The notes beneath the pieces were generated by a model. It worked only from the letters and a program-made list of their open reading frames with translations, was not told the DNA's origin and made no database searches. A program made the position numbers and the translations under genes. A stretch of 44,592 nt of DNA from assembly GCA_002713325.1 (NCBI GenBank), contig PAWD01000008.1:1-44592 (forward strand), read 5' to 3'. Positions 1 through 44,592 of the stretch are shown one piece after another. Positions within the stretch are counted from its first letter, which is position 1. Every line of letters starts with the position of its first letter. The stretch is from Nitrososphaerota archaeon. GTDB lineage: Archaea; Thermoproteota; Nitrososphaeria; Nitrososphaerales; UBA213.

Positions 1-103
1 TGATCAGAGCAAGCAGGATGCTGATCAGAGCAAGCAGGATGCTGATCAGAGCAAGCAGGATGCTGATCAGAGCAAGCAGGATGCTGATCAGAGCAAGCAG
101 GAT
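1..103 (+). repeat. 21-bp tandem repeat, about 5 copies (tgatcagagcaagcaggatgc)
   Basis: Nucleotide-identical 21-bp units, last copy diverges at its 3' end; encodes heptapeptide DQSKQDA. Confidence 0.95.
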
Positions 104-112
104 CAGCAATGA
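1..112 (+). CDS. dnaK: DnaK (Hsp70) C-terminal tail, partial, truncated by window start
   Basis: Frame starting at nt 2 reads (DQSKQDA)x4[12 protein letters not shown]; stop TGA overlaps the dnaJ ATG (ATGA). DnaK identity is inferred from position directly upstream of dnaJ. Confidence 0.7.
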
Positions 113-1224
113 GCAGTAAAAGAGACTATTATGAAGTTCTGGGAATAGTAAAGAATGCGAATACTGATGAAATCAAGAAAGTATACAGAAAATTAGCACT
201 GCAATATCACCCTGATAGAAACAAATCTCAAGATGCGGAAGAAAAATTCAAGGAGATTTCAGAAGCATATGCGATTCTATCTGATCAAGAAAAAAGGAAA
301 TTATATGATATGTATGGACTGGATGGTGTTTCTGGTAAATATTCGACTCAAGAAGATATATTCAAGGGATCAGAAGCCAATTTTGAAGAAATATTCAAGG
401 ATATTGGTTCAGGGTTTGGAGGATTCGGTGTCAGAGATATTTTTGAAACGTTCTTTGGTAGAAGGGAATCTTCTGGATTTGGTAGAGGTAGAAGAGGTCA
501 AGATGTTGTCTATGAAACTGAGATAACATTGGAAGATGTTCTTCGTGGAGTAGAACGAGAAATTGAATTATATAAAAATACAAGATGTGATGAATGTAAA
601 GGTTCTCGCTGTGCAAATGGAACAAAGCCCAGAACGTGCTCTATATGTAATGGTCAAGGCCAAGTAAAACATGTAATGAGCCAATCAAAATTCTCTACTT
701 TTGTTACCGTGCAACCGTGTAGAACTTGTAATAGTCAAGGTGTAATAATTGACAAACCATGCAAGACATGTAATGGTAATGGATATGTAAGAAAACCACA
801 AAAGATTAGATTCAAAATACCTGCAGGTATAGAAGATGGTAACATGTTAAAGGTCGAAGGTGCGAGTGAATCATTAAATGGTGAACCTAATGGAAATCTA
901 TATATAAAAATAATAATAAAACCACATAGAATTTTCGAACGATCTAATAGCGATATACTATACGAATTAAATATACCATTTTCCAAACTTGCTCTAGGTG
1001 ATGAGGTGAAAGTACCAACACTTGATGGTAATACGTCATTAAAAATTCCTCAAGGAACACAGACAAATACCATTCTGAAGCTAAAGGGAAAAGGGTTACC
1101 AAGATATGGCTCTCATGGTAAGGGTGACGAATTTGTTAGAATTAATGTGGGTATTCCTACAAAGCTTAATGACAGACAGAGATCGTTATTAAAAGAATTT
1201 GATAAGGAATTTAGCAAAGGATAA
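109..1224 (+). CDS. dnaJ: Chaperone protein DnaJ
   Basis: N-terminal J-domain with HPD (YHPDRN), G/F region, CxxCxGxx zinc-finger repeats, C-terminal domain. Confidence 0.97.
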
Positions 1225-1812
1225 GAATTAAAATTTTATTTATGTTTTTTTATTTTATTCTATATGATATGTGATATTTGTTTAGTGATTGATAAGAACG
1301 TTTCTAGATCTATGAACTAGATGGAAATGATTCTCCAGGAGAACATAGAATATTTTGAGGGGAATTTTCCTTGGAAATTTAGTAGAGAAAGCAAATAACT
1401 CGATGATATGGTGTACAGGAAATGTTGACCATTTGCGTATTGATACTCATTAATAATATATTCTGATTACAAATCTATTATAATAGAATTCAGTAATACG
1501 AAACCATCAATTGGTAAAGATGATAAGATAACATTGAAGAAAGGAAGCAACTTGTAATTTATATCATTACTTTAAATAAAAAAAATCAAAAATAATTATA
1601 GACATTCCTTGGATCAATAATGAAGATATTCAGATCAGTGCTAATCAAACAAGAAAATATAATAATAGATAGAGTTGAATGAACTGATGACCTAAACAAT
1701 ACTAAATCGACTTGCAGAAATAGCATACTGATGATAACTTTCAAAATAACAGAAAAAACAATCTGGTGTATCCAAAAAGATCAAATAAAATGCTAAATAC
1801 TTTCAACGTAGT

Positions 1813-2409
1813 ATGAAATCAATGAAGATCGCACTCGATGTTGATGGAGTTTTAGCAGACATTATACTCGTATGGATAAATGAATATAATAAAAAATATA
1901 ACACAGTGATAGAAAAACAAATCATAGAGCATTGGGATTTTTGGAAGAAACTTGGAATAGACGAGAATGAATTTTATTGTCAATTATCAAACTGTTGGTC
2001 TCAATGGAAAGAAGTGCCTCTAATGGAATATGATATTGCAAATGCTGTCAATAAATTATATTCAGTGGGTATAGTTGACATTGTTACTGCCAGAGACCGG
2101 GAAAGTACAGAATATGTAATCAATTGGCTAAAGCATAATAATATAAAATACAACAAATATGTGGCAGTTCCAGATGGAAGGGACAAAGCTAATCTGGATT
2201 ACGATGTATTTATAGATGATTCACCGCACAATGCAGTAAGCATAATTTCAAAGGGAAAGAATGTATTACTTTACGATCAACCTTGGAATAAATCAGTTAC
2301 AGATAAGAAGATAGTTAGGATAAAAAAAATTATTGAAGCAGTTGACATAATTTCAAATTCACATGTCAAATTTGGCGATCAGTACAAGACGCAAAACTTT
2401 CTAAAATAG
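1813..2409 (+). CDS. HAD-family 5'(3')-deoxyribonucleotidase-like protein
   Basis: N-terminal DVDGVLAD HAD motif, VTARDR and IDDSPHN motifs. Confidence 0.7.
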   Translation: MKSMKIALDVDGVLADIILVWINEYNKKYNTVIEKQIIEHWDFWKKLGIDENEFYCQLSNCWSQWKEVPLMEYDIANAVNKLYSVGIVDIVTARDRESTEYVINWLKHNNIKYNKYVAVPDGRDKANLDYDVFIDDSPHNAVSIISKGKNVLLYDQPWNKSVTDKKIVRIKKIIEAVDIISNSHVKFGDQYKTQNFLK

Positions 2410-2511
2410 TTTATAACAAATATACTGATAATCATAAGAGTACTTTGATATCTTCATGCCCTACATGTATAACTTACAGATACAGATAATAGAATAGTCT
2501 ACACATAAGGA

Positions 2512-2536
2512 TAACACTTCTGTATAGGAAGTGTTA
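2512..2536. other. Perfect 9-bp inverted repeat, 7-nt loop (TAACACTTC-tgtatag-GAAGTGTTA)
   Basis: Direct reading; intergenic between the HAD gene and the nucleotidyltransferase gene. Confidence 0.8.
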
Positions 2537-2773
2537 CATTTATCATAGAAAATTACCTGCATTGTAACAATATGAATATTTTTTGATATTTGAAGATAAG
2601 GCTCGAATATTTTAATCTAAATCCAAGAAGAACATCTACAATAGTTATCTAGGAAGGTTAATTCTGAATATTGTATTCTTCCTATAAACCATTTCTAATA
2701 TTAATATCTTAACATAGATTTCTTTGAAATCTCTAGAGTGGAAAGAAATCATGAACTTAGCTGTAACATTTAA

Positions 2774-4258
2774 TTGGATGAGACCGATATTAATATTTTG
2801 CTGGAACTTATGAATAAAAATTCTAGTACAACTGCTAGAAGAGTAGGAAAAAAAGTTGAATCTTGTAAAGTTGTTATACTAGCTGGTGGTGAAGGAACTA
2901 GGCTTCATCCTTTAACTCTTGTTCATCCTAAAGCTATGATACCATTGGGTTCAAGTCCCGTGATGGAGAACCTAATAAAACATATGAAGAAATCTGGGTT
3001 TACTGATTTCATAATAACTGTAAATTATCTTAAGGATCAGTTCATGCATTACATAGGTGAAGGTTCCTCTTTAGGTGTAAAAGTGGAATATGCTATTGAA
3101 CCAGAAGGAGTATTCTTAGGGACTGCAGGTAGTGTAAAACTTGCGAATGATTTACTAAACCAAACTTTTATCGTACTTCAAGGGGATACATTCACTACTA
3201 TAGATGTAAGAAAGGCACTAGATTTCCACAGACAAGTTAAAGCAGATGCAACCATAATTCTAAAGGAAGTGACTAATCCATGGAACTATGGAACTGCTGT
3301 TTGCAACTCCGATGGAAGGATAACTGCATTTCAAGAGAAACCACAAAAGGGAGAAGAATTAAGTAACCTTGTAAGTACAGGTATGTATTGTCTGGAACCA
3401 GATGTACTTGACTTCGTATCATCTGGAGAAGTTGACTTTGCAAAAAATGTGTTTCCCAGAATTCTTGGTGAGGGAAAGAGACTATTTGGGTTTATAGGTG
3501 AAGGTTTCTGGACGGATATTGGAAGTCTGAAGGGATATCTTGAAGGAACTAAATATGTATTGGAAACACATGTTGTTCCAAGTGAACTCAGACGCAAGAA
3601 CACTTTGATAGGTAATAATTTATTCATAGATGAAAGTATTAAGATCAAACAACCTGTACTTATAGAGAATAATGTTACAATATCTAAAGAATGTCAGATT
3701 GGTCCGTATGTAGTTCTTCAGAAAGGTGTGAATGTTGATGAGAACTCAGTAATAGAAAATACTACTGTTCTAAAAGGAAGTAATGTAGGGGCTTTCTGTC
3801 AAATAAGGAAAAGTATTATCGGAGAACAGGCATATCTGAAAGACAGAGTTGTTGTAGAGAGTTCCATAATAGGTCCAGGAAGTATAATAGAAGAATCAGC
3901 ACAGGTCAAAAATGGTGGTAGAGTTTGGCCGGGTATAAAAATAACCCCTAATACGATAGTAGATGGAACGTTAGTTCTGCCAAGTGATAAGCCTTTCCTC
4001 TTTCATGTAGATATAGGCAAATATATAGGAACGACAGCTAATAATATAGAAGATTTACTCAGTATCCTACAGAACGTTGATATTAAATCGATAGAGTTCC
4101 ATCTTTATCGCGGAGATCTAGAGCGTTGGATAAGAGACGTATTCAAGACCAATTTACTCGCAGATAGGATATATAATCTACGAAAAGAAGAGCTCATAGG
4201 AGAACAAATTAGAAAGAAAATGATTGATCTAATTAGAGACTGGCTGAATCCAACATAG
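2774..4258 (+). CDS. NDP-sugar nucleotidyltransferase (mannose-1-P guanylyltransferase/glucose-1-P thymidylyltransferase-like) with left-handed beta-helix C-terminal repeats
   Basis: VVILAGGEGTRLHPLT signature, LQGDTF, hexapeptide-type repeats; TTG start directly after an in-frame TAA. Confidence 0.85.
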   Translation: MDETDINILLELMNKNSSTTARRVGKKVESCKVVILAGGEGTRLHPLTLVHPKAMIPLGSSPVMENLIKHMKKSGFTDFIITVNYLKDQFMHYIGEGSSLGVKVEYAIEPEGVFLGTAGSVKLANDLLNQTFIVLQGDTFTTIDVRKALDFHRQVKADATIILKEVTNPWNYGTAVCNSDGRITAFQEKPQKGEELSNLVSTGMYCLEPDVLDFVSSGEVDFAKNVFPRILGEGKRLFGFIGEGFWTDIGSLKGYLEGTKYVLETHVVPSELRRKNTLIGNNLFIDESIKIKQPVLIENNVTISKECQIGPYVVLQKGVNVDENSVIENTTVLKGSNVGAFCQIRKSIIGEQAYLKDRVVVESSIIGPGSIIEESAQVKNGGRVWPGIKITPNTIVDGTLVLPSDKPFLFHVDIGKYIGTTANNIEDLLSILQNVDIKSIEFHLYRGDLERWIRDVFKTNLLADRIYNLRKEELIGEQIRKKMIDLIRDWLNPT

Positions 4259-4288
4259 TTGTAAAATTTATTCTTAATATTAATTAAT

Positions 4289-4310
4289 AAATTAAATCAT
4301 TTTTTAATTT
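4289..4310. terminator. Putative AT-rich hairpin (AAATTAAA-tcattt-TTTAATTT) downstream of the nucleotidyltransferase gene
   Basis: 8-bp perfect inverted repeat about 30 nt after the stop, T-rich; function inferred. Confidence 0.35.
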
Positions 4311-4531
4311 GATGTAAAATATGTAGTTATATAGATGTATGAACAACTAATCTAAGAGTATAGTTAGGCAATGAACAAATTAACTGACCTATAGTTTGAC
4401 AAAATTGATAGTAAGAGTGTAGTAAAATATCCACACGTATAAGCATAAAAACACGCAACGATTCATATCTACTCACTATATCAGAAATACACGTGTTTAT
4501 ACGATATAGATTCGTTCATGTAAGAATACTT

Positions 4532-5512
4532 TTAGAATACATCAGAATCGTCAGAACTGCTTTCAGTAGCTTCTTTATAATTTCTTATTGTGCTAACATC
4601 ACCTTTCGTTTTCTTGGTAGTCGTAATTGCAGTTTTCATTTCATTTTCCGTCTGTACCTCCTTGACCGCAATTGAAAGTGTATCTTTTGTTCCCTCTTTC
4701 GATTCTCCGAACCATATAGTCTGATGTGGAAATGGTATCTCTATTCCAGAATTATCTAGTAATTCCTTAAGCTGTTGCATTATCTCAAGTCGTACTGGAA
4801 ACCATTCTTGCGATGCAACCCAGATCCGGATATTGATATTCACACTGGAATCAGCCAGTTCCCATACTATAATGCTTGGAGCCGGTTCCACAAATACTTT
4901 AGGATCTTTATCAACCATCTCCTTAATCAATTGTATCGTTGTGGTGGCATCTTCCTTGTACGCTATACCAACGGTAACTTCAACACGTCTTGCCACATGG
5001 GTAGAAAAGTTTCTTAGCTGTGAAGTGAAGAACTTTTCGTTTGGTATTCTTATAAAGACACCGTCGAATCTCCTCAGTCTAGTTGAAAACGCCGTAGTTT
5101 CTACAACCACACCTGCAACATTCATGTCAACCACTTCAATAGGGTCACCAACCTTTACAGGTCTGTCTATATGCAAGAATAAGCCTGAGATCAAATTTGC
5201 AACTATTGATTGTGTTGCGAAACCTATAACGATACCAAATATACCACCTGCTAATAATACCCCTGTAAAGTCAATACCCATGTTGCTGACGGCCGAAAGA
5301 GTAGCAACACCAATTATACCCCAATAAACAATTCTCTTAACTACGATCTCAGTTTGCGTTGGAAGATGTTTACCTACTAATCGTAACACAGTCATCCGTA
5401 TTATCCTAGCTATTACCACACCAACTGTGAATATTCCTATTGAAATCAAGAGCTGCAGGAGATCGATTTCTGTTCCCAGAACACTTATCATTAAAGGAAT
5501 GAATTCTACCAA
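4532..5512 (-). CDS. Small-conductance mechanosensitive channel (MscS family)
   Basis: TM segments then GIVIGFATQSIVANLISGLFLHIDRPVKVGDPIEV, the MscS pore-helix/beta-domain signature. Confidence 0.9.
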   Translation of the reverse strand: MVEFIPLMISVLGTEIDLLQLLISIGIFTVGVVIARIIRMTVLRLVGKHLPTQTEIVVKRIVYWGIIGVATLSAVSNMGIDFTGVLLAGGIFGIVIGFATQSIVANLISGLFLHIDRPVKVGDPIEVVDMNVAGVVVETTAFSTRLRRFDGVFIRIPNEKFFTSQLRNFSTHVARRVEVTVGIAYKEDATTTIQLIKEMVDKDPKVFVEPAPSIIVWELADSSVNINIRIWVASQEWFPVRLEIMQQLKELLDNSGIEIPFPHQTIWFGESKEGTKDTLSIAVKEVQTENEMKTAITTTKKTKGDVSTIRNYKEATESSSDDSDVF

Positions 5513-5513
5513 C

Positions 5514-6269
5514 TTAGAATCCCCATTCCATCACATACTTACCATCAAATTTTTGTTTGAGGTTAGTTCTTTTACCTACCCATTCAGCATTTACAACATC
5601 AATTTCAGTAACGGTTTGCATTAATTTGTGGTTTATGATTAACTCAATATCATTGTAATAGGCTTCATTCTTCCTATAGTAAAAATCTGCGCCTTCTATT
5701 GGAAATACTATACGATTTACTGTATTGATTTTATCAGTATAATTATGATAATGTACACGCAAAATGGCTTCAATATGCGGAACGATTTTAGGTATTTCCG
5801 CATGTATACTAGTTTCATAATACCTACATATAATCCCAAGTTCGGGAGTGCCATATAATGCATATTTTGGTTGACCAACGGAGAATGCATCAATGATTTG
5901 AACATCAGTTTCGCTAGAACGTACTACTCCTATCTCTATAGGCATAGTAAGATAAGCATCAATATGAGATTTTGGATCAAGTACCAACGGAGTTAATAGC
6001 TTCAGCATACTATGACTTCCATATTTGGATGGAGTGTTTATTGGTGCGATGGGAAATATACCCAGCGCGAGTGATCTGTCTGAAGCAAGGATCTTTTCTA
6101 CTACCAGATTTCCATTCTGAAAACGTTGATACTCATACTTGTTATGATCTACCCTAAACATTACGAGTTTATTGGGGCCAAAATGCTTCTCTACTTTTTG
6201 TTCTATAGTATATTCTCCATAGTGATCTGATTCTTCAATAACTTTCTCTGTCATATCATCGCTTGACAT
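5514..6269 (-). CDS. DUF432-like archaeal protein, adjacent to MscS
   Basis: Composition and position directly upstream of mscS (1-nt gap); family assignment from memory. Confidence 0.5.
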   Translation of the reverse strand: MSSDDMTEKVIEESDHYGEYTIEQKVEKHFGPNKLVMFRVDHNKYEYQRFQNGNLVVEKILASDRSLALGIFPIAPINTPSKYGSHSMLKLLTPLVLDPKSHIDAYLTMPIEIGVVRSSETDVQIIDAFSVGQPKYALYGTPELGIICRYYETSIHAEIPKIVPHIEAILRVHYHNYTDKINTVNRIVFPIEGADFYYRKNEAYYNDIELIINHKLMQTVTEIDVVNAEWVGKRTNLKQKFDGKYVMEWGF

Positions 6270-6463
6270 TAAACAAATATGGCATGGATTTATAGTTTAT
6301 AATTGTTCTCGTATTTTACAATCTTTATGGATAATTCGTATAATTTTAGATTAATACTCTGTAGATCTGTGAATTTCAAGTAAAACTCTGTCAGCATTGT
6401 TTTTCATCTATGTCATAGATCTTTAATGATTTTTGCTATATACTACCATGAATAATACTTTTC

Positions 6464-6703
6464 ATGCCATCTGCATATGTGTTGATAAATTGTGATCTTG
6501 GTTCGGAGGAAAATATAATCAAGGAAATTAATCTGTTGGATGGTGTCAAGGAAGTCAAGGGAACGTATGGTGTCTATGATATTATTACGAGAATAGAATC
6601 TGATGACATGAATGTGTTGAAGGATACCATAACATGGAAGATTAGAAGGATGTCAAAAGTGCGAAGTACAGTTACATTGATCGTTATAGAAGGACAGGGC
6701 TAG
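6464..6703 (+). CDS. Stand-alone Lrp/AsnC ligand-binding (RAM) domain protein
   Basis: 79 aa; AYVLINCDLGSEENIIKEINLLDGVKEVKGTYGVYDIITRIES matches the RAM fold pattern; no HTH. Confidence 0.85.
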   Translation: MPSAYVLINCDLGSEENIIKEINLLDGVKEVKGTYGVYDIITRIESDDMNVLKDTITWKIRRMSKVRSTVTLIVIEGQG

Positions 6704-6744
6704 CTAGTAATCAAGGTGTTATTTAGAAACTCTCTTCTTTTATT

Positions 6745-7797
6745 TTATGGAGATATTACTGCTCTACCTATTATCTTTCCTTCCTTCAACTGATTCAAGG
6801 CATCATTGGCTTCATCAAGTTTAAACTTCCTAGACACTATAGATCTTAGTACGTTCTTTTTAGCCAGTTCAACCAATTCCACCAGATCAGTGTATTTACC
6901 AGTGTATGATCCAAGTATCTTGAATGCTCGCAAGGGCATCAAAGCTAGATTAAGTTCTATAGAACCTCCAAACAATCCTACAAGAACAAGTCTACCACGC
7001 TTCCTCAGCATATTGATATCAGTTGTAACTGTTTTTGATGCGTTTACGAAATCAATAATCACATCAGCACCCATGCCGTTTGTGAGTTCCTTTATCTCCT
7101 TCACAGGATCTAATGTCTTGGAATTAATTACATGATCGGCTCCAAGTTTCTTTGTTTCATCCAGTCTTTTATCATCGATGTCAAGTACAGTTATAGTTGT
7201 ATTAGTTAATGCTTTTGCAAGCTGTATACCCATTAATCCAAGTCCTCCTGCACCAACAATTACAAGGGATTCTGCAGGTTTAGCATTAGCAATCTTTACG
7301 GCACTATATGCTGTAAGGCCAGAACATGCTAGTGATGCAACGCTAGCCGGGTCCTGACCATCAATATTAATGAGATATTTGTAATGTGGTACAAGAACGT
7401 ATTCAGCATAACCTCCATCTTGATATATACCAATAGATCTTGGTTTATCACAAAGATTTTCTTCTCCAACTCTGCATGCAGGACATATACCTTCACCTAT
7501 CCAGGGATAAACTAGAACTTTGTCGCCTACATTGAAACCCTCAGCATACTCACCCAAACTTTCAACCGTGCCTGCAACTTCATGACCTGGTGTTAAGGGA
7601 AATTTTACTCCACGATCTTCAACTTTCATGAATACACCTGCTGGACCAGCATAACCTCCGTCCCATAAATGCAAGTCACTATGACAGACACCAGTAGACT
7701 GCACTTTTACGAGAACCTGAACATTCCTTGGTTTGGGAATATTAAGATCTTCAATAGCGAGTGGTTCTTTTGGCTTAAGTATCCTAGCTGCTTTCAT
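6745..7797 (-). CDS. Zinc-binding alcohol dehydrogenase (MDR family)
   Basis: GVCHSDLHLWDGG, GHEVAGTVESLG, structural-zinc Cys cluster, GAGGLGLMGIQLAK Rossmann motif. Confidence 0.93.
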   Translation of the reverse strand: MKAARILKPKEPLAIEDLNIPKPRNVQVLVKVQSTGVCHSDLHLWDGGYAGPAGVFMKVEDRGVKFPLTPGHEVAGTVESLGEYAEGFNVGDKVLVYPWIGEGICPACRVGEENLCDKPRSIGIYQDGGYAEYVLVPHYKYLINIDGQDPASVASLACSGLTAYSAVKIANAKPAESLVIVGAGGLGLMGIQLAKALTNTTITVLDIDDKRLDETKKLGADHVINSKTLDPVKEIKELTNGMGADVIIDFVNASKTVTTDINMLRKRGRLVLVGLFGGSIELNLALMPLRAFKILGSYTGKYTDLVELVELAKKNVLRSIVSRKFKLDEANDALNQLKEGKIIGRAVISP

Positions 7798-8054
7798 ATA
7801 CTATACAGGATTTTACGATTTATTATATCTTGTCAAAATATTATTTATTTTTTGCAACATATATGATTTATAAAACTTTTAATTGTTATTCTGATAGTAA
7901 ACAGTATTATTGATATGTTTGTATTCCATTTGGAGATTCAGAATTCTTGCTAATAACGGATCACTTAAGAATAATTATCAAAGATAAAGTTGACTATATA
8001 GATTGAGATAATAGAGCTGTTTGTTGATATAAATGAGAATTTAACTATTGTTGA

Positions 8055-8729
8055 ATGAGTGAAGAGGAGAATGTGCAACACCTACCTGCACAAGTAACCA
8101 TATCAAAACCTCCATTGAATATACTGTTCAATCCCAACATAGTAGGTAAGAAGAATGTTTGGGATATCGATATAACGTCATTATTAGAAAAACTTCTTGT
8201 AATACTTAATGCTGCTGGAAATAAGGATCTGAGGCTTTGTGGAGTTGCTGCTTTATCCTCTGCCATGATCCTGCGATTAAAGGTAGAAAGTATCTTTGCG
8301 CTTGAAAAGATAGCTATGCAACACAAGTCCACACCCGACAGAAGTATACTCGAAAATCTCGAAGTACTCGACATGCCATATAGATATGAAGCAACATATC
8401 CTGTTTCATTAGAAGACTTACTAGGCGTTCTTGAAAATATGCTGGGACGGATAACCAATCCAAAGAAAAAGGAGTTAGAAATAGAACCTATAGAAAGCAG
8501 TGAACTTGACAAATATCTTGTAACATTCGACCAGTTATTAGAAAAATACAAGGATATGCTCCTTACAAATATACAGACAACAAAAACATTGGTATTCAGT
8601 GAATTCATTAAAGGTATGGAATCTATAGAAGTAGCACGTTACTTTGTGGGAATGCTATACCTTGCTATGTATAACAAAATAGATGTAGAACAAATTGATG
8701 ATGACATAAAGTTGATTCTCAAAGAATAG
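8055..8729 (+). CDS. scpA: Segregation and condensation protein ScpA-like
   Basis: N-terminal PPLNILFNPNIVGKKNVWDIDITSLLEKLL kleisin-like pattern; followed by ScpB. Confidence 0.7.
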   Translation: MSEEENVQHLPAQVTISKPPLNILFNPNIVGKKNVWDIDITSLLEKLLVILNAAGNKDLRLCGVAALSSAMILRLKVESIFALEKIAMQHKSTPDRSILENLEVLDMPYRYEATYPVSLEDLLGVLENMLGRITNPKKKELEIEPIESSELDKYLVTFDQLLEKYKDMLLTNIQTTKTLVFSEFIKGMESIEVARYFVGMLYLAMYNKIDVEQIDDDIKLILKE

Positions 8730-8750
8730 ATTGTAAAAAAAATTTACAAT
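8730..8750. other. Perfect 8-bp inverted repeat (ATTGTAAA-aaaaa-TTTACAAT) between scpA and scpB
   Basis: Direct reading; begins immediately after the scpA stop. Confidence 0.75.
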
Positions 8751-8807
8751 TGGATCAATTAGCCATGAAAAGATCTTTTAAATGCTCTCTAGGGTAGGAA
8801 CAAATGT

Positions 8808-9380
8808 ATGCGTGATAGAAATATAGAAATGCTAGCAAGGATAGAAGCTGCATTATATGCTTCTGGTAGGCCCTTGAGTTTAGAAGAACTACAGAAAGCT
8901 GCAGGCACAGATTCTAGTAATAAAGCAATAAAGATGGCTAGAGAACTTGCTCAGACGATTAATTCATATTTACATGCTCTAGAACTCATAGAGTTGCAGG
9001 ATGGTTCGTTTGCACTGCAATTAAAATTACAATATAATAACGTGGTAAGGAAATTTGCCACAAAACCATTTCTTTCGCATGCAACGCTCAAAACCCTCTC
9101 ATGTGTTGCTTATATGCAGCCAGCTACCTCAAAACAATTGGTTGAAATACGTGGAAGTCAGGTGTATGGACATCTTAAACTGCTAGTCCAATCAGGTTTT
9201 CTTACATATCAGAGACTGGGCCGCCTGAAAATATATCAAACCACAAAGAAGTTCCAAGACTACTTTGGAATAGATGGGAATCTGGACAAACTTAAGAAGA
9301 AATTGGTAAAGGAGATAAAAGGCAAGAATACTACTGTTACACAACCAAAACTAGAAAAAACCATTGAAAATCCTATATAA
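8808..9380 (+). CDS. scpB: Segregation and condensation protein ScpB-like
   Basis: ARIEAALYASGRPLSLEELQKA and winged-helix pattern VAYMQPATSKQLVEIRGSQVYGHLKLLVQSGFLTYQRLGR. Confidence 0.85.
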   Translation: MRDRNIEMLARIEAALYASGRPLSLEELQKAAGTDSSNKAIKMARELAQTINSYLHALELIELQDGSFALQLKLQYNNVVRKFATKPFLSHATLKTLSCVAYMQPATSKQLVEIRGSQVYGHLKLLVQSGFLTYQRLGRLKIYQTTKKFQDYFGIDGNLDKLKKKLVKEIKGKNTTVTQPKLEKTIENPI

Positions 9381-9496
9381 AACCAATCATGGTACCGATG
9401 TTATGAACAAGGGATTTAATCCATTTGTCATTCATCTGAAAAAAATGGTATTATGATACACTAACTATATATATCAAAATTTTTGCATTATATAAT

Positions 9497-9628
9497 ATGC
9501 CAGAAAGAACCATGCCTATATGCTTCACTAAGGAACAACTTGAAGAGATCGAGAAATATGCAAAGGTAAAAAGAATGATTAATCTCAGTCAGGCTGTAGA
9601 GGATATAATTAATAACAATAAAGAGTAA
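9497..9628 (+). CDS. Small ribbon-helix-helix (CopG-like) protein, 43 aa
   Basis: MPERTMPICFTKEQLEEIEKYAKVKRMINLSQAVEDIINNNKE; ctatatata TATA-like box about 25-30 nt upstream of ATG; too short for the ORF track. Confidence 0.65.
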   Translation: MPERTMPICFTKEQLEEIEKYAKVKRMINLSQAVEDIINNNKE

Positions 9629-9703
9629 TAATATTATTTTCTCTGTTTTCTATGAATTTCATTTATATTCGTAAATAGAAATGCAAATAAAGCCCTTCCA
9701 CAG

Positions 9704-11044
9704 ATGTATAGATGTATGATCAGTAAAAAGCCGCATTTGAATATTATAATGACCGGTCATGCCGATCACGGAAAGTCGACATTGGTAGGACATTTATTGT
9801 TTACAACAGGTGCTATCGATCAAAGAACAATAGACGAATTTGCAAAAGAATCAGAAAAATTAGGTAGGGGAGATACCTTCAAGTTTGCTTGGGTTCTTGA
9901 CAAATTGAAGGATGAGCGTGAGAGGGGTATAACCATCGATTTGGCATTCCAGAAGTTTGAAACGCAAAAATATTTCTTCACCTTGATTGATGCTCCTGGT
10001 CATAGAGACTTTATAAAGAACATGATCACTGGTGCATCAGAAGCTGATTGTGCTGTATTACTTATATCTGCGAAGAAAGGTGAGATGGAAACTGCTGTAG
10101 ACCCTGGTGGACAAGGAAGAGAACATGCATTTCTGTTAAGAACACTGGGTGTAAAGCAACTTATATGTTGCATAAACAAAATGGATGACCAGATAGTGAA
10201 TTATTCCAAGGATAGATTTGATGAAGTCAAGGCAATTGTAGAAAACTTACTAAAAGGTGTAGGATATAACACTTCAAAGATGAGATTCATTCCTACTTCG
10301 GGGTGGAAAGGGGACAATCTAGGTGCAAAATCAGAGAATATGCCTTGGTATGATGGTCCAACACTAGTACAAGCGTTAGACGAATTTGATGAACCAGAAA
10401 AACCTATAGAAAAACCACTTAGATTACCTGTACAAGATGTCTATACAATTACTGGTATAGGTACAGTTCCAGTTGGAAGAATAGAAACAGGGCAGATGAA
10501 ACCTAATGACAAGATAGTTGTAATGCCAGAAGGTACTACTGGCGAAATAAAGACAATTGAAACACATCATACACAATTACCACAGGCACTAGCGGGTGAT
10601 AACGTTGGATTTAATGTTAAAGGTATAGATAAGAAGGGAATTAAACGTGGTGATGTTATAGGACCTGCGAGCGATCCTCCAACAGCTGCAAAAGAGTTCA
10701 AAGCACAAATAATTGTGATATTTCACCCAACAGCATTAGCGCCAGGATATACACCAGTGTTACATGCACATACGGCGCAAGTAGCCGCTACTTTATCAGA
10801 GTTTCTGGCGAAAATAGATCCAAGAAATGGACAAACTATCGAGGAAAATCCAAAGTTTCTAAAGAACGGTGACTCAGCAATAGTAAAGATCAGACCCGTT
10901 AGACCGTTATGTATTGAGACATTCAAGGAGTATCCAGAGCTAGGAAGGTTTGCATTAAGAGATATGGGTACTACAATAGCTGCTGGTGTTGTGCAGGAAG
11001 TAACAGAAAAGTTCACGAAAGAGAAAAGTAATCCTAAATCCTGA
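9704..11044 (+). CDS. tuf: Translation elongation factor EF-1 alpha
   Basis: GHADHGKSTLVGHLL, DAPGHRDFIKNMITG, NKMD; likely true start is the internal ATG at 9716 (MISKKPHLN). Confidence 0.97.
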   Translation: MYRCMISKKPHLNIIMTGHADHGKSTLVGHLLFTTGAIDQRTIDEFAKESEKLGRGDTFKFAWVLDKLKDERERGITIDLAFQKFETQKYFFTLIDAPGHRDFIKNMITGASEADCAVLLISAKKGEMETAVDPGGQGREHAFLLRTLGVKQLICCINKMDDQIVNYSKDRFDEVKAIVENLLKGVGYNTSKMRFIPTSGWKGDNLGAKSENMPWYDGPTLVQALDEFDEPEKPIEKPLRLPVQDVYTITGIGTVPVGRIETGQMKPNDKIVVMPEGTTGEIKTIETHHTQLPQALAGDNVGFNVKGIDKKGIKRGDVIGPASDPPTAAKEFKAQIIVIFHPTALAPGYTPVLHAHTAQVAATLSEFLAKIDPRNGQTIEENPKFLKNGDSAIVKIRPVRPLCIETFKEYPELGRFALRDMGTTIAAGVVQEVTEKFTKEKSNPKS

Positions 11045-11055
11045 TGTGAATCTAA

Positions 11056-11367
11056 ATGACACAACATGCTAGAATAAAATTAACTAGTACTAATTTACGT
11101 AGACTTGAAACTGTTTGTACAGAGATAAAAACCATAGGTGATAAGGCAGGTGTCAAGGTTAAAGGACCTTTACCTTTACCTACAAAGAAATTGAAAGTAG
11201 TTACAAGAAAGGCGCCAGCTGGACAAGGTACCAACACTTATGATAAGTGGGAAATGCGTGTACATAGAAGAGTTATTGATCTAGGATCTGACGATCGAGC
11301 TATTAGGCAACTAATGAGGTTAAGGATACCTGATGATGTTTACATCGAAGTTTCTTTAACACAATAA
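11056..11367 (+). CDS. rps10: 30S ribosomal protein S10
   Basis: ARIKLTSTNLRRLETVC...VHRRVIDLGSDDRAIRQLMRLRIPDDVYIEV. Confidence 0.96.
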   Translation: MTQHARIKLTSTNLRRLETVCTEIKTIGDKAGVKVKGPLPLPTKKLKVVTRKAPAGQGTNTYDKWEMRVHRRVIDLGSDDRAIRQLMRLRIPDDVYIEVSLTQ

Positions 11368-11418
11368 ATTATTTTTAATTGACTTACGCTTAAATGTGGG
11401 CTCTGAAAGAAATTCTTT

Positions 11419-11589
11419 ATGGAAGACCAGAATAACCCATTAGGAAATGTTTTTTATGCATGTATGAGATGTAGTACAGAAGTAAGTGTTGAAGAGCTGA
11501 ATAGATTACCAGAATTAAAATGTATTTGTGGTTTCCGGGTTTTCAAAAAAACTAGACCGCCAATAGTAAAACAGATTAAAGCTATCTAG
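11419..11589 (+). CDS. rpoP: DNA-directed RNA polymerase subunit P (Rpb12-like zinc ribbon), 56 aa
   Basis: MEDQNNPLGNVFYACMRCSTEVSVEELNRLPELKCICGFRVFKKTRPPIVKQIKAI; CxxC...CxC and VFKKTRPP motif; not in ORF track. Confidence 0.9.
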   Translation: MEDQNNPLGNVFYACMRCSTEVSVEELNRLPELKCICGFRVFKKTRPPIVKQIKAI

Positions 11590-11617
11590 TATATTTTTCG
11601 TACAAAACATTTATTAT

Positions 11618-11635
11618 ATCACTGAGATCACTGAG
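11618..11635 (+). repeat. Tandem 9-bp direct repeat ATCACTGAG x2 just upstream of the C2H2 ORF
   Basis: Direct reading: atcactgagatcactgag. Confidence 0.8.
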
Positions 11636-11640
11636 CTTTA

Positions 11641-11769
11641 ATGCTTAACATGTTTAGAAAAAAAGATAATACTCAACAAATCGTGAGATGTGAACACTGC
11701 GCTATGGAATTCACAGAAAAAAATAGACTCACGAAACATAAGGAAAAAGCACATCCAAAAGGACGATAA
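11641..11769 (+). CDS. Small C2H2 zinc-finger protein, 42 aa
   Basis: MLNMFRKKDNTQQIVRCEHCAMEFTEKNRLTKHKEKAHPKGR; CX2CX12HX4H. Confidence 0.8.
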   Translation: MLNMFRKKDNTQQIVRCEHCAMEFTEKNRLTKHKEKAHPKGR

Positions 11770-12187
11770 ACTATCAAATGTTATCTGATGTTTGTTATAC
11801 TGACGAGATTTAAACACACGTTAATAATTTAATACATTCAAAATTACTATCTAACCTTAATGTTGTATATGATTATGAAAGTCTGTGTTAAAAAAAATTG
11901 AAAATTTTATACACTTATCATTTTAGTTTTTTCATTATGAGTTTATATTCCAGAATTCAATATCAATTAATCTGTCTTTATTGTCATAAAATATAGTAAT
12001 GTGAATAAGATGATAACGATAATTATTAATCCTACGGGAATAAGAATAATTAATTAAAAAAATATTCACCAGTAATGTCGAAGTTATAAATATTGGAAAT
12101 AAAAAGAATAGTGACTCCGCTGTAATTTTCTATTTCTGAATACATCAAATAGCAAGACATTTAACCCACAATTTAGAAAATGCAATT

Positions 12188-13369
12188 ATGAAAATTACGT
12201 TATCAACTATAAAGGCAGATATTGGCGGAATAGGAGGACATACGCGACCAAGTGATGAAGTTATTAATGCTGTTAATGATGTTGTAAACAATACTGAATA
12301 CAACCTATTACTTGACTATTACATAGGGTATACTGGTGATGATATACACATAATTATGTGTCATCAACATGGCCTTGAAAATAATAAAATACACAGACTT
12401 GCTTGGGATGCATTCAAGGAAGGGACTGAAATTGCAAAGGAACAAGGATTGTATGGTGCAGGTCAGGATCTTTTAAAAAACTCATTTTCTGGCAATGTTA
12501 AGGGAATGGGTCCTGGTGTTGCAGAGTTGGAATTCGAAGAAAGAGATAATGAAGCATTTGTGGTTTTAGCTGCAGATAAGACAGAACCTGGTGCTTTCAA
12601 TTTTCCATTTTATAGAACGTTTATTGATAGTAGAAGTAATACTGGACTCATAATAAATCCTGATCTTGCAGAAGGTGTTGTCATTAATATTATGGATGTA
12701 ATGACAGGAAAAATAGCTGAATTACATTTATGGGGAGACAAACCAGAGGTAGAAGCAGCTCTGATGTATCCTGGAAGATATGTAGTAGAATCTGTTATGA
12801 GTAAAAAAGGAGAACCTATTCTTTCTGCATCTACTGATCGCCTGCATAATATCGCTGGAACGTACGTTGGGAAAGACGATCCTATAGCTATCGTTAGATG
12901 CCAAAAATCATTTCCAGCAACAGAGGAAATATGTAGTGCATTCAACAGTCCTCACTTTGTGGCTGGTGATACAAGGGGGAGTCATCACCTACCTTTAATG
13001 CCAGTCAAGATAAACACTCCAGCAAGTGTTAATTACTCTCTCCCAATGGTTATGGCACTTGTGTTCAGTGTACACAATGGAAAATTTACAGGTCCACATG
13101 ATGGATTCGCCACACCAGATTGGAACCATATTAGAAATATTGCAACGCAAAGAGCGTTAGATATGCGCAGCCAAGGATTCATACACCCTGCAACTCTAGT
13201 TCCTGAAGAACTTGAATACAACAAGGGATATGAAGTAAGAATGAAGAAACTAGAGGGATTGTTTAGTCACAAAAACAAGAAACGTTCAATCATACAGAAA
13301 CAAAGCTCTCGAATAAATACAGGTAACTTTAAAAATAAAAAAAATAAACATGTCAAGTCTAAGCGATGA
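12188..13369 (+). CDS. fbp: Fructose-1,6-bisphosphate aldolase/phosphatase (bifunctional archaeal FBPA/ase) with basic C-terminal tail
   Basis: KITLSTIKADIGGIGGHTRPSDEV, GAGQDLLKN, FNFPFYRTFIDSRSNTGLIINPDLAEG. Confidence 0.96.
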   Translation: MKITLSTIKADIGGIGGHTRPSDEVINAVNDVVNNTEYNLLLDYYIGYTGDDIHIIMCHQHGLENNKIHRLAWDAFKEGTEIAKEQGLYGAGQDLLKNSFSGNVKGMGPGVAELEFEERDNEAFVVLAADKTEPGAFNFPFYRTFIDSRSNTGLIINPDLAEGVVINIMDVMTGKIAELHLWGDKPEVEAALMYPGRYVVESVMSKKGEPILSASTDRLHNIAGTYVGKDDPIAIVRCQKSFPATEEICSAFNSPHFVAGDTRGSHHLPLMPVKINTPASVNYSLPMVMALVFSVHNGKFTGPHDGFATPDWNHIRNIATQRALDMRSQGFIHPATLVPEELEYNKGYEVRMKKLEGLFSHKNKKRSIIQKQSSRINTGNFKNKKNKHVKSKR

Positions 13370-14034
13370 CAAAAAAATTATTCATTATTAACTTCAAGAA
13401 TTATCTTGAAGTTGCTGGTAAAAATAGTATAAAACTAGCGCGAGTAGCAGAATACGTAGCACGTCAATCAAATGTAAAGATTGTAATTGCACCTTCATTT
13501 GGTTCACTGGCATATATAACAAATAATGTACGTATTCCGGTCTTTGCACAGCACCTTGATCATTCTGAACCTGGAAATACCACCGGTTTCATTGTACCTG
13601 AAATAGTTAAATCATATGGTGTTAGTGGATCTCTGATAAATCATAGTGAACATAGAATCCCTACTCAAATAATAAGACATCTTGTAGAAAGATTACGTAA
13701 TTTGAAGATGATTTCTGTTGTTTGTGCAAGAACACCTGCAGAAGTAAAGAAATTTGCAGTATTTTCTCCTGACTATATCGCCATTGAGCCTCCAAAGTTT
13801 ATTGGTAGTGGTGTTGCAATTTCAAAGGCCAAACCAACTGTAATTAAGTATTCAATAGATGCAGTAAACGATGTTAATCCTAATGTAAATGTCATTTGTG
13901 GCGCTGGTATAGTTAGTGCAGAGGATGTTTCTGCTGCAATCAAACTTGGATCTAATGGCATCTTAGTTGCAAGTGGTATAGTTAAGGCAAAGAATTGGCG
14001 AGCCAAGATAGAGGAACTTACGCGTTTTATGTAA
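13366..14034 (+). CDS. tpiA: Triosephosphate isomerase
   Basis: NFKNYLEV, GSLINHSEHR, AIEPPKFIGSGVAIS, CGAGIVSAEDVSAAIKLGSNGILVASGIV; 4-nt ATGA overlap with the FBPA/ase stop. Confidence 0.95.
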   Translation: MTKKLFIINFKNYLEVAGKNSIKLARVAEYVARQSNVKIVIAPSFGSLAYITNNVRIPVFAQHLDHSEPGNTTGFIVPEIVKSYGVSGSLINHSEHRIPTQIIRHLVERLRNLKMISVVCARTPAEVKKFAVFSPDYIAIEPPKFIGSGVAISKAKPTVIKYSIDAVNDVNPNVNVICGAGIVSAEDVSAAIKLGSNGILVASGIVKAKNWRAKIEELTRFM

Positions 14035-14062
14035 TATTGGTTCTATATTCCTAAACATAATC

Positions 14063-15388
14063 CTATTTACGAGATCCTTTAGAAGGAAGATGAATGGCTT
14101 CACTATTAATATCTCTTATAGCATCTACAAATGACTCTGGAAGTGTGGGGTGAGTGTGTATTGTGTCAAATACGTCTTCAAGCCTTAATTGCATTCTAAT
14201 TGCTAGTGCCGCTTCGCTTATCATTTCTCCTGCATGTGGTGCAATTATAAAAGTTCCAGTAAGTATTCCATTCTTTTCAAATACCTTAATGAAACCTCGT
14301 GTGTCTCCCAAACAATTGGCTTTTGCACTTGCTGCTAGTGGAAATTCTCCAGATTTTCCTTTCAATTCTCCTACAAATGCAACTTCTGGATATGTGAATA
14401 TACATGTAGGTACAGATCTGTAATCCATCACGCTTTCTATACCCATTATGTTTTGAGCAGCTATCTCACCTTGCTTCGAAGCAACATGTGCAAGTTCATA
14501 AATACCAGTAATATCACCAATAGCAAATATATTATGAACACTAGTTCGCATTTCTTCATCAACAATAATACCTTGCTGATTAAATTTTACACCAATATTA
14601 TTTAATTCATCTTCACTTATATTCTGTCTTCTCCCTACACAAAAAAGTACCTTATCCGTCTGTAGCTCTTCTCCGTTAACATGAACCACATTATTCACGA
14701 TTTTTTCTATCCTTGAATTTGTTATTATATTGATACCATCAAGCCTCATGTATTTCTCGATTGTATTTCCAATATCTTCTATCTGTAAAGGTATTAGACG
14801 GTCTTCAGCTTCAACTAAAGTGACACTGCAACCTAATATGTTCAAAATTGAGGCAAACTCACAACCACTATAACCACCTCCAACTATAATAATCGACTTT
14901 GGTAGTTCCTCTAATTCCAGAACTGCATCAGTTGATAATATATTTTTCCCAAATTCATATCCTTGCAAACAAATAGGATGACTTCCAGTACTGATAACAA
15001 TATGTTTTGTTTCTACAATTCTTTCATTAACAACCACTTTATTATGTGAAATTATATGTGCCTCACCCTCCATGAGATCTATGCCATTACTTTGGATGAG
15101 AAGTTTTATTCCAGAAGCAAGTTTGGCAACTGTAGCCTCGGTTCTCAACTTTAATGTTTTATAATTCAGTTCAATTTGTGCATTTATTCCATTCTTTTTT
15201 GCAGCAGTAACTCTCCTCACTATGTCACCCAAAGAATGAAGAAATTTGGTTGGAATGCAACCTCTTTGTGTACAGGTTCCTCCTAGTCCATTCTTTTCAA
15301 TTAGACAAATATTACCACCTAGTTGAGCAGCTCTAATAGCACAAGCATAGCCTCCTGGACCTGCTCCTATTACTACCACATCATACAT
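14063..15388 (-). CDS. lpdA: Dihydrolipoyl dehydrogenase (GCV L-protein)
   Basis: MYDVVVIGAGPGGYACAIRAAQLGG, GGTCTQRGCIPTK redox disulfide, FAIGDITGIYELAHVASKQG, HPTLPES; ORF extends to 15460 but MYDVV at 15388 is the likely start. Confidence 0.95.
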   Translation of the reverse strand: MYDVVVIGAGPGGYACAIRAAQLGGNICLIEKNGLGGTCTQRGCIPTKFLHSLGDIVRRVTAAKKNGINAQIELNYKTLKLRTEATVAKLASGIKLLIQSNGIDLMEGEAHIISHNKVVVNERIVETKHIVISTGSHPICLQGYEFGKNILSTDAVLELEELPKSIIIVGGGYSGCEFASILNILGCSVTLVEAEDRLIPLQIEDIGNTIEKYMRLDGINIITNSRIEKIVNNVVHVNGEELQTDKVLFCVGRRQNISEDELNNIGVKFNQQGIIVDEEMRTSVHNIFAIGDITGIYELAHVASKQGEIAAQNIMGIESVMDYRSVPTCIFTYPEVAFVGELKGKSGEFPLAASAKANCLGDTRGFIKVFEKNGILTGTFIIAPHAGEMISEAALAIRMQLRLEDVFDTIHTHPTLPESFVDAIRDINSEAIHLPSKGSRK

Positions 15389-15428
15389 ATTGAGAGATCC
15401 GAGATGCTTAGCAATAAATCTTAACAAA

Positions 15429-16163
15429 TCACCTTTTCCAATTCCATTCATCCGTAGCATATTTCTCTTTAACTAAATTTTTGGTATTTTCTTCTTCCTC
15501 TATAGTTATCTCATCTACAATAAGTCTAGCATCAAATTTCTCACTGAAACTCTCTTTTAGAGCAAATGCCACTTCTTCAAATGTCTTATTCAAACCCATT
15601 ACCCTTTCCTTTACATCAGAGATCATCTTATCCCTGATCTTTTCTGAAGGAATTCTCAATACAGAGAACATCTTCTCAACATTAACATCCAACAATATTG
15701 TTCCATGTTGTAATAGAATACCTTTCTTCCTAGTTTGAGCGTTTCCAGAGAGTTTCTTACCATTAACGACTATATCGTTCAATGGAACAAACCTCGCATC
15801 AAATCCAAGCTTGTTTATGCATGCTACTATAGGATCGCATATCAATTTATAAGATTCCAAAATATTCTCTGTGTATTTTCTCGTTATGAATGAGTAAGTT
15901 AATTCAGAATCATGTAAGACGGCTCCTCCTCCTGTTATTCTTCTAACAACATCAATACCTTTATGATTACACTTTTGTATATCAACCTCTTCCTCTATGC
16001 TCTGGAAGTATCCTATTGATACGGCTATGGGTTTCCATCCATAGAGTCGTAGAACTGGTATATCGGTTACACAATTCATTAATACTTCATCAAGTGCCAT
16101 ATTCCATGCTGCTGTACCGTATCTTGTCTCTAAAACTCTTATTTCACTAAAATTAAAATTCAT
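15429..16163 (-). CDS. lplA: Lipoate-protein ligase A, catalytic subunit
   Basis: WNMALDEVLM, RRITGGGAVLHDSELTYSF, KLSGNAQTRKKGILLQHGTILLD; ATG at 16163 overlaps the upstream stop (ATGA). Confidence 0.9.
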   Translation of the reverse strand: MNFNFSEIRVLETRYGTAAWNMALDEVLMNCVTDIPVLRLYGWKPIAVSIGYFQSIEEEVDIQKCNHKGIDVVRRITGGGAVLHDSELTYSFITRKYTENILESYKLICDPIVACINKLGFDARFVPLNDIVVNGKKLSGNAQTRKKGILLQHGTILLDVNVEKMFSVLRIPSEKIRDKMISDVKERVMGLNKTFEEVAFALKESFSEKFDARLIVDEITIEEEENTKNLVKEKYATDEWNWKR

Positions 16164-16444
16164 CAAACTTCCCTCGAACATCCAAGAATTGCTTCAGTTA
16201 TAGAATCTGAATCAAAACCGAATATTTCAGAATCACTCAAACAATTTTCAATATTTTGTTTGATAGAATCTTTTTCTAATTTAGTACCAATTAGACTTAC
16301 TTCAAGTCTGTCTAAACTTTCCTCAGGATAAAGAAAAAAATCTCCAGTGATCTTTATTGAATGAATTATGTTATTGAATTCATCATATTCAAGGGAAATT
16401 TTAATTAATTTTTTTGACTTGTAAATATTATGTGCTTTTTTCAT
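16163..16444 (-). CDS. lplB: LplB-like accessory (C-terminal domain) subunit of split lipoate-protein ligase
   Basis: 93 aa; ISLEYDEFNNIIHSIKITGDFFLYPEESLDRLEVSLIG resembles the lipoate ligase C-terminal domain; placed directly upstream of lplA. Confidence 0.8.
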   Translation of the reverse strand: MKKAHNIYKSKKLIKISLEYDEFNNIIHSIKITGDFFLYPEESLDRLEVSLIGTKLEKDSIKQNIENCLSDSEIFGFDSDSITEAILGCSREV

Positions 16445-17907
16445 TGTTTATCAGGTTTTTGGAATTTGAGATCTCTATTATTTTCATCACCTGGTCGAGA
16501 AGGTATAACCCATCTTAGATTTGGTCTTCTTGCTGCTGCAACCTCATCCAACCTACCAATAGATGTTGTATGTGGTGCATCTTTTACAACAATAGGATTT
16601 TCTTTTATCTCATCAGCTATACTTCGTAAAGCCATCACAAATCTATCCAAGGTTTCTTTACTCTCTGTTTCTGTAGGTTCGATCATTAAAGCTTCACGAA
16701 CAATGAGAGGAAAATAAACTGTTGGTGGATGAAAACCATAATCCAAAAGTCTCTTTGCAATGTTCATTGCACTCCTATTACCGAATTTGTTGGAAGATAA
16801 GACAAATTCATGAGCACATGTTCGATCAAAACTAAGTTCATAAACATCCTTTAGTAATGTAAGAAGATAATTAGCATTCAATACAGCATGCTCTGACACC
16901 TTTCTTATATCAGTCCCCCAGGACTTGATATAAGAATAAGCTCTAACAAGCACACTAAAGTTTCCATTAAAGGATCTAATCCTTCCTACAGATTTCCTTT
17001 TGTTATAATCTAAAATATACTTATTATTTTGCTTGATTATCCTTGGTGTTGGTAAATAATCTGATAAAAATGACTGTACTCCTAGCGGTCCTGCCCCAGG
17101 ACCACCACCTCCATGTGGAGTAGAAAAAGTCTTATGTAGATTCAAATGAATCATATCGAAACCCTGATCTCGTGGTCTAGTTATTCCTAGTAATGCATTC
17201 ATGTTTGCACCATCACAATACATCAACGTTCCGTTATTACGAGCAAGATTACTTATCTCTAGAATATTTTCTTCAAAGAGTCCAAGAGTATTAGGATTTG
17301 TCAGCATAACAAGTCCAACATCAGGAGTAAGTGATTGTTTAAATTTGTCTATATCCATGTTACCACGTGAATCGGAAGGAATGGTTATGGTTTCACATCT
17401 ACACATAGCCGCACTAGCAGGGTTTGTTCCATGTGCAGAATCAGGAATTAGTATTTTTGTTCTTTTTTCATTGTTTTGTTTAAAGTAAGCTTTTGTTATC
17501 ATAATTCCCAAAAGTTCTCCCTGTGCTCCAGCTGCTGGTTGTAAAGAAAAGCTATCCATACCTGTAATCTCCATCAAGTCCTGCTCAAGTTCCCACATCA
17601 ATTGTAACGCTCCTTGAACACAATCGTCTGGAGAAAGAGGATGAAGATCTCTAAGCCCTTCTAATCTTGCCAAATCCTCATTTATCTTTGGGTTATACTT
17701 CATTGTACATGAACCGAGAGGGTAAAATCCAACATCAACAGCAAAATTCTTTTTTGATAAATTTATGTAATGTCTAACAGTACTAATCTCACTCACATTA
17801 GGAAGAGGAAGTTCTTTTCTAATGATTTCTTTTGGTAGATCTATCTGAATATCTTCATCAGGTAAATACCCAGTAGTCTGTTCTTCATATTCAAATATCA
17901 GCTTCAT
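16441..17907 (-). CDS. gcvPB: Glycine dehydrogenase (decarboxylating) subunit 2
   Basis: GFYPLGSCTMKYNPKINE, PDSAHGTNPASAAMC, DMIHLNLHKTFSTPHGGGGPGAGPLGV. Confidence 0.97.
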   Translation of the reverse strand: MKLIFEYEEQTTGYLPDEDIQIDLPKEIIRKELPLPNVSEISTVRHYINLSKKNFAVDVGFYPLGSCTMKYNPKINEDLARLEGLRDLHPLSPDDCVQGALQLMWELEQDLMEITGMDSFSLQPAAGAQGELLGIMITKAYFKQNNEKRTKILIPDSAHGTNPASAAMCRCETITIPSDSRGNMDIDKFKQSLTPDVGLVMLTNPNTLGLFEENILEISNLARNNGTLMYCDGANMNALLGITRPRDQGFDMIHLNLHKTFSTPHGGGGPGAGPLGVQSFLSDYLPTPRIIKQNNKYILDYNKRKSVGRIRSFNGNFSVLVRAYSYIKSWGTDIRKVSEHAVLNANYLLTLLKDVYELSFDRTCAHEFVLSSNKFGNRSAMNIAKRLLDYGFHPPTVYFPLIVREALMIEPTETESKETLDRFVMALRSIADEIKENPIVVKDAPHTTSIGRLDEVAAARRPNLRWVIPSRPGDENNRDLKFQKPDKQ

Positions 17908-19166
17908 GTTATTCCCCTTACTATTGATATATAATTTTCTATATCTTGAATTGTATTCATCTCAGTGCAACAAATTAACATCGTGTCTTTTCCCAGATCG
18001 AGACCTCCAAATATTCCATTATTGATCAAAGTTGAAATAATCTTTTCAGGAGATTTTGGTGCCTTCATAAGGAATTCATTATAAAATGGCTTTCCGTTTA
18101 AAGCCTCGAAACCAATACCCTTCAATTTTTTAAATAATAAATGTGCCCTACTGTAAGACAATTTTGCAACATCCCTCAGCCCAGTCCTACCCATAAGTGC
18201 CAAGTAGATAGTTGAAGCTAAGGCCATCAATCCTTCGTTAGTAGTTATATTACTTGTAGCTCGTTCTCTCCTTATATGTTGCTCCCGCGCTTGGAAGGTT
18301 AATACAAAGCCTTTATCTCCCTTAGAATCTGTTGTCATTCCAGAAATTCTTCCAGGAATTTTTTTTAATAAGAAATCCTTTACTGCAAAGAAACCAAGAT
18401 ATGGACCACCGAAGTTTAATGGAATACCAAACGACTGTCCTTCACCTACAACAATATCTGCTCCATAATTTCCTGGAGGTTCTAATATTGCAAGAGATGT
18501 TGGTTCAACAACACAAGTAATGAAGAGTGCTCCAGCTTTATGAGCACGTTCTGATAGTTGTAGTAAATTTTCAACATTCCCGTAGAAATCAGGATTCTGA
18601 GCAATTACACATGCTGTCTTATCATCAATTTTATCTGTAAATTCAAAATCTGTTCCTTTGCAATATGTTTGCAATACTTCTAAATATTGAGGATGAAGTC
18701 CATTCTTGACAAAAACATGATTCCTTCCGGTATATGATGAGGACATTAAGATCGCTTCTGCCAATGCAGATGCACCCTCATACAAAGAAGCATTAGCAAC
18801 ATCCATGCCTGTAAGAAGACATATGAAAGATTGGAATTCATACATGGTCTGTAGAATACCTTGATTTATCTCAGCTTGATATGGAGTGTATCCTGTATAA
18901 AACTCTCCCCTCATCAGTAAGTGGTTTAACGCTGAAGGAATATAATGATTATAAGATCCTGCTCCCACAAAACATTTCAAAATTCTATTTCTCAGTGCTA
19001 GACTTTTCATATGTTTAGTTAGATCAAACTCACTCATGGATTTAGAAAGAGATAGTTTTCGTGGGAAAGGTGGCTTGAATTCCTTAACTAAATCATCAAT
19101 AGAGCTTATTCCAATCTGCTTTAACATTTCTTTTTGATCTTTTTCAGAGGTAGGTATGTAATTCAT
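17904..19166 (-). CDS. gcvPA: Glycine dehydrogenase (decarboxylating) subunit 1
   Basis: FVGAGSYNHYIPSALNHLLMRGEFYTGYTPYQAEINQGILQTMYEFQ. Confidence 0.97.
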   Translation of the reverse strand: MNYIPTSEKDQKEMLKQIGISSIDDLVKEFKPPFPRKLSLSKSMSEFDLTKHMKSLALRNRILKCFVGAGSYNHYIPSALNHLLMRGEFYTGYTPYQAEINQGILQTMYEFQSFICLLTGMDVANASLYEGASALAEAILMSSSYTGRNHVFVKNGLHPQYLEVLQTYCKGTDFEFTDKIDDKTACVIAQNPDFYGNVENLLQLSERAHKAGALFITCVVEPTSLAILEPPGNYGADIVVGEGQSFGIPLNFGGPYLGFFAVKDFLLKKIPGRISGMTTDSKGDKGFVLTFQAREQHIRRERATSNITTNEGLMALASTIYLALMGRTGLRDVAKLSYSRAHLLFKKLKGIGFEALNGKPFYNEFLMKAPKSPEKIISTLINNGIFGGLDLGKDTMLICCTEMNTIQDIENYISIVRGIT

Positions 19167-19176
19167 AATGAATCTC

Positions 19177-19590
19177 CTACTCTATTTCACCAACATACTT
19201 ATCATATTGTTCTTTTGACATCAAATCAGTAAATTCCTTGATGTTTTCCTTGAAATTCAATGGTTTTATCTTCACAATCCAACCCAAATCATAAGGAGAT
19301 TGATTTATTTGTTCAGGATGCTCAAGTAAATCTTCATTGAGCTCTACTATCTCTCCACTTATAGGACAATATATATCAGAAGAAGCTTTTATGGAATCAA
19401 TTATAGCCATCGCCTCCATATACTTGAATTTACTACCAATCTTTGGTAATTCTATCGAAACTATATCGCCAAGTTGATTCTGAGCAAAATCTGAAATTCC
19501 TACTAAGGCTAATCCTTCTTTTATTATGACCCATTCATGCTCTTTTGTAAATCCTATCTCTTCTTCCATAATTTCTTTCTCATACTCCAC
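19177..19590 (-). CDS. gcvH: Glycine cleavage system H protein
   Basis: FTKEHEWVIIKEGLALVGISDFAQNQLGDIVSIELPKIG...IDSIKASSDIYCPISGEIVE (lipoyl-Lys site). Confidence 0.96.
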   Translation of the reverse strand: MEYEKEIMEEEIGFTKEHEWVIIKEGLALVGISDFAQNQLGDIVSIELPKIGSKFKYMEAMAIIDSIKASSDIYCPISGEIVELNEDLLEHPEQINQSPYDLGWIVKIKPLNFKENIKEFTDLMSKEQYDKYVGEIE

Positions 19591-19609
19591 AATAAAATCT
19601 TATTTCCGC

Positions 19610-20680
19610 TTATAAAAAGCGTGTGCTAGTAACTTTTGCCCTGTACAGTTTACCACCAATATCAATTTCAATTAATTCTTCTGTTGGAAATTGTAATGGG
19701 ATAAAGCAAAAACCAATGGACTTTTTAAGAGTTGGTGAAAAACTTCCACTTGTTACAAAACCTGATCTCGATCCATTTATTAGAACTTCGTTGCCTTGCC
19801 TAGCTATTCTTTTTTCTAGAACCTCAAATCCTACCAACTTTCGAGTTACTTGTTCAGTCATGAGTGTGTTCTTTCCGATGAAGTCTTTTTCAAAGTGCAC
19901 TGTCCATTTGAGTGGAACTTCTAACGGTGTGGTATTTTTATCTATATCATTACCATAAAGCATAAGACCTGCCTCAAGTCTAAGTGTATCTCTTGCACCC
20001 AAACCAACTGGTTTAATATTAGATTGATAACCCTGCTGTATAAGCTTATTCCAGATCTCTACTTGTGAAGAGTCAAAGAATATCTCAAAACCATCCTCTC
20101 CAGTGTAACCTGTTCTTGATATCATACATTCTGTTCCAAAGATATTTGTGGTTATAAGATCAAAGCGTCTGAGTTGATCTAAATCCAGATCAATTATTTT
20201 CTGCAATGTGTATTGAGCTAATGGACCCTGAAGTGCAAGTAACACTAATCTATCGCTAACGTCTTCTACATCAGCTGACTGTGAGTGTTCAACAATCCAT
20301 TTAAGATCCTTCTGTCTATTTGAAGCATTAACTACTAAAAGGAAATTTTCCATATCTATTCTGTATATTATGATATCATCAACTATTCCGCCGTTCTCAT
20401 AACACATAGGAGAATACATTGCTTTACGATCCTTTATTTTCGAGAGATCATTAGTCACCAAATTTTGTAGACAGTTATAAGCTTGCGGTCCTTTAATTTC
20501 GAACCGTCCCATATGTGAAACGTCAAACAAACCAACATTTTTTCTAACGTTAATATGTTCATCAACTATTCCAGAATATTTGATAGGCATCTCCCATCCA
20601 TGAAAGTCCAACATCGTTGCGCCTAGTGATTTGTGAATCGCATAAAATGGTGTTCTCAAGACTAATCTTAGGTAATACAT
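19610..20680 (-). CDS. gcvT: Glycine cleavage system aminomethyltransferase (T protein)
   Basis: LRTPFYAIHKSLGATMLDFHGWEMPIKYSGIVDEH, GLFDVSHMGRFEI, SRTGYTGEDGFEIF. Confidence 0.96.
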   Translation of the reverse strand: MYYLRLVLRTPFYAIHKSLGATMLDFHGWEMPIKYSGIVDEHINVRKNVGLFDVSHMGRFEIKGPQAYNCLQNLVTNDLSKIKDRKAMYSPMCYENGGIVDDIIIYRIDMENFLLVVNASNRQKDLKWIVEHSQSADVEDVSDRLVLLALQGPLAQYTLQKIIDLDLDQLRRFDLITTNIFGTECMISRTGYTGEDGFEIFFDSSQVEIWNKLIQQGYQSNIKPVGLGARDTLRLEAGLMLYGNDIDKNTTPLEVPLKWTVHFEKDFIGKNTLMTEQVTRKLVGFEVLEKRIARQGNEVLINGSRSGFVTSGSFSPTLKKSIGFCFIPLQFPTEELIEIDIGGKLYRAKVTSTRFL

Positions 20681-20723
20681 TAACCCTTATTATTGTGTAT
20701 AGTATTTGATTGAGGGATGAGAC

Positions 20724-21596
20724 ATTAGAAAACCTGAATGGCTTAGAGTGAAAACACCTTCTGGTGAGAATTATGTACAGGTTAAACAAACACTTAGGGT
20801 GTTAAACCTTCATACTGTTTGCGAAGAAGCAAGATGTCCTAACATAGCTGAGTGTTGGGGAACCGGAACTGCTACAATTATGATCATGGGAGATATATGT
20901 ACTAGAGGTTGTAGATTTTGTACCGTTATTAGTGGTAAACCGGTATTACTTGATACAGAAGAACCTGAAAGAGTAGCCAAGGCAATCAAAGAATGGGGAC
21001 TGAAGTATGTGGTAATTACTTCTGTTTGTAGAGACGACTTAGAGGATGGAGGAGCAGAACATATAGCAAAAACGATCAAAGCTGTAAAAATGCTAAGCCC
21101 TGAAATAATAGTAGAGCCACTAATTCCCGACTTTCGTGATAACGAGGATTCTATAAAAAAGATAGTCAAAACTCAACCAGAAGTTATAAGTCATAATATA
21201 GAAACTGTGATGAGACTTACGCCAAAAGTTAGAGATGCTAGAGCATCGTATGAACAATCATTGTTGGTTCTGAAAAAGATTAAGAGTATAGATTCAAGGA
21301 TCTACACAAAATCTTCAATAATGCTGGGCTTAGGAGAAACGGAAGCAGAGGTTATTCAGACAGCGAAAGATCTGAGAACAGTTGGAGTGGATATATTGAC
21401 GATGGGTCAGTACCTTCAACCAACTCTGAAACATTTACCTGTAGTGGAATACCTTACACCACAAAAATTCAACTCGTATAAAGAATATATGGAGAAAATG
21501 GGATTCATTTATGTAGCATCCGGCCCTCTTATTCGAAGTTCCTATAGAGCTGGAGAATTCTTTTTGGAAAAGGTAATCAATGGTAAGTCAACCTAG
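20724..21596 (+). CDS. lipA: Lipoyl synthase (radical SAM); start proposed at ATT 20724
   Basis: CEEARCPNIAEC (CX4CX5C), CTRGCRFC (CX3CX2C), RSSYRAGEF; conserved RKPEWLRVKTP is encoded upstream of the ORF-track GTG start at 20748. Confidence 0.93.
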   Translation: MRKPEWLRVKTPSGENYVQVKQTLRVLNLHTVCEEARCPNIAECWGTGTATIMIMGDICTRGCRFCTVISGKPVLLDTEEPERVAKAIKEWGLKYVVITSVCRDDLEDGGAEHIAKTIKAVKMLSPEIIVEPLIPDFRDNEDSIKKIVKTQPEVISHNIETVMRLTPKVRDARASYEQSLLVLKKIKSIDSRIYTKSSIMLGLGETEAEVIQTAKDLRTVGVDILTMGQYLQPTLKHLPVVEYLTPQKFNSYKEYMEKMGFIYVASGPLIRSSYRAGEFFLEKVINGKST

Positions 21597-22705
21597 ATAC
21601 TATATAAGAACGCGTCAGCTTTAGGACCCCAGCCGAAATCTAGTACACCAGCGAATTCGCCATTATTTAGCGCATTACTTTCAAGTGTCTTCATCATTAA
21701 GATTGATGAACTTGAAGCACCGGTGTTTCCAAACTCATTCATAATGTCATATGTTAATTTACACTTGTTATAGCTAATATTACACTCTTTCCTAATCTCA
21801 TCAACATAGACCTTACCACCTGTATGAATATTCCATAACTTAACATCATATTCATTAATACCTGATTTTTTTAATGATTCTATTTTTGCCTCTTTACTTA
21901 ACTGTTTAACTCTCTCCCTAAGATGCTTAGTCTTCACATCCATATCGAAGATGACTCTATATCTCTCATCTGGAATAATATTAAGACTTGCTATCTGGTG
22001 ATCAGCGGGCTCTACTCCAGTTCTAGTTGTGATACTATCGGTAACCATATTTAATATGCCGTCTTCAGAATGCGAGATCAACAACGCTGTAGCATTATCG
22101 CTAAACTGAAGAAAATAACTACAAGTATTAAAGTCCTTTCGTCTCTTCTTTATGGAGTTTATTTCATTTGGACCATATACATTTTCTATCTGTTTGGTCA
22201 TATCAAAGAACCACGGTGAATAGTAATTCCCGATCAAAATTAAAGTATAATCTTCATCTGATTGCGAATTTGCGATATGTACTGCTCTACTCAAGGATGA
22301 GCAAGCATGTCCCTGTAGATTAAAATCTAACGTAATAGAAGGTAGTGATAATCTACGTATAAGTTCATTAGTTACTGAAGGAACGAATATTGACAGATTA
22401 TCATTTACAACTATTACTTTACTTACCTGTTTTGCATTTACTTTAGATTTGTCTAAACATTCTTTCGCAGCATCTATGTAGAGATCGCTTAAATTAACAT
22501 GAGGTATGACATATTGTTCATCTGATATAATTATTCGATTGTAGTCTATTGAATGATAAACTGTATCTATACCCAATGAATTTATAAAAAAATCCTTTGC
22601 TTCTTCGGTCATTCTATTGCTTAAAAATTCGACTAGTTCTTTTATTGAATATCGAAAAGCTGGAAATTTTGTAGCAATTGCTAGTATTGATAGTGGTTTG
22701 GTCAT
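21593..22705 (-). CDS. Thiolase-fold KASIII/chalcone-synthase-like ketoacyl synthase
   Basis: LQGHACSSLSRAVHIA (Cys), WNIHTGGKVYVDEI (His), NEFGNTGASSSSILMM (Asn) triad layout. Confidence 0.75.
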   Translation of the reverse strand: MTKPLSILAIATKFPAFRYSIKELVEFLSNRMTEEAKDFFINSLGIDTVYHSIDYNRIIISDEQYVIPHVNLSDLYIDAAKECLDKSKVNAKQVSKVIVVNDNLSIFVPSVTNELIRRLSLPSITLDFNLQGHACSSLSRAVHIANSQSDEDYTLILIGNYYSPWFFDMTKQIENVYGPNEINSIKKRRKDFNTCSYFLQFSDNATALLISHSEDGILNMVTDSITTRTGVEPADHQIASLNIIPDERYRVIFDMDVKTKHLRERVKQLSKEAKIESLKKSGINEYDVKLWNIHTGGKVYVDEIRKECNISYNKCKLTYDIMNEFGNTGASSSSILMMKTLESNALNNGEFAGVLDFGWGPKADAFLYSI

Positions 22706-22714
22706 TAGTTATCA

Positions 22715-23638
22715 CTACAATTTATCAACGAACTTCCGTAAATTGTTTAGTAATTCTTCGTTGTAAAGATGTCTTCGTAGGTCAAACGTAGCAACTACGT
22801 TACAAATACCAACACTTGCATGATCCTTAAGAGTATTAATGCATTCATCTACGTTACCTACAGCTGCAATCGAGTAAACCATTTCATCTGGTACACTTTT
22901 AATGGCTAAAGTACGGTCACCTGATACCCAAAAATTTCTTATTTTATTAAGACTTTCAGCAAAACCTGCTTCCATAATTGGCTGACCGTAGAATGGACTA
23001 CCACCAACATATGTTGCAATTGTTATTCTTGCCATATCCTTAGCCTTCTCTTTATCATTTGAAATGTAAGTAGGTACAAATGATACGATCTTAGTTCTAT
23101 AATTAGAGGATTGACTTGTTCCTTCATTGAAGTACTTAATATACTGTTTAACAACATTTATGGGTTTAAGAAAAAAAATAACACCGTCGGCAAATTTACC
23201 TGCAAGTTCAGTCATCATCTTATTAATCGCGGCCCAGTAGATTGGACCGTTATATCCTTCCCGTAGAATTTTTGTTGCTTGAATCATTGTATGAATAGGT
23301 TTATCAAAATTGATTCCATGCCACTGTTCAATTATTGGGGGAGCACTTGATCCAATACCGAGTATAAATCTACCATTGGATAGTTCAAACAAACTTCTTG
23401 CTTCCATTCTGATTGTCTTTGGGTATCGACTATACACATTAACAACACCTGAACCTAGTGTGATTATTTTTGTATGACTTGAAAGGTATCCTAGCATAGA
23501 AAATCCTCCATATTCTGTTGTTTCTGGTACCCAGAAAGAGTTCATTCCAGAATCATCGCAAATCCTAGCTGATTCCTTCACAATGTAAGGCGAAGCTTTT
23601 GAACCAAGTGCTACTCCAAACTCTATTCTCTTCGTCAA
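22715..23638 (-). CDS. LLM-class (luciferase-like, probably F420/FMN-dependent) oxidoreductase
   Basis: SFWVPETTEYGG, LGSGVVNVYSRYPKTIRMEARSLFELSNGRFILGIGSS pattern of MER/LLM proteins. Confidence 0.88.
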   Translation of the reverse strand: MTKRIEFGVALGSKASPYIVKESARICDDSGMNSFWVPETTEYGGFSMLGYLSSHTKIITLGSGVVNVYSRYPKTIRMEARSLFELSNGRFILGIGSSAPPIIEQWHGINFDKPIHTMIQATKILREGYNGPIYWAAINKMMTELAGKFADGVIFFLKPINVVKQYIKYFNEGTSQSSNYRTKIVSFVPTYISNDKEKAKDMARITIATYVGGSPFYGQPIMEAGFAESLNKIRNFWVSGDRTLAIKSVPDEMVYSIAAVGNVDECINTLKDHASVGICNVVATFDLRRHLYNEELLNNLRKFVDKL

Positions 23639-23973
23639 TCAAAATTTATACGATCTCTATATGTTTAATGTTATCGTTCCAACAGGGAAAATATGAAAGA
23701 AAAACTTCTATTATTTTATATTGAAAAGGGAATGATATCAAGAAATCCATCTCAAAGTTTGGAACATAATGTGTAAACAAGATCATGAAAATTGTCACAG
23801 ATTCAAGTAAAAATATTATAAGAGATCTTGTGCTCGGTGTATGTGATAAACATGAAGGAGTTCCTAGCTCAATGGAATTTTTGTGACGTTGAAAATTTTA
23901 AATATGTCAGTACGTCAGCGTGAAGAATACCGATTGTAATTATTACAGTTAAAATAATAATAAAGTATAAAAC

Positions 23974-24891
23974 TCAATAAATTTTTGTAAATGAATTCTC
24001 CGGAACCTTCAATGTTCCAAATAGATCAGGGTGAATGATCTTAGCAAGTATTTCAAGACCAATAACAGTTCTTGGTCCAGGCCTACTGAAGTACCATCCT
24101 GCATCTGTAGTATACACTTCTCTATTTTTTACTGCTCCTAATCCCTTCCATTTCTCTACATTCTCTATTCGCCATAGTTCAGTCATAGTTCGTTTAACAT
24201 CAAAACCACAGGGTATCAGAAATATTATATCAGGATCGAATTCTATGATTTCCTTCCACTCCATCTTTCTTGATGGTTCTGCTTTCTTACTAACACCATT
24301 TACTGCTCCCACAAGCTCTACCATTTGGGGTATCCAGTGACCAGATGTAAATAGAGGATCCAGCCATTCTATACAGAGTACTCTAGGCTTATTATTTATC
24401 GTCTTGACTCTAGAACTAATGTATTCTATACGTCTCTTCAGTGTAGCAATTACCTCTTCTCCCTTCTGTTCTCTTCCTACTGTTCTAGCAATTTGGGCTA
24501 TACTATCAAATATTTCATCGAAGTCATGAGGATCCAAAACAATTACTTGGGGTTTATTGTTTAGGATACTCATTGCTCTGTCTAGTTCCTTCATATGTGG
24601 AGAACATACTTCACACAGACCCTGTGCAACTATAAGATCAGGATTTGCATTTTTTAACTTATCGTCATCGATCACATAGATGTCCTTCCCTTCTTTCACC
24701 AATTGGACAATCTTGTTATCGATCTCCTTACTGTTGAGTTTGGAAGCATCAAAAACACTTCTAACTACAACTGTTTTTTCGGTTGCGATATGAGGAAAGT
24801 CACATTCATGTGTTACACCAACCAAATTATCACCCAGACCCAATTCATATAATATCTCTGTGGCACTGGGAAGGAAAGAACATATACGCAT
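23974..24891 (-). CDS. BtuF-like cobalamin/siderophore-type periplasmic-binding-fold protein without signal peptide
   Basis: RICSFLPSATEILYELGLGDNLVGVTHECDFP; LIVAQGLCEVCSPHMKEL; N-terminus starts directly at the mature fold. Confidence 0.85.
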   Translation of the reverse strand: MRICSFLPSATEILYELGLGDNLVGVTHECDFPHIATEKTVVVRSVFDASKLNSKEIDNKIVQLVKEGKDIYVIDDDKLKNANPDLIVAQGLCEVCSPHMKELDRAMSILNNKPQVIVLDPHDFDEIFDSIAQIARTVGREQKGEEVIATLKRRIEYISSRVKTINNKPRVLCIEWLDPLFTSGHWIPQMVELVGAVNGVSKKAEPSRKMEWKEIIEFDPDIIFLIPCGFDVKRTMTELWRIENVEKWKGLGAVKNREVYTTDAGWYFSRPGPRTVIGLEILAKIIHPDLFGTLKVPENSFTKIY

Positions 24892-25238
24892 ATATCTAAT
24901 CCAACATGGGATTTTTTAAGTATTCTCTAAAATATGATGTCTCCTAATAATCAATATAGTAAACTTTATGTTTGTATATTAGAAAATATTACATAAAATC
25001 TGTAAGAAGTAAATTACAACTGGTATACGATAAATAAATCTAATTATTAACATTTTGATAATTTGCGCTAGGATCATGTTAGTACTTATTGCCATGATAA
25101 AACTATGTTTGAAGGAATTAAACCAGATCTAGTTATCATTTTTACCGGTAGAATTCTCTACTTTTGTTTTAATGTTGAAATGGAATAGAATTTCATAGTC
25201 AAACGCTTTTATAATATATGTTATGCCCTCATTATATA

Positions 25239-25508
25239 ATGAATTCTTATGTAAGGATGTTTGTCTGGATGGGTATTACGGGCGCTATGAGCTTCTTACT
25301 AATTCATTTCTTTGGTATAGTAATAGGTCTAGCATTTTCATTCGGTATATTTATTCTCTTTAATGTGATGATGAGGAGGAGAGCACTTGGAGCGAACCCT
25401 GGACAAATGAATTTTAGTGTAACATACAGATGTATTGCATGTGGTCATAAATTCAAGGGAGGAATGTGTCCAAGATGTGGTTCTAAGATGAGAAAACCGG
25501 AATTTTGA
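25239..25508 (+). CDS. Small membrane protein with two TM segments and C-terminal zinc ribbon
   Basis: MNSYVRMFVWMGITGAMSFLLIHFFGIVIGLAFSFGIFILFNVMMRRR...YRCIACGHKFKGGMCPRCGSKMRKPEF; ORF track starts at 25218 but the TATA-like box at about 25206-25216 favours a leaderless start at 25239. Confidence 0.7.
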   Translation: MNSYVRMFVWMGITGAMSFLLIHFFGIVIGLAFSFGIFILFNVMMRRRALGANPGQMNFSVTYRCIACGHKFKGGMCPRCGSKMRKPEF

Positions 25509-25560
25509 CCTGATATATACTAAACGAAGAAATTAAATAATTTAATCTAGATATAGAAGC

Positions 25561-26421
25561 ATGAAATCATTGTTAAGACAACTTAATGACAAGCGTAAGA
25601 TAATAATAATGCCAGGAGTTTATGATGCACTTAGTGCAAAAATTGCTGAACATTTGAGTTTTAATGCTGTGTTTCAGTCTGGCTACAGTGTATCTGCAGG
25701 TATATTAGGTATGCCCGACTATGGTTTTCTAAATGCTGGTGAAGTGGTTGAACAAGCAAGAAAGATAGCCAGGACCATTTCTATACCGCTTATAGTGGAT
25801 GTTGATACTGGTTACGGTAATCCGTTAACGGTATGGCGACTAATACGTGACCTTGAAGCTGCAGGCGCTGGAGGTGTTTTCCTTGAAGATCAGATATGGC
25901 CCAAGAGATGTGGACATATGTCTGGCAAACAGGTTATTTCAACTAATGAATATATTGCAAAATTAAAGGCTGCAATAGAGGCTAGGAGAAGTAAAGAATT
26001 CGTCATAGTTGCAAGAACAGATGCGATAGAACCTCTTGGTATAGCTGAGGCGATCAGGAGGGGAAGGGAATATAGAAAGGTAGGTGCAGATGCTATATTC
26101 ATAGAAGCGCCCCGTACATTAAACGAATTAAAGATAATTGGAAAATCTGTTGATGCACCATTAGTTGCAAATATGATGGAGGGAGGTAAAACACCATTGC
26201 TTTCAGCAGAGGAGTTAAGAAAGATAGGTTTCAGGCTTGTAGTCTTCCCTCTCTCGGCACTTTTTGCAACTACATATGCTGTACGAGAAGTACTACAAGC
26301 GTTAAAAAGAAATGGTATAACAAAATCTGTCATGAATAGAATGGTAAGATTTGAAGAATTCAACAAATTCGTAGATCTACAGAAATACAAACAATTGGAG
26401 CAAAAACATAAAAAAAATTAG
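25561..26421 (+). CDS. Isocitrate lyase/PEP mutase superfamily protein (methylisocitrate lyase/oxaloacetate decarboxylase-like)
   Basis: GVYDALSAKIAEH, VDVDTGYGNPLTVWR, FLEDQIWPKRCGHMSGK (KRCGH motif), ARTDA. Confidence 0.88.
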   Translation: MKSLLRQLNDKRKIIIMPGVYDALSAKIAEHLSFNAVFQSGYSVSAGILGMPDYGFLNAGEVVEQARKIARTISIPLIVDVDTGYGNPLTVWRLIRDLEAAGAGGVFLEDQIWPKRCGHMSGKQVISTNEYIAKLKAAIEARRSKEFVIVARTDAIEPLGIAEAIRRGREYRKVGADAIFIEAPRTLNELKIIGKSVDAPLVANMMEGGKTPLLSAEELRKIGFRLVVFPLSALFATTYAVREVLQALKRNGITKSVMNRMVRFEEFNKFVDLQKYKQLEQKHKKN

Positions 26422-26427
26422 AGAGAA

Positions 26428-26991
26428 CTATAACTGTCCTGTAGGAATATCGACTAGATTTAAGATATTGAACTGTGATTCTATCTGTTCTTCCGTTTCA
26501 TTTCCATAAGTGATCAAGATCTTATCTCCATCATTCAAAACATAGTTGTCATAGATATCATTACTTACCTTATTTACAAAGAACTTCAGTGTTTTATCTG
26601 CATTATTACAATAACTAGTTCCATTGTCTAATGTGATACACTGATCATCAAACTTCATGTCAATAGATTCGAAGAGGAATCCTAGATCCACACCTGTAGC
26701 ATGTCTGTGTACTATAAGACCATTATCATCCTCAAAATGTATCAACTTGCTCTTCGTCTGATATGATGGTAATGAGAAATCAATAGGTTCTTCATTGTTT
26801 ATGAAGAACTTGAGGGCTGCATGTTCATGTGCAGACCCTAGAGCTCCAAAGCCAAGACTACGAGGAGGATTCTGTATATAGTTGTAAACAAGTAAACTTA
26901 TCACAACTGCAATTGCTACAATTATACCTATTGCAATGAATAACCCTTTTCGTTTCTTCTTTACAAGCTTAGAAGCCCTATCTTTGCGCAT
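26428..26991 (-). CDS. Conserved hypothetical protein, N-terminal membrane anchor, extracytoplasmic domain
   Basis: Basic N-terminus, one TM (GLFIAIGIIVAIAVVISLLVY), GSAHEHAALKFFINNEEPIDFSLPSYQ domain with His-rich motifs. Confidence 0.65.
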   Translation of the reverse strand: MRKDRASKLVKKKRKGLFIAIGIIVAIAVVISLLVYNYIQNPPRSLGFGALGSAHEHAALKFFINNEEPIDFSLPSYQTKSKLIHFEDDNGLIVHRHATGVDLGFLFESIDMKFDDQCITLDNGTSYCNNADKTLKFFVNKVSNDIYDNYVLNDGDKILITYGNETEEQIESQFNILNLVDIPTGQL

Positions 26992-27060
26992 GAAACAGAA
27001 AGATAGATTTACAATTTAAAAATGTTTCATATTCGAAATCTTACTTCAATAGATAATTCA

Positions 27061-28161
27061 TCATAATTTTTTAACTATAGTTAATACATCTTCATCAAGT
27101 AATACATGATTCATACCAACCTTCTGACCTCCAAACTTTACACTCTTACCCCACACCATAGCGTATCTAAATTCGTTCTTCATATTTCTATGAATCTTAT
27201 TACATACTGCAAGAACAGTAGAATCATTTCTAGTGATCAAAGGTTGATCATAATCAGGTTTCCCGTTCTTTGGTCTCATGTAAATTCGTATGAAATTCAA
27301 TGTATTGAAGATCGCTTCCTTGAGTGCTTCAATGTTTATGTTAGAATCTGCTGATATGGGTATGAAATCAATCTTTATTTTATCTTGTAATTCATTGATG
27401 AAGTCCTGATTCACCAGATCTATCTTATTCATAACAATAAGCGATCTAACGTAGGTTCGGTCTTCAAGTACATCAATAAATTGTTCATCTGTAACGTCTT
27501 CTCGTACAATCACTCTAGCATTATTGATGTCATAAACACGTAAAATATCCTTGATTAGATTTTCAGAGATCTTCATTAACTTAACTTGAGTATTAACACC
27601 AATTCCTCCAGATGATGTTTTTTCTACAATCACATTTGGAGGCTGTTCATCAATACGTATTCCTATATTTCTTAACTCTTTCCTTAACACTATGTGATTA
27701 GGATGAAATACATCTAGAACAAGTAAAACTAGATCGGCATTCCTTGCAACTGATAATACACGCTTTCCCAATCCCTTGCCTGATGATGCTCCTTCAATGA
27801 TTCCTGGTAAATCAAGGATCTGGATCTTTGCGCTCCTATGTTCCATCATTCCAGGTACTACTGTCAATGTAGTGAATTGGTATTTCGCTGTCTTGGATTT
27901 TGCATTTGTAAGACTGTTTAGCAGTGTAGATTTCCCAACACTGGGAAAGCCTATAAAAACTACTGTGGCATCGCCAGATCTTCGTACATCAAAAGATTCT
28001 CCTTTTACCTTACCTACTTTTCTTTGCTTGCTCTCATCTTGCTCTCTGGTAAGCTTTGCAAGTTTTGCCTTGAGCAATCCAATATGACGTTCTGTAGCTT
28101 TGTTTATCTGAGTCTTGTGCATTTCATCCTTGATAGCTTTGATCTTTTCAGGAATTCCCAT
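27061..28161 (-). CDS. Archaeal DRG/Rbg-type Obg-family GTPase with C-terminal TGS domain
   Basis: VVFIGFPSVGKSTLLNSLT, DLPGIIEGASSGKGLGKRVLSVARNADLVLLVLD, MNKIDL, TGS tail. Confidence 0.96.
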   Translation of the reverse strand: MGIPEKIKAIKDEMHKTQINKATERHIGLLKAKLAKLTREQDESKQRKVGKVKGESFDVRRSGDATVVFIGFPSVGKSTLLNSLTNAKSKTAKYQFTTLTVVPGMMEHRSAKIQILDLPGIIEGASSGKGLGKRVLSVARNADLVLLVLDVFHPNHIVLRKELRNIGIRIDEQPPNVIVEKTSSGGIGVNTQVKLMKISENLIKDILRVYDINNARVIVREDVTDEQFIDVLEDRTYVRSLIVMNKIDLVNQDFINELQDKIKIDFIPISADSNINIEALKEAIFNTLNFIRIYMRPKNGKPDYDQPLITRNDSTVLAVCNKIHRNMKNEFRYAMVWGKSVKFGGQKVGMNHVLLDEDVLTIVKKL

Positions 28162-28434
28162 ACGAATTCACGTGACGATCTCTCATGAATACCTTACGCT
28201 GTTATACAAATAAAATAATTAGATAACATAAGTTATCATTTTGAAGGATCAAACTTACTGTTGTGTTGTATTCCACATGACAGAACTTTATTACATTAAT
28301 AATGTCAACACTGCACTGAACGCAAGATTCATCTCTTATCACTTTTATATACTCGATATCGTTAAGAAATTTACCCTCTCCTGCGAGTTTGTATTCCCAC
28401 CAAAACTCTACATATTATATCATTATGATTGGGA

Positions 28435-28758
28435 TTAGATACCTTTACTAATATCCTGTTCAGATTTTGTTATATCCAAATAGATCTTGTCTCCGATCTT
28501 TATTCCAGATTCCTGGTATTCCTTTATACTAAGTTTTAGGTTAGTCGTAAAATCTCCCATCGTCTGACCAGTGAACATCTTGTTTATGTTCTTCATCATG
28601 TCATCCATTGATCCAAAACTTCCCATTACATTCGAACCTCCAAATTTTCTTTGTACTCCTCTATCTCGAGCATCCTTTGGGTCAACAAGAGATACCAAGA
28701 TTTGTGGATTTCCGTCGGGAATGGAATCTATTCTTATAACTACAAATTCTTTCCTCAT
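28435..28758 (-). CDS. Hypothetical protein, 107 aa
   Basis: Intact ORF with beta-rich pattern; family not recognised. Confidence 0.55.
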   Translation of the reverse strand: MRKEFVVIRIDSIPDGNPQILVSLVDPKDARDRGVQRKFGGSNVMGSFGSMDDMMKNINKMFTGQTMGDFTTNLKLSIKEYQESGIKIGDKIYLDITKSEQDISKGI

Positions 28759-29092
28759 ACTATAATGAAGAATATTTATTACTTATTTACATTACTATGA
28801 TATCTTTAACTTCCGTTGGTTTATGATAGTATTCATGTTATAATGAATTTTTGGTATTTCAGTAATTAGATAAAAGGAAAACCAATTGCATCTCTGCCGT
28901 ATGTATTATACATTCAAGATATTGGGACTAGTGCTTTGTATGCTAATAGTCTGTTTCCTAGAATTCTTTTATTGAAACTAATCATATTAATAATAAAATA
29001 TAAAAAAACTATTAAGTTAAAACTACAAAAAAGATCTTCATTACATCAAATTAGAAATTAAATATAGTTTTATAAAATATATAGGAGGGTTA

Positions 29093-29428
29093 CTATTTCT
29101 TTGTAACCTGTATTTCTATCGTTGATACGTCTCTTGTTTTTCCGTCTTGTGACTGAATAGCCTCAGAACCTATTGCTACCTTGCCTACACCATACACATC
29201 CATTTGCCTAGTTACTATCTGAGAAACGCTCACCGCAGTTGAAATGGCCATACCTCTTGCTTTTATGGTAATAGAACCAGTGCTCGTTGTGAGTTGCATA
29301 ATACATGCAGTTACATATGTCATGATAGGTTTCTTTCCTATGAAAATAGTGTCTCTATCTGCCTTTGATTCCGGAATATTCGGTTTTGTTTCTGAAATAT
29401 TCGGTTTTGTTTCAGTGCCAGCTTCCAT
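29093..29428 (-). CDS. albA: Alba-family DNA/RNA-binding protein with short N-terminal repeat tail
   Basis: IFIGKKPIMTYVTACIMQLTTSTGSITIKARGMAISTAVSVSQIVTRQM...VSTIEIQVTKK. Confidence 0.93.
   Translation of the reverse strand: MEAGTETKPNISETKPNIPESKADRDTIFIGKKPIMTYVTACIMQLTTSTGSITIKARGMAISTAVSVSQIVTRQMDVYGVGKVAIGSEAIQSQDGKTRDVSTIEIQVTKK
29376..29413 (-). repeat. 21-bp-period duplication in the alba 5' coding region (ETKPNI repeat)
   Basis: atattcggttttgtttc occurs at 29376-29392 and 29397-29413; encodes TETKPNI-SETKPNI. Confidence 0.85.
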
Positions 29429-29825
29429 GCCCCAATACTGTTAGAAGAGTCTAATAAGGCTATGCATTGTATATTGAACCTATAATCCAAAAAATGTGTT
29501 ATGTTAAAATTGAGAAAAATCTAATACCGATATGACGAGCTTGATACCCAGATGATTTTTGGGAACCATTAAACGTTTCCAGTATGCTACCACAAATTGA
29601 TGAAACTATAGAATTCAAATCTTATTATGTTATAACTTTAATATAATGAATTAAACATCGTTGTCTTGTACGGTTTTAGTATTTTCTATAGAGAATTACT
29701 TAACGTGTAGACGTTGTAAGGCTACCAATCCCTATATTTTGAAATATTATTGAACTCGGGTACGATTATTTTTGTAATATAACTTTGCAATTTGCTAGAG
29801 TGTATATAACTACAGTCTACTACTT

Positions 29826-30305
29826 CTATTCAACAATGTATACCTTATTCATCTTGATATCCTGTAGTGGAGCATCATTACTATCCCTCTCCAGATTTAC
29901 AATTTTATCTACTACATCCATTCCCTCTACAACTTTACCAAATACAGTATATTTTCCGTCAAGAAACTTGGAGTCTTTAACAACGATAAAGAACTGCGAA
30001 CCAGCACTGTCGGGATCATTTGCGCGTGCCATCGAAACTATTCCTCTTACATGACTTATTGAATTGAATTCAGCCTTTACAGTATAACCTGGACCACCAG
30101 TACCCCAAGATCTTCTATTACTACTCTTGGTATTTGGATCTCCTCCCTGAATCATAAAACCAGGTATCACCCTATGAAATAGTGTTCCATCATAAAAAGA
30201 AGAACTAGATAATTTTACAAAATTTTCTACAGAATCTGGGGCTTCTTGTGAAAAGAATTCGATCACGATTTTACCAAAGTTTGTATCTATAACTCCAGTT
30301 TTCAT
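29826..30305 (-). CDS. Peptidyl-prolyl cis-trans isomerase (cyclophilin type)
   Basis: FHRVIPGFMIQGGDPNTK, GIVSMARANDPDSAGSQFFIVVKD, YTVFGKVVEGMDVVDKI. Confidence 0.97.
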   Translation of the reverse strand: MKTGVIDTNFGKIVIEFFSQEAPDSVENFVKLSSSSFYDGTLFHRVIPGFMIQGGDPNTKSSNRRSWGTGGPGYTVKAEFNSISHVRGIVSMARANDPDSAGSQFFIVVKDSKFLDGKYTVFGKVVEGMDVVDKIVNLERDSNDAPLQDIKMNKVYIVE

Positions 30306-30381
30306 TTAAGAAGTAGTGAAATTATCATTCTTAAGAATCTTTCTTATATTATCTTTCATTTAAAATCACTTAACCACTAAA

Positions 30382-31275
30382 TTAAAAAGTTAAGAACTCT
30401 CTGTAAATTTTATACCTTTCTTCTATTGTTTCATTTGTTATTGTAAGAAATTTATTAATTCCAAAATCCTCAACTGCAAAAGAACCCATTACATTACCAT
30501 AAATCACGGCTTCTTTCAAAGTTTTTTGATCAATACTATTTTTTCTGCCAATATGTCCTAAAAATCCTCCAGCAAAAGAATCTCCAGCACCTGTAGGATC
30601 AACAACTGTATCTAGTGGATATCCCGGTGCAAGGAAAATTATATCATTAGAGAAAAATATCGCTCCGTGTTCACCTTTTTTAATTATAATAAATTCAGGT
30701 CCTAACTCCAAAACTTTTCGTGCGCATTTAATTAGATTATGTGTTTTGAATAGCATTCTCACTTCATCATCATTTAACACAACACCTCTTGTGTTACTAA
30801 TCATTTTTATCACATCATCTCTTGATTTCTGTATCCAATATTCAATTGTATCACAAACAGTAATTTTTGGATGATCGAATTGTTCTAATATTTTTGTATT
30901 TTGTTTAGGGTTATTGTTACCAAGATATACAAAATCAGCTTTTTTATACTCTTCCGGTACCTTTGGTTCAAAAGTTTTTATCACATTTTCTTCTGTTACC
31001 AATGCGGTTCTTTTACTTAAATCATAATCAAATTGTGAATCAAAATAAAATGTTTTCCCATCTGTAGTTACAAACCCAGTTAAATCCATTTTATCTTGTA
31101 GAATCATTCTATAATTTTCAGGAAAATCATTACCAACAATAGCAATTAATCCAATTTTATCAAAGAAGCTTGCTGCAATTGCATTGTAAGTTGCTGCACC
31201 ACCTAAAATTCTTTCAACAGTTTTGAAAGGTGTTCTAGTTGTATCTAATGCAACAGTTCCAAAAGTAACAATCAT
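30382..31275 (-). CDS. PfkB-family carbohydrate/nucleoside kinase
   Basis: GGAATYNAIAAS and VVDPTGAGDSFAGGFLG. Confidence 0.92.
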   Translation of the reverse strand: MIVTFGTVALDTTRTPFKTVERILGGAATYNAIAASFFDKIGLIAIVGNDFPENYRMILQDKMDLTGFVTTDGKTFYFDSQFDYDLSKRTALVTEENVIKTFEPKVPEEYKKADFVYLGNNNPKQNTKILEQFDHPKITVCDTIEYWIQKSRDDVIKMISNTRGVVLNDDEVRMLFKTHNLIKCARKVLELGPEFIIIKKGEHGAIFFSNDIIFLAPGYPLDTVVDPTGAGDSFAGGFLGHIGRKNSIDQKTLKEAVIYGNVMGSFAVEDFGINKFLTITNETIEERYKIYREFLTF

Positions 31276-31501
31276 AAAATCATTCAGAAAAAAGCAAATA
31301 TTTAGCTTTCTATTGTTTTATTTACTATCCACAACCCAAAAAAAGGCCATGAATAAGGGATTATTCGATGAATCTGCCATATAATATCCTAAACAAATAG
31401 TCACAAATCACTTTTCTTCATGTATAATTTGATATAGAAGCTCTGATCTGATAGATGTTTTTATGCGGGCCCGTCGGGCATCGATCCCGAGACCACCGGA
31501 T

Positions 31502-31515
31502 ATCTTCAGTCAAGT
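31502..31515 (-). other. tRNA-Lys intron 2, 14 nt, position 37/38
   Basis: ACTTGACTGAAGAT; BHB central helix CTTT/GAAG, bulges TA^A and AT^A, outer helix is the anticodon stem. Confidence 0.8.
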
Positions 31516-31522
31516 TAAAAGT

Positions 31523-31535
31523 TTCACCATTTCTT
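31523..31535 (-). other. tRNA-Lys intron 1, 13 nt, position 30/31
   Basis: AAGAAATGGTGAA; BHB central helix CATC/GGTG, bulges GG^A and AA^A, outer helix AGAG/CTTT. Confidence 0.78.
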
Positions 31536-31747
31536 CCGATGCTCTACCTGACTGAGCTACGGGCCCTAAAACCTCTTCCAAACGCTATAATTTTAGTTTT
31601 GGTTTTTCAGTTGAATTTTTTCTTGTAATTTAGAGAGTATGCGCTTCCGGTAATAATTCCCTCAAACTATTCCTAAATTACTAATATAATAATGAACTAT
31701 AATTCTTGAATGTAAGAATTGTGTGTTGATAAACTACAAATCTAATA

Positions 31748-32413
31748 CTATTTAGCTCCATCTTCTTCAGACCTTTCGTGATTTACGGTATCGTTCAGAT
31801 AACTCCTATCTTTTATATCATCATTAGGGAAAGTTTCCGGTAATACAGTATTCTTTTCCTCTTCAGTATTTTCAGGTAAATTTTCTGCTGTAGGTAACTC
31901 TTTATCATGTTTTTCACGCCTTACGAAGCTAGTCCTATTGAAGAATAATATGGCCAATATTATCGCAATTATGATGTAATTTACAGGGGGTTGAATCAAT
32001 CTAGTAACATATCCTATCTTAGGTATTACAAAAACTACTTTACCTATATAATCATCTTCGGTTATGTGAAAATCTGTGGCAGGTATAGATAATGAATTTG
32101 AATCTCCCTTAGTGGTAAAGAATCTTTTATCGCTTTCTGTAATATCTATTACTCTATGCACTATAACTCTGTCGTGAAACTTCGGCCTGTCGAATACTAT
32201 GACATCCCCACGTTGAACACTTTCAAAAGTAGAACCGTTTTTCACTATAATAACATCATAAACACCCAAAGCTGGCTTCATACTCCCGCTAGATACAACA
32301 TAAAATGGGTTAGATGTTCCAAATGCTACCTGTAAGACTAGCCATACAGCTATAACACCTCCAACAACGATAATAACGTCTTTTATTGCATGTTTTACCT
32401 TATGGCTTGGCAT
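31748..32413 (-). CDS. Signal peptidase I (archaeal/Sec11 type)
   Basis: N-terminal TM, SSGSMKPALGVYDVIIV (catalytic Ser), RGDVIVFDRPKFHDRVIVHRVIDI, second TM. Confidence 0.93.
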   Translation of the reverse strand: MPSHKVKHAIKDVIIVVGGVIAVWLVLQVAFGTSNPFYVVSSGSMKPALGVYDVIIVKNGSTFESVQRGDVIVFDRPKFHDRVIVHRVIDITESDKRFFTTKGDSNSLSIPATDFHITEDDYIGKVVFVIPKIGYVTRLIQPPVNYIIIAIILAILFFNRTSFVRREKHDKELPTAENLPENTEEEKNTVLPETFPNDDIKDRSYLNDTVNHERSEEDGAK

Positions 32414-32462
32414 GGACTACCATAAAAAATTGTTATTTTGCATTAGATAAACATTGCGTGGA

Positions 32463-32526
32463 AGGCAGCTCAGACTAATGCCTTAACATCATAATTCAGA
32501 ATAACTCTGATTCTTCACAGCTGCCT
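32463..32526 (-). ncRNA. Candidate C/D-box sRNA (2'-O-methylation guide)
   Basis: AGGCAGC-T-GTGAAGA(C)-ATCAGAGTTATT-CTGA(D')-ATT-ATGATGT(C')-TAAGGCATTAGT-CTGA(D)-GCTGCCT; perfect 7-bp terminal stem; both guides 12 nt. Confidence 0.72.
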
Positions 32527-32564
32527 AGATTACGGATATAGATTAATTATTTGAATGTTAGTAC

Positions 32565-32930
32565 TCAACTACCAAGTATCTTACCAGCCTTATTCTTCTT
32601 TCTATCAATCCACTCGAATTTTAGATTATTATATTTCGTAAGCAGTTCCCAGGATTTCATAGCTAGTTCACGGAGAATATTGTTGTTGATTGCATATTCA
32701 TGATTCAATTGCATTACCGTGTTCTTAGAATCACTGTATATTATCACATTTTTGGCATTCTGAATATCTGGATCATTCAAGGCCTCTATTATAGCGAGGT
32801 ATTCTGCCTGATTATTAGTTATGTTCTCCTTCTTGAACAGTCTTGGTTTATTCAATTCCTCTATATAGTACCCATATTGAGACTTGGGCTGACCAGAACC
32901 GTCAACGTACACGTGTAGTATATCATCCAA
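32565..32930 (-). CDS. rnhA: RNase HI-like protein, 121 aa
   Basis: HVYVDGSG (D), NNQAEYLAIIEAL (E), IIYSDSK (D); fourth carboxylate position apparently Gly (NKAGKILG); TTG start. Confidence 0.82.
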   Translation of the reverse strand: MDDILHVYVDGSGQPKSQYGYYIEELNKPRLFKKENITNNQAEYLAIIEALNDPDIQNAKNVIIYSDSKNTVMQLNHEYAINNNILRELAMKSWELLTKYNNLKFEWIDRKKNKAGKILGS

Positions 32931-33018
32931 TCAAATCACTTGCAATAGTAAAAATTTTAGGTGTTGACTTCCTTATTAGTGTAGGTGATAGGATATAATT
33001 CTATTCAGAAGAAAAAAA

Positions 33019-34269
33019 GTGGATAAGACTAGTGATGGAATAGAAAAAGAGATTAATGAAATTACATTTTCTGAGCTTGGACAGTGGAACAAAAAGCATA
33101 CGGACTATATTTTTGAAGAGATGCAACCACAAGCAATTCAGTTCAGGAGTAAGTTTCAGACTATTCTTAATTCCATAAAAATTCTAGCTAAGCAACTTGA
33201 TGAAACAGAGATAAATGAAAGTGAAGTTGCACAACAATACATACCAGTGATAAATGATGCCAAGAATACAATACTTTCTACAATACAGAAAGAAACATCT
33301 GATCAGTTGCGCGAAATTAATACTTTTGATGATGTTCTTGTTTTAAGAGATAGAATACAAAGTCTTTTGAACAAGCTTGGTGGAACTGGCGGATCGCACA
33401 GTCGTACTATACATTCCTTCTTCGGTAAACAAGCAAAGATCTTGAAAGTTGAACTGGGATTTCTGGATAAGGAAATTAAACGGTTGAATGAGCTGATCGA
33501 TCATTACAACGAAAATATCGCATCTATTACTGATTGTGGTGAAAGCATGACAAGGATCTCATATGCTCAGGAAACACAAAATGAATACATGCAAAAGCAA
33601 AGAGAGACCAGGAAAGAACTTGAATCACTACGAACACAAGAAACTGATCTTGTGAAGAATATTGATGATTTTAAAAATACAGAAGAATTCAATATATGTA
33701 CGAAAAGTAAAAAGGAATTGGCTGATGTAAATAATATATTAAATAATGTACTGGTAGATCTTAACGGTTATTTTTCACGTATATCTAGACCATTAAGTAA
33801 ATACACTTACGAAATAGGTCTTGATAAGGAGAATAATTACTTAATGCAATCAATAATAATGAATCCTGTAAACCTTATGCATGATTCTAAGGCAGATCAA
33901 GTAATTGAGGTCTTAAAGAAAGTCATGGATAGCATACAAAAGGGAAGAATAAAGACTAAAAATCCTGAAAAGGATATTGAAAACATAAATGGATTAATAA
34001 CTAATTTACATAATTATGTGAAACGTTATAAGGAATACGATTCCTCGATAATAGAATTACAGAATAAAACCTCTATTGTTGACAACAAGTTGGAAGTTAT
34101 AAATGAAGAATTAAGAAGAATCAGGGATAGTATTCAACAGAAAGAATCCTATCTCAATGGCTGCGATACAAAACTAAGCAATGCAGAATCTACAATAAAT
34201 GAAGAATTGGAGAAAATTTCTCAGGGAATTGAGAGAACTACTGGTAGTAGAGTTAAGATTGTTATATGA
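33019..34269 (+). CDS. Coiled-coil protein of unknown function (SMC-like coiled coil, no ATPase motifs)
   Basis: 416 aa, heptad-rich Glu/Lys/Leu segments interrupted by GGTGGSHSRT; GTG start. Confidence 0.65.
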   Translation: MDKTSDGIEKEINEITFSELGQWNKKHTDYIFEEMQPQAIQFRSKFQTILNSIKILAKQLDETEINESEVAQQYIPVINDAKNTILSTIQKETSDQLREINTFDDVLVLRDRIQSLLNKLGGTGGSHSRTIHSFFGKQAKILKVELGFLDKEIKRLNELIDHYNENIASITDCGESMTRISYAQETQNEYMQKQRETRKELESLRTQETDLVKNIDDFKNTEEFNICTKSKKELADVNNILNNVLVDLNGYFSRISRPLSKYTYEIGLDKENNYLMQSIIMNPVNLMHDSKADQVIEVLKKVMDSIQKGRIKTKNPEKDIENINGLITNLHNYVKRYKEYDSSIIELQNKTSIVDNKLEVINEELRRIRDSIQQKESYLNGCDTKLSNAESTINEELEKISQGIERTTGSRVKIVI

Positions 34270-34493
34270 TTCTGGTAGGAATCTGTGTCACTCAAAAACT
34301 TTGATATTAACAGAATTGTATTAACTGCATATATATCAGATTCATATATTTCATCAACTGCTTAGAATTCGACGAGTCTTTATTTCTTATCTACATTTAT
34401 GATTCAGAAGAGAGAATTTGTTACAGTAATTTACAAAAGTTGGATATAGAGTAGCCATTTGATCTATTATATTCTATTTAGAATATATATAAT

Positions 34494-34964
34494 TTATTTC
34501 ATTTCAAATGATAAAGTATGTCCAGAAACTACAACGTCGTCATTAACCTTGATCTCCATAATGTTTTCACTTATCTTAACTACACCATTACCTTCATCTA
34601 ATAACACCCCGTTCTTTGCTACAAATCCTGTTCCTACTATTGTCAAGCCATCATCATCAAATATCAAATCCTCTCCCCTCACTGTAACTATAAAAATATC
34701 ACTCTCATTATTAGTAAACATAGATACTAATTCTCCTGCAATGTTGTCAAGATAGGCTACAGCTGTCCAAAGACCCATATGGGAAGAATCATTGAATAAA
34801 AGTATACTTCCTGTTGCCTCTATATTCGTAAAATCAAATTCTGTAGCAGTCAACATATGTGGAAAATATACTAATGATAACAGAAAAAGTACCACTACAA
34901 CTTTTAGCATATAATATAGCTCCATTAGTACAATCCTGTTGAATCTATTAAGTGATAAGGTCAT
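34494..34964 (-). CDS. Secreted or membrane-anchored hypothetical protein
   Basis: Hydrophobic signal segment MLKVVVVLFLLSLVYFPHMLTATEF then a beta-rich domain. Confidence 0.55.
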   Translation of the reverse strand: MTLSLNRFNRIVLMELYYMLKVVVVLFLLSLVYFPHMLTATEFDFTNIEATGSILLFNDSSHMGLWTAVAYLDNIAGELVSMFTNNESDIFIVTVRGEDLIFDDDGLTIVGTGFVAKNGVLLDEGNGVVKISENIMEIKVNDDVVVSGHTLSFEMK

Positions 34965-35110
34965 AAAGTATTACATAATGATAGAAAAAAGGAATAAAAT
35001 ATGATAAAAACACTACAAATCTAAACACACCAAACAAAATATGATAGAAAAATCTCATTTAAGAACAATTGAAGTGGGCCCGAAGGGGTTTGAACCCTTG
35101 ACCTACCGGT

Positions 35111-35122
35111 TTCTCATATTAT
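35111..35122 (-). other. tRNA(CAT) intron 2, 12 nt, position 37/38
   Basis: ATAATATGAGAA; BHB central helix CTCA/TGAG (perfect), bulges TA^A and AA^A, outer helix ACCGG/CCGGT. Confidence 0.85.
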
Positions 35123-35151
35123 TATGAGCCGGTCGCTCTGCCAGGCTAAGC

Positions 35152-35175
35152 TTCCCTCCACTCTTTTAGAGTAGT
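35152..35175 (-). other. tRNA(CAT) intron 1, 24 nt, position 9/10
   Basis: ACTACTCTAAAAGAGTGGAGGGAA; inner helix CTACTCT/AGAGTGG with AAA loop; central helix CCCG/AGGG with one G-A mismatch. Confidence 0.75.
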
Positions 35176-35303
35176 TACGGGCCCTCCTAGCTTTCAGCCC
35201 ATAATATGGCTTTCCTCAATAGGACAATCTTGTAGTCCAGATCAAACCCTATATATTTTGCGTAGTTAACAATAGAATGTTAGTTATAGATCTTGAATTA
35301 CAA

Positions 35304-35936
35304 TCATGATTTAACATAATTTTCGTATACCGCATCGAGAATTGTGTTCTGTGCAACTAGTGATGATACAGCACTATCAAATGCATCTTCATGTTTATTA
35401 ATGGGAAGTTTTGCAAGATTGTTTCGCCATACAGCTGCATGCTTTATATCAACACTTTCGTGTATCCTAAAATACTCTGTTGAGTTATCATCAGTTATAC
35501 CATAAAACTTGGCTAGACCGTCGATTTTAGATCTACTTATCTTAGGTATCTCAGCTTCATATGCATACATCGCAGCAATACCATTCTCAAATATCTCCGT
35601 TAGATTCAACATTTTTTCTATTGAATTTTGAGTTTTTAGTGATACATTATGACTCTCTAGTTCCTCTCTTTTCACACCTAACGCACCTGCAAACCTTATC
35701 CATGGCTCTATATGGTCACTTTCCTCCTTTAGATTCATTATTATATTCTCATCACTCCTTCTAGCCGAAAGATGCTGTACCATTAAGGGTACGGCTTTGA
35801 CTAAAGTGAAGTACTCCTTTGTATAACCTTGAAGTGATTCCATACTTAATTTACCCTCTGACCACATCTGGTAAAAAGGGTGTTTCAGAAGACTTTTCTT
35901 CTGTATCTCCTGATCTATTCTCTTTATAAGCATCAA
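35304..35936 (-). CDS. TenA/CADD-like heme-oxygenase-fold protein (putative diiron, pABA-synthase-like)
   Basis: HPFYQMWSEGKLSMESLQGYTKEYF, EESDHIEPW, YAYEAEIP, YFRIHESVDIKHAAVW metal-ligand-like pattern. Confidence 0.72.
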   Translation of the reverse strand: MMLIKRIDQEIQKKSLLKHPFYQMWSEGKLSMESLQGYTKEYFTLVKAVPLMVQHLSARRSDENIIMNLKEESDHIEPWIRFAGALGVKREELESHNVSLKTQNSIEKMLNLTEIFENGIAAMYAYEAEIPKISRSKIDGLAKFYGITDDNSTEYFRIHESVDIKHAAVWRNNLAKLPINKHEDAFDSAVSSLVAQNTILDAVYENYVKS

Positions 35937-36011
35937 TTAACATCATATGAACCCATAAAAAAATCTTGCGCTGGAAAAGATTTTATTGCAACAAACGGTT
36001 CGCATGCTTGT

Positions 36012-36107
36012 GCTCCGGTGGTGTAGAAGTAAGTTATATTGCACAATCCGGTCAAGCATTGCGGCCTTTCGAGCCGCGGATCCCGGGTTCAAATCCCGGC
36101 CGGAGCA
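36012..36107 (+). tRNA. tRNA-Glu(TTC) with a D-loop intron
   Basis: GCTCCGG TG GTGT AG[20-nt intron]TCCGGTCAA GCAT T GCGGC CTTTCGA GCCGC GGATC CCGGG TTCAAAT CCCGG CCGGAGC A. Mature length 76 nt. Confidence 0.9.
36027..36046 (+). other. tRNA-Glu intron, 20 nt, position about 15/16 in the D-loop
   Basis: AAGTAAGTTATATTGCACAA; central helix GTGT/GCAC, bulges AG^A and AA^T, inner helix AGTA/TATT. Confidence 0.8.
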
Positions 36108-36267
36108 CTCAACAATTCCAAACTAATTATTTCTGGTTCATATACTCTATTCTGTATACACAAAGGTAGAATGTATGTTCAAGACATAATGGTTAAGCCA
36201 TTGAAGGCTTTGAAAAATTGTAAATAGTATTAATTGTCTTGAATTTCATTATCCAATCTAAATAGAA

Positions 36268-37605
36268 TCAAATATCTTTGACACAACGGAACCCTGCGAA
36301 GAGTATTCTATCATTAGGTCTGAAGTAATTCCTGTAACTATTTCTTATTTGATTGACTGGAGTTGCAAATGAGCCACCGCGAACCACTTTCTGGTTTATA
36401 ACCCACTTGTCTGTATACTCAGAGAATTTAGACTTGAATCTAGGATAGAGTATGTATTCTGACGATGTCCACTCCCATACATCGCCGATCATCTGATGAC
36501 ATCCATAATAGCTACTACCTTTCGGATAAGATCCTATCTTTGTTGGTGCCCAAATGTAGGATTCTAATAAATTACTATATTTAGCTGTGGGCTTTTCATC
36601 TCCCCAAGGATAAAGAGTTTTTCTTTGCATATCTTCATTCCACGATGCTGCTTTTTCCCACTCAGCTTCGGTAGGGAGTCTCTTTCCAGTCCAACGAGCA
36701 TATGCATCAGCTTCATAATAGCTTACATTGTTCACTGGCTCATCTGGATCGATTTCACAATACCCACGAAAATCTTTCTTCATCCACTTGTCATCTTCAC
36801 GTACCCAATAGAGAGGAGTCTTCCATCCCTCTTCCTTTATTATGTCCCATCCATCGGCTAACCAATATCTAAACTCTTCATATCCTCCATCCTCAATGAA
36901 TTTCATATATTCGCCGTTAGTAATGGGTGCTATATCTATTTTGAATGGATATAGATAGACCTTGTGTTCAGGAACCTCGTTGTCATAACAAAAGCCTTTA
37001 CCGTTAAAACCAAGCTCATATATCCCTCCAGGAATCTGTACCATTCCAGTTGGCTTTTCTGGATTCCGTTGAGATCTTCTTATAGTAATAGGCTTGTAGT
37101 TATCTTTTGGATCTGGAAAATGTTGAAAATAATGTTGTAAATCATAGATCATAAGCTCCTGATGTTGCATCTCATGGTTGTTCGCCAACATAATATCATA
37201 CTCCAATTCCTCTAATACTTGATTAGATGATTCAACATTCTTTAAAAAAGATATGACTTCTTTCTCCATAGATAATCTATACTTCAAAGTATCCTTTACA
37301 GTTGGTCTGGGAAATCTTCCTCTTTCAGCTTTCGGAAGTATCTTTCCAAACTTCTGATAGTAAGAATTGAGATATTCTGTATTAATCTGCTGCTTTAATT
37401 CCAATTTTATATTATGTTTTTCTAAGATCTTCTGGAAAAACCAAGTTGTATGAGCAAGATGCCAGTTAGGAGGACTTCCAAATACGTCAGACTGTATAAC
37501 TGCATCCTCAACATTCAATGGTCTGAAAATGTTGAGGGTCTTTTCCCTTACCTCAGTAAATTCACTACATAAACTACCGATGCTTGCGCCCAGCATCTGA
37601 GTCAT
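36268..37605 (-). CDS. EgtB-like sulfoxide synthase family protein (DinB-like N-terminus plus FGE-sulfatase domain)
   Basis: NNHEMQHQELMIYDLQ (HX3HXE), IPGGIYELGFNGKGFCYDNEVPEHKVYL, GDVWEWTSSEY, VVRGGSFATP, FAGFRCVKD. Confidence 0.85.
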   Translation of the reverse strand: MTQMLGASIGSLCSEFTEVREKTLNIFRPLNVEDAVIQSDVFGSPPNWHLAHTTWFFQKILEKHNIKLELKQQINTEYLNSYYQKFGKILPKAERGRFPRPTVKDTLKYRLSMEKEVISFLKNVESSNQVLEELEYDIMLANNHEMQHQELMIYDLQHYFQHFPDPKDNYKPITIRRSQRNPEKPTGMVQIPGGIYELGFNGKGFCYDNEVPEHKVYLYPFKIDIAPITNGEYMKFIEDGGYEEFRYWLADGWDIIKEEGWKTPLYWVREDDKWMKKDFRGYCEIDPDEPVNNVSYYEADAYARWTGKRLPTEAEWEKAASWNEDMQRKTLYPWGDEKPTAKYSNLLESYIWAPTKIGSYPKGSSYYGCHQMIGDVWEWTSSEYILYPRFKSKFSEYTDKWVINQKVVRGGSFATPVNQIRNSYRNYFRPNDRILFAGFRCVKDI

Positions 37606-37743
37606 AATATAACAATGGATTTAATACAATATAAATTTAAACTTTTAATTCAATTGTGTAAATTATAAGAAATCTGAGCACTAAAATTAACAGATGTAAA
37701 TTTACAGTGATACCCAAAGCATTAATAATATAACCAGGTTAGA

Positions 37744-38607
37744 GTGTCTCGGTACTGTGCTGTGAAAAAAAACACCGCTGAAGTAAATCCTTTGCAAGAA
37801 TCATTTCAAAGTATTTTAAACACTATTGAAAGTGTATTATGGAGTGAAATCAACCTTTATTCGTGGTCTGAGTTTTATGCACCATTAAAGTATGCTTGTG
37901 AAGGAGGAAAAAGAATCAGACCTCTGATCCTTGTACTTTCTGCAGAAAGTGTTGGTAAATACAATAACGATGCTTACTTGGCTGCATCTGCAATAGAATT
38001 CTTACATACAGAATCTATAATTCATGACGATATAGTGGATGAACAGAAAGAGCGCAGAGGTAAAACATCATTCCATATTAAATATGGATATAATATGTCT
38101 ATACTTACTGCAGACTTTATTCTGGGTTTAATACTCAATATTACGGGTAAACTTAAAGATCCAAGAATTGCAAATGAACTTGCCACTGCAGCAGTAAAAA
38201 TGAGTGAAGGTGAAATGCTCGAAATCAGACTTGGTTCTACGCAGAATTTACTCTTTGATGATTACATCAATGTGGTAGCTTACAAAACAGCATCACTCTT
38301 CGAAGCTTCATCAAAGATTGGTGCAATAATTGCTGGTGGTAATGAAGAACAAACTAACGCTTTAGCAAATTTTGGTAGATACATAGGTATAGCTTATCAG
38401 ATTCATGACGATCTAGTAGACTGGAGAAACGAGGAACGTTTGTTCAACATCTTAATCAGGAATAATGACCATCCGAAGGAAATGATAGATAGAATGGAGA
38501 ACTTATTCCATAATTATATTGACAAGGCAAAGAATGAACTATTTATAATTAATGATAAATCAAAATTGAGTTTGGAAGATTTACTAAATATCACAGTGTT
38601 CAAATAA
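37744..38607 (+). CDS. Polyprenyl (GGPP/FPP-type) diphosphate synthase
   Basis: GGKRIRPLI, IHDDIVDEQKERRGK (first Asp-rich motif), IAYQIHDDLVDW (second motif). Confidence 0.92.
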   Translation: MSRYCAVKKNTAEVNPLQESFQSILNTIESVLWSEINLYSWSEFYAPLKYACEGGKRIRPLILVLSAESVGKYNNDAYLAASAIEFLHTESIIHDDIVDEQKERRGKTSFHIKYGYNMSILTADFILGLILNITGKLKDPRIANELATAAVKMSEGEMLEIRLGSTQNLLFDDYINVVAYKTASLFEASSKIGAIIAGGNEEQTNALANFGRYIGIAYQIHDDLVDWRNEERLFNILIRNNDHPKEMIDRMENLFHNYIDKAKNELFIINDKSKLSLEDLLNITVFK

Positions 38608-38660
38608 ATTAGTTACGAACTTTATATTAATAAAGCATAACCGAATGCATGTATGTATAG

Positions 38661-40202
38661 GTGATATATGTGTCATCCACTTGTAATAAAATTGATATTG
38701 ATGACAGTGTTGGTAAAGAGCATGAACCGTCAGTAAATCCTTTTACAAACCCGTTACCGTGGTGGTACGAGTTATACAAACGGATTAAGTTATTCCCTTG
38801 GTGGATACGTTATAACCTAGGTATAGATAAAGAGGCGATTCTAAAGGACAAGATAATTCAATTGGGTACTAGTCTAGGATTACAAGATAAATGGCTTAAA
38901 AAGATCATACGTCACACAGTTTCAGAATTTTCAAAGAAGGGATTAGGTATAGATTATTATGGTTATCACAACATAGATCATGAACTTGAAGCTACTTATT
39001 TCGTTTTACTTTCAACTAATGGACAAAAAGAGAGAAATAAATTTAGTCTAGACGATATAAAATATCTCTTTGTAGCTGCTTTATTTCATGACTACGATCC
39101 CTTGAAGGAATTAGATAAACCGAATGAAAATTCTGTTGAAAGGTTCATAAGAAATGATGATAAAATAAAGGAATTCATTGATGATATTAGGATAAATATT
39201 GATATTGTAATTGCAATGATATACCGTACAGCATATCCTTTCAAAGGAGAGATAGCTGATCATGCAAAAAAGAAAATGAATGAATTATTTACACATGCTG
39301 GGATTAATGAAAATGATATTGAAACAAGAAAGCACTACGAAGACCTTGGATGGTTTTTGTCTATTGCGGAACGTATATCAGGTTATGCATTAGATAATTT
39401 TACTCATTCAAGGGATCTTGCACGACGCAATGCCTATGTGTTAGGATGGCATCCTTCGCTGATCAATGAAGAATCTGTCAAATACTTTAATGCCTTTAAA
39501 GAAGAGAGAGAAATGACTGAATGTGTTTTAGAGGGTATTCCAGAAGAATACAAGAAAAGGTTTTGGGACAATGTAGAGGCTTTCAAGGAAGCATGGAAAG
39601 AGGAAATAAGTGTGAGAAGTTCAATTGAAAGAAAAGAATTAAGATTTGTATCGTTAGTAGAAAAAATTGAAGGTGAACCAGATCCAATTTTAAGAGAGTA
39701 TCTCTTGAATTTACATAAAGAACTTCCTGCCCATATACGCATTAATGAAGAAAAATTTAGAAAGTCATTGTCTGATAAAAGAACAATCTTAATCACATTA
39801 AGAGTAAACGAAGAATATGGTAAAATTGTTGGTTATGTAAAGGGAGGACCGTTGGAGAATTACAAACTTCGACGTGGTACTCATGATGAAAACATGGGTG
39901 AAAGAACCACTGCTTATCTGGAACATATATGTATCAAAATGGGATACTGGGGTGCAACTGGTGGTCACTTGATTAGATTACAATTTCTAAATGAAGCAAA
40001 GAAACGTGGATACAAATATGTGACTGCTTATGTTCATCGGAACGTAATCATACATAGAATCAATAAGGGAGAAAATATAGAAATAATACAGAAATATGAA
40101 CCTGACAGATTAGATTATTATAGATATGATCTGACTAAACTAGTTGAAGAGTTTTCACCATCTACAACGTATGTAGATATTCCAGAAAATAATTATGAAT
40201 AA
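38661..40202 (+). CDS. HD-domain protein with C-terminal GNAT-like domain
   Basis: HNIDHELEATYFVLL...AALFHDYDP (H...HD) and GATGGHLIRLQFLNEAKKRGYKYVTAYVHR GNAT-like motif. Confidence 0.65.
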   Translation: MIYVSSTCNKIDIDDSVGKEHEPSVNPFTNPLPWWYELYKRIKLFPWWIRYNLGIDKEAILKDKIIQLGTSLGLQDKWLKKIIRHTVSEFSKKGLGIDYYGYHNIDHELEATYFVLLSTNGQKERNKFSLDDIKYLFVAALFHDYDPLKELDKPNENSVERFIRNDDKIKEFIDDIRINIDIVIAMIYRTAYPFKGEIADHAKKKMNELFTHAGINENDIETRKHYEDLGWFLSIAERISGYALDNFTHSRDLARRNAYVLGWHPSLINEESVKYFNAFKEEREMTECVLEGIPEEYKKRFWDNVEAFKEAWKEEISVRSSIERKELRFVSLVEKIEGEPDPILREYLLNLHKELPAHIRINEEKFRKSLSDKRTILITLRVNEEYGKIVGYVKGGPLENYKLRRGTHDENMGERTTAYLEHICIKMGYWGATGGHLIRLQFLNEAKKRGYKYVTAYVHRNVIIHRINKGENIEIIQKYEPDRLDYYRYDLTKLVEEFSPSTTYVDIPENNYE

Positions 40203-40211
40203 CACATTTAC

Positions 40212-41705
40212 TTATGGTAATTCAGCTGTAAGAGGTACAGAAATAGATGAAAACTCTATCAGTGGTGTTGGGTATATTCCAAAACCTACCATGAATACTA
40301 ATGCAAATAGCAGAACTACAAGTATTATCTTGGGTTCCTTTACCCTCTTTGTTTTAGCAACCACGGATTCTTCAAAGTACATCTTCCTGATTACCAATGC
40401 ATAGTATCCTAATGATAATGCACTTGTAAGTATACCTGCAATAGCAAGCGCTGGAGCCCAGCTTACAGTAGAACCTGCATCTATAGAGGATGCGAAAAGA
40501 ATGAATTTACTCCAGAAGCCGTTTAATGGGGGTACACCAGCAAGTGCAAGTAATGATATTGACATTACCAGTGCAGTTATGGGCATCCTCTTTCCTAAAC
40601 CCTTGTAACTATCAATGTTTGATGTTGCAAGTGTAACTATTACCGCTGCACTAGCTATGAACGCTGCAGATTTCATAACAGCGTGATTAAGTATATGGAA
40701 AAGTGAACCTTGCATTGCAAGGTGTGAAAACGGTGCCAAACTTAATCCAATAAGCATGTACCCAGCATGTCCTATACTTGAATAGGCAAGCATCCTAGTC
40801 ATACTCTTCTGTGTTAATGCTGCCAAGTTTCCTATCACCATTGTAAGGATTGCCAGTATTGCTAATACCAAGCTCCATTCTAGGTTTAATGCAACCATAC
40901 CGAGAATTATAACCCTAAATGCGGCCACAAATCCAGCCTTCTTAGTAGCTGCTGCAAGGAAAGCACTGATTGTAGTAGGTGCTCCTTCATAAGCATCAGG
41001 TAGCCACATATGGAACGGTACCAATGCCATCTTGAAACCAAAACCAGCTATGAACATAGCTAATGCCATCATTGCAATAGGTCTAAGATCACCATCAATC
41101 TGCACAAGTCCTTGTAAAACAACTGCAATATTGGTGGAACCTGTTAGACCGTATGCCAGAGATATACCGTAGATAATAATTCCAGTTGATAATGCTCCAA
41201 AGATGAAGTACTTAATTGCAGCCTCGTTAGAAACAGGATTATTCTTGTGGAAACCAGTGAGTACGTATGTAGGGATGCTCATTAATTCCCATGCTACTAT
41301 CAACATGACCAGATCAGAAGAATATGCGAGTAGTACCATTCCTATACTAGATAGAAGAAGTAGAGAATAGTATGGAGCTGGATTAGGTGTTTTCCTCATA
41401 TACTCTATCGATGAAATTGTTACCATTATCGCGACGATTAGCATGACAATTGCAAAGAAGGAGCCAAACATGTCTTCCGTTAGCACCGAAGTGTCAACAA
41501 AAGAAATTATGGGTAATTCTTCACCATTAAAGACCCTAAAAATTATTATGAATATTGATACTAGTAGTGCGCCAGATGCTATACTTCCATATGTTTGGTG
41601 GTTTACACCACGTTCCTTGCGCATTGCATCTATAATTGGTATTATAAGGCCTACTGTACCAAGAATCATAGTTATTAAAATTGGGGTTGATATTATGTCA
41701 ATCAT
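40212..41705 (-). CDS. nuoN: NADH-quinone oxidoreductase-like subunit N
   Basis: Multi-TM; FKMALVPFHMWLPDAYEGAPTTISAFLAAATKKAGF. Confidence 0.95.
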   Translation of the reverse strand: MIDIISTPILITMILGTVGLIIPIIDAMRKERGVNHQTYGSIASGALLVSIFIIIFRVFNGEELPIISFVDTSVLTEDMFGSFFAIVMLIVAIMVTISSIEYMRKTPNPAPYYSLLLLSSIGMVLLAYSSDLVMLIVAWELMSIPTYVLTGFHKNNPVSNEAAIKYFIFGALSTGIIIYGISLAYGLTGSTNIAVVLQGLVQIDGDLRPIAMMALAMFIAGFGFKMALVPFHMWLPDAYEGAPTTISAFLAAATKKAGFVAAFRVIILGMVALNLEWSLVLAILAILTMVIGNLAALTQKSMTRMLAYSSIGHAGYMLIGLSLAPFSHLAMQGSLFHILNHAVMKSAAFIASAAVIVTLATSNIDSYKGLGKRMPITALVMSISLLALAGVPPLNGFWSKFILFASSIDAGSTVSWAPALAIAGILTSALSLGYYALVIRKMYFEESVVAKTKRVKEPKIILVVLLFALVFMVGFGIYPTPLIEFSSISVPLTAELP

Positions 41706-41708
41706 TTA

Positions 41709-43805
41709 CTATCCAACCTGTGCAAACAAAAGTAAAAGTACAAACACCAGCCCTATTGCAAATACATAGATGTATGTATGTATCACACCAGTTTGCATGA
41801 ACCTTACCACCTTAGATCCCCAAGCCATGGTGAATTGGAAGGATGGATTAATACCCTCTATTATTATATTTTCAAAATAGCGCCATATACTTCTAGAAAT
41901 TATTAATGGTCCATGCACGAAAATCCAGTAGTAGAAGCTGTTAATATACCACCTATTTTCTAAGAATTTGAAGATAGCACGTGTAACGATGTTTGAACTG
42001 ATAACAGTTGGACTCACTTGTCTGCCTATATAGAATACATATCCCAAACCTGCACCAATGCCGAATGCCAACAAAGATGATACTATGGCAATAGGATTAA
42101 AGCTAACAGATGCATGTGATTCTATACCATAAGAATTCATCAGGAAGATAGCAAATATGTTATGTAAGCTCTCCTGAACAAATGGTCCAGCTATACCTAT
42201 AACTATGGTCAGACCTGCAAGTATGCTAAATGGTATCCACATAATAGCGCCAACTTCTTGCAGTTTGTGACCTTTGAGTTCCATCTCATTTATGTGCTTA
42301 CTCTTATTTCCAAACAAAGCCATACCCACCATTCTCATCGTATAGAACGATGTCATAAGAGCGACCAACACAGCCAACCAGTACAGAATATCAGCAAATG
42401 CGTAGTGTGATTCAAGTAGGGAAGCAAAGATTGCGTCTTTGCTCCAGAAGCCGCTTGTTATTATTGGAGCGCCTGCAAGTGACAAGGCAGCTGCCATAAT
42501 AGCAATGTATGTTTTACGCATATGTTTCTTCAAACCACCCATATTTTCCATGAACCTACTGTGAGAAATGTGTAACAATCCACCCGCTGCCATGAATAAT
42601 GATGCCTTGAACATAGCATGACTAGCAAGATGGAAAAGACCTGCAGTATATCCTTCAACGAATTCAGATGATAAACCAGCTATACCAAGTGCAAGCATCA
42701 TGTAACCTATTTGCGAACCAGTAGAATACGCTAGTACTCTCTTTATCTCCTTGTTAACCATTGCTTGTGATGCTAACAAAAATGCTGTAATGACTCCAAC
42801 CCATGCTACTATTTCGAAGAACTGGCTTGAGGCGAAAGCCGCTACCGCGAAGAATAATGGACCGATCCTTGCCACAAAATACACACCTGCCTTGACCATC
42901 GTTGCTGCGTGTATGAGTGCTGAAACCGCCATTGGACCTGTCATAGCATCTGGTAACCATACATGCAATGGGAATTGTGCAGATTTACCAATTGCGCCGC
43001 CGAAGAGCAATACCGTAGCTGGTATAAACAATCCCTGTGATATCATTGTCTCTGCCCATGCTGTATCATGCAGAAGTACTTTGTACTCGAAGCTACCCGC
43101 ATATGCAAATATCATAAACATACCTGCTAACATCATAACATCACCAACTTTTGTCATCATGAATGCTTTCATACCGGCATGCGATGGAGATGTATACATT
43201 GCAATTCCAATTGCATGACGACCTATCCTACCAACGTAATCTTTTGTACGATCCTTATACCAAAAGCCTATCAATGCGTAAGATGCTAGGCCTACTCCCT
43301 CCCAACCGAAGAAGAGCATCAAAAAGTTATCAGATAATATTATCAGCTGCATGCTACCAATGAAGAAGCTCATTAAGAACCAGTATCTGGTTAGGTTACG
43401 ATTGCGATTCAAGCTCCTCATGTAACCTATACTGTACACCATAATGAGAAATGATATCCATGATACCAGGTTGGTCATGATTATGCTTAACGTATCGGCA
43501 AGAACTCCAGCGTTGATGCCAATACTACCAATCCAAGAATATTGACTATGTACCTCACTTCCTGCAAATATAACAGGGATAAGTGTTACAGCTAAAATTG
43601 CACTTACAAACGACAAACTGACTGGACCAAGATCCCTTACTCTATGCCCAACTTTTGCAAACAAAGGTGTGAGTAGGGCACCTATCATCGGTAGGATCCA
43701 GATTAGCCATACATTGATTGAAAGATTGTCAAAATTTCCAACCGCTGGTGCAACTGCCTCCTGGCCAACTTGTATCGCAAGGTTAAGTAATTCACCCAAA
43801 CCCAT
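41709..43805 (-). CDS. nuoL: NADH-quinone oxidoreductase-like subunit L
   Basis: Multi-TM; FFGWEGVGLASYALIGFWY, GKSAQFPLHVWLPDAMTGPMAVSALIHAATMVKAGVY. Confidence 0.95.
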   Translation of the reverse strand: MGLGELLNLAIQVGQEAVAPAVGNFDNLSINVWLIWILPMIGALLTPLFAKVGHRVRDLGPVSLSFVSAILAVTLIPVIFAGSEVHSQYSWIGSIGINAGVLADTLSIIMTNLVSWISFLIMVYSIGYMRSLNRNRNLTRYWFLMSFFIGSMQLIILSDNFLMLFFGWEGVGLASYALIGFWYKDRTKDYVGRIGRHAIGIAMYTSPSHAGMKAFMMTKVGDVMMLAGMFMIFAYAGSFEYKVLLHDTAWAETMISQGLFIPATVLLFGGAIGKSAQFPLHVWLPDAMTGPMAVSALIHAATMVKAGVYFVARIGPLFFAVAAFASSQFFEIVAWVGVITAFLLASQAMVNKEIKRVLAYSTGSQIGYMMLALGIAGLSSEFVEGYTAGLFHLASHAMFKASLFMAAGGLLHISHSRFMENMGGLKKHMRKTYIAIMAAALSLAGAPIITSGFWSKDAIFASLLESHYAFADILYWLAVLVALMTSFYTMRMVGMALFGNKSKHINEMELKGHKLQEVGAIMWIPFSILAGLTIVIGIAGPFVQESLHNIFAIFLMNSYGIESHASVSFNPIAIVSSLLAFGIGAGLGYVFYIGRQVSPTVISSNIVTRAIFKFLENRWYINSFYYWIFVHGPLIISRSIWRYFENIIIEGINPSFQFTMAWGSKVVRFMQTGVIHTYIYVFAIGLVFVLLLLFAQVG

Positions 43806-43812
43806 TTACCTA

Positions 43813-44592
43813 TCACCCTATTATGCTCTGCATAAACGGAATTATGGTACTAGTGAATATTTCTGGGTAAATTCCAATCACTATAGTTAACAATGCTAAC
43901 ATCATCATGGGTACAGTCATATACAGTGAACCTTCCTTTACTTTTTCCAACCCAGCTGCCAGTTTGCCGAAAAATATACGCTTTATCATCCACAACAAAT
44001 AGCCTGCAGTTAAAACGGTCGTAGATAGAGCTAGACCAAATACTATGATTCTAAGCATAGAACCTTCCGCAAGTGCAGTTTGCAGCGCGCCATAGAACAA
44101 CATCCATTCTCCCATGAAGCCATTTGTTGGAGGAATGCCCATAATTGCAAGTGCACCTATAATAGCAGTTGTAGTTGTAATTGGTAACTTGCCAGCTAGT
44201 CCTCCAAGTTTGGACAAACTCCTTCTTCCTACCTGTAGTATCAACATTCCTGCCATCATGAAGAGTAATGCTTTACCTGTTCCGTGACTAATGTAAAGCA
44301 TTACAGAACCCGTTACACCTATTGCGTTTAGAGAAGCAAAGCCGAATATGAAGTACCCCATCTGGCTTATGCTGGAGTATGCTAATATGCGCTTCACATC
44401 GTCCTGCATAAGTGCCATAGCACCTCCGTAGGCCATAGTTATGAATGCCCAAATGCTTAGATAGAGCGATGTTTCTTGGTACATCTCAGGTAACAGCACC
44501 ATCAGTAGACGCATTAACGCATAACCACCTATACCGATCATTGCTGGAGAAAGCAATGCACTGATGGGGGTTGGTGCTTCAGCATGAGCATG
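43813..44592 (-). CDS. nuoM: NADH-quinone oxidoreductase-like subunit M, partial (5' end outside window)
   Basis: Frame stays open to the window edge, reading HAHAEAPTPISALLSPAMIGIGGYALMRLL; ILAYSSISQMGYFIFG. Confidence 0.93.
   Translation of the reverse strand, partial: HAHAEAPTPISALLSPAMIGIGGYALMRLLMVLLPEMYQETSLYLSIWAFITMAYGGAMALMQDDVKRILAYSSISQMGYFIFGFASLNAIGVTGSVMLYISHGTGKALLFMMAGMLILQVGRRSLSKLGGLAGKLPITTTTAIIGALAIMGIPPTNGFMGEWMLFYGALQTALAEGSMLRIIVFGLALSTTVLTAGYLLWMIKRIFFGKLAAGLEKVKEGSLYMTVPMMMLALLTIVIGIYPEIFTSTIIPFMQSIIG

Follow-up and report, generated by a model that had tools for sequence, protein, structure and literature searches.

How are two introns of 13 and 14 nt removed from one archaeal tRNA precursor when their splicing motifs draw on the same nucleotides? 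The question is raised by a tRNA-Lys(TTT) gene on the minus strand of the window, by which we mean the whole 44,592-nt stretch of Nitrososphaerota contig PAWD01000008.1 that was analyzed. The gene scored 45.3 bits with RF00005 in a search over the whole assembly, and was found neither by ARAGORN nor by a whole-window Rfam scan at the gathering threshold. Its minus-strand parse, with the introns in brackets, is GGGCCCGTAGCTCAGTCAGGTAGAGCATCGG[AAGAAATGGTGAA]ACTTTTA[ACTTGACTGAAGAT]ATCCGGTGGTCTCGGGATCGATGCCCGACGGGCCCG; taking both introns out gives a tRNA of 74 nt in which all four stems pair, the anticodon is TTT and the anticodon loop is CTTTTAA. The T-loop (window 31466-31501, minus strand) reads ATCGATG, with A54 and not T54, as it does in G001, a genome of the same family and another genus, and in genes of Nitrososphaerales family f2. 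The parts of the gene are as follows.

31466..31566, minus strand: tRNA-Lys(TTT) gene, 101 nt, 74 nt mature (RF00005 match and sequence)
31584..31596, minus strand: TATA-like stretch CTAAAATTATAGC, 18-30 nt upstream, a candidate promoter element shared with the upstream region of the G001 orthologue
31536..31566, minus strand: exon 1, tRNA nt 1-30 (intron parse)
31546..31555, minus strand: D-arm TCAGTCAGGT (nt 12-20), predicted partner of intron 2 in the precursor (MFE fold and duplex energy)
31542..31545, minus strand: AGAG (nt 21-24), exon-side helix of intron 1, partner of nt 32-35 (folding)
31538..31541, minus strand: CATC (nt 25-28), 5' strand of the intron 1 central helix
31523..31535, minus strand: intron 1, AAGAAATGGTGAA, 13 nt, position 30/31 (boundary fixed by relatives with G31)
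31525..31528, minus strand: GGTG, 3' strand of the intron 1 central helix
31516..31522, minus strand: exon 2, tRNA nt 31-37, ACTTTTA (intron parse)
31518..31521, minus strand: CTTT (nt 32-35), common to the intron 1 exon-side helix and the intron 2 central helix (folding)
31502..31515, minus strand: intron 2, ACTTGACTGAAGAT, 14 nt, canonical position 37/38 (intron parse)
31506..31515, minus strand: intron 2 nt 1-10 (ACTTGACTGA), putative helper strand for the D-arm (predicted fold and comparison)
31504..31507, minus strand: GAAG, 3' strand of the intron 2 central helix
31466..31501, minus strand: exon 3, tRNA nt 38-73 (intron parse)

No second Lys(TTT) gene, such as the uninterrupted copy that the earlier note had considered, was found in the assembly (G000; archaeal, 1.46 Mb, 84% complete). 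The other matches were rejected as candidates, being tRNA-Phe and a tRNA-Arg whose D-loop contains an intron. The tRNA-Lys(UUU) gene, the only one found in this assembly, is probably functional.

The splice registers are ambiguous in this gene alone and are settled by its relatives. Relatives with G31 read CCGG[...GGTGAA]G CTTTTAA CCCGG, and many others have a 37/38 intron alone, at the same point as intron 2. Relatives were searched by pattern and by BLAST, and GTDB genomes were scanned once. The distinct tRNA-Lys(TTT) genes so collected have introns at 30/31 together with 37/38 (37 genes), at 30/31 only (11) or at 37/38 only (19); sampling was aimed at 30/31 introns, and the class frequencies carry no meaning. 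Parsed without a splice-motif term, the central helix of intron 1 pairs 4/4 in 42 of 42 genes and that of intron 2 in 48 of 50, and the larger set gives 48 of 48 for the 30/31 helix and 54 of 56 for the 37/38 helix. The chance expectation for such pairing is about 2% per gene (six of sixteen base combinations, to the fourth power). The central helix of intron 1 in these 48 genes is CACC/GGTG (33 genes), CATC/GGTG (nine), CACT/GGTG (four) or CGCC/GGCG (two), the last being a compensatory change. Central pairing in the two-intron layout is far beyond chance. With the RF00005 match, the relatives confirm the coordinates, the introns (13 nt at 30/31, 14 nt at 37/38) and the motifs as the earlier note had drawn them.

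Neither intron has an intron-side helix, and the strict BHB form, with two symmetric 3-nt bulges and helices on both sides, is thus replaced in both by a relaxed bulge-helix-loop (BHL). Each has a 4-bp central helix beside the 3' bulge, paired 4/4. Archaeal BHB/BHL tRNA introns at 37/38 and 30/31 share with this gene the positions, the 4-bp central helices, the 3-nt bulges and the presence of an endonuclease alpha subunit; unlike them, both tRNA-Lys introns are without an intron-side helix and have 5' splice sites that lie in loops. Among the proteins of this genome is a splicing endonuclease alpha subunit (PF01974), whose closest PDB relatives are the alpha subunits of A. pernix and S. tokodaii. 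The lysine at the position of A. pernix K44 is conserved in the alignment, and in A. pernix the loop with K44 confers broad specificity (PMC6379350). No beta subunit was found in the 84% complete assembly, and a fused endonuclease model search of the genome returned alpha only. Judging from sequence, both introns would be cut by the tRNA-splicing endonuclease, with the alpha subunit bearing the CSL lysine as the candidate enzyme.

The conflict of both motifs over CTTT, as noted earlier, holds. An intron at 30/31 uses nt 32-35 for its exon-side helix and an intron at 37/38 uses them for its central helix; the intron positions dictate the clash, and no such pair can avoid it. In addition, nt 27-28 of the anticodon stem are drawn into the central helix of intron 1. 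Strict exclusivity with such short introns had been considered the unusual part. That view does not stand, as the exclusivity is geometric and widespread (introns down to 12 nt) and ordered removal is published: the paper on tRNAscan-SE 2.0, which searches for introns iteratively, states that closely placed introns have to go one ahead of the other (PMC8450103).

In ViennaRNA folding, which treats unmodified RNA, ignores tertiary contacts and proteins and fails to fold even the mature tRNA-Lys into a cloverleaf, the intron 1 motif with its exon-side helix rises in cost from 0.3 kcal/mol in the precursor to 11.8 kcal/mol with intron 2 removed (1.6 and 13.2 under a stricter definition of the 5' bulge). 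The intron 2 motif costs 11.9 kcal/mol in the precursor and 1.4 kcal/mol after removal of intron 1, and is thus predicted to be unavailable until intron 1 leaves, as expected of nested introns. The motif of intron 1 was cheaper than that of intron 2 in all 31 double-intron precursors folded, and across these genes the intron 2 motif became several to more than 10 kcal/mol cheaper once intron 1 was out. With the acceptor and T stems enforced, or at 55 and 75 C, the direction was kept for the tRNA-Lys gene with smaller margins. These models make it plausible that intron 1 leaves first, as the earlier note had proposed.

A broad-specificity endonuclease might instead cut either intron independently from its minimal central hairpin, in no fixed order. 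The (alpha-beta)2-type enzymes with a CSL loop do cleave relaxed motifs (PMC6379350), and the CSL-loop lysine is conserved in this genome's alpha subunit; we nevertheless consider independent cutting improbable, as both minimal hairpins formed together cost 14.8 kcal/mol and the intron 2 motif is costly in every folded precursor.

The earlier account missed the predicted pairing of the 5' end of intron 2 with the D-arm, through which the introns would depend on each other besides competing. In the MFE fold of the precursor, intron 2 nt 1-10 (ACUUGACUGA) are paired with D-arm nt 12-20 (UCAGUCAGGU), in a helix that runs on into AGAG/CUUU and CAUC/GGUG, interrupted only by a bulged UA and, at the 3' splice site, the AAA bulge, lengthening the intron 1 motif to a predicted 14 bp or so. 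The duplex is worth -14.8 kcal/mol, and none of 500 shuffles was as good (p = 0.002). In the order's micro-intron genes (L015, the present gene, L030, L095, L132, L133 and L135), intron 2 cuts the predicted cost of intron 1 by 6-12 kcal/mol. Shuffling intron 2 with its last 6 nt kept abolished this effect in L015 (0/100 as good, mean 7.8) and weakened it in L030, L053, L095, L132, L133 and L135 (1-3/100 as good). Several genes with a strong helix of their own in intron 1 showed no effect of the shuffling. In the G001 gene and some relatives, folding predicts that intron 2 would stay paired with the D-arm after loss of intron 1, with the intron 2 motif still at 4-8 kcal/mol (6-8 kcal/mol in G001).

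It may be that simple steric competition or nesting orders splicing and that the pairing of intron 2 with the D-arm is incidental. Competition for nt 32-35 and 27-28 is indeed real and general, nested archaeal introns and their sequential removal have already been described (PMC3978253; PMC8450103), and the prediction that intron 1 goes first extends to all 31 folded genes, D-arm helix or not. We judge this explanation unlikely, as D-arm complementarity beats shuffles and is nearly absent from genes with a 37/38 intron only. Tested on the first 11 nt of intron 2, complementarity at p<0.05 was found in 21 of 37 double genes and in 1 of 19 with 37/38 only (Fisher p=1.4e-4, from counts that are not independent, the homologues being related); the 1 in 19 also led us to reject D-arm complementarity as a general trait of 37/38 introns. 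Swapping introns among the double genes reduced the pairing from -9.6 to -7.6 kcal/mol, with 0 of 5000 permutations as good when relatedness is ignored. Also arguing against incidental pairing are pairs in which both partners have changed, at D-loop positions 16 (U-A, C-G) and 17a (A-U, U-A), while the register hardly varies, with the reservation that the pairs scored came from predicted duplexes, which biases them towards pairing. D-arm pairing is moreover stronger where intron 1 is without its own helix (Spearman -0.56). The intron-side helix of intron 1 is kept in 11 of 11 genes with a 30/31 intron only, and is absent in about half of the double genes.

The putative helper pairing was seen in Nitrososphaerales families f1, f2, f5 and f13 and in Nanohaloarchaeota, perhaps three lineages. 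In family f2, where the 37/38 introns reach 66 nt, their 5' end is still complementary to the D-arm and the rest has diverged. The helper is not universally needed, because four double genes (L131, L138, L155 and L193) have neither an intron-side helix nor a significant D-arm helix. No description of such a pairing was found in the open-access literature. That the helix serves another purpose, for example blocking the cloverleaf against early maturation, modification or charging, fits with its predicted disruption of the D-stem and anticodon stem in the precursor, but would leave its confinement to genes with a 30/31 intron unexplained, and we give this possibility very little credence.

We conclude that reciprocal dependence of the introns through D-arm pairing probably fixes the order of splicing in the tRNA-Lys(UUU) precursor; the positions, motifs and complementarity are read from the sequence, and the accessibilities and order are modelled. 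In the precursor, intron 2 nt 1-10 would pair with D-arm nt 12-20, and the resulting helix would extend the stack past AGAG/CUUU (nt 21-24 paired to nt 32-35) and the central helix CAUC/GGUG. The stack would provide intron 1 with a strong exon-side helix in place of the absent intron-side helix, and would at the same time mask the motif of intron 2. Cutting out intron 1 would remove the scaffold and let the D-stem and anticodon stem refold, whereupon CTTT could pair with GAAG and intron 2 would leave last. Were intron 2 to leave first, intron 1 would be without support. We infer that the endonuclease acts on these predicted conformers. The broader reading, that the 37/38 intron is a cis helper which builds the 30/31 splicing motif, with mutual dependence and a single order kept in Nitrososphaerales and Nanohaloarchaeota, seems to us marginally favored.

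The new element is the reciprocal dependence through predicted D-arm pairing; the gene class is ordinary and the ordering is of a known kind. Nested or crowded multi-intron archaeal pre-tRNAs were reportedly described by Sugahara in 2007 and by Tocchini-Valentini in 2009. There, as here, the motif of the later intron forms only after the earlier intron is out, whereas in tRNA-Lys the motif of the earlier intron is predicted to rely on the later intron as well, via the D-arm. Cyanidioschyzon merolae pre-tRNAs follow the order predicted for tRNA-Lys: non-canonical introns are removed first, in sequence, and the 37/38 intron always goes at the end (Soma 2013, as covered by PMC3978253 and PMC9602550). 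The C. merolae motifs fold independently and the order follows motif stability, in contrast to the folding of tRNA-Lys, where the intron 1 motif is costly without intron 2.

Multi-intron tRNAs are usually put down to accidental intron gain, tolerated by the endonuclease. If the proposed dependence is true, one intron has become a structural cofactor for another, and both are locked into the gene, since the intron at 30/31 would be stranded by prior loss of the one at 37/38. It would also account for the shrinkage of introns to 12-13 nt with no helix of their own, and makes a clear prediction on splicing order and on epistasis between the introns.

The two-intron layout is not rare but common in archaea. 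Double-intron Lys genes occur in several Nitrososphaerales families, Bathyarchaeota, Aigarchaeota, Nanohaloarchaeota and other DPANN, and two Baldrarchaeota matches appear to resemble them. The G001 orthologue has introns of identical length, 13 and 14 nt. In family f2, intron 1 shrinks to as little as 12 nt and a 30/31 intron is present in 7 of 7 genomes searched. The tRNA-Lys(TTT) genes of order family f12 (L046, L047, L050) have a T-loop intron besides that at 30/31. Bathyarchaeota-type tRNA-Lys(TTT) genes have an apparent third intron in the D-loop (L153, L158, L161, L162, L164, L166, L170, L172, L173, L188, L192, L194, L195); among them, a D-loop GAGG goes with CCUC in intron 2, and CAGG often with GCCU, matches that hint at the same helper pairing.

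The tRNA genes of this genome are rich in non-canonical introns. Acceptor or D-region introns are present in Ala(GGC), Gln(TTG), a D-arm case, and probable Gly(TCC) and Arg(TCT) genes (L020, L022, L023, L026, L103), all missed or truncated by standard finders. A tRNA-Met(CAT) gene in the window (35075-35184, minus strand) has the 37/38 intron ATAATATGAGAA and, near 9/10, a second intron of about 24 nt, ACTACTCTAAAAGAGTGGAGGGAA, that contains a 6-bp inner helix; its G001 orthologue (L106) has the 37/38 intron only. The tRNA-Phe(GAA) gene (L014 1501-1590; L104) carries a 30/31 intron of the tRNA-Lys type, ending GGGGTGAT, in which GGTG pairs with CACT; this intron is kept in G001, and transposition between the Lys and Phe genes is possible.

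Follow-up and report, generated by a model that had tools for sequence, protein, structure and literature searches.

A putative two-intron tRNA-Ile2(CAU) gene with an intron at position 9/10 in an archaeon of the order Nitrososphaerales

A twice-interrupted tRNA gene with the anticodon CAT lies on a contig of a Nitrososphaerota archaeon of the ammonia-oxidiser type (order Nitrososphaerales in the GTDB sense). The locus raises two questions, namely whether the product is a methionine tRNA or tRNA-Ile2, and how an intron could be removed when its predicted central helix is built on the acceptor strand of the same tRNA. The window, i.e. the whole stretch of 44,592 nucleotides that was analysed, belongs to an assembly (G000) that is an 84%-complete bin with a contamination estimate of 4.9%. 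The family of this genome is labelled f1, with G001 as its only other genome; f2 denotes the Nitrosocaldaceae and f7 the Nitrososphaera group, which includes G007.

Structure and limits of the gene

The features of the locus are as follows.

35304..35936, minus strand: TENA/PqqC-like (haem-oxygenase-fold) gene, upstream of the tRNA gene (Pfam PF03070/PF14518)
35075..35184, minus strand: putative pre-tRNA-Ile2(CAU) gene, 110 nt, two introns
35176..35184, minus strand: exon 1, GGGCCCGTA, bases 1-9; the same in G001 L151 and the Nitrosocaldaceae
35152..35175, minus strand: intron 1, ACTACTCTAAAAGAGTGGAGGGAA, 24 nt, site 9/10; homologues in seven Nitrosocaldaceae genomes, absent from G001 L151
35123..35151, minus strand: exon 2, GCTTAGCCTGGCAGAGCGACCGGCTCATA, bases 10-37; anticodon CAT at 35126-35124
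35111..35122, minus strand: intron 2, ATAATATGAGAA, 12 nt, canonical site 37/38; ATAAAATGAGAA at the equivalent site in G001, none in G007
35075..35110, minus strand: exon 3, ACCGGTAGGTCAAGGGTTCAAACCCCTTCGGGCCCA, bases 38-73, discriminator A

Read from 35184 to 35075, the precursor is GGGCCCGTA / ACTACTCTAAAAGAGTGGAGGGAA / GCTTAGCCTGGCAGAGCGACCGGCTCATA / ATAATATGAGAA / ACCGGTAGGTCAAGGGTTCAAACCCCTTCGGGCCCA. The spliced product, GGGCCCGTAGCTTAGCCTGGCAGAGCGACCGGCTCATAACCGGTAGGTCAAGGGTTCAAACCCCTTCGGGCCCA, has 74 nt and forms a cloverleaf with a CAU anticodon and A73, in which all pairs of the acceptor (7/7), D (4/4), anticodon (5/5) and T (5/5) stems are present. The initial annotation had described a CAT tRNA with two insertions whose removal leaves perfect acceptor, anticodon and T stems; its coordinates and both insertions are exact, the gene lies on the minus strand, the D stem pairs as well, and homologues back both intron positions, 9/10 and 37/38. 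ARAGORN reported no tRNA in the whole window, and the Rfam tRNA model matched 35075-35156 (minus strand, 31.3 bits), missing the true 5' end. Genes of such build are overlooked or shortened by ordinary tRNA finders.

The limits of intron 1 are set to within one nucleotide by comparison of the two f1 sequences, independently of any fold. G001 L151 encodes the identical 74 nt without the 24-nt insert and with a similar 12-nt ATAAAATGAGAA at 37/38; the identity of the 74 nt in a genome of the same family also indicates that the tRNA gene is not a chance resemblance. Both base 9 and the last base of intron 1 are A, and the comparison therefore leaves either 8/9 or 9/10. The Nitrosocaldaceae introns end in T, so that only 9/10 fits there. 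Intron 2 has no equivalent in the tRNA-Ile2 of G007 (f7), which has no 37/38 intron.

The genome is rich in tRNA introns according to a hand reconstruction, in which only the tRNA-Lys and tRNA-Glu genes of the window were checked by script. Other introns were placed at about 7/8 (Ala GGC), 10/11 (Gln TTG), 15/16 (Pro TGG, Glu TTC, Gly TCC) and 30/31 (Phe GAA), and at 37/38 (Asn, Leu, Pro, Ser). In the window, tRNA-Lys(TTT) (31466-31566, minus strand) has two introns, AGAAATGGTGAAA (about 31/32) and ACTTGACTGAAGAT (37/38), and gives a 74-nt spliced tRNA, and tRNA-Glu(TTC) (36012-36107, plus strand) has a 20-nt intron, AAGTAAGTTATATTGCACAA, at about 15/16 with the central helix GTGT/GCAC. The introns of tRNA-Ala(GGC) and tRNA-Gln(TTG), which lie beside the acceptor strand, occur in both f1 genomes (L021/L164 and L023/L166), and a near-copy of the first seven bases of the tRNA-Gln gene stands in front of it (AGCCCGGA AGCCCGGT). 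In a tRNA-Arg(TCT) gene (L031, on G000:C21, near 61169-61228), the D loop holds an intron of about 50 nt with CTCAGTTTGG repeated at its ends; these 10 nt of exon sequence form an exact direct repeat. Target-site duplications flanking the D-arm introns of tRNA-Gly and tRNA-Pro were considered and rejected, the exon repeats being ordinary D-loop sequence. The bin also holds bacterial-looking tRNAs (L004, L009, L013), and a tRNA-Val region occurs on two of its contigs (L002, L003).

Identity of the CAU tRNA

Searches of the 84%-complete G000 gave no gene for elongator or initiator tRNA-Met, and the distinction from Met rests on relatives, against which the comparison with other CAT tRNAs proposed in the initial annotation was made. 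The CAU tRNAs of G007 are of three distinct kinds: L173, which begins with GGGCCCA, has no intron and adjoins a TENA-like gene; L174, an elongator-type tRNA beginning with GCCGGGG; and an initiator type with an AGCGGGG start and a D-loop intron, located near TiaS. Here GCCGGGG is presumed to mark elongator Met and AGCGGGG the initiator, from what is generally known of archaeal tRNAs. L173 is the orthologue of the window gene and has a TENA/PqqC-like neighbour in common with it; the window gene is therefore classified, by orthology and synteny, as tRNA-Ile2(CAU) and not tRNA-Met. The TENA/PqqC-like gene also adjoins tRNA-Ile2 in several other loci of the Nitrososphaeraceae and Nitrosocaldaceae, which makes it useful for orthology.

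That the gene is an elongator tRNA-Met with two introns is very unlikely. The anticodon CAU and the failure to detect other CAU tRNAs in the incomplete assembly would agree with such a gene, but G001 has two CAU tRNAs, of which L151 gives the same mature tRNA as the window and L153 is a separate gene of the elongator-Met type (GCCGGGG) with orthologues in G002 and G046. Moreover, it is the TENA-adjacent member of the three CAU tRNAs of G007, the initiator included, that matches the window gene. The relatives thus carry separate Met genes, and the comparison points to Ile2.

As tRNA-Ile2, the product would read AUA after modification of C34 by TiaS (agmatidine synthetase). Of 757 Ile codons in 20 long ORFs of the window, 363 (48%) are AUA, more than for either other Ile codon, and the tRNA-Ile2 gene should therefore be essential. 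It was found in one copy only; the 84%-complete assembly yielded no second Ile2 gene, intronless or other, a result that covers the intronless duplicate isoacceptor that the initial annotation had named as evidence against its reading. TiaS was found in G001, G002, G046 and G007 and was not found in the 84%-complete G000. In G007 (L254/L219) and G002 (L255/L216), TiaS and an initiator-type tRNA-Met gene are about 1 kb apart; neither gene was found in the window assembly, and one assembly gap may explain both.

Intron 1: distribution, history and folding conflict

The window genome and seven f2 genomes matched a covariance model of the 9/10 intron (R1) with 62-74 bits, while no other match in the 400 genomes searched, all of this order, exceeded about 26 bits. 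The assignment of f2 to the Nitrosocaldaceae is based on sequence; the tRNA locus of one f2 contig (G018:C11) is identical to that of the Nitrosocaldus SKYG19 contig JANWZS010000001.1. When the window intron is aligned with those of six f2 genomes, the GGGCCCGTA start is invariant in all seven and GGGA stands near the 3' end. The inner helix (CTACTCT/AGAGTGG in the window) has changes on both sides in four of its six pairs, with a covariation score that was reached by none of 500 shuffles and that is destroyed when the inner-helix partners are slid.

In the six relatives the GGG near the 3' end takes part in a 4-bp central helix, CCCG/CGGG, with two flanking 3-nt bulges. The window copy has three C-G pairs, with acceptor C4-C6, and a G7·A mismatch, which is found in the window genome only among the seven aligned copies; it may possibly be a sequencing error or reflect a truly relaxed substrate. 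The outer helix (GC, GU, GU) is weak, with three pairs, and gives no evidence, as its pairs never vary. An outer helix extended into the leader (GCTAGG/CTTAGC) can be drawn for the window copy and is not claimed, having no consistent counterpart in Nitrosocaldus leaders. The Nitrosocaldus Ile2 genes (L034, L037, L041, L042, L047) have in common a leader of about 20 nt, with AGCCGGTTGCC...AGGT in most, and a TATA-like element near -45; where the 9/10 intron is lacking, TTTATA lies closer to the gene, at about -23 to -36.

With respect to history, the tree of the TENA-like gene places f1 as sister of the Nitrosocaldaceae (support 98/95), a grouping that rests on this single gene tree; the endonuclease tree was too small to resolve family placement. 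As the intron is present in the Nitrosocaldaceae and f1 groups with them, inheritance followed by precise loss is the simplest account, and intron 1 most likely comes from the common ancestor of the two families and was lost in G001. Elsewhere in the order, the tRNA-Ile2 of some families has a D-arm intron in place of the 9/10 intron, mostly together with a 37/38 intron (L043, L051, L054, L058, L060). It is unlikely that intron 1 was instead gained within the genus by transposition, e.g. from a tRNA-Lys with GGGCCCGTA, the gene and its splicing being otherwise the same. Transposition of introns from tRNA to tRNA has been described in Thermoproteales (PMC4090602), and in other members of the phylum the R1 model finds tRNA-Lys genes whose 9/10 introns are built alike (CCCG/CGGG, TA^A), for example GGGCCCGTA / AACCATGGATGGTCGGGAA / GCTCAGC, from which it appears that the site is recurrent in tRNAs having the common GGGCCCGTA. 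However, no 9/10 intron interrupts the tRNA-Lys(TTT) of the window, whose 5' end is identical, and the intron is present in the Ile2 genes of all seven of the above Nitrosocaldaceae.

The 7-bp hairpin that had been noted in intron 1 is real (-7.1 kcal/mol, z -2.8), and so is the anticodon-loop hairpin (-12.3 kcal/mol, z -4.1). Intron 2 is inserted one base 3' of the anticodon, and the anticodon loop pairs with it through CTCA/TGAG, with a 3' bulge AA^A. For this hairpin, RNAfold prefers CTCATA/TATGAG (6 bp, 4-nt loop) to the CTCA/TGAG of the initial annotation (5-nt loop) with a 5' bulge.

The central helix of intron 1 uses acceptor bases 4-7, so that it and the acceptor stem are mutually exclusive. 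In computed naked-RNA energies at 37 C, the BHB-type (bulge-helix-bulge) central helix matches the minimum-energy fold in all four 3'-incomplete prefixes (38, 46, 60 and 110 nt) of an f2 precursor, L047, and in two of the four prefixes of the window precursor, being 1.0 and 2.6 kcal/mol above the minimum in the others. The 41-nt 5' piece of the window precursor is no better folded than shuffles (z -0.5). With the 3' acceptor strand included, folding favours the acceptor stem by 5.8 (L047) and 9.1 (window) kcal/mol. The initial annotation was thus right that the helices of intron 1 preclude the acceptor stem, but went too far in stating that this stem cannot be formed, since it is more stable by about 9 kcal/mol in the full precursor. 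The folds suggest early or co-transcriptional splicing of intron 1: by these models, if it is not spliced early, the minor fold would have to be captured by the endonuclease or a helper. A wider proposal, which we put forward as possible though doubtful, is that the 9/10 intron is a folding switch at an insertion site set by the acceptor sequence. Its BHB would hold only as long as the 3' acceptor strand has yet to be transcribed, so that cleavage by the endonuclease would have to be co-transcriptional and precede RNase P; the recurrent use of one CCCG strand in tRNA-Ile2 and tRNA-Lys would mark the site of intron insertion.

Splicing and comparison with known archaeal tRNA introns

The genome encodes an endonuclease alpha subunit, while a beta subunit was not found in the 84%-complete G000; two endonuclease paralogues (PF01974) are present in all seven relatives tested. 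The alpha subunit aligns to endonuclease chains of known structure from Aeropyrum, Sulfolobus and Pyrobaculum and has KPK at the loop position K44-P45-R46, its lysine aligned with Aeropyrum K44 and followed by P and K. This loop has been tied to broad substrate range (PMC12397907), and the (alpha-beta)2 type has been assigned to Thaumarchaeota (PMC4090602).

Taken jointly, these observations are best explained, with high confidence, by a single-copy tRNA-Ile2(CAU) gene reading AUA once modified by TiaS, with two archaeal BHB-type introns removed by a relaxed (alpha-beta)2 endonuclease. Intron 2 would form a bulge-helix-loop with the anticodon loop, and intron 1 would pair acceptor C4-C6 with the GGG near its 3' end, leaving the bulges T8 A9^A (5') and AA^G10 (3'). 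The endonuclease would cleave in the bulges and a ligase would then join the exons; intron 1 may leave before the acceptor stem closes and hence before RNase P acts. A decaying pseudogene, in which the 9/10 insertion is unspliced since the central helix has lost a pair, is highly improbable. The private G7·A mismatch would fit such decay, but the exons have no substitution relative to G001, the gene is the sole Ile2 found where AUA is the commonest Ile codon, and (alpha-beta)2 enzymes cut relaxed motifs (PMC4033280, PMC12397907).

The locus contributes a noncanonical intron site that is well delimited and lies at the acceptor/D junction. Presence and absence of the intron in two genomes with identical mature tRNAs make intron loss, and the order of splicing relative to acceptor-stem closure and RNase P, directly testable.

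Compared with canonical archaeal 37/38 introns (BHB or bulge-helix-loop), intron 2 is alike in position, in anticodon-intron pairing and in its 3-nt 3' bulge AAA, but differs in being only 12 nt long and in having no separate inner helix. The noncanonical introns of Thermoproteales, Thaumarchaeota and Caldiarchaeum are likewise short BHB introns at many sites, sometimes two or three per gene; tRNAscan-SE 2.0, with a model trained on them, lists 107 in Thaumarchaeota (PMC8450103). Position 9/10 is not among the sites named in the text of the review PMC4090602 (20/21 to 59/60, 3/4, 'etc.'), and intron 1 of the window differs in that its central helix is built on the 5' acceptor strand. A search of a literature library found no paper on Nitrosocaldus tRNA introns. 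The closest system is the Nitrosocaldus tRNA-Ile2 (tested on L034/L085 and L047), in which the tRNA, the 9/10 intron and the neighbouring gene are all alike, but the central helix is intact (CCCG/CGGG) and the 37/38 intron is longer (22-38 nt, versus 12 nt in the window). The kind of gene is already known and ordinary for Thaumarchaeota; its interest lies in the 9/10 site and the folding conflict.
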